Of a stretch of DNA of 64,000 nucleotides, positions 1-64,000 are shown in pieces. Position 1 is the first letter of the stretch; each line of letters opens with the position of its first letter. Source of the DNA: Serpula lacrymans var. lacrymans S7.9 (lineage: Eukaryota; Basidiomycota; Agaricomycetes; Boletales; Serpulaceae); NCBI RefSeq assembly GCF_000218685.1, contig NW_006763292.1, positions 2,929,909-2,993,908 of the forward strand, given 5' to 3'. The translations under genes and the position numbers were made by a program. The notes beneath the pieces are model-generated. The model did no database searches. It was not told where the DNA came from and saw only the letters and a program-made list of their open reading frames with translations.

Positions 1-731
1 GGGATATTCCACCGCTTTTGTGCTATATTTCTCCATCCACCCCACTACATGATTTTTGAGGCTTGTCTTGACTGATCCGGTCACCGCAGCATGTATCTAG
101 AAATTTTCAGTGAGATATTATTATTCAAAAGGGGAAAAAAAACTGACAAAGTGTCATGCTGATTCCCGCACTTGATTGCACTGAGTACAAATAGCACTTT
201 CAATTTGCTTCTTTTGTGCCTTGTTTTTCCACTGTTCAGTAATGTCTAGTTCAGTCAGTTGTTTGCTGACAGCTTTCTGCTCACTTGTAATGAATACAGT
301 AAAATGACGGGGCCAAAAAAAAAAACATTACCATGACATCTTGGAACTATTAAGAACAAAGCTTGAAGGAAGTGTCTAGCCACTTGCTGAGAGCAATCAG
401 GGACTGGAACTAGAGTCCAATGTGAGTAACTTTATTATTAGAGAGTATGACAGGTATACAGTACCTAGAGTCCAATGTGAGTAACTAGAGAATAGGAAGC
501 ATTGGACTCTGCAGTACTGTCCGAAGTTTTGTAAACAAAGGTAAACAAAGCAGCCACAAAGGCAAAATAATAGAGAACACAATCAATAGTGAATGATAGA
601 AGAATAGATAGAGAAAGGAATGAAAATATATAGGTAGCACAAAGGTGCAGAATCACCAAAACTAACAGGAACATGTTGACAAAATTAGTACGGTTGACTT
701 CAGTCATCAGTTCACAGACTTTAGTGTTAAA

Positions 732-1904
732 CTAAGCCTGTGAAGAAGCATTAGACAAGTTTTGAGTCTGATAGAAATAACATACATGGAGATCTTCAGA
801 GACAGTCCAATTGGTTTTGGCAAGGGACCTGAGTGCAGTTATTTCCTTACTGAATGACTCAAGTGTTTTGGCATTGTTCTCGAGAATTTGCAGGACATGA
901 CTTTCACAAGCAAAAGAGACCATGCTGGCCCATTGCTGTGGTGCGCTGAGTTGAGAAGCAACCTAGTTTATCATAATCAGAAGTGCTACAACCATTGAAA
1001 CCAGTACAAACCTTGAAATATGCCTGTAAGTCTTGTGTGCGCTCATCATCTAAATGATAACGCTCAGCCAGCATTGCAACAGCAGGAGCTGACATTGCAC
1101 CACTTTGGGCTGACTGTACAGGCTGCTGAGGCCTAGGAATAAATGCAGGCGCTGGACTGTTACCGTCACTAAACTCATCTTCATCTATCCATATGCGTTT
1201 TTGTCTCAGGTCAGATGTGTTATAGGCCTGCACATCAAAATGACGGCCTTTAAGCTTGGTCTTGATGCCTTGGAGACATATTTTGACAACCTGGTGTGAC
1301 CTGCATGTAGTTGATATGGACATTGCCCGAGCTATGATTAATAGTATGACCACTAATAGATGATTGACTCGGAGGCTGAGGTAGAAAACCCTGCTGATTC
1401 CTACCGTGTTGAACCTGATTTGAGCCTTGAGGGTGAGATGCTGAGAGTCAATTCTGCATTGGAGTATAAGGACTCATCAGTCTGCTGACGTCCATATCAC
1501 TGCAGCAAGGATCTGGGAATGATACAAATTGATGTGGCAAAGAGTTTTGACGCACTGCTCAGGCCATCTGGCTGGTCACGTGGTTTAAGGTGGTGAAAAA
1601 ATGTGAAGTCCAATTAGATAGAATAGAATCAAGCCATAAGCTACAATACTTCTCCCTCAAGCTCCATTTCACAAGTTATTTGCACAATTTTGTCACCGTT
1701 GAGAGGTGGTGGAGATGTAGCAAAGTATTGAATATGTTTTGCATCTCGCATTTTTGCAGTGTTGAGGACAAGCAGGTCAGTTTGGAAGTGCCGTACAGCA
1801 GGCTCATTTTCTGCTTGACGCTCTCTTTCAAGGTAGACAACTCGGGTACCTGAAAGATCACACTTGCCAGCAGCACAATTGTGTTGCACGTTCACACTGC
1901 ACAA
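732..1904 (-). other. possible exons of an unrecognised decayed gene
   Basis: Several open stretches lie on the minus strand (1904-1641, 1353-904, 923-732). The 1353-904 stretch encodes a hydrophilic, Pro/Gln-rich segment with an acidic patch (WIDEDEFSDGN), which looks like real protein. I do not recognise the product and cannot join the exons with certainty. It lies downstream of the Myb/SANT-like gene on the same strand, so it may be part of the same old transposon. The flanking 1-730 and 1905-2464 hold nothing I can call. Confidence 0.25.
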
Positions 1905-2464
1905 TAAACCTGTAAACCAAATATAAGTAGTTTATCTTTAAATGAAGCATTGTCGACAAAATACCTTTGGTTCAATTAAGATGCAGTGCTCTGTTGCATG
2001 AATTGAAGGCATCTAGTAGGGGAGAGCAATTTCACCAACTCGATAAGTCCGACAGCACCCAGAAGGCAGCAACAATAAGCATGAGAGTCGTCACAGTGAG
2101 AAGTTGGAGGTACAGGCCCGTGGGAACTCGTTTGATGGAAATACTATGGTCCTAGACATCAGTCAAACCATCAACAAAGCGATACAAACATACCACAGGC
2201 ACAGACCCCGGTCCGCACAAAAGGCTCCTTTTAAAGGCAGACCAAAGTTGACCTATACATAGACTTTCAAGTCGCATCGTGGGCAAATCAAAAGTTCCCG
2301 TGCCCATAGTTTGCCTGCGGGCGTTCATCTGGCAGTGTAGCACATTTTTTATACAAATAATTAACAATTGTGTAGTAAAGTTGTTTACAAATATGAATGT
2401 TTAAACACTAAAACAATAACAGCTTGGCTAAATAAAAACTAAGAGTCAACCTTCCGGTTACATA

Positions 2465-3051
2465 TTAGAAGCAAACTGGTCTGCTTGCTACTGTTTTATT
2501 CTTGTGGTGTAGGGCTTCAGGTATGATTTTTGACAAATGCACCTTGATCAAAGCACTAATAACAGGCTTGTTGGATAGATTCCAATCAAGACCTTTCTCT
2601 TGTAAGTAGGTAAAGCACAATACCTTATCCAATTTCAGGAAGTTGACGGCATTATACTCTTTTTTGAGCTAGACAAAGGTAGGATAGATTATCTCATTTG
2701 AAAAAAAATAGGTGTGCTTACCTCCTTCCACTTGTACTGGTACACCATCACATTTTTTGGTGCCCCAACACTTGTTATCTTCTTCAATGCTTCAACAGCC
2801 CCGGTCCATACCTGTGGTTTGAAGTTTTCCCCTTCAGCTCCTTCACCCTTCACAGATATTAGGTAGTCGAGCAGCACTATACTGTCAGCTTCTGTCCACT
2901 TGCAGTTGACAACTTTCACTTTGTTCTGAATTTCTGCTGGAGCGGTCATTTTTTCCCTCACCATTTTCTTGCTGTAACTTCTAAGGTTGTGAGGCTTTTG
3001 TTTGCTTTTGAGTCGGGTTGAAGTCCTGAGAGCCATGAGGGCAATGGACAA
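2465..3051 (-). CDS. Myb/SANT-like DNA-binding protein, transposon-associated
   Basis: Two exons, 3051-2722 and 2668-2465, join in frame (GT..AG intron of 53 bp) to give about 177 residues from ATG to TAA. Residues ~50-115 have the tryptophan-spaced Myb/SANT-like pattern seen in proteins linked to fungal DNA transposons: KWTEADSIVLLDYLI, then VWTGAVEALKK, then YQYKWKELKKEYNAV across the splice. The N-terminus is basic (RTSTRLKSKQKP). DNA binding is inferred from the family. The gene sits among decayed transposon genes and probably came with one. The C-terminus is short, so the protein may be truncated. Confidence 0.5.
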
Positions 3052-3133
3052 ATTTTGTTATGTCAATAACGATCAGCTTTAAACTGGGTATCCCCTGCCA
3101 GTAAAACAAAAAAAGGGGTGACATTGGCTTAGG

Positions 3134-3152
3134 GGGTGGGGGGGGGGGGGGG
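3134..3152. repeat. poly-G tract
   Basis: A run of G broken by a single T lies between the Myb/SANT-like gene and the helicase fossil. Such tracts are prone to length error in sequencing. Confidence 0.6.
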
Positions 3153-3459
3153 TTCAATTACTGTTAACGGCTTGTGTTGGCCCACTTGGCATATCAGCAA
3201 GATATTTTGGCACAGCAGCTAGCCAGGGTAAAATTCTTGACCAAACTAGCTCTTTGGGAAGGTGTGGGACAGCCTGCTGTAAGACTACCCAAAATGTCTG
3301 GAGATTTTTGTATTAGGATGAGGGGATCAAGTCACAGTGTTACAAACATTTGGCTTTTTTAGGCAGTTATTGCCATTTTGGAGTATTGTAGTTGTGATAT
3401 AATTACACTTACATAGTCAAAAATGAAAATTATCAGCAAGTTCCTCAGCATACAGGCCA

Positions 3460-4179
3460 TTGAGAATCTATTTGTTCCATCTTTACAGAGGCCATATCCC
3501 ACAAAGATATAAAAGAAAGATCAGATGCAACCTTGCAGGTGCAGCAACTTTAGCCAAAAATAAAGACTTACAAAGAACTCTTCAATTAGCTGTTTATCAG
3601 CGGTGCAACAGCCAAAAACCTTATCCGTGGCAGTTGGATGTCTCAGAGGCATTTTCCCTAGGCAAGATGCTGCCATATGTCATATCTCCATTGAAAACAA
3701 TTGAAGACAAGTAAGCTTGCTAATTCTGTATATGAAGTGCCCACTGGCAGTCAGTCACAGTCAATGGACACACATATGGCAAAGGCTTACAAAGGGTAAG
3801 TCAATATTTTAATTCTGTTGCTCTGGCTTGGACAGCCTGACAGTGAATAGGAGCTTAAAGACTTCAAATATCAAATACTATTAGCATCACCAGAAATGAC
3901 CATTGAGAACCCCCAATTCAATGCTTTTCCTTGCTCACCTACATTTTATAAGCATGTATGCAGGTACATTGTGGATGAAGCCCATTGTATTTTGCAGTAG
4001 GGGGAGGGACTTCTGGTCTGCCTATGCAAAATTAGATAACTTGTGCTTGTTTGTGCCTCTAGGGATCCCCTTATATGCAACCTCTGCTACTATGTCTCCT
4101 GCAGTTTTGGCGGAGGTTTGCAAAACACTACACATTAACACATTACACTTGTTTCATTTTAATTTAGGTAACGACCAAC
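3460..4179 (+). pseudogene. RecQ-like DEAH helicase fossil
   Basis: The region reads as pieces of a superfamily 2 helicase of the RecQ-like type that is abundant in agaricomycete mobile DNA. WQLDVSEAFSLG near 3640 is the Q-motif-like entry. The Walker A loop that should follow is missing. YIVDEAHCI at ~3967 is motif II, and a frame change just after it leads to LGIPLYATSATMSPAVLAEV (~4060), motif III. Loss of Walker A and the frameshift mean it cannot be an active ATPase. It is cut off at 4179 by a solo LTR. The family is clear; whether it was ever a host gene is not. Confidence 0.6.
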
Positions 4180-4599
4180 TGTTACAATTGACATACCAGC
4201 ACCTACTTAGGCTTCACTTTTTGTACTTTTACTTTTTTTTTTCCAAGTCACATGACTGATCATGTGACCATTTACTTTACATTACATTTTGGACTTTTCA
4301 TAGTTACATGACTAATCATGTGACACATCGCCTGACCAGTGTCTAGACTCATCATGTGACCAGTCACATGCTAGATATCGGACTTTAAACTTTATTTACA
4401 ACTGCACAATACCTCATATATTTTAGTATATATACTGGAGCAATATATGGGAGAGACTCAGCAAGTCCTCTTCTAGTGTATACAAACATTAGTATGACAA
4501 GTTCCCTCCTTTGATAGGTCGTACACTTCCTTTTCCTCCATTGAGTTGTTATGGTTGTGCTCCAGTGCCCCAAGACTGTGTCTTGTTGGTGTTGTCACA
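4180..4599 (+). mobile_element. solo LTR, family F copy 1
   Basis: Starts TGTTACAATTG and ends TTGTCACA. It aligns along its length with copies at 5710-6088 (reverse), 6236-6657 (reverse), 13012-13423 and 63034-63543. No internal retrotransposon sequence flanks it. The flanks CCAAC/CTGAC match at only three of five bases, so the target duplication has decayed or is absent. It truncates the helicase fossil. Confidence 0.75.
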
Positions 4600-5704
4600 C
4601 TGACCTAATGTGACCAGTGCTAGTGGGAAAAACATACCTTTGCCTGGTACATCAGAGTAAGTTATTTCCTTTCCACCAATATACATTTTTTCACAATCAA
4701 TATTCTTATAAGAAGGCCAATATTGAGCAAGATTGTCTACAGCAATGACCAGTGTCAAAAATAAAGCAAATATTCAAAAGACTTGTCTTTGCGCCACATG
4801 GAATAGTAATTTCCATTTGGTACTTTCCATGTTTGGGCATTTCGGCAATTTTTTGTGTCACCACTGGCTACACATTGCGCCCTCACTTTTGTTGCTCCCC
4901 CTACTTTACTTAGCCCCACCATGGGCCCTTTACTCTCTTTTTTATTCTCACCAGACGGTCATTTCTGGCTACCTATTCTAGCCCACTGCTTTGTCACCTC
5001 CACCCTTCTCCTACTCATCGCCTTTCTTTCTTTTGACTATATAAACACCTGTACTTTACCTTGTACATCACCAAAATTACAATCCAGTCTTGTCCTTAAT
5101 TCTCAAGTCTCTATCCAATGCTACTTGTGACCCAGTGTGGTCACAACACTTTTCTGTGCCACTACTGTCAACTGTTATTGTTGTCACTTTTCACTGCTGA
5201 AGTCACTATCATCCCTTTTATTTAAAGTCCTTCTAAGCACTATAGTTTGTGTGTCAGGAGCCTGCTATCACTGAGGATCTTGTTATCTTAATTGTTCCAG
5301 TATAAAGCCCCTATCTTCCAACTTCCATCTATCCCTCCTCCTCCAAACCCCCATATCCTTGGGTTTCACTTTGAAGGATACAATAACTAGACCACCCACT
5401 GTTCTAGGAGGTGTGTCTGTCCTATCACTATGAACTACCTGCTACAGTATCTTGTGAACATCAAATATACATACAGCATCTGAACTTGAAAACCATACCT
5501 GACCTAAGGCCCCATGCCGCAAAAAAATTAACTGACATGGATCACCTTACTTAAAGGAGTATTGTATTGATCAAGGCCAAAGTTATGAGGCTGTGGCATG
5601 GAGGACAGTTACAAGATTGGGATACATTCATAGCTTTGAACAATATCCTTCCAGCTACAGACCCTATGTAATATTATTTTGTTAATTCCTCAATTGCAAA
5701 GAGA
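4600..5704. other. gene-poor stretch without recognised features
   Basis: AT-rich sequence with short open stretches only (for example 4733-5130 plus). Their translations are low-complexity and hydrophobic, without recognisable motifs. Confidence 0.4.
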
Positions 5705-5709
5705 AAAAT

Positions 5710-6088
5710 TGTAACAACCAAGAGTTATTTACTCTGGCGCACACAGGAACACACTATAAAGAAGATGATGGGGAGTGGTTACCCATTAGGCTGCAGTGAG
5801 TTAGTTGTGCTAGACAACAGGAGGACTCGCTGAGTCCTTCCCCATGTATTGCTCTTGTATATATACTAAAATACATGAGATACTGTACAGTTGTAAATAA
5901 AGTTCAAAGTCCGATGTCTAGCATGTGACCGGTCACATGATGGGTCTAGACACTGGTCATGTGACTATGAAAAAGTCGAAAATGTAAAGTAAAGTAAATG
6001 GTCACATGATTGGTCATGTGACTTGGAAAATAAAAGTAGAAGTACAAAAAGTGAAGTGTAAGTAGATGCTGGTATGTCAATTGTAACA
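5710..6088 (-). mobile_element. solo LTR, family F copy 2, with target duplication
   Basis: Reverse-oriented LTR with TGTAACA at both plus-strand ends. It is flanked by a perfect 5-bp duplication, AAAAT at 5705-5709 and 6089-6093. That is the signature of LTR-retrotransposon integration followed by LTR-LTR recombination. Confidence 0.9.
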
Positions 6089-6235
6089 AAAATATTTGTG
6101 CCTGTGAGGTGATATTCACAGCGACACATCTGAGTATCAGGCATCTAAGCATTGCCACACTGAATGTGTTGGCTTGAAACAGCTATGGTTGCATAATAAC
6201 AAATCAACTTTAATTGGGCCTTTTGATCCATATTC

Positions 6236-6657
6236 TGTGACAACACCAACAAGACACAGTCTTGGGGCACTGGAGTACAACCATAGAGGCTACAACTCAA
6301 AGGCTTGATGGTACAACCTATCAAAGGAGGGAAGTTGTTGTCACTAATATTGGTATACACTAGGAGAGAACTTGCTGAGTCTGTTCCCATGTATTGCTCC
6401 AGTATATAAACTAAAATACATCAGGCACTGTACAGTTGTAAATAAAGTTTAAAGTCCAATATATAGCATGCGACCAGTCACATGATAAGTCTAGATACTG
6501 GTCAGGTGATGTGTTACATGATTGGTCATGTGGCTATGAAAAGTCCGAAATGTAAACTAAAGTAAATGGCCATGTGGTCAGTCACATGACTTAGAAAATA
6601 AAAATAAAAATACAGAAAAATAAGGCAAAAGTAGGTGCTGGTATGTTTATTGTAATG
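6236..6657 (-). mobile_element. solo LTR, family F copy 3, decayed
   Basis: Reverse-oriented and related along its length to the other family F LTRs. It has TGTGACAACACC at the left and a decayed TGTAAT end at the right. No clean target duplication is visible, so the right boundary is approximate. Confidence 0.7.
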
Positions 6658-6885
6658 TCTGGCAAGACTACCCAACCAATAAAGTCCACAAAGAAGGATC
6701 CCCGTGGAAAATAGCTATTTTTCTCAAGTTCAGGAGACAACTAAATTGATTTTCTCAAGGTGCTATTGGATCAGTATGGGGAAAATTACGAGATCTCTCA
6801 TGAATGTTGCTTTTCTTTCAAGTACTACTGTAGTGGCCACAGGTAAGTAACATAAACTGCATCACAATAATTATAATATATCATT

Positions 6886-8399
6886 ACAACAGTAAAGGTG
6901 ATGCATTAGATGTTGAGCCTGAACAAGAGTACAAGGAAATGGTAAAGAAAATCACTTACATCATTTCAAAAAAAATACACATTCTGTTTGACATGGAGGA
7001 TGTGAAGAAAAAATACCTACCAATAGTGAGTGTGTCTATTAATAAAACTAAGTGAAACTCAGCCGCTGCCCGAGAGGCTATAGAAACGACTTTATTATTT
7101 ACCTAAGTGAAACTACAATAGATGTTAGTTTAAGGTGATCTCTAATAAATGTAATGTAACATATCTTAGCCGCTACCCGAGAGGCTATAGAAACGACTGA
7201 GGTATTCCTATACTAAACCCCCTACTACTTATAGTCGGAGGTGCTACTCACTACAGTATAATGACTCCTAGGAGAACAATGGTTACTCCATGGAGTGGTG
7301 GCTATGCTCCATGGAGAACAATGGCTGCTTTGGCAGAGACCGGGTTTATCCGGTTTTGTCATCTATAGCATAAGTTAGGTGGAAACTAATGACAATCTGA
7401 CTCACTTAGAGCATAACCTTGCAAGAATACATCTTTTGCTTGAAAAGCAGTACCCGGGAAAGAATTGGAGCTACTACATGTATAGCCCTGGTGATGGAGA
7501 GAGTGAGTTTGCGCTCACACCATTTATGATGTGTGAGTGGTCATTAGCTATTGTAAGTCTATTTCTATTGCTTTTGTACTGCTACTAACCACTTGTAGCA
7601 TAATAGCAAAGCCAGCATTCTTGAACCACTGCACAGTAGTGCATTTGACACTGCAAAAAAATGGCCCATGTTACGTCAATGTGATCCACCAGGAGCTATA
7701 TTGGCCAATATCAATCCACAAATCAATGATCTCACTGGCATATCCAAGTCACAGCTGATCACTACGGTAGCTAGTGTTTTTAGAGGAGACACCCTTTATT
7801 TGCCTGTCAGTCAACAGCTGCAATCTCCCAATACTCCAAAATACTCACAATCCAACCCTAGTCCTCTTCATTCCCCATCTGACATCTTTCACTACCTCAG
7901 GTATGCCAAAGACAAACTTGGTGTAACAGATGCATGCAACTTTGCGACTACTCTGTCTATCAAACAATATGGCCCTGATATCCTGTCAGAGATATCAGTG
8001 GCTGATCTCACTGTCCCAGAGATTGGACTAGCACCTGGCAATGCAATACAATTGAAATATTCAGCAACAAACTAGCAGAACTCAGCTGCCAAATATTGTT
8101 GTGTAGTAAGGGAAGCTGATGTAGCACAAAGCTCAGCAAGCACAGCCAGGGGCAGAAGAGGTCTTGAGGACAGTGATAAAAACTGCACGAGCTATGAAGC
8201 ACATTATTTGGATGGAGGGCAATATTGCTCAGGCTGCAATGGTGCCACAATGCAAAAAGGTCATGCTCCACATGATATATACACAGTATATTTTTGCTCT
8301 GGCTGCAAAGCTTTATTACCTATTCCACAGGGCTATAGTGCTCCTATCCCATCAGGCCAGTTTGTAGATAAAGACAATGTCTTTCTACTGTTGTGTTGA
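6886..8399 (+). pseudogene. unrecognised multi-exon gene, interrupted by a repeat
   Basis: Pieces on the plus strand read as one gene. A first part lies at ~6895-7027. After a repeat-filled gap, 7379-7558 encodes a charged helical segment. A splice (GTAAGT..TTGTAG, 7555-7602) leads to 7603-8072, whose C-terminus (YAKDKLGVTDACNFATTLS ... GLAPGNAIQLK) resembles a SAM-like helical fold. A further stretch, 8208-8399, has paired cysteines (YCSGCNGAT, YFCSGCKALLPIP). I do not recognise the family. Its setting suggests a transposon passenger gene, and intactness is unproven. Confidence 0.4.
7105..7368 (+). repeat. dispersed ~265-bp repeat, copy 1
   Basis: Runs from CTAAGTGAAACTACAATAG to CCGGGTTTATCCGGTTTTGTC. 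Reverse copies lie at 62250-62462 and a partial copy at 60165-60320. A further ~50-bp piece (7048-7098) sits immediately upstream. It has no coding capacity and looks like a non-autonomous element. It lies in a gap of the surrounding gene, possibly an intron. Confidence 0.65.
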
Positions 8400-8529
8400 T
8401 AGCTAGTGTACCATCATATCATTATATTGGCATTGTTTGTGCCATAAAGAATTCATTAGAATTTGTGCTGATGCATATCAACAAATACACTTGATAAGTA
8501 CACTACATGTAGCCTGATGCCTTAAACCA

Positions 8530-9240
8530 TACAGCTGCTTTGGCTGGTGTAACTTGACTAGGGGCCTTACCCAGTGAAAAAATGCCTTCACCACTATGTC
8601 TGCGGAGCCACATTTTGATGGACGGAAATGCTGACTCAATAGGGTTCAGATCAGGGGAGTAAGGAGGTAAAAAGACAAGTTTACATACTGTTGGATGTAG
8701 TTAATATAAAAAAACAATGAAAAGATGAAAAAAAAAAACTTACAAGCCTCATCCTCAACAAGTTTTTGAACATCCACATATTCACGAAGGAACTACACAA
8801 AGTGTGCTGATGTCACAAATCCCTCAACTATCTCATACGTGATCAATACATCCAGGGTTAGAATCAGAAGGAGTGAATAGCGCTGCCTGGGCACAAAGCA
8901 CTGTTTTTTTGTACACCTAAATCCCTCTAGCCCCCATCCATACTTTCTGTGTGGTGTACGGTCATCCTTTGAGCTCCCATTAGTAAACATCAGCATACCC
9001 AGATCCTCTACCATTGCACCAATCCGGTTCATAAATGCTGCATGCCAAAGATCATCACACTCAATGGCCTCAACACTCGCTTTCTTGCAAGTGAATTGCA
9101 GACAATGTAGTGTGCATGCAAGAGTCGGTACTGATACAGATGTGTGTCAATAGGTACAATTTTCTGCTGGATTTTGTCAAGATATAAGGTACAGTCCTGT
9201 GATAAGAGGCTATTGATGAATTTGAGATCAGTGCAGCTGA
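8530..9240 (-). pseudogene. DDE_3 (Tc1/mariner-like) transposase fossil
   Basis: Read on the minus strand, the region carries hallmarks of fungal DDE-superfamily endonucleases: SSKDDRTPHRKYGWG, then FVPRQRYSLLLILTLD, then YEIVEGFVTSAHFV, then LPPYSPDLNPIESAF (~8650) with the third catalytic site. Where relatives have an Asp-Glu just before SSKDDRT, this copy reads FTNG, so the first catalytic Asp is lost. Frame breaks and stops occur between blocks. It is a dead transposase that would have cut and pasted at TA sites; a TA-flanked MITE lies at 13476-13768. Confidence 0.65.
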
Positions 9241-10190
9241 GGACATGTTGAAGGTTAGTATGAAAGTGTAAGGACCATTTATTATTTTCTTATCTTCTCA
9301 CTCCATGTCTTGGTTCTCGAACACTTTTCCTGTTACACCTCTGGCTCTAGGGCTAGAGGTATCTTTTGCTATCCTGCTTCTTATAGCCCTCACAGGCTTC
9401 CTTACCCATTGTACTGGCTGGCTGGGAGCAATGCCCAGTCTCTGATCTGTGATACAAAGTGGTAATGATGATTAAGGACTGGTGGTAAGCATCTCACTAA
9501 CCAGCTCCAAGCCCCATCAGTGCCTGGAGATACTAATAGACACTTTAGTCAGGATCATACCTCATCATGAGAATATGGTTCCTGGACATGCGTGACAACA
9601 CTTATTATTAGTATACTTTCCTGCTGATTAATCTTCAAAGTCGTATAATAGTTATCCTTTTTCTTATTAGTTGATTTTCCCCTCAGACCACTTTCCTCTT
9701 ATTCCTCTTTTGGTCTGAGGGATAGACGGTTAGCTATAAAAGCGTTACCTATTCGCGTATAGTTCCTTAGCTTTCTATTACTTGAAATATCCGCTTTACT
9801 TCTCAACAGAAACCCCTGAGTCTACTCCCATATCCTCTACCTGCTATATTCACTAGCATCTGTTGATCTCAGACTCATTGCTCCTCTTACTCCCTGCAAG
9901 TGCAGTTGGAGACAGGTATTGTATTTTGTTATAGTTTATTGTTGCCTCACAGACAGGTTGCAACAATGATATTGTAAGGCTCTATATATAGTTGTTTTCT
10001 TGATTCCTAAAAGGGAGCAGATGGTGTGGACATTATGACCAAGCTTGCAGTACAGAATGGGGACATGATAATTCAGATCATGCAAGATATATGAGCAGGC
10101 AGGCATATGTACAGTTGTCGGGGACTAAGTGTCATCAGAAGACATAGCATGTTACTCACAGGACCATTTGTAAGCCAGTACTCAGTTTCA
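9241..10190. other. non-coding stretch, possible decayed LTR
   Basis: No protein signal. A TATA-like AGCTATAAAAGCG at ~9732, followed by a pyrimidine-rich leader-like stretch, resembles an LTR promoter. No matching partner LTR was found in the window, so this stays a suggestion. Confidence 0.25.
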
Positions 10191-10199
10191 CAATTTGGA

Positions 10200-11187
10200 C
10201 TACACAATAAACTCATATCTGACAGAGGACCACAGTTTGCCTGAAGTATCCAGAGAACTCCACAAACTCCTGAACATTGAAACCGCACTCTCCACAGCAT
10301 ATCATCCACGAAAAGATGGACAAACAGAATGATCAAACCAAGAACTGGAGATCTACCTCCGCATCTTCTGCCAGAACCAACCACACAGCTGGGCAAAATA
10401 CCTTACTACCACCGAATTCTGCCACAACCAGCAACCACACTCCACGAATAACCAATCACTGTTCTACCTCCTCATGGGATATGAACCCCGAGTAATCCCA
10501 ACTATATACCGGTCCATAAATATCCCATCAGTAGAAAGATGATTATCCGAACTACTTAGGGCAAGAGAGAACACCCTAAAAGCACACGAACTAATGAGAA
10601 GCAAGATGATGAAACGAACAAATGGAAAATTCACCAGATTCTCTGAAGGACAAAAGGTGTGGCTAGAAAACACCAACCTACGGGAAAGAGCTACCAAATA
10701 CAAAAAGTTCAACATGAAATGCATCAGACCCTTCCGCATCCAAGAAAAGACTTCCCCGGTAAACTACCGATTATCCCTGCCTCCTCATTGGAAGATACAC
10801 AACATTTTCCATGCATCCCTCCTATCCCCGTACACCGAGACTGACACCCACAGACCAAACTTTACCCAACCACCACCTGACCTTGTCAACGAAGAGGAAG
10901 AATACGAAGTAGAGAGTATTCTTAGACACAAACCCTGGAAACGTGGACGCTGTTACCTGATCAAATGGCGCCATTACCCTCATTCCGAAAACTCATGGGA
11001 ACCGGAAGAACATTTAATAATGCTGCGGAGATACTGGAAGTGTATAAGAAAGACCACAGACTACGTTGAAGAGACATTGACCCCACCACCACCAATCCCC
11101 TGTCTCTTAACACAAACATGTCTACATCGCACTCTACTGGCTTCCCTGTCACCACCTATTCCATACCCGGCAGGGCCAACATGCTAG
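10200..11187 (+). pseudogene. gypsy element A: integrase C-terminus and chromodomain
   Basis: Starts within the integrase core (ISDRGPQFA at ~10218, followed by a stop), continues through AYHPRKDGQTE and an integrase C-terminal region, and ends in a chromodomain: EYEVESILRHKPWKRG then YLIKWRHYPHSENSWEPEEH (10897-11012). Stops and frame changes break the part before 10594. Chromodomains bind methylated histone tails and steer integration into heterochromatin. The 5' half of the element is missing. It belongs to a third family, distinct from B/D and C/E. Confidence 0.75.
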
Positions 11188-11260
11188 CCAACGACCGAGT
11201 GTGTCCTTTGCCCGTGGGCAATGACACAACCAAGCCGACGTCTCTGACGCCATAGAGCTA

Positions 11261-12367
11261 ATGTCAGCCAAAGACGCCTACGTTTATTTATTCTACAAAA
11301 CAGAAAAACGCTACCCCCATGCATACCACGCTCTTTCTTCCATGCATATCTTCCTTGCCATTGACCTTGTAGCTGATGAACTATTAAAAGCCACAGACTC
11401 ACTACATTCGTTGGAAATCGAGCATTCACGGCTCAACAATCAGGACTCGAGTATCTGTCGGGCACTCCAGATGGAAAAATTAGTTTTGGATTCTTTGGAA
11501 CGACGCTTGAGGATGAGCTCCTTGAGTGGGAAGACGGATGCGGCAAGGGCATATTTGAAATTAGGCAGGAGGACCTTGCTAACAGAAGTGTGCATGTGGA
11601 TAGAGCGAGACAGCTGTACAAGTACTCCTCCACCCGGTTTGTCCCGCCAGTCCCTATTATACCCAGATTGGACCAGTGTTACCCCGGAGCACACTTACCA
11701 CATCATCACCCGACAACCTCCGCCCACCCAGTTAGCGGAAGAATACGCTCCCACCGTCCCAACCAGCCCAATCTCGCAAGAGTCAAACCACTCCAGTCCC
11801 CATTCCAATGGATCAAACCCAAAACCTTGACCATCCCAGTCACCTCCGCCTCAACCAGTGCCAAACGCCCAGACACATTGTCTGACGAACCGACGAGGAG
11901 CCCGACGTGGTCAGAAAGAGTTGATACTCCAGATCCCCGCCGCCAGAACTCCATTGAAGTGTCAGTCTTGTACGTTGAAGAAACAGAAAGACAGTCCGCC
12001 TGGTGCAATGCACAGTCCTGAGGCTGGCTCTCCTTCTAACCCAATCAATGTAAATGACGCCAAAATGATCGACCAGTTGTACGCGGGAACATATGACCTG
12101 GGAGATGACAATCCCCCTACTCCCCAATCCAACACCTCATCCAACACCCAACAAAAATACCACCAAGGTGTTCGCAACAACACTCTTTACTGCCAAATTT
12201 GCGGTTGGAGTGACCATCGCACATATTACTGCGAAGCTTACTATTGCCCCGACTGTGACCGACGTGCACCGGGACATAGTTTCAACTGGTGTCCCATTTG
12301 TAGGGAAGACAAAGATCGGATTCTGATGGAGGGATTACATGGAGACGGACGTCAGTTACAACAATAG
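11261..12367 (+). CDS. extra 3' reading frames of element A with a Cys-rich module
   Basis: Between the chromodomain and the 3' LTR lie about 1.1 kb of overlapping open frames (11261-11830, 11590-12021, 11858-12367). The last ends in a compact cysteine cluster: CQICGWSDHRTYYC, then YYCPDCDRR, then WCPIC, which suggests one or two zinc sites. The preceding segment is Ser/Pro/Thr-rich. Standard gypsy elements end soon after the chromodomain, so this is an additional product or a displaced gag-like zinc domain. Frame changes imply it is broken or spliced. No function is assigned. Confidence 0.45.
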
Positions 12368-12428
12368 TTATAACATTGATGGCGAAGGTACCGAATTTCA
12401 GTGAAATTCGGAGCAAGTAAGGGGGTAA

Positions 12429-12921
12429 TGTTACAATTTCCTTCCCTGTTACAGACTACTCATTTTCCTTTACTTATTGGTTATACCATCGGACCAATGA
12501 CTCATTTCCTTCATGTATATGTCCATTCTCCTCACAGCTGTATTACCTAGTATAGTACTTAGTCCTCAACGGACGGACCAGCCCTAGATAGGACCTAACT
12601 CCTATCACCAATTCCTCTACCTATAAATATGCTTGTAACAGTAGTAGTATTTCCTCAATATGATTCTACGCAGTTTATGCTTACAAAGCTAGACTCATAA
12701 GATCAGACTTCTACTCAGAAGAAGACCAACATCCTTGAACTTGTCTTCAGATAAGTCTCTTTAAACCTTTGACAAAACCTCAGACTTTGTTAAGCACTTT
12801 GTGCGTAACAGTGTTTTACAAGTTACAAATTTGCCTTTTTGAGGGAAAATTTTATATGGCTTTCGAGTCCCTACAATTAAGTCCCCACCTCAACTTTGGT
12901 GAGGAATTTGTCCTCCTCACA
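12429..12921 (+). mobile_element. 3' LTR of element A
   Basis: A purine tract (AAGGGGGTAA) precedes TGTTACAATTTCC, the usual polypurine-tract/LTR junction. A TATA-like CTATAAATATGC lies at ~12622. The end is uncertain. TCCTCACA at 12914-12921 followed by TGGCGACGAGC could be an LTR end with a tRNA-type primer site; if so, an internal region once followed this LTR. Confidence 0.5.
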
Positions 12922-13011
12922 AAATGGCGACGAGCGGTCCCAGCCATTCACTGGGTGTGCTCGAAGACAATTTCAGCTAGTAACCAAAATAACCATCGCC
13001 CTCCAGGCAGT

Positions 13012-13423
13012 TGTTACAATTGATGTACCAGTACCTACTTACACTTCACCTTTTTCGTACTTTTACTTTTATTTTTCCAATCATGTGACCACCATTTACT
13101 TTACTTTACATTTGCGGACTTTTCATAGTCACATGACCATCATGTGATACAACACCTGACCAATGTCTAGACTCATCATGTGACCGGTCACATGCTAAAC
13201 ATTGGACTTTAAACTTTATTCACAACTGTACAGTACCTCATGTATTTTAGTATATATACAGGAGCAATACATGGGGAAGGACTCAGCGAGTCCTCCTGTT
13301 GTCTACCAACAACAAACTTGTTGAAACCTAATGGGTAACCACTCCCACCTCTTCCTCTTCTTTTGAGTGTTGTTTTCATTGTGCTCCAGTGCCCCAAGAC
13401 TGTGTCTTGTTGGTGTTGTCACA
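13012..13423 (+). mobile_element. solo LTR, family F copy 4, with target duplication
   Basis: TGTTACAATTG ... GTTGTCACA, flanked by a perfect 5-bp duplication GCAGT at 13007-13011 and 13424-13428. It inserted just downstream of element A's LTR. Confidence 0.9.
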
Positions 13424-13475
13424 GCAGTCCTGGACCCCAAAATTGTGTGTAGTAGGTTTGATATGGACGGATATA

Positions 13476-13768
13476 CTGTTGTTAACCATCAGTTCAGATA
13501 AGGGGGGCTATTCAGACATTTCTGAAAACATATGTTCCATTCCTAGCACAAAGTCCTTAATTATTGAGTGAGTTCCTTCCATGTGTGTGACTTTCCAGAA
13601 AGTAATGCTCTACTAAGGTACTGCAATCTCAGTTTCAAAAAGTTCAAGTGTGCCACACTCAAAATCATATTCAACCACTGATAGTGCCAAGCGGAGCTCC
13701 AACTCGGCTTGTGTGACCTCTGTGATGTCTGAATAGCCCCCCTAATCCAAACTGATGGTTAACAACAG
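13476..13768. mobile_element. TA-flanked MITE with long inverted ends
   Basis: About 48 bp at the two ends are nearly perfect inverted repeats, starting CTGTTGTTAACCATCAG and including GGGGGGCTATTCAGACAT. The element is bounded by TA at 13474-13475 and 13769-13770. Size (293 bp), TA flanks and lack of coding capacity fit a Tc1/mariner-type miniature element, mobilised in trans by a DDE transposase. Confidence 0.8.
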
Positions 13769-14117
13769 TAAGATAACGCTGCGCATCATTGGCAATGTTC
13801 CGCACGGCCTGTAGTACTCACTCTCGAGAGTAAGAGAATGTCCGATTCAGTATTTTTCACTGGCTATACGGTGAGCGGGCCGGGAAAAGCGGTCTGGAAA
13901 TTTATCGAAGTTGAAACCTGGATCCTGCGGGTCCAGGAATTAAACCCAGTGATCTGGCTGGGTACGAGCCTAATAAATTGCTGTACTTTCCTAATCCGAT
14001 GTTGTCATTTCAGTCTCCGCTGCGCCTGGTAACGTTTCTAAGTTTTATGATGTCAAAATCGTGATTTTATAAATACTAGTGAATCTTCCATGTCTGTATG
14101 TCTGTACTAAAATTCGT

Positions 14118-16288
14118 TCACGCCACTTCGCTCCAACGCTTTAAAACTACATAACTTTGCTTAGGCGATAACGTCAAACCTTCGTTGATGTCCCACCCAT
14201 CCAGAGACTTTGGGATTTTATCTAGGAAGAACGTAGCTCCAAGGATGGCGAGGTACAATTTCAGATCCAGCATCTGTAATTATCGTCCCTTATCAGTATC
14301 AGGACATTCTAGCTCAAGCAGGTTACTTACCGCTAGTTTCTGTCCATAGCACCCTCTCGGTCCAGTACTGAAAGCCAGATTTGGGCCAGCTCGTCCGTCG
14401 AATTTGCCTTCCGCATCGATCCATCTTTCAGGTACGAACTTCTCTGCATCATCTCCCCAGTATCGGAATCGGCGAATGGATGTTTTCGAACGCACGGGAT
14501 CAAGGCTGGCATGAATCTCTTTCGCCCGGTGTGTTTCGGAGAAGGACGTTCCAGTAATGGTAAAGAAGACGGTCGTGCCTTTAGGAATAGGATGTCCCAG
14601 AATGACAGTATCACAGAGCGCTGTTATAGACGAAGCAAGAAACAAAGATGTCAATCAATGACTCTATCAAAATGGGACAGCGGGACTTACCCTCCCTCGT
14701 TGTGATATTCGCAAGTTTGCAGAATCTCAAGACCTCGTTTGCAATCGCTTCGAGATATGGAGTTTTATCAGAACTGACATCGGCGAACGTTGTCAGTGGT
14801 GCGTCTTCGTCGAGAGCGGAGGGTATCCCTGCAGAAATAAGCTCATCATGCAGTCTTCGCTGAACATCAGGGTGCGCCGCAAGGAGCTTCACTACCCAAC
14901 GAAGTGCGACAGCTGTGGTTTCAGTGCCCTGTCTGCTTTCAGTTTCGACCGCTTTTAAAGATAGCGCAAGATACTCACCCCAATCATGTATGTGAAAAGT
15001 TCATCAGTAAACTCCTCCATTGGCATCTTAACGTCCTTCAACCCGTCTTGTTTCTCCAACCCTGCAATCAAATCCACGACACAGTTGGCATCCTCGACGC
15101 TTGCGGTCTGAGCCTTAACCCGAGCCTCAGTAATCTTGCTTTCAAGGAATTTCCATACATATGATTTGGCGTGACGGTAGGATGGGCGGATTGAATGCAA
15201 GAAATGGGTCAAGCGTGGCGTTAATGAGTTGATAGTAAGTCCTGCATACTACACCATGGTGTATTGGATTAGTATCTTCCCGAAGTGCGGACGGATAACG
15301 AAAGGGCATACTTTGAGTAGCATATTGTTTGATTCGTGCAATTCACTCGATGGTCCAACGATATCAGCAGGTGCGATTTTTACTCCTTTGGCTTTCAATT
15401 CAGCTGCCTTTTCTCCTGCGTACGTTCTCTGTTCTGCGATCAGTCCAAACGACTGGCCGAAGGTGAGTTCGCTGAGCGTATCCTTGGTGCAAAAGAGATG
15501 AAATTAGTTTAGATAACCGAGCCTGTAGCCCTCCAAACAGAAACACTTGGAACATACCGTAATTGACAATTCGAAATCATTGGTTGGGTCAAACGCTTCA
15601 TTGTTGAGGTACCCACGCTTACTATCCCAGAACCGGTACAGCTCACGTGCGTTCCACGACATGCCGGGAGTCATAGCAGAGAGATACTTCTGGGTCATGG
15701 CAGGAGTCAAGAATCGTCGATGGACTTTGAATTCAGCATCTGCAACGACCACCACCATGAATACTCGGATACTGAGCCTGCAGGGAACTAATGTGGATGG
15801 TGCACGTACCAGTTTTGAGAGCAATCTGACCGTGCGGAAGGAAGCCATGGAAGCTGTACGTACAAGACTATTCAGCCGCGCACACGTTGAATCCACAGCA
15901 GTGCTTACCGGTTCACCATATCGTCGGACCTATCAAACTCCTTTGCTCTCCTCAAGAGGATGTCCTCAATCTCCTGGATGTCGCTCAACACGATTGACTT
16001 GTTCCATGGTCCAAGCATGACTTGTGCAATGGGTCCGAGTTCCTTGGATACTACATTAAACCAAGTTGTGCGGAAACCGGTTTCTTTGACGTGTTTGATG
16101 ATACGCCCTATATCACCGAAGGGGCGCACTGGGTAATGGGGGATGCCAGGTAAAGCACGTGGGGTCAAGGCCCAGAGCGCAAAGCGATATATTAGTGAGA
16201 GGACTAGAGGAGGGAATATTACGACTGTAGGGAAGGTAAATAATCTGGGGAAGACATGGCTTGAAGTGACACCGCTGAACGTATCCAT
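14118..16288 (-). CDS. cytochrome P450 monooxygenase 1
   Basis: Multi-exon gene starting at 16288 (first exon to 15909, a 44-nt second exon 15853-15810, last exon ending in TGA at 14118-14120). The N-terminus has a hydrophobic anchor (VVIFPPLVLSLIYRFALWAL) and a proline-rich hinge (PRALPGIPHYP), so it should sit on the ER facing the cytosol. Order of motifs: FKVHRRFLTPAM (C-helix), GTETTAVALRW (I-helix with the usual Thr), NEVLRF (ExxR), VPERW, and FSTGPRGCYGQKLA with the haem-ligand Cys. It would use CPR/NADPH to oxygenate a lipophilic substrate, unknown here. It diverges from P450 2 across ~400 bp, so the two may be co-regulated. Confidence 0.9.
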
Positions 16289-16690
16289 GATGCTTCAGTG
16301 ATTATGGGTGAAAACTTTGAAGGTAGCATGCGCTTTATTTGACTGTTCGAAGTCGGTCCATTGCTATCCATGCAGTCGTAGACTCGATTCGCCATTGGTT
16401 TGTAGCGGCGCACTGATAACACTCCCAATATGGTCATGGTTGATGCGATCATCAACGGCCGCTGAGCTGTACTAAAGTGTAACGGGACGGGCCGGTAGGA
16501 GCGAATGGGTGTGCGGCGTTTATGCTCAGGAACACTGTCCATAGTGTATGGTCATTCTCCCGCAGAGTCAAGGCGGATGAGTCCTGATCTATCAGAAGGC
16601 AGTGACATATCAGTCATGGTCTGCTTTTATACTTTTGTCTCAAGGTTTGTCCCAATCTATCTATCTATCTATCCTTCCTTCACGTAGATC
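16289..16690. promoter_or_regulatory. bidirectional promoter region between the two P450 genes
   Basis: The 402 bp between the divergent start codons must hold both promoters. A TCTA repeat (CTATCTATCTATCTATC, ~16657) and a pyrimidine-rich stretch precede the plus-strand start. No specific operator is recognised. Confidence 0.5.
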
Positions 16691-18673
16691 ATGTCTCTTC
16701 CGAATCTCACAGGTATGCTGCTGCCTTCACCAGCTGCTCTGCCAGAGGCAGCGAACAGCTTCTTTCCTAGCTGGTATGCAAAGGCTCTTCCAGTCCTCGT
16801 CATCTCATATATCGCCTTTTCGAAACTTTTCTCCTCTAATAACCCGAAGGAACCGGGTCGTCCTCCTGTCGCCCCTAGCTTGATCCCATGGCTCGGGAGT
16901 GCCCTTTCTATGGGCCTGGATACAGATAGCTTTCTCCTCAAAAACGCGTATGTCTTCTAATCGATTTACATCAGACGGGAAAACTGATTCTACAAACCTC
17001 CTAGTCGTCGATTTGGGCCTGCTTTCTTTGTAGATGTCATAGGTGTCAGGTTCCTCTATGTGGTAGCACGCGACCCCGTTAAGTGGGCTTTGAAACGACC
17101 TAAGGATGTTTCAATACGTAATGTGGAGTACGATTCCCTTCAAGCCATCTTCGATCTCTCAGAGGAAGCTGCGGCAACGGAGACCTCCACAGCTATTGCA
17201 TTTAAGACACTTTCGAGGTAAATCCATGCTGTTCACCACTTCTATCGCTAGGATATCAGGCTTATCATTCATTTGTGTCGATCAGAGACTGCGCAAAGTG
17301 GGGTGTGCAGCCTACTGTCATGGCTTTCAACTCCGTCTTCAGACGTGCTGTCGAGGAATTCAAGGACAAATTTACGGTTGAAGAGCGCCGCAGTGGTAAA
17401 GTTGCGGGATTGGACCATATATTCTTGCCTTTGATGTGGGTTGCCATCGATCTATACTATCATCGAATCTGAAAGCATATTTATTTTTGTTAGATATCGT
17501 GCGTTCTCCCAATCCTCCTTAGGCATGTCCTACCCTGGAGAATCGCACTGGAAGGACCACAATGACTTCCATGATGCCTTCCCAGTTCTTTTCTCGGGAC
17601 TCCCAAAGTCCTGGGTGTCTACCGGAGTGAAAGGTGAGATTTGGGTGATGTTCTGTTCACATTGGATTCTGACCTTATTTTCCCCCTCGTCGTAGCACGT
17701 AAACACCTTTCTAGTATAATCCACAAGCTCCTGATCGACCACCTCGAGACGCCAGATCCAGAATCGGACTCGTCTCCCATTTTCATGAAAATCCTCGCCA
17801 AGGTCTTGAACCAACTGCCTGACATGGCGATGGAGGACGCCGCTAAGATGGTTAACTTGTACATGTTCGCTGGCGACAATGTTGGGTTGGCCGCTTTCTG
17901 GATTATGTCGCATGCGGTTGGACACGCCGGTTTATACAAACGTCTGAAGGACGAGGTAGATGGTATTTGGAGAGAATATAGAATCAACAAGCCGACAACC
18001 GTGGACTCGGATGGCAATGAGAAAAAGACGGAGTTTTACGATATGCTGAATGACCTCGAGATCCTCGATAAAGCTTTCCCTCTGCTCAACAGCGTGTTCA
18101 AAGAGATGCTTCGCTTCCATGGTAAACAGATGTTTGTTCGACGTGCTGAATCAGATGTCCTTCTCCCCGCTCCCACGGACGAAGATCCAGACCGTAAAGT
18201 CCTGGTCAAGAAGGGCGAAAACATCATTCTGTACATGCGTTTCACTCATCATGACGAGAACGTGTTCAAAGATCCGCATACGTTCATCCCGGAGAGATTC
18301 TTGGCTACGGGAGGTAAAGACGCGGGAGAGATCGACGAGAGCAAGAGTGGGTTTATGATTCCGTTCGGATTCGGGACCACTGTGGTGAGTAACCGTATCT
18401 ATTGCCTCCTGGTTGCTCGAATAACGATAAAATGATAAACAGTGTCCCGGCCGTTATCTCGCCTCTTTCGAGATAAAAACTGTTGTCTTAACTCTGATCC
18501 ACGCATTCGATCTCGAATATGTCGGCCTTACTGGGCTATCGCGTTTTTTGGGCTTCCAAGGCCACAATATGGACAAACCAATTTGTCGTCAGAACCTCGC
18601 TACATTCGGCACCCCTTTGAGTATGCCGTTTGGAGATATGAAGTTGAGGTTTAATGTGAGGGAGGATTATTAA
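16691..18673 (+). CDS. cytochrome P450 2, CYP7/CYP8-like class
   Basis: Six exons by conceptual splicing give ~560 residues. An anchor (LPVLVISYIAFSKLF) and GRPPVAPSLIPWLGSA start the protein. The I-helix reads AGDNVGLAAFWIMSH: the Thr used for oxygen activation in ordinary P450s is absent, as in CYP7/CYP8 relatives. KEMLRFHG supplies ExxR, and FGFGTTVCPGRYLA the haem loop, split by an intron before the Cys (18385-18441). The last exon ends RFNVREDY with TAA at 18671-18673. CYP7/8 enzymes act on sterols or on endoperoxides as isomerases. The substrate here is unknown; a sterol- or oxylipin-like substrate is inference. Confidence 0.88.
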
Positions 18674-20168
18674 GGGCAGAGCCCCCACGTATATATTTCT
18701 GGACTCGTAGGATCCAGATTGCAGCGAGATGAATTAGTAATGTAGGAAGTGGGAATAATCAGCATCTCAGCTGTGATCAGAGCAACTGTTGTTTGTACCT
18801 AGTAATAATCAGGACTACATGTACAGTTGTATGGCAACGGTATTAGATAATAAGGCGGAAGAACGGTACAAAGCTGAATCAGGATAGAACACGAGAAAGT
18901 GTCTATATAGTGCTTTAGTCTCCCCAGCCATACCAAATCACTGATGTGACGGTCGATATAAGCAAATAGTCCCGTCTATATCTATACATGGAAAGGAAAA
19001 AGGATCATGTGTAGTTTTTGATCATCTTATTCATCGTAAACTATATACACGTAATTATGAGTTATGCTGGACAAGTAATTCTCAATCTAGAGTTTGTGTC
19101 GCCAGTTTCTGCTGCAGTAAAAATAGTATAAATTCAATGCAGTCGGGACCTAATTAAAATATACAGTCAGAAAGCTCAGAGCTCGTTGTAACACCCTGCA
19201 GATGTATCACATTTTGTAAGTACCTAGTTAAAATACAGAAAGCTAGAGTAGTACTAACTAGCTGATGGCCAAGCTGCGAAGAAAAGGGTCTCACCTCATA
19301 GCTCGTTGTAAGGCTCTGAGGTGTTCCCTATTTACGACCAGGTCAGGTATATGTAACAAAAGGAAGCAAAACATCAAATTGTTTGAGAGTTAAATCTATG
19401 ATAAGATAAGGGACTAAATCATAGTAAGCTAAGTATTCGAAGAGGAAAAAACAGAAGGGGTCTCACCTCAGATCTCGTAGAAGAGTCTGAGGTGGTACAT
19501 GGCAACTAGGCCTCCTTTATAGGTAAGTAAGAGAACGGAACCAAAAAAATTCTGATGGTATATATTGGCGCACGGGCCACTCATACTTACACGCCTTTCT
19601 AGGCGCTTCGTATCGGCTTGCTTCCTCTCTCAGCACTCTCAATCCAACAAAACAATTTGATATTGGCGCATGAGCCAACTAAACTAGACAAACCTTCCTT
19701 TTCTAGGTCTTTAAAACCTCTCCGGAGAAGGCCCGTGGATACTCTCGCAAAGAATTTACTATTTCAATGTTCAGCGCTCAGCTCGTGAAGAATCTCCGAG
19801 TCTGATGAGCCAGCCACACCACTCACTTCCCGTCAAAGATCAAGGTGCTTATGTGCATAAGGTTCAGTAGCTATGTGACGTGAAAAAATGACAGTCGTAG
19901 CAGCATGGAAAGTTGCTTTGCACTTTCAGAGTTCACCGTGCATTATATTATATACATCACTGTTCGAGAGTACGGGAACCGACAAAACCTCTAGTTTAAG
20001 TTTGCATTAGAGCAATATCTTGGCTCAGCTAGGTTCACTTCTAACACACCAATGATATTTATATATTTAGCTTGAATAAAAAAAAATATAGTTATAACGT
20101 CCAAAATGTAGCCAAAATGTACGTATAAATAAGCCACCGAGCAGAAACGGCTGTAGATATAGTATCGT
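18674..20168. other. intergenic region with repeated hairpin units
   Basis: No coding signal. Between ~19168 and 19830 a short unit recurs. At 19288-19325 GGTCTCACCTCA opens and CTCTGAGGTG closes; at 19459-19495 GGTCTCACCTCAGA opens and GTCTGAGGTGG closes. Weaker relatives occur at ~19172 and ~19773. Each can fold into a hairpin around a variable loop. Nature unknown: small repeat family or structured RNA. Confidence 0.45.
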
Positions 20169-22117
20169 TTAGTTAATCTTGTAACCTCCAGCCCTGGACA
20201 TAACATTGTAAGGGTCGATATCAGAGCGAATTTGGCGGAGCCTTGGTAGGTTGTCACCATAAAAGTGTTCAACGGGGACCTGAGGCATGGCGTAGTTCCT
20301 GTTGGGCAGAAAATAGCTAGGTCAGCTTCACTCCGCTAGCCACGGTCAAATTACTTACGGGTAGATGATCTGGTCTGAAACGTTTTGTCCTGCTGCCAAC
20401 GCGGAGTTCACGAGTGCCTGAGTGGTGTTGGAGATGGTATCGAACATAATGTCATCATTCTGTGCAGTGTACCAAGTGAACTCGATATTAGGGGGGAAGG
20501 TGACATGAGCGCTGGAATGGGGGGCAGCAGATGGAACGGCGGTGTCCCAGTAGCTCTGAATGAATGGCTCGATCGTCCAAGATCCAAAGAACTTGGGGTC
20601 AAGCGCATTCAATTTGGGACCAAGCGCGTCACGCTACAAGAGGATTATAAAATCAATGTCTGATAAAAGTCAATCAGAGCAATATGGGTACAAACCTGGC
20701 TCTGGAAAGACTGGACTACGGACGTAGGGAATCCTTCAACGGCGAGCGTCGAGTATCGAGTACTGACCAGATCTATTAGTCTTTATGTAAACTTTCAATC
20801 TCATCTTACTCACCGACCACCATTCAAAAAGCCAACCGTTGCAAGGGAGGCAGAAGTGAAATTGTCAAATGTACGCAAAGACCAGTCAGTGGGTTGAGAT
20901 TGGGGGAGGCTGGTAGTAGAACATTAAAACACAGTGGAGAGAGAATACAAGAGAAGACCAGCACACCTCAGGAAGTCGTTAAACATAGTGGGCTCTTCCT
21001 CTCCGTTGTAGAACAACACAATGATCTCAAAGGCCTAAGAAACCAACGATGAGCACAGAGAATAAAAATAGGTCGACAGGTGCTGTACCGAGTTGTTTCC
21101 GTAGGCAAAAGTCCCGATAAGTTGCGCTTTGGGGTCAGTGTTGTTGACAGAGAAGTTAGCAAAAGCAGCGGCAACAGCATCCGAATTCCCAGGTTGAGTG
21201 TAGACAGTTCCAGCCCATACTTTGTTCGTCTGGTTGTAACCCTGAAGCTGGAAGTTCGTGACAATACCAAAGTTGTTCAATCCACCCTTAAGGGCGAAAA
21301 ACAAGTCAGGATATGTCGAGTTGTTGACTTCGAGGATGGACGAATCGTTGGGAGAAATGAGAGTGTAAGAGGCAACATTATCGCAAGCCAGAGCGTGTTC
21401 GTTGGAGATCCAGGAGTAACCACCACCAAGCGACAAACCAGATACACCAACAGTAGCAAAGCGTCCGCCGACAACGTTGACACCCTGAGGAACAGTCTTG
21501 GCATAAACTTGATCCCAGCTAAGACCAGGTCCCACGTTGACCAAAGCAACCTGGTTGTTGGGACCAGGGGCATCCGTTATGTTCAGCTGATTGAAACGGT
21601 TCAAGGCGACCAAAACTCCGGTTGTAGATGAGAATAGTTTATTACTGAAGATTTCAGTTAGTAAGTTTACCAGACATAGTAGAATGGTGACGTACAGATT
21701 GTGACCCCATCCCATAACACCGAAGGGTGCCTGGTTATGATTCCGAATGGAGGTCATCTGTAATCACTGTGGTCAAACGCCGAAGATCATGAAAAAGGTA
21801 TGGGCATTGCATCCTCACCACTAAAGCAGCGTCCTCGTTGGAACCCGGTTCGACAACACAAGTCGCATTAGCCCGATTAAAGAAACTGGCAGGGAGTGTC
21901 GTATCATATACATATTCAGTAGAATCTGGGGAGAAAAAATAAGACAACCTTCATAAGCAGACAACGGATAAACCGACGTACTAGGATAAAATACAGCTGA
22001 TGCTGAAGAAAGACTGCTTTGGAGCTCTTGGCATACCGCAGCAGCATCAGAGAGCGAAGATGCACTGACGGAAAGAAGGTAGCTCAGCGCTACGGCGAGA
22101 AAGAGCGATCGGGCCAT
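20169..22117 (-). CDS. secreted FAD-linked oxidase, BBE-like (VAO family)
   Basis: Multi-exon gene. The start at 22117 gives a signal peptide (MARSLFLAVALSYLLSVSAS); a longer upstream frame lacks one at its own start. Introns of 50-70 bp interrupt it about eight times. The FAD-binding half shows VMGWGHN, whose His is the usual covalent FAD anchor, then GPGLSWDQVY and VGVSGLSLGGGYSW. Bicovalent BBE enzymes have a Cys four residues before that VG; here it is Phe (GGRFATVG), so FAD should be held by one bond. The C-terminus has the BBE tail NYAMPQVP and DPYNVMSRAGGY before TAA. It probably oxidises an alcohol, amine or sugar outside the cell using O2; the substrate is unknown. Confidence 0.88.
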
Positions 22118-22498
22118 ATGGGGATCTGCTCGTGAGTTGTCGACTTTATTTGGTGTTTGTCTAATGCCCGCCAAGAAATGGGCCGGATAAGGGAAAGAAG
22201 ATAAAGAAGGTGTTGTGCTTAAGAGCTCAAGAACCTCGTGCCCTTATATTCCACTCGGGGGGGATGGTGAGAAAGTTTCAGTGTGCCAGGAATTGCTACT
22301 CTGCTTGCGAGGTTTATTGCGATGCCTGCCGATGCTGTCAAGCTAACAGGCGGACGGGTCGAGGGCTTCGCAGTGCCTTCCCTCGGGCCTCAGCGCTCAA
22401 AGCGTAACTCATCACAGCATCCGAGGCGAATGATGCAACGGCGGCACGGCACATTCATTTCGGACACTGGTCCCAGGGAGGGATCCCTGCCGCCATAG

Positions 22499-22512
22499 TG
22501 TGCGGCCGCACA
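22499..22512. promoter_or_regulatory. 14-bp palindrome TGTGCGGCCGCACA
   Basis: Perfect palindrome with a CGGCCG core, 382 bp upstream of the BBE-like start, in the shared intergenic space with the dehydrogenase. CGG/CCG inverted triplets are the usual targets of fungal Zn2Cys6 regulators. A second palindrome with the same 10-bp core lies at 23104-23117. Confidence 0.4.
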
Positions 22513-22545
22513 TATTTTTGACTCGGTCCAATATTGGGATTGTCT

Positions 22546-22567
22546 GGAATCTGGAATCTGGAATCTG
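22546..22567. repeat. GGAATCT triplicate
   Basis: Three tandem copies of a 7-bp unit in the BBE/dehydrogenase intergenic region. Confidence 0.6.
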
Positions 22568-23103
22568 TGATACGTTGATTGTGGTATGCTTTGATGGACC
22601 GGGTAACATTGTAGCTGCCTACTCGCCTGGCTCATAGAATAATTTGGTGTGTCCTACTATCTGACCGATACTGTTTCGTTCAGGAACATTTGCCATATGT
22701 ACCTCTACTGCGACATGTGAAGCATATTAAGTTTTCCGACCTAGAAATAACATCGAACTTCATCAGAAGAGAGAAGAGGATGCCCAACGAAAGACGAATT
22801 CCTTCCAAGCACCGCCTTGATAAAAGTAGTAATTCCAGATGAAGGTTATAGGGTAATCTTTGAACCTGGTCCGACCACTATACTTTGGATTGATTTACTG
22901 ATTCTGCTGATGCGGCAACAGTGTCGTCTCCTGTTTCGTGGATTTTCATATCTGGATTAACCCAGTAACATGTTCCAAAGGGTATGGTCTGAGGCATGCA
23001 CGATAGTAAATCGGTGTAAGCCGGGAATTGAAACTCAGCAAGACAACGGGAAGCAGCGATAACACTCACTGGCAGGCTGTGACTGCAGGGACAAGATCCG
23101 TGG

Positions 23104-23117
23104 TCTGCGGCCGCAGA
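23104..23117. promoter_or_regulatory. 14-bp palindrome TCTGCGGCCGCAGA
   Basis: Perfect palindrome sharing the core TGCGGCCGCA with 22499-22512; 347 bp upstream of the dehydrogenase start. Candidate Zn2Cys6 site by sequence type only. Confidence 0.4.
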
Positions 23118-23463
23118 AGATATACGTATACGACGTATTGGGCGTTTCGGAAACCCGACGTTTGCTATTCATTGCTTAGCGCTAGTTTTGTGGATCATCA
23201 TCGTGGTTAAGGTGAGTAAACCTCGTTGCCTGGTGCCGTTTATGGCTGAGTTGCGCTCGAACGCAGCTTTAGGACGATACGGAACTCGGACAATACACTG
23301 CCAAAATATCTTATTCCCCGATGGCAAACGGGAAAAGTAAAACAGGCGTGGCCGCTGGTGCCGTAAATGTATAGATGGCGTCTGTATTTCTCTTCTGCCT
23401 CGGTACTTCTTGTCTCTCCCTCCCACCAAACTCCCTTTCTTGCTCGTCCTCTTCTCGCCCTAC

Positions 23464-24674
23464 ATGCCTTTCTCTGAGAATGATGTCCCGGATCTTACGG
23501 GCAAAATTGCTATTGTTACTGGCGGCAACAGTGGCATAGGAAAGCAAACTGTTGCTGTATTATTATCCAAGGGTGCCAAGGTCTACGTTGCTGCTCGTTC
23601 AGAGGCTAAAGCCAAGCAAGCCATCAAGGAGCTGCAAGAAGCGAGACCCGAGACCAAGAAAGGCCAGGTTGAATACATTACCCTGGACCTTTCTGAGGCG
23701 AAGAAGGCGAAGGCAGCAGCTATCGACTTTAAACAGTATAGAACTTCGTTCACAACTATCTTTCTACGAGCTCACTCATTCGCAGGCGAGAATCACGTCT
23801 TCATCTTTTATTCAACAATGCTGGTATAATGGGTGTACCTAAAGGCTCTAAATCACCAGATGGCTACGAACTTGTAGGTTTTGCCCTAATTATATCTCAA
23901 TGTCTCCTCGTGTAATTATCTGACTTCAACCTTTCTATTTAGCAATGGGCTACGAACGTTTTTGGGCCTTTCGTATTTACTCACCACCTCCTGCCTGTAC
24001 TGAAAGCGACAGCTGCGGACTCACCTCCCGGCACTGTCCGTATCATCAATACGTCATCTTCTGGTGCAGGACAAGCGCCAAAGAAAGGCGAGCCCATCCC
24101 TCTAGATGACCCCACGGTTGGCGCAGGCGCAAATCCTGCCTCTCCTTCCGCTTGCTACGGTCATGGAAAACTGGGCGACATCTTATGGACCAGAGAGCTC
24201 GCAAAAAGACACAAGGATATCTGGAGTTTCGCTCCCCACCCGGGACCAGTGCAAAGCGATCTCATTAGGCACATGGGAATTCCAGGACCAGTTGTCTGGT
24301 GTTTGAACGTAAGTTGCTTGTTTCCTTTTTTTTTCTTTCTTTTTTTTTTTTTTTGTGTTTCGTAAGAGTTACTCAAAGTTTTCTCTTCGCCTACTACAGA
24401 GAGTTGTCTTCAAGCCTGTCGAATACGGTGCACTTACCCAGATTTTTGCTGGTACAAGCCCCACCATCACCGCAGACAAGAATGGATCGTACCTGGTACC
24501 CCTTGCGTAAGTAACTCCTGTACTTTACCAGACGCATTTTAAAGCTGCTGCTATAGGCAATTCACGAATTCCCTCCCACACCCCCGGGCGAACGATGATG
24601 CACTTGGGAAGAAAGTATGGGACTGGTGTGAGAAGGCTATGAACCAGCATGATGCTGGAGATGATGCAATTTAA
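23464..24674 (+). CDS. short-chain dehydrogenase/reductase (classical SDR)
   Basis: About five exons give ~320 residues. The start at 23464 (MPFSENDVPDLTGK) places the Rossmann strand where SDRs have it; an in-frame ATG 54 bp upstream would add a hydrophobic stretch and is less likely. Motifs: TGGNSGIG (dinucleotide binding), LLFNNAGIMG (after an intron), INTSSSGAG (catalytic Ser), and ACYGHGKLGD with the Tyr-x3-Lys pair. The protein ends near DAGDDAI with TAA at 24672-24674. It would interconvert an alcohol and a carbonyl with NAD(P)H in the cytosol. Similar fungal SDRs often sit in specialised-metabolite clusters, in line with the neighbouring P450s and oxidase. The substrate is unknown. 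Confidence 0.88.
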
Positions 24675-25261
24675 GGAGTTGATTAGTGCTATAATTCATG
24701 TTCCAATGTTGAGCACAGTACTCGTTTTCACCGGTGAACTTTTGATTTTGCAACCACCATATGCCATTTACGACGTTTATTTGTATTAGCACTTTTTTCT
24801 ACCGTTTTTCTACACGCTATAGTAGTAACAGCTGATTTGGAAAATCACTCTTTTGTTCTCCAATAGTATTAGTAAGCTAGCTTACTGTGGCTGACCTAGT
24901 AGTCATCCTAACTTTTCTGCTTGATTACACTGCACTTTCGAGTAAAGTAATACTTTGTATTTTTCTCGTGAAATCCCAAATAGTACGCAAATAATGCTTT
25001 GATAATATTCTATATCAGGTAATACCACATTTTTATTCTGGTATTTTGACTTTGATGTGGGGGAGCTGATCATGGATGATCGATCACAATATCTGTAGTA
25101 CTGGTGTTAGGTAGCGCTCTCAATATACAAGTCCTTTCCACCTTGAGTCCGTTTCTCTTAAGTTCAACCATCATCACCATCATTGGCCCATCCAACACAT
25201 CCACCACTATCATATTTGCTCAAATCACCTCAACTCTAGGCTACTGTCATCTTCCAGCTCA

Positions 25262-28200
25262 ATGATCAATGATCCTGGCATATATCAATTAAAATGTCAG
25301 CAAAATATTGCTGGTGTATGTGTTCCCATTGTGCCAAAGCCCCTGATGGTTGACTCTGGTAGCTTGTCAAAGTCTCTCAGAGACATATGGCAGCAGATGA
25401 ACTGCAATGGTCCAATATTCGTTAGAAGAGACTTTGCAAGAGAATATGCACAACAGCCACCCCCGCACCTCAACATTGTCATCCCTCAAACTGAGCATCA
25501 GCAAGAATATCAAGATGATGATGAAACAGTCTGAGAAAGTCCAAGGCCATACTTGCCTCTGAACGGCGGTTTAGATAACAACTCAGACTTGATTCACTCA
25601 CTCCCCGATCCTGCCATCAATGCAGACTTCAGCCCAGACAAGGATGACTTCTTTGCCAATTTACAGGACCAACCTTCTCTTTCTCCAGATGACAATAGTG
25701 GCAGCGATAACGAACCACCCCTTTCTGACAATTCTGACAGCTCTGACGATGATATAATCCATGATCCCCTCTTCGCATCCAGGCCAAATATTTTTAGTCA
25801 ACAAGATGACAATGATGCAGAAGGCAACTATCAAGATGACTACCCTCCTGCCTTCTACGAACACCCTGCCATTTGCAATGCGTACATCAGGGCATTTATT
25901 ACCACCTTATTCAATGGAGGAACCCACAATACTATACGCATCATCCTAGATGGTGCAGCTCTCAACTTTCACTCAGCATGCCAACAATCACCAGATGTTC
26001 AGTTTGAGGGCCTTGAGAGCATGGCCAGGACACTAATGACGGTAGAAAAAAGATTTGGCGCCTCCTACAATAGCCTAATCACTTACTATTTTGTCTGTCC
26101 AATATACTGGAATCTGTACCATCCTTCAAGGCTTCAAGATAACCACTTCTCCCCCTCCTGTACAGCTGAAGACTGCAATAGTGTTTTTTACACCACCAAA
26201 CAGATGGCAACTGGATCTTTTAAATGAACACCCTGCAAACTTCTACTGTATGTCCTTCCGGCACAGGCAATTCAATGATGGATCTGCCGACCAGGAAAAT
26301 ATGATCAGCTTCAGAGTTGGCAAGGACATGGTAACAAACCTGGGGATAAGCCTCCAACTACCACTGAAAGTCTTTCATCATTTGAAAATCCAGCCCATGT
26401 ACAATATGCATTATGCCTGGGGCTGGAGAGCCATATTGGCTGGAATTCAAAGATGTCAGGGCGGACCTTGGACAATGGAAGATATTGATGTCCGGGAGCT
26501 TCATCAAAGGTTTGTCTCACTGCTATGCGGCCTTGTCTGGCAGATAAACCTGGACTGGTAAGTGTTTTGTTTGCATTTTCTTGCAGCGATACACACTTAA
26601 GTTAATATGATATTTCAGGTTTCAGTCTGTCAAGCGAGGCAGCTATTCAACTGGCACTCTTTACATGACTTGCTGCAACAACCCTAAAGGTATCCGGTAC
26701 CTAACAGAGAAGACTTTTCTGATCATAGTCATACCAGGCCTGAAAGAACCAAAAGTTGAAGAGCTTAACAAAATTCTCAAGCCATTTGTCAATGACATGC
26801 TAAATTTATACAAAGGTATGCTCCATTTAATCCTATAACAACATTTACAGGTCAATCTTTTTGTATTCCTGGACATCAAGACAAAAAGCCCACCAACTCA
26901 ATCATCAATAGTGAAGTATCAAACCTTCCAGCTAGCCGCAAAATAGAGGGACTTGCTGGCCATTCATCACAGCTTTTCATGTGTGTAGCGTGCAATACAC
27001 CTTCATATTGACTTGCTGAACAATCTGGCTTTGATCCATCAAGTAAGTAGTTTATTATTTTACTTCAAATACGCGCAAAAGAGAGAAATGGTTTCCTCTC
27101 AACAGAATAGAGGACTTTTTTCCCTCAGTCATATGGCCTATGTCTGTAGGTAGATTGCCACCTTCTGTAAGTTCTCCGTACACATAAATAAATGACTAGC
27201 TGCTTATTCGATCTTCAGATAACTAGAAATGCAAGTTCCGCCAAAGCGGATCAGTGGAGATCACAGTTTATTTGTTGCATGGCAGGTATCCAGGCCCCTA
27301 AATCAGCAAGCAATACAAAGAATGCATTGTTTCAAGCCCGGAGTGAGAAAGTTGTCCAAACATATCGAAGACAAGCACTACTCGCCTCGGATCCACCTCC
27401 GACACAAGAGAAACTTGATATGATACAAGAAATATCAATGGACCGATCTCTGAGCTCCCATTATGCAAACATCATTGAGTTCTTTGTAGCTATACAAATT
27501 TTATCCTCACGTTCTATTAGCCCAAATGAAATTACTTGAGGATGTGCAGCATTATTTCGTTCAGTTCAAACATGGGCTCGCATGGGCTGTCATCTGACAC
27601 CCTATTTTCACTTGGCTCAACATTTTGAGGCTCAATTTCTCATGTTTGGCCCTTGTTACGCTACATGGGCATTTTCTTACGAAAGAAATAATGGATTCCT
27701 TGGTTGTACACACCATAATAATTACAAGGGTGGCAAAATTGAATGTACCATAATGCGTAGATGGTGGAAATGGTTTGTAGTCCATGACTTGGTAGGTACT
27801 TGCCTTATCTTATATTCAACTCACGCTGATACATGTTATGTAGATATCCATTCTCAAATCACTACTAGAGTCTACTCCTGAAGACCAAGACTCCATATAC
27901 TTACTTGAATCCTGTTTAAAGGGTAAAACCCCCATGCAATGAAGAGGAACACTACAGGAATACGTCGGTTGTTTTCAAGCTAATGAAGAAGATGCAAGGC
28001 ATTTGTCATTACAACACTGCCATGCATTGTTATGTGCTAATGTTTTTTTAGGCTCTATAGACTTCCTAAGATACAGCAAAGAACTCAATATATTGACCCT
28101 TGATGACGACGGCACTATCTACGCTCTGGTCCTTGATTATATACAAGATCTCTGGAGCAACATTGAAGTAATCCATCCATTCCAATGTGGCCCACGGCAA

Positions 28201-28773
28201 TCATGGCACATACTTCATGGGTAGAGTATGTAATTACTCACATATTTTCGTTGACGCAATCCGATATGGCACAGCAACACACAATCGAGGGAAAAAGGCA
28301 AAATATGCTTATATTTTAGGCCATATTGCTGTGGAAATCCAGTGGAAATTCTGTGTAATACAGCCCCAAGAAAATCAAGAAGGTATTCCTCTAATAGCAA
28401 CAGTTGCAATCATTCAACGCTTCCAAATGGACCATCAAATCCCTGAGTTTCCCTGGGATATGTGGTAAGCATTTCATTACTCGTGTTATATCAGATTCTG
28501 ACCGGCTATTGGTGATCTCTCAGGTTAACAGATTTAGGTGTGCAGGTCTGGCATGGTAGGTCATTGGGAGAGTTATAGATCGTGCCAGTGGAGGTGTTCT
28601 CGGGTCAGTTGATTCTGGCTCCATTAACTATCAAGGGAGTTGAATATTGGGCAACAGTTGCTTATAATCATGTAGGTCTTTTTTTCTTATTATCTTTCTG
28701 GTTTCTGACATTTTGCTTAGGATGGAGCAGAGGTAGACATGGCAGTTGATTCAGACAACGAGGAAGACATCTA
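25262..28773 (+). pseudogene. Tnp2-like CACTA transposase, inactivated
   Basis: Conserved blocks of the agaricomycete Tnp2-type transposase follow one another: AYIRAFITTLFNGGTHN (~25880), FEGLESMARTLMTVEKRFG, CPIYWNLYHPSRL, WTMEDIDVRELHQRFVSL, and NLDWFQSVKRGSYSTGTLYM across an intron (26560-26618). Then come NLPASRKIEGLAGHSSQ, ADQWRSQFICC, SSRSISPNEIT, MGCHLTPYFHLAQHFEAQF, TWAFSYERNNGFLG, and near the end RYGTATHNRGKKAKYAYI and AVDSDNEEDI. Stops (e.g. ~25532, 27537, 27943) and shifts separate the blocks, so it is dead. Its role was to bind the CACTG ends and cut and paste the element. Confidence 0.75.
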
Positions 28774-28794
28774 AGTACTGCTGCTTTTGTACCA

Positions 28795-31642
28795 CTAATA
28801 TAATTTGTTGTCATGGTCATATAGCTCATTATCACCATTGCCATAATCAAACTCATCACCTTGATCTACTTTGCCATGGAAATCCTCGTCATCACCCTCA
28901 TTGCTGTCTTCCATATCTCTCAAGTTATCTTCTTCAAACATCTCATCCAGATCATTTAACTGATTTGCTAAGTTAATTTGCTTTAGAATATCTGCTTCTT
29001 CTAATATCATGGATGATTTGTTGCAGTTCTCTATGGAGTTCCAACCATACTTCATCAACCATACTACGAGGGATTTTGATGCGGCAACATCCACACATTA
29101 GTAGGGGTTTCTCTTTCACATTGCCTGGTCCGAAGTCATGGGGGCTTTGTTTTATTCCTAAACCAATAGCTTTCTGACGTTTCTTTTTTACCAGGTCATT
29201 GAGTATTTGAACAGTATTGTTTACTTATTGATCATTAGCTAGTCTCCAGGTATATGTATTTGAACATACATACCCATGGTGCACAATAGGCAGGAGGTCT
29301 TGAAGTTCACGGCCTTGACACACCCTTGAGGTTTCCATCATTTGCAGATTCATCAGTATCTGGATCAAGGACATTATCTTGATCTGATTCATTGGTTGAC
29401 TGGTATGCAGCTTTGAATAGAAATTCCCATTCAGGACTCCAAAATGATGTTGTGTGCCTGATTGAAGAGCGCTCAGCCACTTTCTATTCAAGTGTTTAGA
29501 TCAATCTGGGTTGCGTGAGTATACTAACATATTACTCTGATTTTTCTAGCAGCCCTCCTCCCTTTGATACAAGCTATGTGTGCTAATGCTTTGTTATTAG
29601 TGGTGAGTTTTTTGTATTTTTTTTGGAAATTGTGGAACACTATTTTGATGTGTTGTTATATGTCATCAAGACTCTTGTTTGATAGTACATCAAGTGAAAT
29701 TCCAGGACAGATTTCAGCCCCTTTTTGACAGATGTACTTCACCACTTTTTCAACCCAGCTGATATTGTCGGCCCATGTTGCTTCAAAATTTGGACATACA
29801 ACATAGGCCTTGCAGGATTCAAGCCGGTACCAAGATGAACCATCTTCAAGAGGGACCATATCATGAAGAGAGGTAGGATATAGTATTCCCATGGTGTGTA
29901 GAAGAGACTTGCAAATGAGAGTCTGTATCAAGTGAGTACTTTAATTTGTGAAGAAAATTGAAAATAAAACTTACATTGTATGAGTTGTTTCTTAGTGTTT
30001 TGTTCGCCTTTTGGACTACTTGTGTGCTTTTGTCTAGCGTTGTTTTCTGTTGCTGTAAGCTTTCCATAGCTATGGTCATATCTTGAATTGCTGATGATTG
30101 TATATGAGTTTGATTCTTGAGGTCAGCAATGTTGTCTTCAGATGCTAGTAAACTGTGAGTTGTTCTTTCTTGTTGATGATGCATTTCTTTGATAGTCGCT
30201 TGCATATTTTTGAGGGTTCCAAGAGCATGTTGAAGTTTGCTGGTGATGTTGGCTGTGTTTGATTGCAATTCAAGGACTTTATCTGCTAGTGCTTGTGACC
30301 ATTTGGTGTTGAGGATATCTGGTACATTTTTGTTGCCTACATGGCTTGAGATAGTGGAATGACCACTTGAAAAACCTCCAGAGTGGTTATGAAAGTTGGG
30401 GTTTGGTTGTGAGGCCATTATAGGTGGTTTTTGAGTGTGAGTCAAAGATGAAGATGCAGGTGTCGGTTGACAAGAGCTGAGGCTGGAGCGAACACTAGTA
30501 GCCAATGTAAACATTGCACAACCAGGGATGATTTGAGGAGCAAAATTTGGTGCTTTTTTGGTGGTACCAGGTGCAGGACGAGTTGCTGAGCAAAAGCTGG
30601 CCTTATAGACAACACAGGTGAGTTGATTGGATTGTCTGGAGCTGGTAAACAAGAGTGGATTGCTGACAAGCTTGTAGCCAACTTGGATGGATTAGCTTGT
30701 ATGGGGCTAAAAATCCTATTGATCATGGTACCCTCATTGGCATATTCCAAGGCTGGCGAGTTTGGTATGTCTGTTTGCTGGCCATGATTAACTACTTGGT
30801 TTTCTGTTTGAGGTACTTCAAAGAGTATTTTTTGGAGGTAAAATCTTGAAGAAGCCTTGGGTCAATCATTGATACCGGTACGTGGTTTTCTTGCTGGCAT
30901 TCCAAGCCAGGTTTAACTAATGCACTTGATTGTCTTCTAACTGATACTGGAGAAGGTTTTAGTTTCCTTGCAATAGCCTCAGCAACTGAGAACGATGGTG
31001 TGAACAGCTCTCTGTAACAACCAAGATTTACTCTGGTGCACACAGGAACACACTATAAGGAATATGATGAGGGAGTGGTTACCCTTTAGAATTCAGAGAG
31101 TTAGTTGGTATACAACAGGAGGACTCACTGAGGAGTCTCCTGGATATATTGGAGTTTATATACTACTACAGGGTTGTTTGTACATGTGTACTATACAGTT
31201 GATAGAGACAGTGGCTGATGATGTTCTGGGGCCTAGCCTGCATGGCCAGCTCCACTGTGTGAGAGAGTTGTGTCCAAAATAAGAAGAAAGGCAATGCGGC
31301 ACGAGAAAGGGGAAGTGCCGCGTGGCACCATGTGAAAGCTATAGTACAAGGTTAAAGCGGAGAATAAAAGTAAAGGGAAAGTCCGAAAATTGTGTTATTG
31401 TAACACTCTCCATGTTGTCCTATGTTTTCCTGCTGATCCTTTTGTGCTATCTCAGAGGCTTCTGTGTGTGGTCATTTGGCTTGGTCATCTTGATCATGGT
31501 CAACTGTTTTCTGCTTGTGCATTGTAATCTTCAATGAGGTCCCCTTTTGACCCAAGTCTTCATCCTCACCATCCTGCTTTCTTGTTCGTGAAGTGTTCAT
31601 GGTGCCAACGTCTTGTACTTTTTTTGGTCTTCCTTGAGGCAT
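28795..31642 (-). pseudogene. second gene of the CACTA element, coiled-coil protein
   Basis: Reads from an ATG at 31640-31642 (MPQGRPKKVQDVG, AT-hook-like GRPKK) to a TAG at 28795. A solo LTR splits the first part; removing it with one CTCTC copy restores the frame exactly (QHGE joined to LFTPSFSVAEA). The middle (30652-29960) is Ser/Pro-rich and then a ~100-residue coiled coil (KVLELQSNTANITSKLQ and following). The end is acidic (EDSNEGDDEDFHG). An in-frame TGA near 31484 and uncertain splices show decay. I do not recognise a named family. By position it matches the second, DNA-binding product of plant CACTA elements, which is inference. Confidence 0.5.
31013..31405 (-). mobile_element. solo LTR of the B/D family type, inside a coding exon
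   Basis: TGTAACAACC ... ATTGTAACA on the plus strand, related along its length to element D's LTRs. It is flanked by a perfect 5-bp duplication CTCTC at 31008-31012 and 31406-31410. Confidence 0.9.
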
Positions 31643-31894
31643 GTGTGCATTGTGAGGTTATCTTACTCTGTGGGAGTGCTGGCAAGCATAGACGAGATGG
31701 GAAGCAATGATTATATGCTTGTAGTTAACTGTACATGTAGTAACTTGTAATCTAATCTGTTATTTGCTTATTATTTTGGTATTATTATAATTAAAACTCT
31801 AATAATCCTGCAAGGTTTTTTTGACATTATTCTGGTATTATTTGGAATTTTCACGCTATAATCCCTCAGTTTTTTTAGTCTTCAAAGTGCAGTG

Positions 31895-32207
31895 ATATGA
31901 TATCTTCATTGCCCTTGACCCTGGAGGTCTTTATGATATTGGCTCTTACTTATAAACCCAGCTTGGAGAGGAGCCTAGATTCACTACTTATTTGGTATAT
32001 AAACCCCTGTATCACAGTAGGATAGGATAAGTTGAATCTACTCTATATTTTCTTGCTATGCTCAGCCCTGTCATCAGAGCAACTACATCTTTGACCCTGA
32101 TAACAATCCTCAGTTGTAGGGAAGGATCTTTTATCTATAATCCCTGGGAACAATAGGAGATGGGAACAGATGGTGGCAATACCCACAAGAGTTAAATTAC
32201 GATCATG
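31895..32207. other. spacer between the CACTA element and element E
   Basis: No coding signal. A TATA-like TTTATATACC at ~31999 may be a remnant of an LTR promoter. Confidence 0.3.
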
Positions 32208-32212
32208 TTGAA

Positions 32213-32541
32213 TGTAAAGTCCCTATCCCCTATACCAAGTTAACGGAGGGATAAGTTCTCAAGATCAACAAGTAGCGTCAAGTATAGATTAAGAAGTAAT
32301 CAACAACTGAAGAAAAGTATGTACATGAGTGCTGGTATATATACGTTCTGAAGGTCAGCCATGAGGCGCTGACTGATGTTCTACGTCATAGTCTAGGCTT
32401 TATCACGTGATTGTCATGTGATCAGATATAACTATTTACTTTGTTATCCGCGCTTGTAGCAGCAGCTTAACAAGTTTGTCATGTGATCAGATATAAAAGA
32501 GAAATGAAAAAGAAACTAGCGCTCTGGCTCAAGTCGTGACA
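32213..32541 (-). repeat. element E 3' LTR
   Basis: 329 bp. It retains a 35-bp segment absent from the partner LTR. The polypurine tract (reading AAAGAGGGGGTAA on the minus strand) abuts it at 32542. Confidence 0.9.
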
Positions 32542-32665
32542 TTACCCCCTCTTTAAGACTTTCGTCTCGAAAGTAAGGGTCCATCTTTCCGTTTTCCCAG
32601 TTGAACAACTGTTTTCTGATTCTTGTCGTTGTGAAGTTTTCGAAGGGTTGGAAGTGTAGTTGGAA

Positions 32666-35600
32666 TCATATCCGTCGGGGTGCACTAGGGTTGTTATTGT
32701 GGAATGTTTTCACTTTGTCTGGTGAGTTGGTTAGGTGTCGTTTGGGTTCCCACGTGCGTTCCTCTTTTGAATAGTTTTTCCAATGTACTAAATATTCCAA
32801 TTTTCCCTTTTTTAGACGTGAGTCTAGAACTTCTTCGACTTCATACTCTTCTTGTCCATCCACTATCACCGGTGGTATTGCTTTGGGTTTTTGTTGGGAA
32901 GGAAGTTGTGGTTCTTTATACGGTGTGAGCTTTATTTCGTTGAAAACTGGATGAATAGGCCGCCATGTCGGTGGTAATACTAGTTTGTAGGCTGATTCGC
33001 CTATTTTTTCCAGAATTTCAAATGGACCGTGTCTCTTATTGTCCAGTTTCTTAGCTGGTCGATCCATCGAGATATTGGTCGCTTCTACGTATACTTTATC
33101 TCCTACTTTGTATTCCACCGCTTCTCTTTTCTTTTTATCGTACTGCTTTTTCATCTGTTCAGCTGCTTTCCGCAGTGACTCCTCTGCTTTCTTTCTTGTT
33201 TCTGTCATTCTTTTTACAAAATCTTCTGCATTTTTGTTTTTCACCTCCACTTTCACTACTTCCTGTGTTCTCGGATGGTGTCCATGATTTAAATAGAATG
33301 GGCTGTATCCTGTTGCAGAGTGTTGTTTGTTGTTATATGAGAATTCTGCTAAGGTAAGCCATTCCGCCCAATCATCTTGTTTATGGTTTATGAAGATCCT
33401 GAGATACTGCTCTATCTCTTGATTGATCCTCTCTGTTTGTCCATCCGTCTGTGGGTGCCATGCCATTGATGGATTTGCCTTTATCTGAAGAAGCGAGATC
33501 TTTCATGAATTTAGAAACAAATTGTGGTCCCCGATCAGAGATGATCTTTTCGGGTATGCCATAGTTTCTGAATACGTGATCTCTAAATAGTCATGCCACT
33601 CCTTCTGATGTGATCTCCATTTGTGTGGGAATTACCTTGATCATTTTTGTAAATCGATCTACTACTACCATTATCATGTTATATCCGTTTGATTCTGGTA
33701 GTGGTCCGATCAGATCTACTGAGATAATTTGCCACGGTTTATCCGGGATTTCGTTTGGATGGAGTGGTGCCGCTTTCTTTTTGTGGTCTGTTTTGGTTCT
33801 TTGGCAGACTTCACATCCATCTACGTATCTCGTGATATCTCTGTCCATATAGGGCCACCAGTATTGTCGAGTGATTAACTCTTTTCTCTTATATCTTCCT
33901 GTGTGACCTGCGACGGTAGAGTCGTGGTTTCTTTTGATGATCTCTTCCCTCAACTTGGCATCTTTTGGTACATAGATCCTGCCTTTGAATACTATGTAGC
34001 CATCTTCCTCAAACCATCCATCCTCTCTCCTTTCTATCTTTCCTTTCATCTTTGTTATCAAATCATCTATGTTCCCTTTCCTTTTCAAGATCCATTTTGA
34101 AATCACCAATTCTTCTTCCTGACTATCTGCTATTGCCTGTCTTTGTTTCGATGAAAGGGTCATTTGTACAAAGAGTTTCTCGTCTAGTAGTATGATGTTC
34201 TTGTCATCGTTCTCTCCTTTATTATGATCTGATTGTCTTGAGAGCAGATCTGCCTTTATATGCTTCCTTCCAGGCATATGGTGTATCGTAAAGTGATACT
34301 GGCTTAACTTTGTCATCCACCGTGCCTGTCTCCTGTTCAACTTCTTTGGTTCTTTGAAATACAACAGATTTTGATGATCTGTCCATATCTCAAACTCTTC
34401 CTCCGCATCTATTAAGTAATGTCTCCATTCATTAAGTGCTGTCATGATGGCAAGAAGTTCCTTGTCATAGATCTCGTAATTGCGTTCTGTGGGATTCAAC
34501 ACTTTGGAGAGATATGTAATTGGCTTCCAGTCATCTTTTTGTCTTTGTGATAAGACCGCACCCATTGCGAAGTCACTACTGTCTGCTTCTACTTTGTATT
34601 GGCCATGTGGTACTGGGAGAGCTAACACTGGGGCTGATGCTACGCGTTGTTTCAAGTTGTTAAATGCTTTGCGTTGTTCATTTCCCCAAATGAAGTCCTC
34701 TTTTCCCGTTAACTTGGTCAATGGTTTGGCTACTTCCCCGAAGCCCTCTATGAACCTTCTGTAGAAATTTACAAAGCCCAAAAATGCTTGTATGTCTTTC
34801 TTGTTTTTGCATTCTGGCCATTTGCTAATTCCTTCTACTTTCACTGGATCCATGCGAATCTTGTTTTCTGAGATGATCAGTCCCAGATATTCCACTTCGG
34901 TCTGTTCGAAATCGCATTTCTCCGATTTAAGATAGAGATGGTTTTTTCTAAGGATTTCTAATACACGTCGCGTCGTTGCTCTGTGCATTTCTATATCTTT
35001 TGTGAATATCATGATATCATCCAGATATATGATAACTAATCCTTCATCTATCAACTCTCTGAATAATGTGTTCATCATTGTCTGGAACGTGGCAGGGGAG
35101 TTTGTCAGTCCAAAGAACATGACTAATAGTTCGAATAACCCCCAATTCGTCCTAAATGCCGCTTTCGGTTCATCTCCCTCTCTCATTTGGATATTGTTAT
35201 ATCCCCATCTTACGTCTAGTTTTGTGAAGTATTTAGCTCCACGCAGCTCGTCTACAAGTTCTCCAATTAGCGGAAGTGGATATCTGTTTTTGATAGTGAT
35301 ATCATTTAACTTCCGATAGTCTTGAACAGGTCTCAGCTTTCCATCTTTCTTTTTTATGAAGAAAAAGGGCGATGCGAATGGGGACTTTGATGGTCTTATC
35401 CGTCCCAATTCTAGATTTTCTTTTAAGAATGCATCTAGTTCCTCTTGTTCTCCTTTCGCTAATGGGTAAATCTTGCAATCTAGGGAGTGATCTCCTGGTA
35501 CTAGTTCAATTGCGTGATCCCATTGTCTTCTTTCAGGTAATGTATCAAACTCCTTTTTATCAAATACATCTTTGTATTGATGAAGGTGTTTTGGTACTAT

Positions 35601-36746
35601 CTTTTTGAATCCTCCTTCTTTTCAATCTTTGTCTGCGGCTTCGGCCAGCTTCTGTGCTATTGTGCCTTGAGCTCTAATGTGGTAATATTGATCGTCAATT
35701 GTGGCATCTTCAAAATTCTGGAGATTTACCTGTATCATCCTCTCTCCCTCTTCTAGTTCTTCGAAGAATATTTCCGGATCCTCCTCTGAATCAGAGATTC
35801 GGATTCTCGGGTTACATTCTTCGGGACATCTTTCAAAAGTTAACTTTGACTCTTTCCAGTCTATTTTTGGATTGTGTTTGCTTAACCATTCATGTCCTAG
35901 AAACATTTTTCCGTTACCCAGATTGGTTACGGCTAGATGTATCTTTTTGACGTGACCGTCAATTTCCATGAGTAGTATTCCAAATTCACTGATGGCTCCG
36001 TTCTTGTTAAGAGTTTCATCTGCGTTATAGACTGGAATAGGTCTAGGTATCCTTTTCGTCTCATATTTTTTGTCTTTTACAAATTGGGAGTCAATGCAAC
36101 TCCCCGTGCATCCACTATCCAATAATGCTTCGACTATTTCTGTTTGGAGAGTATCTAGTGTAGTAAGCTTACATTTTACGTTCATTTGATTGCCTTGGGT
36201 GCCCCTAATGTACTTTTTAGGGGAGGCAATTTCTATGATCGCTTGTATAGCTTCTACTTTTGGTAACCGGTTGATTTCTTTTATCGTTTCCCGGGTTACT
36301 TCTCTAGTTCTCTTTTTGTGTGTCCAGGCGCTTAGAATCCCAATAGATCTTTCTTCCTTTTGGTCTCTTAGCCTGTCCACTACCCACTCTGGGGTCCAAA
36401 CTTCTTTTCTTTCTAGGTTTTTTAGAGGGGTTCCTGACCTCTCTTCTACAGTCTCTGCTGCGTTTTCCTCCGTAGAGTTCGCCGCATCGGGTGTAGGAAT
36501 CTTAACATCCGCCGTCAATGCTGCACTTTTTAGTGACTTGCCCGCCGTCGAAACTGCGGATGTCTTATCACTATGCGCCGCTCTTGCTGCGGTTGTGTTT
36601 GCATCTCTTTCATTTCTGATTTCCTTTTTTGTCTGTGTGTTAATAATTTTATTGTCATCCGTGCTAAAGCAGCAGCTTAACAATTCAGGGTCACATGTAT
36701 CTACAGTCAAAGGAAGAAATCGGTTCGAAACGTCTTTTTTAGGCAC
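32666..36746 (-). pseudogene. element E Pol: protease, RT, RNase H, integrase, chromodomain
   Basis: Same domain order as element C's Pol: aspartic protease (LLDSGCTGSCID), RT (IIYLDDIMIFT), RNase H (TDHQNLLYF), zinc-binding and DDE integrase (ISDRGPQFVSKF), chromodomain (EYEVEEVLDSRLKKGKLEYL). The frame is stopped at 35622-35624 and 33591-33593, both TGA where element C has CGA. A 5-nt deletion near 33466 shifts the rest, and a third CGA-to-TGA change at 32666-32668 trims the tail after NPSAPRRI. It cannot make a working Pol. Confidence 0.9.
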
Positions 36747-36822
36747 AGTCGGTGGATGCAGTACCGCTGGCCTCTTTAAAAACCCTCTAGGAGTTTTTCT
36801 CTTTCCTCTTTTGTCATCTTCT

Positions 36823-37893
36823 CTAAGAATTCACGGACATTAAATTGTGGCTTCCTTTTTGTGAGTCTTTGCACTCGAAGCTTCTATGTCCCTTCTCTCC
36901 GCATCGGTAGCATCGTCCTTCCGTGCGGAACTTCGCTTTGTCTACTTCCATTCTTTCTCCGTTACCGGTATAAGTATAACAGGTTCCGTCTCTCTTCTTT
37001 TCTCCTTCTTTCCTTTGTTCTGAATTGGTTCTTTTTTCAATCTCGGAACCTTTCTTTTCCTTCTCTCGTTCTCTCCAAATATAGTCCATTCGGATGAGTT
37101 CTCTTTTCCATTCCTGGTAATCTCTAGGAATGTGTCCACCGTAGATCACCCTGTCTACTAGCGGTTTGTTCATGTTCCTTCTCAGTAATGAAACTAAGAA
37201 TTCTTCATTCATTCTGTTTGTGTATCCCGCCCATCTTTTCTTTTCTTCAAACTTTTCAAAAAATGCTTGGGCGGTTTCATTGCCCTGTTTTAGGGTCAGT
37301 ATCTTGTTCTTGGCAGTTTCTTTTTCAAAACTGTCCTTGAATCTTTCTTCCATCTTGTCGGCAAAGTATGGCCAGCTTCCGTATGTATGTGTTATGTCAA
37401 GCCCTAGTTGTTGGGCGTCGACTCTGTTTTCTAGCCAATCGGTCCGAAAGGCCACGGCTTCTCCTTCTTTCATGAAAGACAGCACAAAGCTTATCTTTTT
37501 CCTGCCATCATTAAAATAGACGGCATTGTCTTCAAAATGTAGAAGTAGGGACTCCCTGAAAGCCCTGTACTTCTTTTTATCTCCGGAGAAATTTTCTGGT
37601 TTCTCCAATGCCGTTCTACTTCTCTCCACCTTTTCTGGAGGTGGCGATGCTTTCTTTCTGAGTCTTTTTTCTAAGACGCTCACTTCTTCGAGCGCCTCGT
37701 CGAGTTGAGATTGGTATAGAAGCCTCGTTTCTCTGATTGCTTTTTCTACTTCTTGTTTTACGAATGCTTCTAATGATACTTCTTTCGGTGGGGGAGTGTC
37801 TATTCTGGGTAATGAGTCCATCATTTCCTGCATAAATGTGCTGTCCGTACTGTTGGATGGCTCTGGCTGATCTCGATATTCTAGGTTGGACAT
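36823..37893 (-). pseudogene. element E Gag
   Basis: 357 residues, about 80-90% like element C's Gag, with capsid-like helical region (FSFMKEGEAVAFR type context) and one zinc knuckle (CYRCGEKGHRSFEC) near the end. One A lost from a run of six (relative to C) just after the knuckle shifts the last residues out of frame. The conserved GGGTTTT frameshift site downstream is therefore no longer read correctly. Confidence 0.85.
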
Positions 37894-38053
37894 TGATTTT
37901 GAGTTGAGGAGGTGGGGGAGTTTCGGATTTGATTACAGGGGAGGGGATTCTGATTGGTGTGATTTCTGGTAGAGGAAATTGTCCTCTAAAAACATAATCT
38001 CTGGAATAGACGCGTTGTTCTCCTATCCAGATATACAATTCTCTACTAAGCAT
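37616..38053 (-). CDS. element E overlapping frame (ORF0), 145 codons
   Basis: Starts 160 nt upstream of gag's ATG and overlaps its first ~93 codons in another frame. It matches element C's ORF0 over the same 145 codons without gaps (MLSRELYIWIGEQRVYSRDY start, basic RKTRSRK and RRSERLRKK tail). The product is strongly basic at its C-terminal half, which suggests nucleic-acid binding. No known family recognised. Confidence 0.5.
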   Translation of the reverse strand: MLSRELYIWIGEQRVYSRDYVFRGQFPLPEITPIRIPSPVIKSETPPPPQLKINVQPRISRSARAIQQYGQHIYAGNDGLITQNRHSPTERSIIRSIRKTRSRKSNQRNEASIPISTRRGARRSERLRKKTQKESIATSRKGGEK

Positions 38054-38227
38054 AGAAAGGAGTTCCCCAGTGATAAGCTGGATCGATACACCGCTTTCTA
38101 AGATCTCAGTAGTCTATCTTTTTCCTCTTTGAGTCAAGGTGATCCTCTTCAGTTCACCACTGACTGTGTAGGTACTGTAACTATTTTTGTATTTTTACAA
38201 ATTTTATGTAAAAGCTATCGTGATAAG

Positions 38228-38374
38228 ACTGGGTCCAAACGGTTGTCCAGTTGTAACTGGCTTATTAGGCTCTCGGTTCTTCTCCCGACTGGTGGACGCA
38301 AGTGCGCGGCCTGGTCAGAGGAAAGCGAATTTGAAACTAGGTAAAAATGAGAAAATTCCTTTGGTTCCACACCA
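38228..38374 (-). ncRNA. conserved leader RNA module, element E copy
   Basis: 147-nt module from TGGTGTGGAACCA to a terminal stem-loop. Stem ACTGG/CCAGT, loop ACAACCGTTTGGAC. It corresponds to the modules in elements B, C and D and in the fossil at 63.6 kb. Confidence 0.6.
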
Positions 38375-38633
38375 AAAGAATTATATTGATATAATTGTAG
38401 TTAAAGGGGAATGGTGACGAAGGAGTCTTGGGAGGAGGGGGAGATGTTTGCTGGGAAGAATGATAGGATAGTGTTGGGGCGAGTGGGAATGTTGTTTAGT
38501 GGGATGATAGGTTGAGTGTGATTTTTGTAAAAGAATTTGAGTAGGGTGAAGATGAAGATGATGATGGTGATGACGATGATAAGGATAGCTGTTGTTACGT
38601 TCATAGACGGTACTCGTTACCAGTTGTTGATTG

Positions 38634-38927
38634 TGTAAAGTCCCTATCCCCTATACCAAGTTAACGGAGGGATAAGTTCTCAAAATCAACAACTGAAGAA
38701 AAGTATGTACATGAGTGCTGGTATATATACGTTCTGAAGGTCAGCCATGAGGCGCTGACTGATGTTCTACGTCATAGTCTAGGCTTTATCACGTGATTGT
38801 CACGTGATCAGATATAACTATCTACTTTGTTATCCGCGCTTGTAGCAGCAGCTTAACAAGTTTGTCATGTGATCAGATATAAAAGAGAAATGAAAAAGAA
38901 ACTAGCGCTCTGGCTCAAGTCGTGACA
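38634..38927 (-). repeat. element E 5' LTR with 35-bp deletion
   Basis: 294 bp. It lacks 35 bp present in the other LTR between two ATCAACAA-like repeats, consistent with slippage or microhomology deletion after insertion. Confidence 0.85.
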
Positions 38928-38932
38928 TTGAA

Positions 38933-39600
38933 GTCTTAATTGTAACATTGAGCCATAGGATCTGCCCTGAGAATGGTTCCAGTCCAATGTAGAGAAACAA
39001 CTGGAAGCACCTCCATTTGTTGTGTTGGTCAAACAACCAAAGATCATCATTGCCTGCAGTCCAGTATTAACTCCTCTTAAGCCTTCAACTTCTCCCAGCA
39101 ATGACTTTTTCATAATGGTGCATGTTCATATACTGCAGAGTTAGCTGACTATATCACACAGTGAGTGAACCAATGAGATGTATATGATCTGAACTGACCA
39201 TGGTACCATTATCTTTTCCTCTTGCAATAGAGTCTTCTTTATGTTATATGAACCTTGCACGGACACATTTAATAGCAGGACCAATGCTCTCCAAAGTATG
39301 GGCCTGACCATGTGCACTCTTTATGCCTTACTGCATGTGTTTCTTCTTCAGGAGTGCCAGCCTGTCTGGCAATAATATTGTGAGCTTCAAAATACTAATG
39401 ACCTATAGTGTCACACAAACAAAAATTGATACCAATCAGTGTCATGGTATTTTTTCAGTCTGTCAATGATCTCTGGGTTGGAATACCCAGCACTGGCATA
39501 GTGTTTGACCAAAGGATGCACCATTCCATCAGGTGCTGATTACAAAATATTAGCGGCCAGCTGGCAGCATAAAATTGAACTTACAAAGAGGGATTTTAAC
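38933..39600 (-). pseudogene. integrase-core gene fossil interrupted by element E
   Basis: On the minus strand, HPLVKHYASAGYSNPEIIDRL followed by KKYHDTDWYQF (~39520-39450) and, further on, LWLFDQHNKWRCFQLFLYI then GLEPFSGQILWLNV (~39060-38945) match the arrangement of a fungal transposon family with an N-terminal helix-turn-helix-like repeat and an integrase-like core. Stops separate the blocks. Element E entered right after the second block. Confidence 0.5.
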
Positions 39601-40731
39601 ACCATTTTGTCCAGTTGGGTTGGGCATGAGGCACTGGGAGAAAGACAACTGTGATTGTATTATTACTAGCTACTGGTACAGACAGATATCTATGGTATTG
39701 TTATCTTCCCAATTCACTCCAGCTGGCATTCAGTATTCTGTATGGACATGATTGTGTTGTTGTGTGAATGTCATAGTTTGGCCACAGGGGGATCACATCA
39801 CCTATGAATCATCAATCCCACATTGTCTGATGGCATCTTTCAGCATCAGGTCCAGTTCATACAATAAGTTCATAACTTATCAGTTTGAGTCTTGGAGCAT
39901 ATTATTGATAGAGGATTTGGAGTTGAGGGTCTCCTTGTTGCTTGTTGTTGATGGAGAGCTTCAAGCTCCGGATTTCTGCAATGAGGAATATAGCATGTTA
40001 GAGAATCAATGGAAAATACAAACTATTCACCATACCTGGTAATTTGGAAGGCCATGAGTAACAACTGAGTGTATTGTGAAGCTATAATGAGTAAAAACAT
40101 TGGAGTTGGTGATAAAATACACACCTTGAATGACACTAGGATCCATACATATCTTCTGAATATCTCCTTGAAAAGCTGGTGAGAATATGCCCCGTCAGTT
40201 ACAATGATTCAGAGCCTCCAAAGCAGAAGTCCATAAACTGAGGACTGTTTTGGGTTATGGTCACATGACCATCAGAATTGCAGAAACAATTGCTTTTGAA
40301 ATTTGTTATCACTCTTTCATGTCTTTAATGAGCCCACTAGTACAACTATGAGGTACATTTCTGAGGTGTGTTTCTCTCTATATAAAGGTGTGTGGCCATA
40401 AACTACACATATTTTCAGCAGCTACCCCACTTTCTCTACCTCTCCTCTTTTATCTACCTGATATTGATATGACTGAAGGATCTTTCCCCAACTGTTTAAG
40501 TGGTTCTGCCGGCTGGCACGTCACCCGCACAGTCTGTGCAAGAGAACAATATTGACAATGAGAGGCATCTCATGTAAGTACAAAGACTCTTACAGGAAGT
40601 AATTTTAATAACTCAATGTCCAGACATTATTATGGCCTTACTAACCTCACTCCAGTGCCAGTGCCATGACACTTATGACAGCAGTACTAGATTGCACTAA
40701 CACTGACACACTGTCTCCTACAAATGGGAGG
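39601..40731. other. gene-poor stretch
   Basis: Contains the start of the integrase-like fossil and AT-rich sequence with short unremarkable frames. Nothing else is recognised before element D. Confidence 0.35.
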
Positions 40732-40736
40732 CCACC

Positions 40737-41153
40737 TGTAACAACCAAGAGTTAGTTACTCTGGCGCACACAGAACACACTATAGAGAAGATGATGTGGG
40801 AGTGGTTACCCTTTGAGCTGCAGAGAGTTTTTTGGTATACAACAGGAGGACTCACTGAGGAGTCTCCTGGATCTATTGGGGTATATATACTACTACAGGG
40901 TTATTTGTACATGTGTACTATACAGTTGATAGAGACAGTGGCTGATGATGTCATGGGACCTAGCCCGTATGATCAGCTCCACTGTGTGAGAGAGTTGAGT
41001 CCAAAATAAGAAGAAAGGCAATGTGGCGCGAGAAAGAGGAGTTAGAACCAAAAGGGGAAAGTGCCGCGTGGCACCATGTGTGAAAGCTAAAGTACAAGGT
41101 TAAAGCGGAGAATAAAAGTAAAGGGAAGGTCCAAAAATTGTGTTATCGTAACA
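40737..41153 (-). repeat. element D 3' LTR
   Basis: 417 bp, next to the polypurine tract (GAAGGGGGGTAG read on the minus strand). It differs from the partner LTR at only a few bases. Confidence 0.9.
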
Positions 41154-41164
41154 CTACCCCCCTT

Positions 41165-43363
41165 CTAAGGCTCGACTTCCAGGCGAGACCAAATATCAGA
41201 GGTAGTAGTTAAATTTTCGGGCATAGTTTGAAAGAGAGAATTAAAAAGTTTTGAATCCATGCCTCTAAGCTTCCTAGGAGCTGAGGGATTCTTAGAATAA
41301 AATTTGCGAACAGTGTCACGGGAATTGTCCAGATGGGCTTCTGGTTCCCACGTTCTGTCCTCGTCTCCATAGCCCTTCCATAGGACTAGGAACTCTATTT
41401 TACCACGCTTCAAGCATGCATCCACTACTCGTTCGACTTCAAACTCTTTTTCACCTTCCTGGGTGACTACAACCAGTCCGGGCCGGTCTACACGCTGTCC
41501 TGGCAGCGGCCCTTTGTAGGGTTTTACACGACTAATGTTGACCGTCGGTACTACCCTCATTCATTTCGGGAGTTCTAGCTCCACTGTGTTGGGTTTGACT
41601 TCCTTAATCCGGTAAGGGCCAATCCATTTTTCGGTCAGTTTTCTAGACTGCCAATCTTTTAACTTTAAATGGTCGGTATCTAACCAGACCAGGTCGCCGA
41701 CCTTGTAGTCAGGGGCGTTAGAGCGTCTATGCTCTGCCCTGTCTTTCATCTGCTCTGCAGTTTTGAACAGCACCTTGCACATGTGTCCAAGACAGATTTC
41801 ATGTCTTTGGCCATGTTCTCAGCAGCCTCATTCTTGCTTTTACCAGGTTCTACACCCATTCTGGAGAGGTACGATCTAGTAACCTCGAATGGTGCCTTTC
41901 CTGTAGCCGACACTGTTTGATATTATAAGAGAACTGGGCTATCTTTAGCCACTTGGCCCAATCCGTCTGTCTGTCATTAATAAATATCCGGAGATATTGT
42001 TTCAACTCCTGGTTGAGTCTCTCCGTTTGTCCATCAGTTTGCGGATGGAACACTGTTGATAATTTAGGTTTGATGCCCAGCATCCGGCATAATTTTTTTG
42101 TAAATTCGCTAGCGAATTGAGGTCCTCTATCGGAGATAACCGTTTCTGGTAACCCATGGATAGACCATACAAAATCTTTAAATAAATCTGCCGTACCCGC
42201 GGCAGTAATGGTTTTATTGGTGGGTATGAATACCACTTCTTTGGAGAAGCGATCCACTACCACTATTACTGAATCATACCTATTTGACTCGGGTAGATCC
42301 GTCGTAAAGTCAACCGATATATCCTGCCAGGGACCAGCTGGTATCGGATTCGGCATAAGTTTACCGGCCGGCGGTTGGTGAGAATTCTTAGCCATGGCAC
42401 ATCTCAAACAGGATTTTATGTATTCCTGTACGTCTTTGACCATGCCAGGCCACATGTAGTTTCTGGAGATTAACTCCATTGTTTGTTGCCACCCAGGGTG
42501 CCCAGCCACTGGAGTGTTGTGATGTCTATCTATCACCTTGATCCTTGCGGACTCAGGCACATAGATTTTGTCTTTAAAATGGAAGAGCCCATCTTCCCAT
42601 AAATAATTTTTATTGCCGTCAAGGTGCGCCTTCTCTTTGGAGGAGATGTCTTTCTTGAAGACTTCCAGAAGATCAGAATCCTGCCTGATTCTAACATTGG
42701 CAACCCTTGATTGGTCTATCAAGGTAACACCTTTGTTGTCATCTTTGATGCCGTTGGCATGATCCTCTCTTCTGGATAAAGTGTCCGCTTTCCCCATAGA
42801 ACTTCCAGGCTTATGAATTAATTTATAATTAAACCTTGACAAGTATACCGCGTAGTGGGCGACAAACTATGCAATAAATAGGCACAAGGTCTCCAAAGAT
42901 CATCAGGACATTTAATTGATAGAACAGCCCAGTAGCAAAATCAGAAGAGTCGGTTTCTAGCCGGAACTCTTTGTCCAATTCTGGAAATGCTAATATGGGC
43001 GCCGTTGTAAACACCTGTTTAAGCTTATCAAAAGCTTCTTGTTCCTTGGCGCCCCAGTGCCAAACGATATCCTTTTTAGTGAGATCGTTCAACGGTCTTG
43101 TGATTTTTGCGAAGTTTTTGATAAACCTTCGGTAGAAATTGCCTAAGCCAAGGAAGGCCCTAACTCCTTTGACGCGAGTAGGTTCTGGCCATTCCAAAAT
43201 AGCTTGAACTTTCTCAGGATCCATCCTGATTCCGTTCTGGCCTATGATCATACCGAGGAAGTCTACTTCTTTTACTTTAAAATTACATTTTTTGGGTTTG
43301 ACGAATAGGTCCCGTTCCTGTAAGCGTCAAAGGACTTCTTGCATGATCCTGTCATGCTCAGCC
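41165..43363 (-). pseudogene. element D Pol, 3' half
   Basis: RT end, RNase H, integrase and chromodomain (EFEVERVVDACLKRGKIEFL) of the B/D family. Compared with element B it lacks ~165 bp of RNase H (junction at ~42845) and has single-base shifts at ~42930 and ~41915. A TGA replaces CGA at 41561-41563. The integrase core (ISDRGPQFASEF) is readable. The piece ends at the CAGCC target of element B. Confidence 0.88.
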
Positions 43364-43749
43364 TGTTACGATAACACAATTTCCGGACATCTCCTTTCCT
43401 TTTTATTCTCCGCTTTAACTTTATACTTTAAGTGCCACGCGGCATTTCCCTTTCTCGCGCCGCGTTGCCTTTCTTTTACTTTTAGACTTAACTCTCTCAC
43501 ACAGTGGAGCTGGCCATACGGGCTAGGCCCTATGACATCATCAGCCACTGCCTTCATCAACTGTATAGTACACATGTACAAACAACCTGTAGTAGTATAT
43601 ATACCCCAATAGATCCAGGAGACTCCTCAGCGAGTCCTCCTGTTGTATACCAACAAACTCTCTGCAGCTTAAGGGGTAACCACTCCCTCAACATCTTCTT
43701 TATAGTGTGTTCTTGTGTGCGCCAGAGTAACTAACTCTTGGTTGTTACA
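43364..43749 (+). repeat. element B 5' LTR
   Basis: 386 bp. TATATATA at ~43596 is followed ~33 nt later by AGCGAGTCCT (43629-43638), the predicted transcript start region. Confidence 0.95.
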
Positions 43750-43751
43750 TT

Positions 43752-43761
43752 AGGACTCGCT
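43752..43761 (+). promoter_or_regulatory. element B primer-binding site, self-complementary type
   Basis: AGGACTCGCT, two bases after the LTR, is the exact reverse complement of AGCGAGTCCT at 43629-43638 in the LTR. This matches Tf1-type self-priming rather than a tRNA primer. Confidence 0.6.
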
Positions 43762-43965
43762 CTTCTACTCTCTCGCACGTGTGTGCAGAAGTCCCATCAT
43801 TTGGGCACCCGGACTCCAGGGTGAAGGAGATTGGTTAGCGGTTAGGAATATCCCATATAGCAAATAGGTGCGCTCCTAGCGACGGCCTTGTAGTGCTTTG
43901 GGAGAAGAACCCAAAACCTGTGATACGCGGCCCCCAGCGTTAAGGGGAGTACTTAGCTCAGCAGC

Positions 43966-44113
43966 TGGTGTGGAACCACTGTTGATTAGAATAAAAATAC
44001 ATAACTTCTTTTTCGAATACCTCTGACCAGGCCGGGCACTTGCCTCCGCCAGTCTGGAGAAGGGTTGACAGCTTAACAAGCGGACCACCCCCTGACAACC
44101 GTTCGGACCAGGG
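43966..44113 (+). ncRNA. conserved leader RNA module, element B copy
   Basis: 148 nt between the primer site and gag. Starts TGGTGTGGAACCA, contains CTCTGACCAGGCC, and ends in a stem-loop: stem CCCTG/CAGGG (44090-44094, 44109-44113), loop ACAACCGTTCGGAC. The corresponding stems in elements C and E have different bases but still pair. Confidence 0.65.
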
Positions 44114-44291
44114 TTTATTACGTTTACATTTTATATACATTTTCAAATACTATAGTGTGGGTAGTCGGAGATTGAGATTCGATACTCAGCTGGGAAGAGG
44201 TTGATCCGCAGATAGCAAGCGGGGACCCCCAGTTACCTATTTTTACGTTACCCAAAGAAAACAAGTCGACGTGTCGTCGCAACCCCAAGAT

Positions 44292-45338
44292 ATGAATGCG
44301 CTACTGCACGCAATGCGTGTGCAGATAGCTGAATTAACCTCGCAGCTCGCTGAGATACAGGCCAACCCCCCTGTAGCAACCCCCTCGGTAGAGAAAAAGT
44401 TTAATAAGAAAGTCGAAGTCGTCGCTGACCCTGGCGCCTTCGAAGGAGACAGAGCGCGATTTGCCGAATGGTGGATCAAACTCCAGATTTGGGTCAAGGC
44501 GAACTGGGACGCTTTCGCCGACGATTTTGAAGTAGCCACTGTGGTGCTATCTCGCCTAAAAGGACCTGTGGCGGGTCAATACGCCCAAGTAAGACTCCAG
44601 GAATGCTACACCGCGGGTGTGTGGCCCACCTGGGACGATCTCAAAACAGAGATCGAAAAATATTTCAAACCGCAAGCTGAGCGTGACTGGGCTCGGCAGC
44701 AAATCCGTTCGTTCAAACAGGGAAACCTGAGGACGGACGATTACGTCACCCGGTTCCTGGCCCTCTCCATCCAAGGAGGGTTAGGTAACGAACACGCAGT
44801 AGAACTGCTGGAACGCAATGTGAACCCTCGCATTGCAGAGCAGATCTACCTGCAGGATACGAGAAGTGACGACCTGGCTCTGGCAGCCGAGGAAGTCAGA
44901 CGAGTCGGTAGGGCCATGGAGCTCTACGCTATGCACCAAGGTGGCGGGTCCACCAAACAAACCACTATACCCCAGAGGCGCCCTGGGTCATCAAACCAAC
45001 ATCATAATCACTCTCACGGGTTCAAGCCGTTCGGGCTGCAGCCAGGACAGGGTGCTCCTATGGATATCGGCGCGGTCCAAGGCGGACAAATGCGCAGATT
45101 CAAGGGCAACTGTTACAACTGCGGCCAAGAGGGACACATGTCCCGAGACTGTAGAAACGGGGCGCAGGCTGCCCAACAAAAAAATAATCAAGGGCGCCAG
45201 GCGCGCCAACTAGAAATTGAGAAGCCGGACGATCGGCTCAACTCTTTGGCCGGTCGTTCTTACGACGAAATCCGGGCCTTCTTCTATGACCAACAGGTCA
45301 ACGAAATGAAGGCTCAGGGAAAAGAATTCGGGGCTTAG
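44292..45338 (+). CDS. element B Gag
   Basis: About 348 residues with capsid-type region (WWIKLQIWVKANWDAF onward) and one zinc knuckle (CYNCGQEGHMSRDC, ~45112-45153) that binds the genomic RNA. The matching codon of element D's start (ATG, 59002-59004) is GTG at 44271 here, so B probably starts at the next ATG, 44292, seven codons in. Gag ends at TAG 45336-45338, after the slippery site used to make Gag-Pol. Confidence 0.85.
   Translation: MNALLHAMRVQIAELTSQLAEIQANPPVATPSVEKKFNKKVEVVADPGAFEGDRARFAEWWIKLQIWVKANWDAFADDFEVATVVLSRLKGPVAGQYAQVRLQECYTAGVWPTWDDLKTEIEKYFKPQAERDWARQQIRSFKQGNLRTDDYVTRFLALSIQGGLGNEHAVELLERNVNPRIAEQIYLQDTRSDDLALAAEEVRRVGRAMELYAMHQGGGSTKQTTIPQRRPGSSNQHHNHSHGFKPFGLQPGQGAPMDIGAVQGGQMRRFKGNCYNCGQEGHMSRDCRNGAQAAQQKNNQGRQARQLEIEKPDDRLNSLAGRSYDEIRAFFYDQQVNEMKAQGKEFGA
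45317..45323 (+). promoter_or_regulatory. -1 frameshift site GGGAAAA, element B
   Basis: Canonical X-XXY-YYZ heptamer in the gag frame (CAG GGA AAA), 12 nt before the gag stop. Slipping back by one enters the pol frame exactly. It is conserved in element D. Confidence 0.75.
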
Positions 45339-48217
45339 GTCACTTGGGTGCCTTAGCTCCTGGTAAAAATGAAGTAAACCACAACAAAGTGGCCCCTGCT
45401 CCGGGGTGTTGCACGAGCAATAACGGAATGACAGGGATGGCTCCCCAATTTGTAAATAAGTTTTTAAATTTGTTATCAGAAGTATGTACTTGTATGAAGA
45501 AATGTAACTGCAATATTTATGATACTACCGCTGCACCAGCGTCTCCCTTGGAGCGTGGCCCCGGCGAGACAAACACTAGGGTGCTTGATTCTGGTAAAAC
45601 AAAATTAGAAAAACATGTGTCATTCAAGATTCCTTCTTCTTCTTCTTTGGAGCCACCCTTTCCCGAAATCCCAAGGCGTGTGTTGATGCGCACGTATTTA
45701 TTCCAAAAGGAGATCTGTTTAGACGTTGGCGTGGAAAACCTTGCCAGGGGCAAAGTACACTCAACGAGCGCACTGCTTGATTCAGGCGCTAACGGGATCT
45801 TCATAGATCAGGTCTGGGCGGAGCAAATTGGACTACCCCTTGTAAAATTAGAAACGTCTATTCCCGTCTATAACGTTGACGGTACGCTTAACGCAGGTGG
45901 CTGTATTACACACAAATGTTCTTTTGTGGTCGAATACCAAGGACACAGAGAACGAGTCACTGCCGAGGCTACCCAACTAGGGAAGATTAATTTAATCTTA
46001 GGCTGGACCTGGCTATTTAAACACAATCCTGAGATCAACTGGCAGACAGGGGTTGTCACATTGTCACGTTGTCCCCAGGAATGTGTAAACTTGGGTAAAC
46101 CAAATCATGTCCGTCACAATGAGCGTCTCGAAAAGTTAAACGCTAGTCACGTTTACGAGCTCAGATCTTTAGAAAAGATCGACGATGATGATGATGAGGT
46201 AAAACCTGAGGAAGAGATTAAGAGGCTGGTACCTCCCGAGTACCACGACTTCTGGAAAGTCTTTTCAAAACACAAATCAGAGCGCTTCCCAGAGGCTAAG
46301 CCTTGGGACCATGCTATAGATTTGAAAGACACCTTCAAACCAAGGAAGGGACACATGATACCACTCTCTGCTCCCGAAAGAGACGAGGTATCTAGTTTCA
46401 TAGACGAACAACTTAGGAAAGGTTACATCAGACCTTCCAAAAGTCCTATGACGTCCCCGGTGTTCTTCATTCCTAAAAAGGATGGTAAAAAGCGAATAAT
46501 TATGGACTATCGTTACGTGAATGAGCACACGGTTAAAAATGCGTATCCTCTGCCTTTGATTAGTCAGCTAGTGGACAAATTGGCTGGCGCCAAGATCCTG
46601 ACAAAGATGGATCTCAGATGGGGTACAACAATGTACGAATCAAAGAGGAAGATGCTTGGAAGGCCGCGTTCACGTGCCACCGAGGATCTTTCGAACCCCT
46701 TGTTATGTTCTTTGGGTTGACCAATTCACCGGCGACCTTCCAGAGCATGATGAACGAGATCTTTGCGGATATGGAAAACTGTGTTGTCATTTACATTGAC
46801 GATTTATTAATATTTACAAAGTCGGACGATAAGGCTGAGCATGACAGGATCGTGCAAGAAGTCCTTCGACGCTTACAGGAACGGGACCTATTCGTCAAAC
46901 CCGAAAAATGTAATTTTAAAGTGAAGGAAGTAGACTTCCTCGGTATGATCATAGGCCAGAACGGAATCAGGATGAACCCTGAGAAAGTTCAAGCTATTTT
47001 GGAATGGCCAGAACCTACTCGCGTCAAAGGAGTTAGGGCCTTCCTAGGCTTAGGTAATTTCTACCGAAGGTTTATTGAAGACTTCGCAAAAATCATGAGA
47101 CCGTTGAACGATCTCACCAAAAAGGACCTTGTTTGGCATTGGGGCGCCAAAGAACAGGAAGCTTTTGATAAGCTTAAACAGGCATTTACAACAGCGCCCA
47201 TATTGGCATTCCCTGAATTAGACAAAGAGTTCCGGCTAGAAACCGACTCTTCTGACTTCGCCACTGGGGCTGTTCTATCCATCAAATGCCCTGATGATCT
47301 TTGGAGGCCTTGTGCCTATTTATCGCATAGTTTGTTGCCTACAGAGCGTAACTATCAAATATACGACAAGGAGATGCTGGCCATCATTAGAGCTTTAGAG
47401 CACTGGCGGTACTACTTAGAAGGTGCTAGGCACCAATTCGAAATTTGGACCGATCATAAGAACCTAGAGTACTTCATGACGGCCCGAGACCTGAACCGGA
47501 GACAGGCCCGCTACGCGGTGTACTTGTCAAGGTTCAATTATAAATTAATTCATAAACCAGGAAGCTCAATGGGGAAAGCGGATGCTTTATCTAGAAGAGA
47601 GGATCATGCCAACGGCATTGAAGATGACAACAAAGGTGTCACTCTGATAGATCAATGAAGGGTTGCCAATGTTAGAATCGGGCAAGATTCCGACCTCCTG
47701 GAAGTCTTCAGGAAAGACATCTCCCCAGAGGAAAAGGCGCGCCTTGACGGCAATGAAAACTATTTATGGAAAGACGGGCTCTTTCATTTCAAAAACAAAA
47801 TCTATGTGCCGGAATCCGCAAGGATCAAGGCAATAGATAGACATCATGACACTCCAGTGGCTGGGCACCCTGGATGGCAACGAACGATGGAGTTGATCTC
47901 CAGAAACTACATGTGGCCGGGCATGGTCAAAAACGTACAGGAATACGTAAAATCCTGTCTGAGATGCGCCATGGCCAAGAATTCCCATCAACCGCCGGCC
48001 GGTAAACTCATGCCGAACCCGATACCAGCTGGCCCCTGGCAGGATATATCGGTGGACTTCACGACGGATCTGCCCGAGTCAAACGGGTACGATTCAGTAA
48101 TGGCGGTAGTAGACCGCTTCTCCAAAGAAGTGGTATTCATACCCACCAACAAAAACATCACCACCGCCGGTACGGCAGACCTATTTAAGGATTCCGTATG
48201 GTCCATCCATGGGTTAC
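45323..48217 (+). pseudogene. element B Pol, 5' part
   Basis: Follows gag in the -1 frame. Protease (LLDSGANGIFID, ~45775), RT ([11 protein letters not shown], ~46785), RNase H (TDHKNLEYF), integrase zinc region and core start. Two defects: a G5 run is G4 at ~46619 (D has five), shifting RT out of frame after DLRWG, and a TGA at 47656-47658 stands where D has TCA. The piece ends at 48217, where element C begins. Confidence 0.9.
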
Positions 48218-48600
48218 TGTCACGACTTGAACCAGAAGCGCTAGTCTAAGCGCTAGTTTCTTTTTCCTTTTCTTTTATATCTGATCACATGACAGATAAG
48301 ATATGTTAAGCTGCTGCTTTAGCGCGGATAACATAATACGTAGTTATATCAGATCACGTGACCACCACGTGACATGAGTCTAGAATTATTACAAAAAACA
48401 TCAGTCAGCGCCTCATGGCTACTGCATGTTAGCTCAGTCAGCGCCTCATGGCTGACTTTCAGAAACATATATATAGTAGACCATCATGTACATACTTTCC
48501 TCAGTTGTTGATTAATTCTCAATCGCTACTTGAAACACTACTTGTCTGATTTAAGCCTTCATCCCTCCGTTCACTCGGCATAGGGGATAAGGGTTTTACA
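48218..48600 (+). repeat. element C 5' LTR
   Basis: 383 bp. U3 carries two CACGTG boxes (48355-48372), a duplicated AGTCAGCGCCTCATGGCT and TATATATA at 48468-48475. The predicted transcript start is around 48500. Confidence 0.95.
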
Positions 48601-48601
48601 C

Positions 48602-48613
48602 AATCAACAACTG
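48602..48613 (+). promoter_or_regulatory. element C primer-binding site, self-complementary type
   Basis: AATCAACAACTG, one base after the LTR, is the exact reverse complement of CAGTTGTTGATT at 48502-48513, which lies ~34 nt after the TATA box. Element E keeps both halves. Confidence 0.65.
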
Positions 48614-48859
48614 CCACAAGTACCGTTTATGAATATAACAGCAACAATCCTAACCACCATCATCGTCACCATCATCATCATCCATCCTAACCCTACTCAA
48701 ACACTCAACCCAAACCACCACTACTCTTCCACTCCATCACATCCCCACTCGCCCCAACACCATCTTATCCTTCTTTCCCGCCAACATATCACCTTCCTCA
48801 TCCCAAGACTCCTTTGTAACCATCCCCCTATAAATACATTTATATCACTATAATCTCTT

Positions 48860-49007
48860 TGGTGTGGAACCATTGGGATTTTCTCGATTTTACCTAGTTT
48901 CATTTTCGATTTCCTCTGACCAGGCCGCGCATTTGCGTCCGCCAGTCGGGAGAAGGACTGAAAGCTTAATAAGCTGGTCACATTGGGACAACCGTTCGGA
49001 CCCCAAT
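48860..49007 (+). ncRNA. conserved leader RNA module, element C copy
   Basis: 148 nt. TGGTGTGGAACCA, then CTCTGACCAGGCC, a small hairpin (CGCA/TGCG, ~48930), and the terminal stem-loop: stem ATTGGG/CCCAAT (48982-48987, 49002-49007), loop ACAACCGTTCGGAC. Confidence 0.65.
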
Positions 49008-49177
49008 TTATCACTATACTTTTTACATAAAATTCGTAAAATACAAAAATAGTTACCATACCTACATAGTCAGTAGTGGGCTGAAGAGGACCACTTTGAC
49101 TCAAAGAGAATAGATAGACTACTAGGATCTTAGAAAGCGGTGTATCGATCCAGCTTATCACTGGTGAACTCCTTTCT

Positions 49178-49615
49178 ATGCTTAGTAGAGATTTTTACAT
49201 TTGGATCGGAGAGCAACACATTTACTCTCAAGATTACGTATTCAAAGGGAAATTCCCTTTACCAGAAATAGAACCCATTAGAATCCCATCCCCTTTAATC
49301 AAATCCGAAACTCCCCCTCCTCCCCAACTCACGTTCAATGTCCAACCTAGAATATCGCGATCTGCCCGAGCCATCCAACAGCACGGACAGCGCATTTACC
49401 AGGGAAATGATGGACGCATTACCCAGAATAGACACTCCCCCCCCGAAAGAAGCGCGATTGGAAGCATACGTAAAACAAGAAGTAGAAAAGGCGATAAGAC
49501 AAACACAAATGCATTACCAATCGCAGCTAGACGAGGCACTCGAAGAAGTGAGCGTCTTGCAAAGAAAATTAAAGAAACAGATACCGCCACCTCCAGAAAA
49601 GGTGGAAAGAAGTAG
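49178..49615 (+). CDS. element C overlapping frame (ORF0), 145 codons
   Basis: Begins 160 nt before gag's ATG and overlaps its first ~93 codons; gag lies in the +1 frame relative to it. The N-terminal half has IWIGEQHIYSQDYVF and a proline-rich ETPPPPQL; the C-terminal half is very basic. It aligns without gaps to element E's ORF0, at about 75% identity. In the first 60 codons I count 18 silent codon differences against 11 replacements, which argues for translation. Function unknown; it could be a separate small protein or an N-terminal extension of Gag by frameshifting. Confidence 0.55.
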   Translation: MLSRDFYIWIGEQHIYSQDYVFKGKFPLPEIEPIRIPSPLIKSETPPPPQLTFNVQPRISRSARAIQQHGQRIYQGNDGRITQNRHSPPERSAIGSIRKTRSRKGDKTNTNALPIAARRGTRRSERLAKKIKETDTATSRKGGKK

Positions 49616-50456
49616 AACGGCACTGGAGAAACCCGAGAACTTCTCCGGAGATAAGAAAAAGTATAGGGCCTTTAGAGAGTCCTTATTATTACATTTCGAA
49701 GACGATGCCGTATATTTCCGAGATGACCGAAAAAAGATAAGCTTTGTGCTATCTTTTATGAAAGAAGGAGAAGCCGCGGCCTTCCGGACCGATTGGCTAG
49801 AGAACCGAGTCGATGCCCAACAGCTGGGGCTCGATATTACAAACACGTACGGAAGTTGGCCGTATTTTGCGGACAAAATGGAAGAAAGGTTCAAGGACAG
49901 TTTTGAAAAAGAAACTGCCAAGAACGAAATATTGACCCTGAGACAGGGCAATGAAACCGCCCAAGCCTTCTTTGAAAGGTTTGAAGAAAAGAAAAGATGG
50001 GCAGGATACACAAATAGAATAAATGAAGAGTTCCTAGTATCTCTACTCAGAAGGAATATGAACAAACCGCTAGTGGATAGGGTGATCTACGGCGGGCACA
50101 TTCCAAGAGATTACCAAGAGTGGAAAAGGGAACTCATCAGAATAGACTATATTTGGAGAGAGAGAGAAAAAGAGAAGAAAGGTTCCGATACTGGGAAGAA
50201 ACCCTATTCGGAACAAAAGAAGGAAGGAGAGAAGAAGAAAGACGGAACCGGATATACCTATACCGGTAGCGGAGAAAGAATGGAGGTAGACAAAGCAAAG
50301 TTCCGCACGGAGGGACGATGCTACCGATGCGGAGAAAAGGGACATAGAAGCTTCGAGTGCAAAGACGCACAAAAAAGGAAGCCACAATTTAATGTCCGAG
50401 AGTTCTTAGAAAAGATGACAAAAGAGGAAAGGGAAAAACTCCTTGAGGGTTTTTAA
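49338..50456 (+). CDS. element C Gag
   Basis: 372 residues. A coiled region (LDEALEEVSVLQRKLKK), a capsid-like helical domain (~95-260) and one zinc knuckle (CYRCGEKGHRSFEC, ~330-343). It assembles the cytoplasmic particle that packages the element's RNA. It is followed at its stop by the slippery GGGTTTT. Start chosen at 49338 because element E keeps the same ATG and the same 160-nt offset from ORF0. Confidence 0.92.
   Translation: MSNLEYRDLPEPSNSTDSAFTREMMDALPRIDTPPPKEARLEAYVKQEVEKAIRQTQMHYQSQLDEALEEVSVLQRKLKKQIPPPPEKVERSRTALEKPENFSGDKKKYRAFRESLLLHFEDDAVYFRDDRKKISFVLSFMKEGEAAAFRTDWLENRVDAQQLGLDITNTYGSWPYFADKMEERFKDSFEKETAKNEILTLRQGNETAQAFFERFEEKKRWAGYTNRINEEFLVSLLRRNMNKPLVDRVIYGGHIPRDYQEWKRELIRIDYIWREREKEKKGSDTGKKPYSEQKKEGEKKKDGTGYTYTGSGERMEVDKAKFRTEGRCYRCGEKGHRSFECKDAQKRKPQFNVREFLEKMTKEEREKLLEGF
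50447..50453 (+). promoter_or_regulatory. -1 frameshift site GGGTTTT, element C
   Basis: Canonical heptamer in the gag frame (GAG GGT TTT), directly before the TAA at 50454-50456. A -1 slip reads TTA AAG AGG and continues without a stop to 54709. The same heptamer and stop are kept in element E. Confidence 0.8.
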
Positions 50457-53400
50457 AGAGGCCAGCGGTACCACATCGACCGACTGAGCCTAAAGACGTT
50501 TCGAATCGATTTCTTCCTTTAACTGTAGATACATGTGACTCAGAATTGTTACGCTGCAGCTTTAGCGCGGATGACAATAAAATTATTTCTACTCAGAAAG
50601 AAATCCGAAACGAAAAAGATGTGACTAGAGTAAAAGCGGCGCAGAGTGATAAGACAACCGCAGTTTCGACGGCGGGCAAATCACTAAAAAGCGCAGCATT
50701 TACGATAGAACCTAAGATTCCTACACCCGATGCGGCGAACTCTACGGAGAAAAACGCAGCAGAGACTGTAGAAGAAAGGTCAGGAACCCCTTTAAAAAAA
50801 CCTAGAACAGAAGTTTGGACCCCAGAATGGGTAGTAGACAGGCTAAGAGACCAAAAGGAAGAAAGATCCATTGGGATTCTAAGTGCCTGGACACATAAAA
50901 AGAGAGCGAGAGAAGTAACCCGGGAAACGATAAAAGAAATCAACCGGTTACCAAAGGTAGAAGCTATACAAGCGATCATAGAAATTGCCTCCCCTAAAAA
51001 GTACATTAGGGGCACCCAAGGCAATCAAATGAACGTAAAATGTAAGCTTACTACATTAGATACTCTCCAAACAGAAACAGTCGAAGCACTATTGGACAGT
51101 GGATGCACGGGGAGTTGCATCGACTCCCAATTTGTGAAAGACAAAAGATACGAGACAAGGAAGATACCGAGACCCATTCCAGTCTATAATGCAGATGGAA
51201 CTCTTAACAAAAACGGAGCCATCAATGAATTTGTAATACTGCTCATGGAAATCGACGGACACGTCGAAAAGATACATCTTGCCGTAACCAATCTGGGTAA
51301 TGGAAAAATGTTTCTAGGACATGAATGGTTGAACAAACATAATCCTAAAATAGACTGGAAAGAATCGAAGTTGACCTTTGAAAGATGTCCTGAAGAATGC
51401 AGACCGAGAATCCGAATCTCTGATCCAGAGGAGGATCCGGAAATATTCTTTGAGGAACTAAGAGAAGACGAGAGGATGATACAGGTGAATCTCCATAATT
51501 TCGAAGACACCACGATCGACGATCAATATTACCATATTAGAGCCCAAGGCACAATGGCACAAAAGCTAGCAGAAGCTGCAGGCAAAGATCGAAAAGAAGG
51601 AGGATTCGAAAAGATAGTGCCAAAACACCTTCATCAATACAAAGACGTATTTGATAAAAAGGAGTTTGACACGTTACCTGAAAGAAGGCAATGGGATCAC
51701 GCAATCGAACTAATACCGGGAGATCACTCCCTAGATTGCAAGATCTATCCATTGGCAAGAGGAGAGCAAGAAGAGCTAGATGTGTTCCTGAAAGAGAATC
51801 TAGAATTGGGACGAATAAGACCATCGAAGTCCCCCTTCGCATCACCATTCTTCTTCATTAAAAAAAAAGACGGGAAGTTGAGACCAGTCCAAGATTATAG
51901 GAAGCTAAATGATATCACTATCAAAAATAGATATCCACTTCCGTTGATCGGGGAACTAGTAGACAAATTGAGTGGAGCCAAATACTTCACAAAATTGGAT
52001 GTAAGGTGGGGATATAACAATATCCGAATGAGAGAAGGAGACGAGCATAAAGCGGCGTTTAGGACAAATCGGGGATTATTCGAACCATTAGTCATGTTCT
52101 TCGGACTGACTAATTCCCCCGCCACGTTCCAAATGATGATGAACACGCTTTTCAGAGAATTGATAGATGAAGGATTAGTAATCATATATCTAGATGATAT
52201 CATGATATTCACAAAGGATATAGAAACGCACCGAGCAACGACGCGACGCGTGTTAGAAATCCTAAGAAAGAATCATCTCTATCTTAAACCAGAGAAATGC
52301 GATTTCGAACAGACCGAAGTGGAATACCTGGGACTGATCATCTCAGAGAACGAAATTCGCATGGATCCGGTAAAAGTAGAAGGAATTAGCAAATGGCCAG
52401 AATGCAAAAATAAAAAGGATATACAGGCATTCTTGGGATTTGTAAATTTCTATCGAAGATTCATAGAGGGCTTCGGGGAAGTAGCCAAACCATTGACCAA
52501 GTTAACGGGAAAAGAGGACTTTATTTGGGGAAATGAACAACAAGAAGCATTCAACACATTAAAACAACGTGTAGCTTCAGCCCCAGTGTTAGCCCTCCCA
52601 GTACCACATGGCCAATACAAAGTAGAAGCGGACAGTAGTGACTTCGCTATGGGTGCTGTCTTATCACAAAGACAAAAGGATGACTGGAAGCCAATTGCAT
52701 ACCTCTCCAAAGCGTTAAACCCCACAGAGCGCAATTACGAGATCTATGACAAAGAACTTCTTGCCATCATGACGGCACTTAACGAATGGAGACATTACTT
52801 AATAGACGCAGAAGAGGAATTTGAGATATGGACAGATCATCAAAATCTGCTGTATTTCAAAGAACCAAAGAAGTTGAACAGGAGACAGGCGCGGTGGATG
52901 ACAGAGTTGAGCCAGTACCATTTCACGATACATCATATGCCAGGGAGGAAGCATATAAAAGCAGATCTTCTCTCGAGGCGATCAGATCATAACAAAGGAG
53001 AAAACGACAACGAAGACGTCGTGTTACTGGACGAGAAATTATTTGTAAGGATGACTCTCTCTCCAGAACAAAGACAAAAGATCGCAGACAGTCAAGAGAG
53101 AGAATTGGAGATTTCAAAGTGGATTACAAAAAGAAAGGGAAATGTAGACGAGCTGATAAAAAAGATGAAAGGAAAGATAGAAAAGAGAGAGGATGGTTGG
53201 CTAGACGAAGACGGTTGCATAGTATTCAAAGGCAGGATCTATGTACCGAAGGATGCCGCGTTAAGGGAAGAAATTATCCGACGAAACCACGACTCTGTTA
53301 TTGCAGGCCATCCAGGAAGATATAAGACAAAGGAGCTAATTACTCGACAATACTGGTGGCCCTATATGGACAGAGATATCACGAGATACGTAGATGGATG

Positions 53401-54709
53401 CGAAGTCTGCCAAAGAACCAAAACAGACCATAAAAAGAAAGCAGCACCGCTTCATCCAAATGAGATCCCGGATAAACCTTGGCAGATCATATCAGTAGAT
53501 CTGATCGGACCGCTACCAGAATCAAATGGATATAACATGATAATGGTAGTAGTAGATCGGTTTACAAAAATGATCAAGGTAATTCCCACGCAGATGGAGA
53601 TCACATCAGAAGGAGTGGCACGACTATTTAGAGATCATGTATTCAGGAACCATGGCATACCCGAAAAGATCATCTCAGATCGGGGACCGCAATTCGTTTC
53701 GAAATTCATGAAAGATCTACATACACTTCTTCAGATAAAAGCGAACCCATCAACGGCTTGGCATCCACAAACGGATGGACAGACGGAGAGGATCAATCAA
53801 GAGATAGAACAGTATCTCAGAATCTTCGTAAACCACAAACAAGATGATTGGGCAGAATGGCTTACCCTAGCAGAATTCTCTTACAATAACAAACAACATT
53901 CTGTGACGGGATATAGCCCGTTCTACCTGAATCATGGACATCATCCGAGAACACAGGAAGTAGTGAAAGTGGGGGTAAAGAACGAAAACGCAGAAGATTT
54001 CGTAAAGAGAATGACAGAAACAAGGAAGAGAGCAGAAAAATCGCTGCAAAAGGCAGCTGAACAGATGAAGAAGCAGTACGATAAGAAGAAAAGAGAAGCG
54101 GTAGAATATAGAGCAGGAGATAAGGTGTACGTAGAAGCGACCAATATCTCAACAGATCGACCAGCTAAGAAACTGGACGACAAGAGACACGGTCCGTTTG
54201 AAATACTGGAAAAGATAGGCGAATCGGCATATAAATTAGCGCTACCACCGACATGGCGGCCTATTCATCCAGTTTTCAACGAGATCAAGCTTACACCGTA
54301 CAGAGAAGCACAGTTCCCTTCCCAACAGAAACCTAAACCAATACCGCCGGTAATAGTGGACGGACAAGAAGAATACGAAGTCGAAGAAGTTCTAGACTCA
54401 CGTCTAAAAAGAGGGAAATTGGAATACTTAGTACACTGGAAGAACTATCCAAAAGAGGAACGCACGTGGGAACCCAAACAACATCTAAACAACTCACCCG
54501 ATAAAGTAAAAACGTTCCACGATAACAACCCTAGTGCACCTCGACGAATCCGATTTCAATTACACTTCCAACCCTTTGAAAACTTCACAACGACTAGAGT
54601 CCGGAAACAATTGTTTAATTGGGAAAACGGAAAGATGGACCCCTACTTTCGAGACGAAAGTCCTAAGGAGGGGGTAATGTCACGACTTGAACCAGAAGCG
54701 CTAGTCTAA
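50453..54709 (+). CDS. element C Pol (expressed as Gag-Pol)
   Basis: 1,418 residues after the frameshift, no stop, giving a Gag-Pol of ~1,790. Domains in order (residues counted from 50546): aspartic protease LLDSGCTGS (~181), reverse transcriptase with IIYLDDIMIFT (~545), RNase H (ADSSDFAMG to TDHQNLLYF), integrase zinc region (HDSVIAGHPGRYK then CEVCQRTK, ~914-955), DDE core (ISVDLIGPL, ISDRGPQFV ~1044, TDGQTERINQE), and chromodomain EYEVEEVLDSRLKRGKLEYL (~1276). The tail carries NPSAPRRI and FENFTTTR. The last 10 codons lie inside the 3' LTR. It copies RNA to DNA and integrates it in the nucleus. Confidence 0.95.
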   Translation, partial: LKRPAVPHRPTEPKDVSNRFLPLTVDTCDSELLRCSFSADDNKIISTQKEIRNEKDVTRVKAAQSDKTTAVSTAGKSLKSAAFTIEPKIPTPDAANSTEKNAAETVEERSGTPLKKPRTEVWTPEWVVDRLRDQKEERSIGILSAWTHKKRAREVTRETIKEINRLPKVEAIQAIIEIASPKKYIRGTQGNQMNVKCKLTTLDTLQTETVEALLDSGCTGSCIDSQFVKDKRYETRKIPRPIPVYNADGTLNKNGAINEFVILLMEIDGHVEKIHLAVTNLGNGKMFLGHEWLNKHNPKIDWKESKLTFERCPEECRPRIRISDPEEDPEIFFEELREDERMIQVNLHNFEDTTIDDQYYHIRAQGTMAQKLAEAAGKDRKEGGFEKIVPKHLHQYKDVFDKKEFDTLPERRQWDHAIELIPGDHSLDCKIYPLARGEQEELDVFLKENLELGRIRPSKSPFASPFFFIKKKDGKLRPVQDYRKLNDITIKNRYPLPLIGELVDKLSGAKYFTKLDVRWGYNNIRMREGDEHKAAFRTNRGLFEPLVMFFGLTNSPATFQMMMNTLFRELIDEGLVIIYLDDIMIFTKDIETHRATTRRVLEILRKNHLYLKPEKCDFEQTEVEYLGLIISENEIRMDPVKVEGISKWPECKNKKDIQAFLGFVNFYRRFIEGFGEVAKPLTKLTGKEDFIWGNEQQEAFNTLKQRVASAPVLALPVPHGQYKVEADSSDFAMGAVLSQRQKDDWKPIAYLSKALNPTERNYEIYDKELLAIMTALNEWRHYLIDAEEEFEIWTDHQNLLYFKEPKKLNRRQARWMTELSQYHFTIHHMPGRKHIKADLLSRRSDHNKGENDNEDVVLLDEKLFVRMTLSPEQRQKIADSQERELEISKWITKRKGNVDELIKKMKGKIEKREDGWLDEDGCIVFKGRIYVPKDAALREEIIRRNHDSVIAGHPGRYKTKELITRQYWWPYMDRDITRYVDGCEVCQRTKTDHKKKAAPLHPNEIPDKPWQIISVDLIGPLPESNGYNMIMVVVDRFTKMIKVIPTQMEITSEGVARLFRDHVFRNHGIPEKIISDRGPQFVSKFMKDLHTLLQIKANPSTAWHPQTDGQTERINQEIEQYLRIFVNHKQDDWAEWLTLAEFSYNNKQHSVTGYSPFYLNHGHHPRTQEVVKVGVKNENAEDFVKRMTETRKRAEKSLQKAAEQMKKQYDKKKREAVEYRAGDKVYVEATNISTDRPAKKLDDKRHGPFEILEKIGESAYKLALPPTWRPIHPVFNEIKLTPYREAQFPSQQKPKPIPPVIVDGQEEYEVEEVLDSRLKRGKLEYLVHWKNYPKEERTWEPKQHLNNSPDKVKTFHDNNPSAPRRIRFQLHFQPFENFTTTRVRKQLFNWENGKMDPYFRDESPKEGVMSRLEPEALV
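54665..54674 (+). promoter_or_regulatory. element C polypurine tract
   Basis: AAGGAGGGGG three bases before the 3' LTR; the plus-strand DNA primer site. Confidence 0.8.
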
Positions 54710-55060
54710 GCGCTAGTTTCTTTTTCCTTTTCTTTTATATCTGATCACATGACAGATAAGATATGTTAAGCTGCTGCTTTAGCGCGGATAACATAATACG
54801 TAGTTATATCAGATCACGTGACCACCACGTGACATGAGTCTAGAATTATTACAAAAAACATCAGTCAGCGCCTCATGGCTACTGCATGTTAGCTCAGTCA
54901 GCGCCTCATGGCTGACTTTCAGAAACATATATATAGTAGACCATCATGTACATACTTTCCTCAGTTGTTGATTAATTCTCAATCGCTACTTGAAACACTA
55001 CTTGTCTGATTTAAGCCTTCATCCCTCCGTTCACTCGGCATAGGGGATAAGGGTTTTACA
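54678..55060 (+). repeat. element C 3' LTR
   Basis: 383 bp, indistinguishable by eye from the 5' LTR. Confidence 0.95.
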
Positions 55061-55065
55061 GTTAC

Positions 55066-56051
55066 CAGAAACGGTAATCTCCGATAGAGGACCGCAATTC
55101 GCTAGCGAGTTTACGAAAGAATTGTGCCGGATGCTGGGCATCAAACCTAAATTATCCACGGCGTTCCATCCGCAAACCGATGGACAAACGGAGAGACTCA
55201 ACCAGGAGTTGAAACAGTATCTCCGGATATTTATTAACGACAGACAGACAGATTGGGCCAAGTGGCTAAAGATAGCCCAGTTTTCTTATAATATCAAACA
55301 GTCGTCGGCTACAGGAAAGGCACCATTCGAGGTTACTAGATCGTACCTCCCCAGAATGGGTGTAGAACCTGGCAAAAGCAAAAACGAGGCTGCTGGGAAC
55401 ATGGCAAAAGACATGAAGTCTGTCTTGGACGAAACGCGCAAAGCGCTATTTAAAACTGCGGAGCGGATGAAAGACAGGGCAGAGCGTAGACGCTCTAAGG
55501 CCCCTGATTACAAGGTCGGCGACCTGGTCTGGTTAGACACCGACCACTTAAAATTAAAAGACCGGCAGTCTAGAAAACTGACCGAAAAGTGGATTGGCCC
55601 TTACCGGATTAAGGAAGTCAAACCTAATGCGGTGGAGCTGGAACTCCCAAAACGAATGAGGGTGGTACCCACGGTTAACATTAGCCGTGTGAAACCCTAC
55701 AAAGGACCGCTACTGGGACAGCGCGTAGACCGGCCCGGTCCGGTGGTAGTCACCCAGGAAGGTGAAGAAGAGTTCGAAGTCGAACGGGTGGTAGATGCAC
55801 GCTTGAAGCGTGGAAAATTAGAGTTCCTGGTCCTATGGAAAGGCTATGGAGACGAGGACAGAACGTGGGAACCAGAATCCCATCTGGAAAACTCCCGCGA
55901 TGCTGTTCGCAAATTTTATTCTAGGAATCCCTCAGCTCCCAGGAAGCTTAGAGGCATGGATTCAAACCTTTTTAATTCCCTCTTTCAACCTATGCCCGAA
56001 AATTTTACCACTACCTCCGGAATTTGGTCTCGCCTGGAAGTCGAGCCTTAG
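55066..56051 (+). pseudogene. element B Pol, 3' part
   Basis: Resumes the integrase core (ISDRGPQFASEFTKEL), then FHPQTDGQTERLNQE, the integrase C-terminus and the chromodomain (EFEVERVVDARLKRGKLEFL). It ends SGIWSRLEVEP before the polypurine tract (GAAGGGGGGTAG). This half is open throughout. It shares with element C the motif NPSAPR followed ~20 residues later by ENFTTT. Confidence 0.92.
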
Positions 56052-56062
56052 AAGGGGGGTAG

Positions 56063-56448
56063 TGTTACGATAACACAATTTCCGGACATCTCCTTTCCTT
56101 TTTATTCTCCGCTTTAACTTTATACTTTAAGTGCCACGCGGCATTTCCCTTTCTCGCGCCGCGTTGCCTTTCTTTTACTTTTAGACTTAACTCTCTCACA
56201 CAGTGGAGCTGGCCATACGGGCTAGGCCCTATGACATCATCAGCCACTGCCTTCATCAACTGTATAGTACACATGTACAAACAACCTGTAGTAGTATATA
56301 TACCCCAATAGATCCAGGAGACTCCTCAGCGAGTCCTCCTGTTGTATACCAACAAACTCTCTGCAGCTTAAGGGGTAACCACTCCCTCAACATCTTCTTT
56401 ATAGTGTGTTCTTGTGTGCGCCAGAGTAACTAACTCTTGGTTGTTACA
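56063..56448 (+). repeat. element B 3' LTR
   Basis: 386 bp; no difference from the 5' LTR was found. Confidence 0.95.
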
Positions 56449-57940
56449 CAGCCTCATTGTCCGACTTTGTAAATATTAATAAATCGTCAATGTAAATGAC
56501 GACACAGTTTTCCATATCCGCAAAGATCTCGTTCATCATGCTTTGGAAGGTCGCCGGTGAATTGGTCAATCCAAAGAACATGACGAGGGGCTCAAAGGAT
56601 CCTCGGTGGCACGTGAACGCAGCCTTCCAAGCATCTGTCTCTTTGATTCGTACATTATTGTACCCCCATCTGAGATCCATCTTTGTCAAGATCTTGGCAC
56701 CAGCCAACTTGTCTACTAGCTGACTGATCAAAGGCAGTGGATACGCATTTTTAACCGTGTGCTCATTCACATAACAATAGTCCATAATCATACGCTTCTT
56801 ACCATCCTTTTTAGGAATGAAGAACACCGGGGACGTCATAGGGCTTTTGGAAGGTCTGATGTAACCCTTCCTAAGCTGTTTGTCTATGAAACTTGATACC
56901 TCATCTCTTTCTGGAGCAGAGAGTGGTATCATGTGTCCTTGTCTTGGTTTGAAGGTGTACTTCAAATCTATAGCATGGTCCCAAGGCTTAGCCTCTGGGA
57001 AACGCTCTGATTTGTGTTTAGAAAAGACGTTCCAGAAGTCATGGTACTCGGGAGGTACCAGCCTCTTGATCTCTTCTTTGGGTTTTACCTCATCATCGTC
57101 ATCGTTGATCTTTTCTAAAGATCTGAGCTTGTAAACGTGACCAGCGTTTATCTTCTCATGACACTCATTGTGACGGACATGATTCGGTTTACCCAAGTTT
57201 ACACACTCCTGAGGGCAACGTGACAATGTGACAACCCCTGTCTGCCAGTTGATCTCAGGATTGTGTTTAAATAGCCAGGTCCAGCCTAAGATTAAATTAA
57301 TCTTCCCTAGTTGGGTGGCTTCGGCGGTGACTCATTCTCTGTGTCCTTGGTATTCAACCACAAAAGAACATTTGTGTGTGATACAGCCACCCGTGTTAAG
57401 CGTACCGTCAACGTTGTAGACGGGAATAGATACATCTAATTTTACAAGGGGGAGTCCAATCTGCTCTGCCCAGGCCTGATCTATGAAAATTCCATTAGCA
57501 CCTGAATCAAGCAGTGCGCTGGCCGGGTGTACTGTGCCCCGGGCAAGGTTTTCCACACCAACGTCTAAACGGATCTCCTTTTGGAAAAAATACGTGTGCA
57601 TCAACACATGCCTTGGGATTTCGGGAAAGGGTGGCTCCAAAGAAGAAGAAAAGGTATTGAAAGTTACATGTTTTTCTATTTTATTTTTACCAGAATCAAG
57701 CACCCTAGTGTTTGTTTCGCCGGGGCCACACTCCAAGGGAGACACCGGTGCAGCGGTAGTATCATTTGTATTACAGTTACATTACTTCATACAAGTACAT
57801 ATTTCTGATAAATTTTGAAATCTATTTACAAATTGGGGAGCCATCCCCTTCTTTCCGTTATTGCTTGTGCAACACCCCAGAGCAGGGGCCACCTTGTTGT
57901 GGTTTACTTCATTGTTTCGTGGAGCGAAGGCACCCAAGTG
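56449..57940 (-). pseudogene. element D Pol, 5' half (protease and RT)
   Basis: Protease (LLDSGANGIFID, ~57510) and RT palm up to [17 protein letters not shown], where B's insertion cuts it. A TGA replaces CGA at 57332-57334 between protease and RT. The slippery GGGAAAA at the gag end is kept. Confidence 0.88.
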
Positions 57941-57942
57941 AC

Positions 57943-59004
57943 CTAATCTCCGAACTCTTTTCCCTGAGTCTTCATTTCAGCAACCTGCTGGTCGTAAAAG
58001 AAGGCCCAGATTTTGTCGTATGAACGACCAGCCAGAGTCTGGAGCCTATTGTCCGGTTTTTCGGATTCTTATTGGTGTGCCTGGCGCCCTTGATTATTTT
58101 TTTGTTGAGCGGCCTGCACTCCTTTTCTGCAGTCTCGGGACATGTGTCCCTCTTGGCCGCAACTGTAGCAGTTCCCCTTGAATCTGCGCATCTGTCCCTC
58201 TTGGACTGCGCCGATATCCATGGGGGCTCCCTGCCCTGGTTGCAGCCCGAATGACTTGAACCCATGAGAATGTTTATGTTGGTTTGATAACCCGGGGTGC
58301 CTCTGGGATTCGTTGTTTTTGGTGGTGGACCCGCCACCTTGGTGCATCTGGTAAAGCTCCATGGCTCTACCGACTTGACGTACTTCCTTGGCCACCAGGG
58401 ACAAGTTCTCGTTCCTCGTATCTTGCAGGTAGATCTGCTCTGCAATGCGAGGGTTCACATTGTGTTCTAGCAGTTCCACTGCATGTTCATTTCCAAGCCC
58501 TCCTTGGATGGAAAGGGCCAGGAACCTGGTGACGTAATCATCTGTCCTCATGTTTCCTTGTTTGAAGGAACAGATTTGCTGAGGCGCCCAGTCACGCTCA
58601 GCTTGTGGTTTGAAGTATTTTTCGATCTCCTTCTTGAGATCCTCCCAGGTCGGCCACACTCCCGCGGTGTAGCACTCCTGAAGTCTTACTTGGGCGTATC
58701 GACCCGCCACAGGTCCTTTTAGTCAAGATAACACCACGGTGGCTACCTCAAAATTGTCGGCAAATGCGTCCCAGTTTGCCTTGACCCAAATCTGAAGCTT
58801 GATCCACCACTTGGCAAATCGCGCTCTGTCTCCTTCGAAGGCGCCGGGGTCAGCAACAATTTCGACTTTTTTGTTGAATTTCTTTTCCACCAAGGGGGTT
58901 GCTACAGGGGGGTTTGTCTGTAGCTCGGCGAGTTGCGAGGTCAATGTTGTAATCTGTGTACGCATAGCGTGCAGCAGCGCATTCATATCTGGTTGCAACG
59001 ACAT
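57943..59004 (-). pseudogene. element D Gag
   Basis: Starts ATG at 59002-59004 (MSLQPDMNALLHAMR). Capsid region and zinc knuckle (CYSCGQEGHMSRDC) match element B. It is stopped by TGA at 58723-58725 (B has CGC) and TAA near 58069, so no full Gag is made. Confidence 0.88.
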
Positions 59005-59159
59005 GTTGACTTGTTCTCTTTGTAAAGTAAAAAAAAGGTAACTGGGGGTCCCGCTTGCTATCTGCGGATCAACCTCTTCCCAGCTGAGTATTGGATCTCA
59101 ATCTCCGACTACCCACACTATAGTATTTGAAAGTTTATATAAAAGTTATTTGTAATAAA

Positions 59160-59306
59160 CCCTGGTCCGAACGGTTATCAGGGGGTGGTCCGCTTGTTAA
59201 GCTGTCAACCCTTCTCCAACTGGCGGAGGCAATTGCCCGGCCTGGTCAGAGGTATTCGAAGAAGAAGTTTGTATTTTAAAATCTAATCAACAGAGGTTCC
59301 ACACCA
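59160..59306 (-). ncRNA. conserved leader RNA module, element D copy
   Basis: 147 nt on the minus strand. Stem CCCTG/CAGGG, loop ATAACCGTTCGGAC, small hairpin GGCA/TGCC; counterpart of the B, C and E modules. Confidence 0.6.
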
Positions 59307-59517
59307 ACTGCTGAGCTAAGTACTCCCCTTAACGCTGGGGGCCGCATATCAACGGTTTTGGTTTTTCTCCCAAAGCACTACAAGGCCGTCGCAAAGAGCG
59401 CACCTATCTGCTATGCAGGATATTCCCAACCAATAACCAATCTCCTTCACCCTGGAGTCCGGGTGCCCAATGGGACTTTTGCACAAATGTGCAAGAGAGT
59501 AGAAGAGCGAGTCCTAA

Positions 59518-59934
59518 TGTAACAACCAAGAGTTAGTTACTCTGGCGCACACAGAACACACTATAGAGAAGATGATGTGGGAGTGGTTACCCTTTGAGCT
59601 GCAAAGAGTTTGTTGGTATACAACAGGAGGACTTGCTGAGGAGTCTCCTGGATCTATTGGGGTATATATACTACTACAGGGTTATTTGTACATGTGTACT
59701 ATACAGTTGATAGAGACAGTGGCTGATGATGTCATGGGACCTAGCCCGTATGATCAGCTCCACTGTGTGAGAGAGTTGAGTCCAAAATAAGAAGAAAGGC
59801 AATGTGGCGCGAGAAAGAGGAGTTAGAACCAAAAGGGGAAAGTGCCGCGTGGCACCATGTGTGAAAGCTAAAGTACAAGGTTAAAGCAGAGAATAAAAGT
59901 AAAGGGAAGGTCCAAAAATTGTGTTATTGTAACA
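59518..59934 (-). repeat. element D 5' LTR
   Basis: 417 bp, the same length as its partner. The self-primer copy has changed to AGCAAGTCCT, one mismatch to the primer-binding site. Confidence 0.88.
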
Positions 59935-59939
59935 CTACC

Positions 59940-60160
59940 CCATTCAGTGGCCACACCACCTATGCATGCTCCCATTTCAGCAACACCCACCTCATCTTCT
60001 GTGAGACCTTCTGTGTGAGCTCCTATGCCAGCAATGCCAACATCATCCTCCACACAAGTTTCCACCCCAGCTAATTGTTTCCCTCTTTACTGCCCCTACG
60101 GGTGCAGTCTCATCATCCAGCACTACTGTGGCTGGGGGTAGTGCTTCTGCTCCTGCCTCT
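59940..60160 (-). other. fragment encoding an imperfect 16-residue repeat
   Basis: The minus strand reads VGIAGIGAHTEGLTED then VGVAEMGACIGGVATE, two related units. It may be the end of an older gene that element D interrupted. No family recognised. Confidence 0.3.
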
Positions 60161-60164
60161 GTTT

Positions 60165-60320
60165 AATAAAACTATGTGAAACTCAGCCGCTGCCCAAGAG
60201 GCTATAGAAACAACTGAGGTATTTCTATACTAAACCCCCTACTACTTATAGTCAGAGGTGCTACTTGCTACAGTATAATGACTCCTAGGAGAACAATGGT
60301 TACTCCATGGAGTGGTGCTG
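60165..60320 (+). repeat. dispersed ~265-bp repeat, partial copy
   Basis: Matches 7042-7290, including GAAACTCAGCCGCTGCCC and the stretch ending CTCCATGGAGTGGTG. It ends abruptly. Confidence 0.65.
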
Positions 60321-60356
60321 ACAAATTATGACATTTGTTTATAGTATGAGAAAACA

Positions 60357-60430
60357 TGCATTGGCCAGGGCTTAAACCTGGGACTCCAGCTTTCATGGTC
60401 TGATGCTTTACCAACTAAGCTACCAAGGCA
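60357..60430 (-). tRNA. tRNA-like sequence, probably a pseudogene or SINE head
   Basis: 74 nt with tRNA layout: acceptor arms TGCCTTGG/CCAATGCA (7 of 8 pair), D-arm GCTT/AAGC with GTTGG loop (A box), T-arm CCAGG/CCTGG with loop TTTAAGC (B box). The anticodon arm does not pair and no standard anticodon can be placed, so it is unlikely to work in translation. Confidence 0.5.
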
Positions 60431-61059
60431 TACTTGGAAAGCATACTGATTGGTTGCATGCCCAGAAGGTCCAGAATCACTGTACACGGGTGCGGATCCC
60501 ATTGTGTTGTGATACTGTTTAACCAAATGTCACAACAGCTGGAGGTGGTGCTCCTGCTTTTATCCAAACATATTGAGGCTGGTTGTTTAATGTGCTGGAG
60601 CCAGGGGCACAGGGCCAATTTTATTCAGTCACTAGAGGTTGTTGGATTGGTATTTTTGCATCCTGGTGAGCCCAAGTCACTCATCCTCTCAGTGTTATAC
60701 TTAAATTCTTTACATGTTATGGCATGCAATGTCTTCTTATGTTACTGGAGTGAGGTGTGCCATTTATACTTGCACTGCATTGTTGGAAGCAGGGATATCT
60801 AGAATGAGGCATGCAATAGATAATTGTGAAGTAGAATTTTTGCTGTGATGTTGGTGTCCTGCCCTTCTTGCAAACCATGTACTGTAGCATAGTGTCCATC
60901 GTGATTTTTCTTGTAAAAAATGGGACTCTGTTATACCAAAACACTCACTCTGTGTGATCAATCTACCATGTAAGACCCATTTTTAATATATAATTTTAAC
61001 ATCCTAGTCTATCAATGACTACCTATTCTCAGGAATTGAAAAGGTTCATTCTGGTGGTC
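60431..61059. other. gene-poor stretch
   Basis: A 122-codon plus-strand frame (60434-60802) is hydrophobic and unlike known proteins. No supported gene. Confidence 0.3.
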
Positions 61060-61308
61060 TGAATGAATAGAGTTCTGAAGTGTAACCATCTGACCACTAT
61101 AGTTGTTTACCCACAACTCACTTGGTCCTACATATCTAAAGGAGTTTATCCACTCCTCCACTCACGTCTTTTTGCTTGTGCACCAGAGTATAAAATTTTT
61201 GGTTGCTACAGTCATGTGATCAGTCACATAACTTGGAAAATAAAGAAGTAAAAAGTACAGTAAAATTAAAGTAAGCGGTAAAGTAGGTTCTGGCATCTAC
61301 ATGCCACA
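61060..61308. mobile_element. two abutting LTR fragments
   Basis: 61060-61210 ends GTGCACCAGAGTA...TTGGTTGCTACA, a decayed plus-strand LTR 3' end. 61211-61308 is a reverse fragment of a family F LTR (CATGTGATCAGTCACAT, then AAATAAAGAAGTAAAAAG). Confidence 0.5.
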
Positions 61309-61650
61309 TGTTACAATAGATACTTCCAGTAGCTAGTAAGCTCTCACACAAACTCAGTAGGGAAGGAGGGAGCTAGTTGGGTAAATAACAGGAGGACTCA
61401 CTAAGGAGTCTACAATCTATTGGTGGATATATATACTACTATAGGTTATTTATATATGTGTACTTTGCAATTAATAAGAAAGGACAGCTTACTCCACTGT
61501 GTGAGTAAATAAGTGAAAATAATACAGGTGTCATGTGGCAAAAGGAAATAAGTTGAAACTGAGAATAAAATAATGAGGAAAATGCTGTGTGGCACATAAT
61601 GTTTGAATTGAGAATGAAAGTTAAAAGTCCAAAAATTGTGTACCATAACA
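61309..61650 (-). mobile_element. decayed LTR of the B/D type
   Basis: TGTTACAATAG ... TACCATAACA, related to element D's LTR in order of motifs (GGAGGACTCACTAAGGAG, TATATATACTACTA). GTTTCCCCTT right after it resembles the polypurine-tract side of a minus-strand element, so it may be a 3' LTR. Confidence 0.6.
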
Positions 61651-62249
61651 GTTTCCCCTTATTCATTCATGTTGAGTTAGACACCAAGATTTGTTGAAAG
61701 GTGCATCATATGAGCTAAGTCAACTTCCAGTCATGTACTACTTCCTCACCTCTATGATTCCAATCTCTGGCTACTCCAACAACTCTGAAGGTCATAGATT
61801 TGACACCCTTTTTTTCTGCTTGCTTTTTATCTCCTCCTGTAAGGGTGCTACTGTCATAACCTGGAACAACTACACCTACACTTTATATCTCCAACTAAGT
61901 GGCAGGCAACACTAACCAAGCCATATAATAAGACTAAACTAACACCTAAGTCTCAATGATAGAGTGATAGAGTGAAGCATTTAGTAATAAAGAGTATAAG
62001 TTAATGGATAAATCCAAGCTAATATTGTACATCAAGTAACTACCCCTTGTATAGTAAACAGTGAAGATCAGACCTAAAGAGGAAAATGAAAGAGAAGTGG
62101 TCTAATCTCAAAATTAACCAATAGGAAGAAAAAAAAGTAAGGTGGTACAACTAACATTATTAATAAGCATGTGGGAGAATTCCCATGAGAGGGAAATGTG
62201 TGATTGGTTAGATCAGTAATCCCATGATGGGAAACTGTGTCATAATTGA
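61651..62249. other. gene-poor stretch
   Basis: Possible remnants of a retrotransposon internal region directly after the LTR; no readable protein motif. Confidence 0.3.
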
Positions 62250-62462
62250 CAAAAGCGGATAAACCCGGTCTCTGCTAAAGTGGCCATTGTTCTCCTAGAA
62301 GTTATTATACCTTAGCAAGTAACACCTCCAACTATAAGTAGTAGGGGGTTTAGTATAGAAATACCTCAGTCGTTTCTATAGCCTCTTCAGCAGCGGCTGA
62401 GGTATGCTACATTACATTTATTAGAGATTACCTTAAACTGACATCTATTGTAGTTTCACTTA
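62250..62462 (-). repeat. dispersed ~265-bp repeat, reverse copy
   Basis: Reverse complement of 7105-7368 over its length, from GACAAAAGCGGATAAACCCG to CTATTGTAGTTTCACTTAG. Confidence 0.7.
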
Positions 62463-63033
62463 GATTTAATAATAACTTTCTTGCTGATTAATCTTTCTCC
62501 AGGGTATTTCTGTGCTATGCCTATGAACAAGGCTATGCAAGTGGGATATCTTCTGGTGGATGTAGGAAAAGTTTCCTAAGTTGTAAGTATGATAGTCTGT
62601 GAGTGTAAAGAGAAAATAAGAAGAAAAAAGAGATAAGTAAAAGAACACCAGCAGTGACCTCCAGTCTGATAGCAAGTGGAGTGGTTGGAAGAGGGTTGGA
62701 ATAATATGACTTATAACATCACTTAATGCTACCTGTCTGTGTAACTAAGTCTAATATTCTGTTTATTGGCATAGCATTAGGACTTCACATAATCAACAGC
62801 TCATACAAACACCTAGTATATGAGCCAAACAACAACTATGATCATTCCTCACAATTATCATCACCTTACTCGTTATAAACTTCTACCTCTCACCAATCCC
62901 AGAACCCCCATCCACCCCCAATCTGTCTATCCAAACTCATCATTCCACTTTTTCCACTTAATCCCTTTCACAAAACACATATTTTTGCCCAATGAGAGAA
63001 TCTTGTTTAATTATCCCTCTCATACCTCCCTGT

Positions 63034-63543
63034 TGTTACAATTAAACATACCAGCACCTACTTGTGCTTCACTTTTGTACTTGTACTTTTATTTTTCAAG
63101 TCACATGACCAGTCATGTGACCATTTACTTTACTTTTCATTTTCGGACCTTTTCTTTAAATTTCATTCTCCGCTTTAACCTTGTACTGTAGTTTTCACAC
63201 TGTGCCATGTGGCACTTCCCCTTGTATTTCAAACTCCACCTTTCTCATGCGGTGCCGCCTTTATTCTTATTTTAGATACAAGTATCTCACGCAGTGGAGC
63301 TGGTCACACGGGCTAGGCCCCATGACATCAACAGCCACTGACTCTAGCAACTGTACAGTACATATATACAAACAAACCTGTATTAGTATATAAACCCCAA
63401 TAGATCTTGGGGAAAGGACTCAGCAAGTCCTCCTGTTGTCTAGCACAACTAACTCACTGCAGCCTAAGGGGTAACCACTCCCCATCATCTTCTCTATAGT
63501 GTGTTCCTGTGTGCGCCAGAGTAAATAACTCTTGGTTGTTACA
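63034..63543 (+). mobile_element. solo LTR, family F copy 5, with target duplication
   Basis: 510 bp, TGTTACAATTA ... TTGGTTGTTACA, flanked by a perfect 5-bp duplication CCTGT (63029-63033, 63544-63548). Its downstream half resembles B/D LTRs and its upstream half family F, linking the two. Confidence 0.9.
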
Positions 63544-63578
63544 CCTGTACGTCCCACCTCTGTAGATAAAATCTTTGT

Positions 63579-63724
63579 TGGTGTAGAACCAATTGAGGTT
63601 TGGTTTGGACTTACATTTCATTTTCATGTTTCTCTTACCAGGCCATATGATTGTATCTGCCAGTGGGAAAAGGGTTAACAGCCTAATAAGGGGACTACAC
63701 TTAGACTACCTTTTGGACCTGAGT
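63579..63724 (+). ncRNA. conserved leader RNA module, fossil copy
   Basis: About 146 nt. TGGTGTAGAACCA, CTCTTACCAGGCC, then stem ACTTAG/CTGAGT (six pairs with one G-T) around loop ACTACCTTTTGGAC. The stem still pairs although the rest has decayed. Confidence 0.5.
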
Positions 63725-63859
63725 TTTGCACTACACCCTTTACTATAAATTTCTAATCAACTTCTACCTACTTTAACATACATGGTAGTGCTGGATAGAA
63801 GAGGACCAGCTTATCAAAGAGAAAGGATAAATCCATGAGACATTTTTAGATATACATTT

Positions 63860-64000
63860 TGTTACAGTACACAATTTTTCAAACCTTTGATTTTCAATCT
63901 CCGCTTTAACCTTCTTCTTTTCAATTTTTCACGCAATTGTGCCATGCAGCACTTTTCCTTTTGTTCAAACTCCACATTCTTGCGCTGTGCTGCCTTTTTT
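63860..64000 (+). mobile_element. LTR of the B/D type, cut by the window end
   Basis: TGTTACAGTACACAATTTTTC, then TCTCCGCTTTAACCTT and GTGCCATGCAGCACTT, following the start of element B's LTR. Confidence 0.6.

Follow-up and report, generated by a model that had tools for sequence, protein, structure and literature searches.

A covarying four-hairpin leader RNA in Ty3/gypsy chromoviruses of Serpula lacrymans, with a possible role in Gag recognition

Diverged LTR retrotransposons of Serpula lacrymans var. lacrymans S7.9 share a leader RNA module of ~155 nt that consists of four hairpins: P1, a forked P2, a bulged P3, and a terminal stem-loop, P4. The module lies between the primer site and gag, keeps its length and fold between lineages, and avoids AUG. 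On the evidence of covariation, the fold is almost certainly real and selected, in agreement with the first-pass annotation of this DNA, which had proposed a selected RNA fold. Its stems vary in sequence yet pair in four lineages, one of them absent from the model, and in a decayed copy, with up to five pair types at one position; the match of an independent lineage, broken reading frames and the lack of an Rfam match support the same view. As to function, we tentatively favor recognition and packaging of the genomic RNA by Gag, a role that would comprise Gag binding, packaging, and dimerization.

We analyzed a stretch of 64,000 nucleotides (the window; contig NW_006763292.1, positions 2,929,909 to 2,993,908), in which five elements had been said to carry a module of constant length, ~146–148 nt. 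All five copies were located and aligned over ~148 nt, and the length from TGGTGT to the end of the five-pair last stem measured 145–148 nt. The letters used earlier were reassigned: the former B, D, and E are the present D (43.9 kb), E (59.2 kb), and B (38.3 kb).

48860-49006, plus strand: module core of copy C, from motif searches and alignment
43958..44113 (core 43966-44113), plus strand: module copy D, in an element interrupted by C; 164.9 bits, in the model seed
38228..38382 (core 38374-38228), minus strand: module copy B; 172.2 bits, in the model seed
59160..59314 (core 59306-59160), minus strand: module copy E; 150.2 bits, in the model seed
63571..63723 (core 63579-63723), plus strand: decayed module copy F; 123.2 bits, in the model seed

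Motif searches recovered all five copies, with C and D matching all three motifs exactly and the others showing at most three mismatches per motif. Taken singly with three mismatches, the motifs are near chance level in the window (21 matches versus 19.9 expected, 7 versus 3.0, and 22 versus 12.8); the non-random part is their order and spacing, as genome-wide counts demonstrate. A 28-place pattern of the module core with up to two mismatches identified 418 copies in the 42.6-Mb genome, and a 13-mer of the core occurred exactly 284 times, while the backward controls gave 0 in both cases. The copies fetched for alignment came from the first 100 listed places (contigs C1–C3) and all carry an exact 13-letter anchor; decayed copies are therefore under-sampled. 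The upstream LTR end assigned a type to 52 of 64 distinct long-flank rows, copy F included. Among a further 60 loci, C- or D-like sequence was found on the gag side in 53 and a C- or D-like leader or LTR upstream in 48. Comparison with the Rfam covariance models, as the first-pass annotation had suggested, returned no module match for the whole window at the gathering threshold, only a tRNA elsewhere, and zero matches for 48500-49340 at E up to 5. That tRNA match lies at 60357-60429 (minus strand, 46 bits); ARAGORN, with the bacterial code, called no tRNA in the window. A scan of viral contigs with the module pattern found none. In the literature searched, no paper was recognized as describing such an element, an absence that is weak evidence since subscription titles lay mostly outside coverage.

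The four hairpins are placed in copy C as follows; P1, the third hairpin P3, and the hundreds of genomic copies go beyond what had been noticed before.

48852..48880, plus strand: P1 hairpin, 12-nt arms, loop GUGGA at 48864-48868
48914..48953, plus strand: P2 forked hairpin, inner hairpin GCGC/GCGU
48956..48979, plus strand: P3 bulged hairpin, GACU/GGUC plus inner AGCUU/AAGCU
48982..49007, plus strand: P4 terminal stem-loop, conserved loop ACAACCGUUCGGAC

P1 is a hairpin of 11–12 bp with the tip TGGTGTGGAACCA. Its loop reads GTGGA in 41 of 49 distinct copies, a constancy that is partly a selection effect because only P1 sequences with a recognizable loop were counted. The arms differ by lineage (AAUCUCUUUGGU, UCAGCAGCUGGU with a bulge, UCAGCAAUAGU, ACUUUACCCGGU, and AUCUUUGUUGGU) but remain complementary: across these 49 copies, an arm matched its own partner at a mean of 10.2 of 11 positions (one bulge allowed), and this mean fell to 7.4 of 11 after arms were exchanged among dissimilar copies (1458 swaps) and to 7.8 after shuffling of the outer arm. 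P1 is weak in L136, with 3 + 3 pairs flanking a mismatched block. Just upstream of the module in L089, and also in L083, P1 is a perfect palindrome, of 18 nt in the former and at least 14 nt in the latter.

An A+T-rich linker leads to P2, the trunk of which is nearly invariant and hence tells little about covariation. Its inner stem occurs as GCGC/GCGU, GGGC/GCCU, GCUC/GAGU, GCAC/GUGU, and AUAU/GUAU, with the pair types CG, GC, and UA, and GC, AU, and UA. Covariation of an inner hairpin had been noted earlier and holds, but the register is better placed one position outward (GCGC/GCGT, GGGC/GCCT) because CGCA/TGCG would leave a 2-nt loop; likewise, the CGCA/TGCG kind is present in copy C, to which it had been assigned, but also in the 38.3-kb copy. 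P3 is built from a four-pair outer stem, 5′-side bulges, one extra covarying pair, and an inner stem, and pairing is kept while the outer stem changes by lineage (GACU/GGUC, GGUU/GACC, GGCU/GGCC, AACC/GGUU, and ACCU/GGGU). The P4 loop has the consensus ACAACCGUUYGGAC. The P4 stems reported previously (TTGGG/CCCAA, CCCTG/CAGGG twice, ACTGG/CCAGT, and CTTAG/CTGAG) are all present once the letters are remapped. More copies with an unpaired stem had been named as evidence against the fold; of 102 distinct copies, 89 keep all five P4 pairs, 7 keep four, and 6 keep three or fewer. As a candidate, a long-range partner of the P4 loop was rejected, there being no complement longer than 7 nt elsewhere in the element. 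In base composition, the module (A+T 0.40–0.45) stands apart from its flanks (A+T 0.67–0.76) in three lineage groups. In L088, the module is followed by an apparent inverted piece of the same leader, a rearranged copy.

Evidence for the fold came from alignments, a tree-based test, and a lineage found later. Alignments A3 and A4 were picked for diversity and hold 22 and 31 sequences, respectively, L125 being omitted from A4. In A3, a MAFFT alignment whose structure was derived on related sequences, 95.2% of cells were paired, compared with 32–44% when partners were slid by 1–3 positions, and 84 cells had changed on both sides versus a shuffled mean of 26. The structure-model search was given 32 sources. 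Among 36 model-fitted matches, in alignments that lean towards the structure, 97.4% of cells were paired versus 28.3–45.5% with slid partners, and both-side changes numbered 160 versus 47.3 in shuffles. In neither set was the number of further pair types above that in shuffles.

The tree-based test was modeled on R-scape rather than being R-scape itself, and used a G-test with average-product correction against a null in which substitutions were re-placed along a FastTree tree. With 84 distinct blocks (from 132 of 143 motif matches), the six top pairs lay in P3 and P4 as now drawn, with one-set E-values of 0.61 to 6.8; pair 52-65 entered the drawn structure because of this result. With 54 representatives of 103 distinct blocks, including new lineages and one chance row (win_m8256), none of 300 null sets exceeded an inner P2 pair or one P4 pair; E-values were 0.02 for a P3 pair and 0.13 for another P4 pair. 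In a cleaned set, from which 10 of 155 copies were dropped to leave 104 distinct copies and 56 representatives, the top five of 7626 pairs were all predicted ones (one-set E 0.13, 0.14, 0.92, 1.3, and 2.5). Testing only the 33 pairs of the A3 structure, the corresponding values (E × 33/7626) are about 0.0006–0.011, a generous correction because most helices were chosen on related sequences. The top-scoring pairs lie in P2–P4, and the formal E-values depend on the set. Counted along branches, compensating or restoring changes showed no excess over matched pairs (31 versus a mean of 31.3) and breaking changes numbered 73 versus a matched mean of 100, a statistic that is uninformative because unpredicted pairs start unpaired. 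The folding energies of eight single sequences were not better than those of shuffles (z from −1.50 to +0.72); the minimum-energy fold matched P2–P4 in C and L136 and almost did in E, but differed from it in the remaining five.

The best independent support for the fold is the lineage found later (L136, L137, and L152–L161; 12 loci), which was absent from the seed of model R1 and keeps the plan with the outer P3 stem rewritten. Its members scored 84.8–95.4 bits with structure and 45.9–53.6 bits with a sequence-only model; the two models differ in more than pairing, and close copies gain as many bits, so that the gain measures fit rather than extra proof. Compensation is also visible among similar copies within this lineage, where inner P2 reads GCUC/GAGU or GGGC/GCCU and P4 reads ACUGAG/CUCAGU or AUUGGG/CCCAAU. 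In six D copies, a U-A pair of P3 is replaced by C-G.

We then considered the elements that carry the module. C encodes reverse transcriptase (RT), RNase H, integrase, a Tf2-1-like SH3 domain, and a C-terminal chromodomain, which identify it as a Ty3/gypsy chromovirus, and the same domains were read in pieces in D.

49338..50456, plus strand: gag of copy C, Retrotrans_gag with a CCHC zinc knuckle
44292..45338, plus strand: gag of copy D, Retrotrans_gag with a CCHC zinc knuckle

The first-pass annotation had spoken of two different retrotransposon families. This description calls for caution: both elements are chromoviruses, and their RT/RNase H regions are 54% identical over 348 positions, while Gag is 21% identical between C and D. 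Of 14 proteins retrieved with the Gag of C as query, 12 were named Serpula lacrymans var. lacrymans S7.3. Comparison of the inner DNA of C and D yielded four matches; the module was the best (76.8% over 155 nt, E 1e-26), and the three others lay farther downstream and were 64–68% identical. C is nested in D, and the 5 bp GTTAC that flank it at 48213-48217 and 55061-55065 are the target-site duplication of the nested insertion. The LTRs of D are identical (386/386), and those of C agree in 388 of 390 aligned columns, some flank letters included. In copy F, two D-like LTRs appear to surround the module with no gag-pol between them (63018-63545, 63571-63723; L039 1800-2225), and the sequence after the module looks closer to C than to D; this single copy could be a recombinant of the two families or a mini-element in decay. 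A class of non-autonomous mini-elements with the module as their sole content was rejected, since the full F-like match is one copy only and none of 60 loci showed a D-type LTR match in the ~200 nt that follow the module.

Both C and D bear, as judged from their sequence, the mark of Tf1-type self-priming, in which the primer site can pair with a site inside the LTR where the mRNA is expected to begin, as described in the available part of PMC4600332; the mRNA 5′ end at the LTR site is putative here.

48502..48512, plus strand: LTR site complementary to the primer site, copy C (row L068, −101); putative mRNA 5′ end
48603..48613, plus strand: primer-binding site of copy C, ATCAACAACTG, right after the 5′ LTR
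43629..43638, plus strand: LTR site complementary to the primer site, copy D (row L011, −121)
43752..43761, plus strand: primer-binding site of copy D, AGGACTCGCT

Among C-type rows, which were typed by the primer motif itself (12 of 64 rows being untypable), an 11–12-nt complement of the primer site was present in 17 of 19, at −100 to −102 in 16 and at −64 in one. D-type rows showed a 10-nt complement at −120 to −124 in 26 of 33, a 7-nt one in two, and none in five, copies E and F included. In L045, the primer site and its LTR partner have changed together, and L136 has an 11-nt primer-site/LTR pair of its own. Many primer sites start with TGG, as the tip of P1 does. P1 was nonetheless rejected as the site for a tRNA primer: substitutions in its stem come in pairs, and a separate self-complementary primer site lies at the LTR end.

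The leader around the module is strongly depleted of ATG, which ranks in both families as the most depleted triplet of the 64. Between a point just inside ORF0 and +258, 19 C-type leaders contain 10 ATGs versus 91.5 expected; 22 D-type leaders, counted from 120 nt ahead of the LTR end up to +245, contain 17 versus 139.9 expected. The module itself is free of ATG in 95 of 104 distinct copies. This depletion suggests that ribosomes scan the leader, which lowers the need for an IRES. Packaging or Gag binding, translation initiation, and help with self-priming had been left open as roles; the data still do not decide among them.

38401..38604, minus strand: ORF0 of copy B, 67 aa, membrane-protein-like, ending 18 nt before P1
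48629..48833, plus strand: ORF0 region of copy C, frameshifted (row L068)
49178..49615, plus strand: ORF1 of copy C, 145 aa, basic, downstream of the module and overlapping the gag start in a different frame

In C/B-type leaders, the single ATG before the depleted stretch is the start of ORF0, whose product of 65–71 aa has a hydrophobic segment at the N-terminus and a conserved tail. Of 27 C/B-type rows, 24 have ORF0 intact, the exceptions being L048, L055, and L068 (window copy C); three further rows belong to another lineage. It recurs in the L130/L043 and L136 lineages (L130, L043, L136, L152, L154, L156, and L161), where the frame runs through P1, and P1 encodes GVEP in L130, L043, L136, L152, L154, and L161. 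Because P1 lies inside a conserved upstream ORF in these two lineages, its sequence is also protein-constrained there. The median dN/dS of ORF0 was 0.33 over 91 pairs from 14 sequences (17 were chosen, with ORFs of at least 55 aa, and three gave no ORF), with synonymous sites near saturation (median pS 0.61); ORF0 is thus apparently under purifying selection. A search of the protein collection for relatives of ORF0 found none, no candidate sharing enough words. ORF1 is conserved in C/B-type elements, and its dN/dS of 0.39 (36 pairs from 9 of 10 chosen sequences, ORFs of at least 120 aa) is confounded because of the overlap with gag. D had no match to ORF0 or ORF1 better than E 1.

Gag recognition is our preferred account of the module because the module occurs in lineages with and without ORF0, its stems drift around near-fixed loops, and CCHC zinc knuckles are present in the Gags of both C and D. 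Under this model, a four-hairpin 5′ leader RNA of self-priming Ty3/gypsy chromoviruses, inherited from a common ancestor, would mark the full-length RNA for assembly. Gag would bind the P1 loop GUGGA, the P4 loop ACAACCGUUYGGAC, and the P2 internal loop, thereby nucleating packaging and perhaps dimerization, and would compete with ribosomes scanning the AUG-poor leader towards gag. A combined role, in which one RNA is sorted between ribosomes and particles, is compatible with the avoidance of AUG. Retroviral and Ty leaders are known to carry packaging, dimerization, and priming signals in this part of the RNA (PMC4974528 among the sources). Several observations count against packaging. Gag falls to 21% identity while the RNA is conserved, so that a conserved mode of recognition would be needed, and no family of short elements kept just for the module RNA was seen among the 60 loci, F being single. 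In many retroviruses, a palindromic loop starts dimerization; on reading, the P1 and P4 loops (GUGGA and ACAACCGUUYGGAC) are not palindromes.

The main rival to Gag recognition, which we regard as rather unlikely, is translation control, in which the module would let ribosomes reach gag past ORF0 by reinitiation, by shunting over the structured block to the AUG-free, A+T-rich stretch, or by internal entry. The preservation of ORF0 in most C/B-type rows and its apparent selection speak for such a role, as do the copy B stop codon just ahead of P1, the depletion of ATG, and a post-module stretch of 67–74% A+T that resembles the shunt landing site described in the available text of PMC5902531. 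Yet D, with no match to ORF0 and no need of a bypass, still keeps the module; in the L130 and L136 lineages, the stop of ORF0 coincides with the end of P1 or lies beyond it; intact ORF0 spans 65 to about 86 codons, whereas the same excerpt describes a short uORF; and AUG avoidance also fits plain scanning. A role at the start of reverse transcription, with the fold holding the self-primer duplex in place or being cleaved along with it, appears improbable. Tf1 reportedly needs RNA structure for primer cleavage, and the primer site is complementary to an LTR-internal site in C, D, and the L136 lineage. In C and D, however, ~200–240 nt separate the primer site from P1 downstream, and the primer site finds a partner of its own in the LTR, which lowers the help with self-priming considered earlier. 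Moreover, complements to the P1, P2 5′-side, and P4 motifs elsewhere in C or D stay below 8 nt; the P2 3′-side and P3 motifs reach 8 nt, apparently by chance.

That the conservation is of protein-coding origin, with P1 as the end of ORF0 and the rest a relic, we consider very improbable. The GVEP codons make part of P1 protein-constrained where ORF0 runs through it, but P1 follows the ORF0 stop in intact C/B copies, D lacks an ORF0 match, and P1 covaries regardless. All three frames are interrupted by stop codons in 83 of the 104 distinct modules, two frames are interrupted in the remaining 21, and P2–P4 covary outside ORF0, so for these hairpins a coding origin is already contradicted. Shared recent descent or recombination between the families, without selection on the RNA, is harder still to credit. 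The families do nest in each other, and F, with D-like LTRs around a leader with a C-like end, indicates that exchange may happen; paired positions, however, differ jointly both between and within lineages while the loops are near-fixed, and recombination alone is insufficient for this. A more elaborate proposal, which we hold to be a long shot, is that the four-hairpin RNA decides between translation and assembly and is coupled in three lineages to ORF0 as a single-pass membrane microprotein. Translation of ORF0 might open P1, through which the frame passes in two lineages, and so switch the RNA from packaged to translated, or ORF0 might anchor assembly at a membrane. If true, it would amount to a self-regulating leader in fungal LTR retrotransposons.

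A covarying, alignable leader RNA with several hundred natural variants would provide a testable packaging or translation element for self-priming chromoviruses, and the module could serve as a search model for other fungi. It also suggests that the leader RNA of a retroelement may outlast its gag in conservation at the DNA level.

Finally, we compared the module with known systems. The shunt and packaging leaders of CaMV and RTBV resemble it in having a uORF, a structured block, and an A+T-rich stretch before the first large ORF, as outlined in the accessible sections of PMC5902531; they differ in that ORF0 here is long and protein-conserved, is not found in D, and runs through P1 in other lineages. 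The short uORF ending just before a stable stem that characterizes shunting was not seen, as an end ahead of P1 occurs in C/B-type elements only and the ORF there is long. Like the retroviral psi of HIV-1, RSV, and MMTV, to the extent that the available sources describe it, the module places several hairpins between the primer site and gag, and the RNA concerned serves as mRNA as well as genome. In contrast, no Rfam relation was found for the module, its loops are not palindromic, and its packaging role is putative. The 5′ cis-acting regions of Ty1 and Ty3 likewise contain packaging and priming signals, and the accessible portion of PMC4974528 describes Ty packaging sequences as not precisely defined and the structure of Ty3 RNA as uncharacterized; Ty1 and Ty3, in contrast to the elements studied here, use a tRNA primer. 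The carriers resemble Tf1/sushi-type elements (Tf1, Tf2, and Tj1) in being Ty3/gypsy elements with a chromodomain, a Tf2-1-like SH3 domain, and an LTR-complementary primer site. No such leader module appears in the part of PMC4600332 available, whereas the Serpula elements carry one, flanked in some lineages by ORF0 and ORF1.
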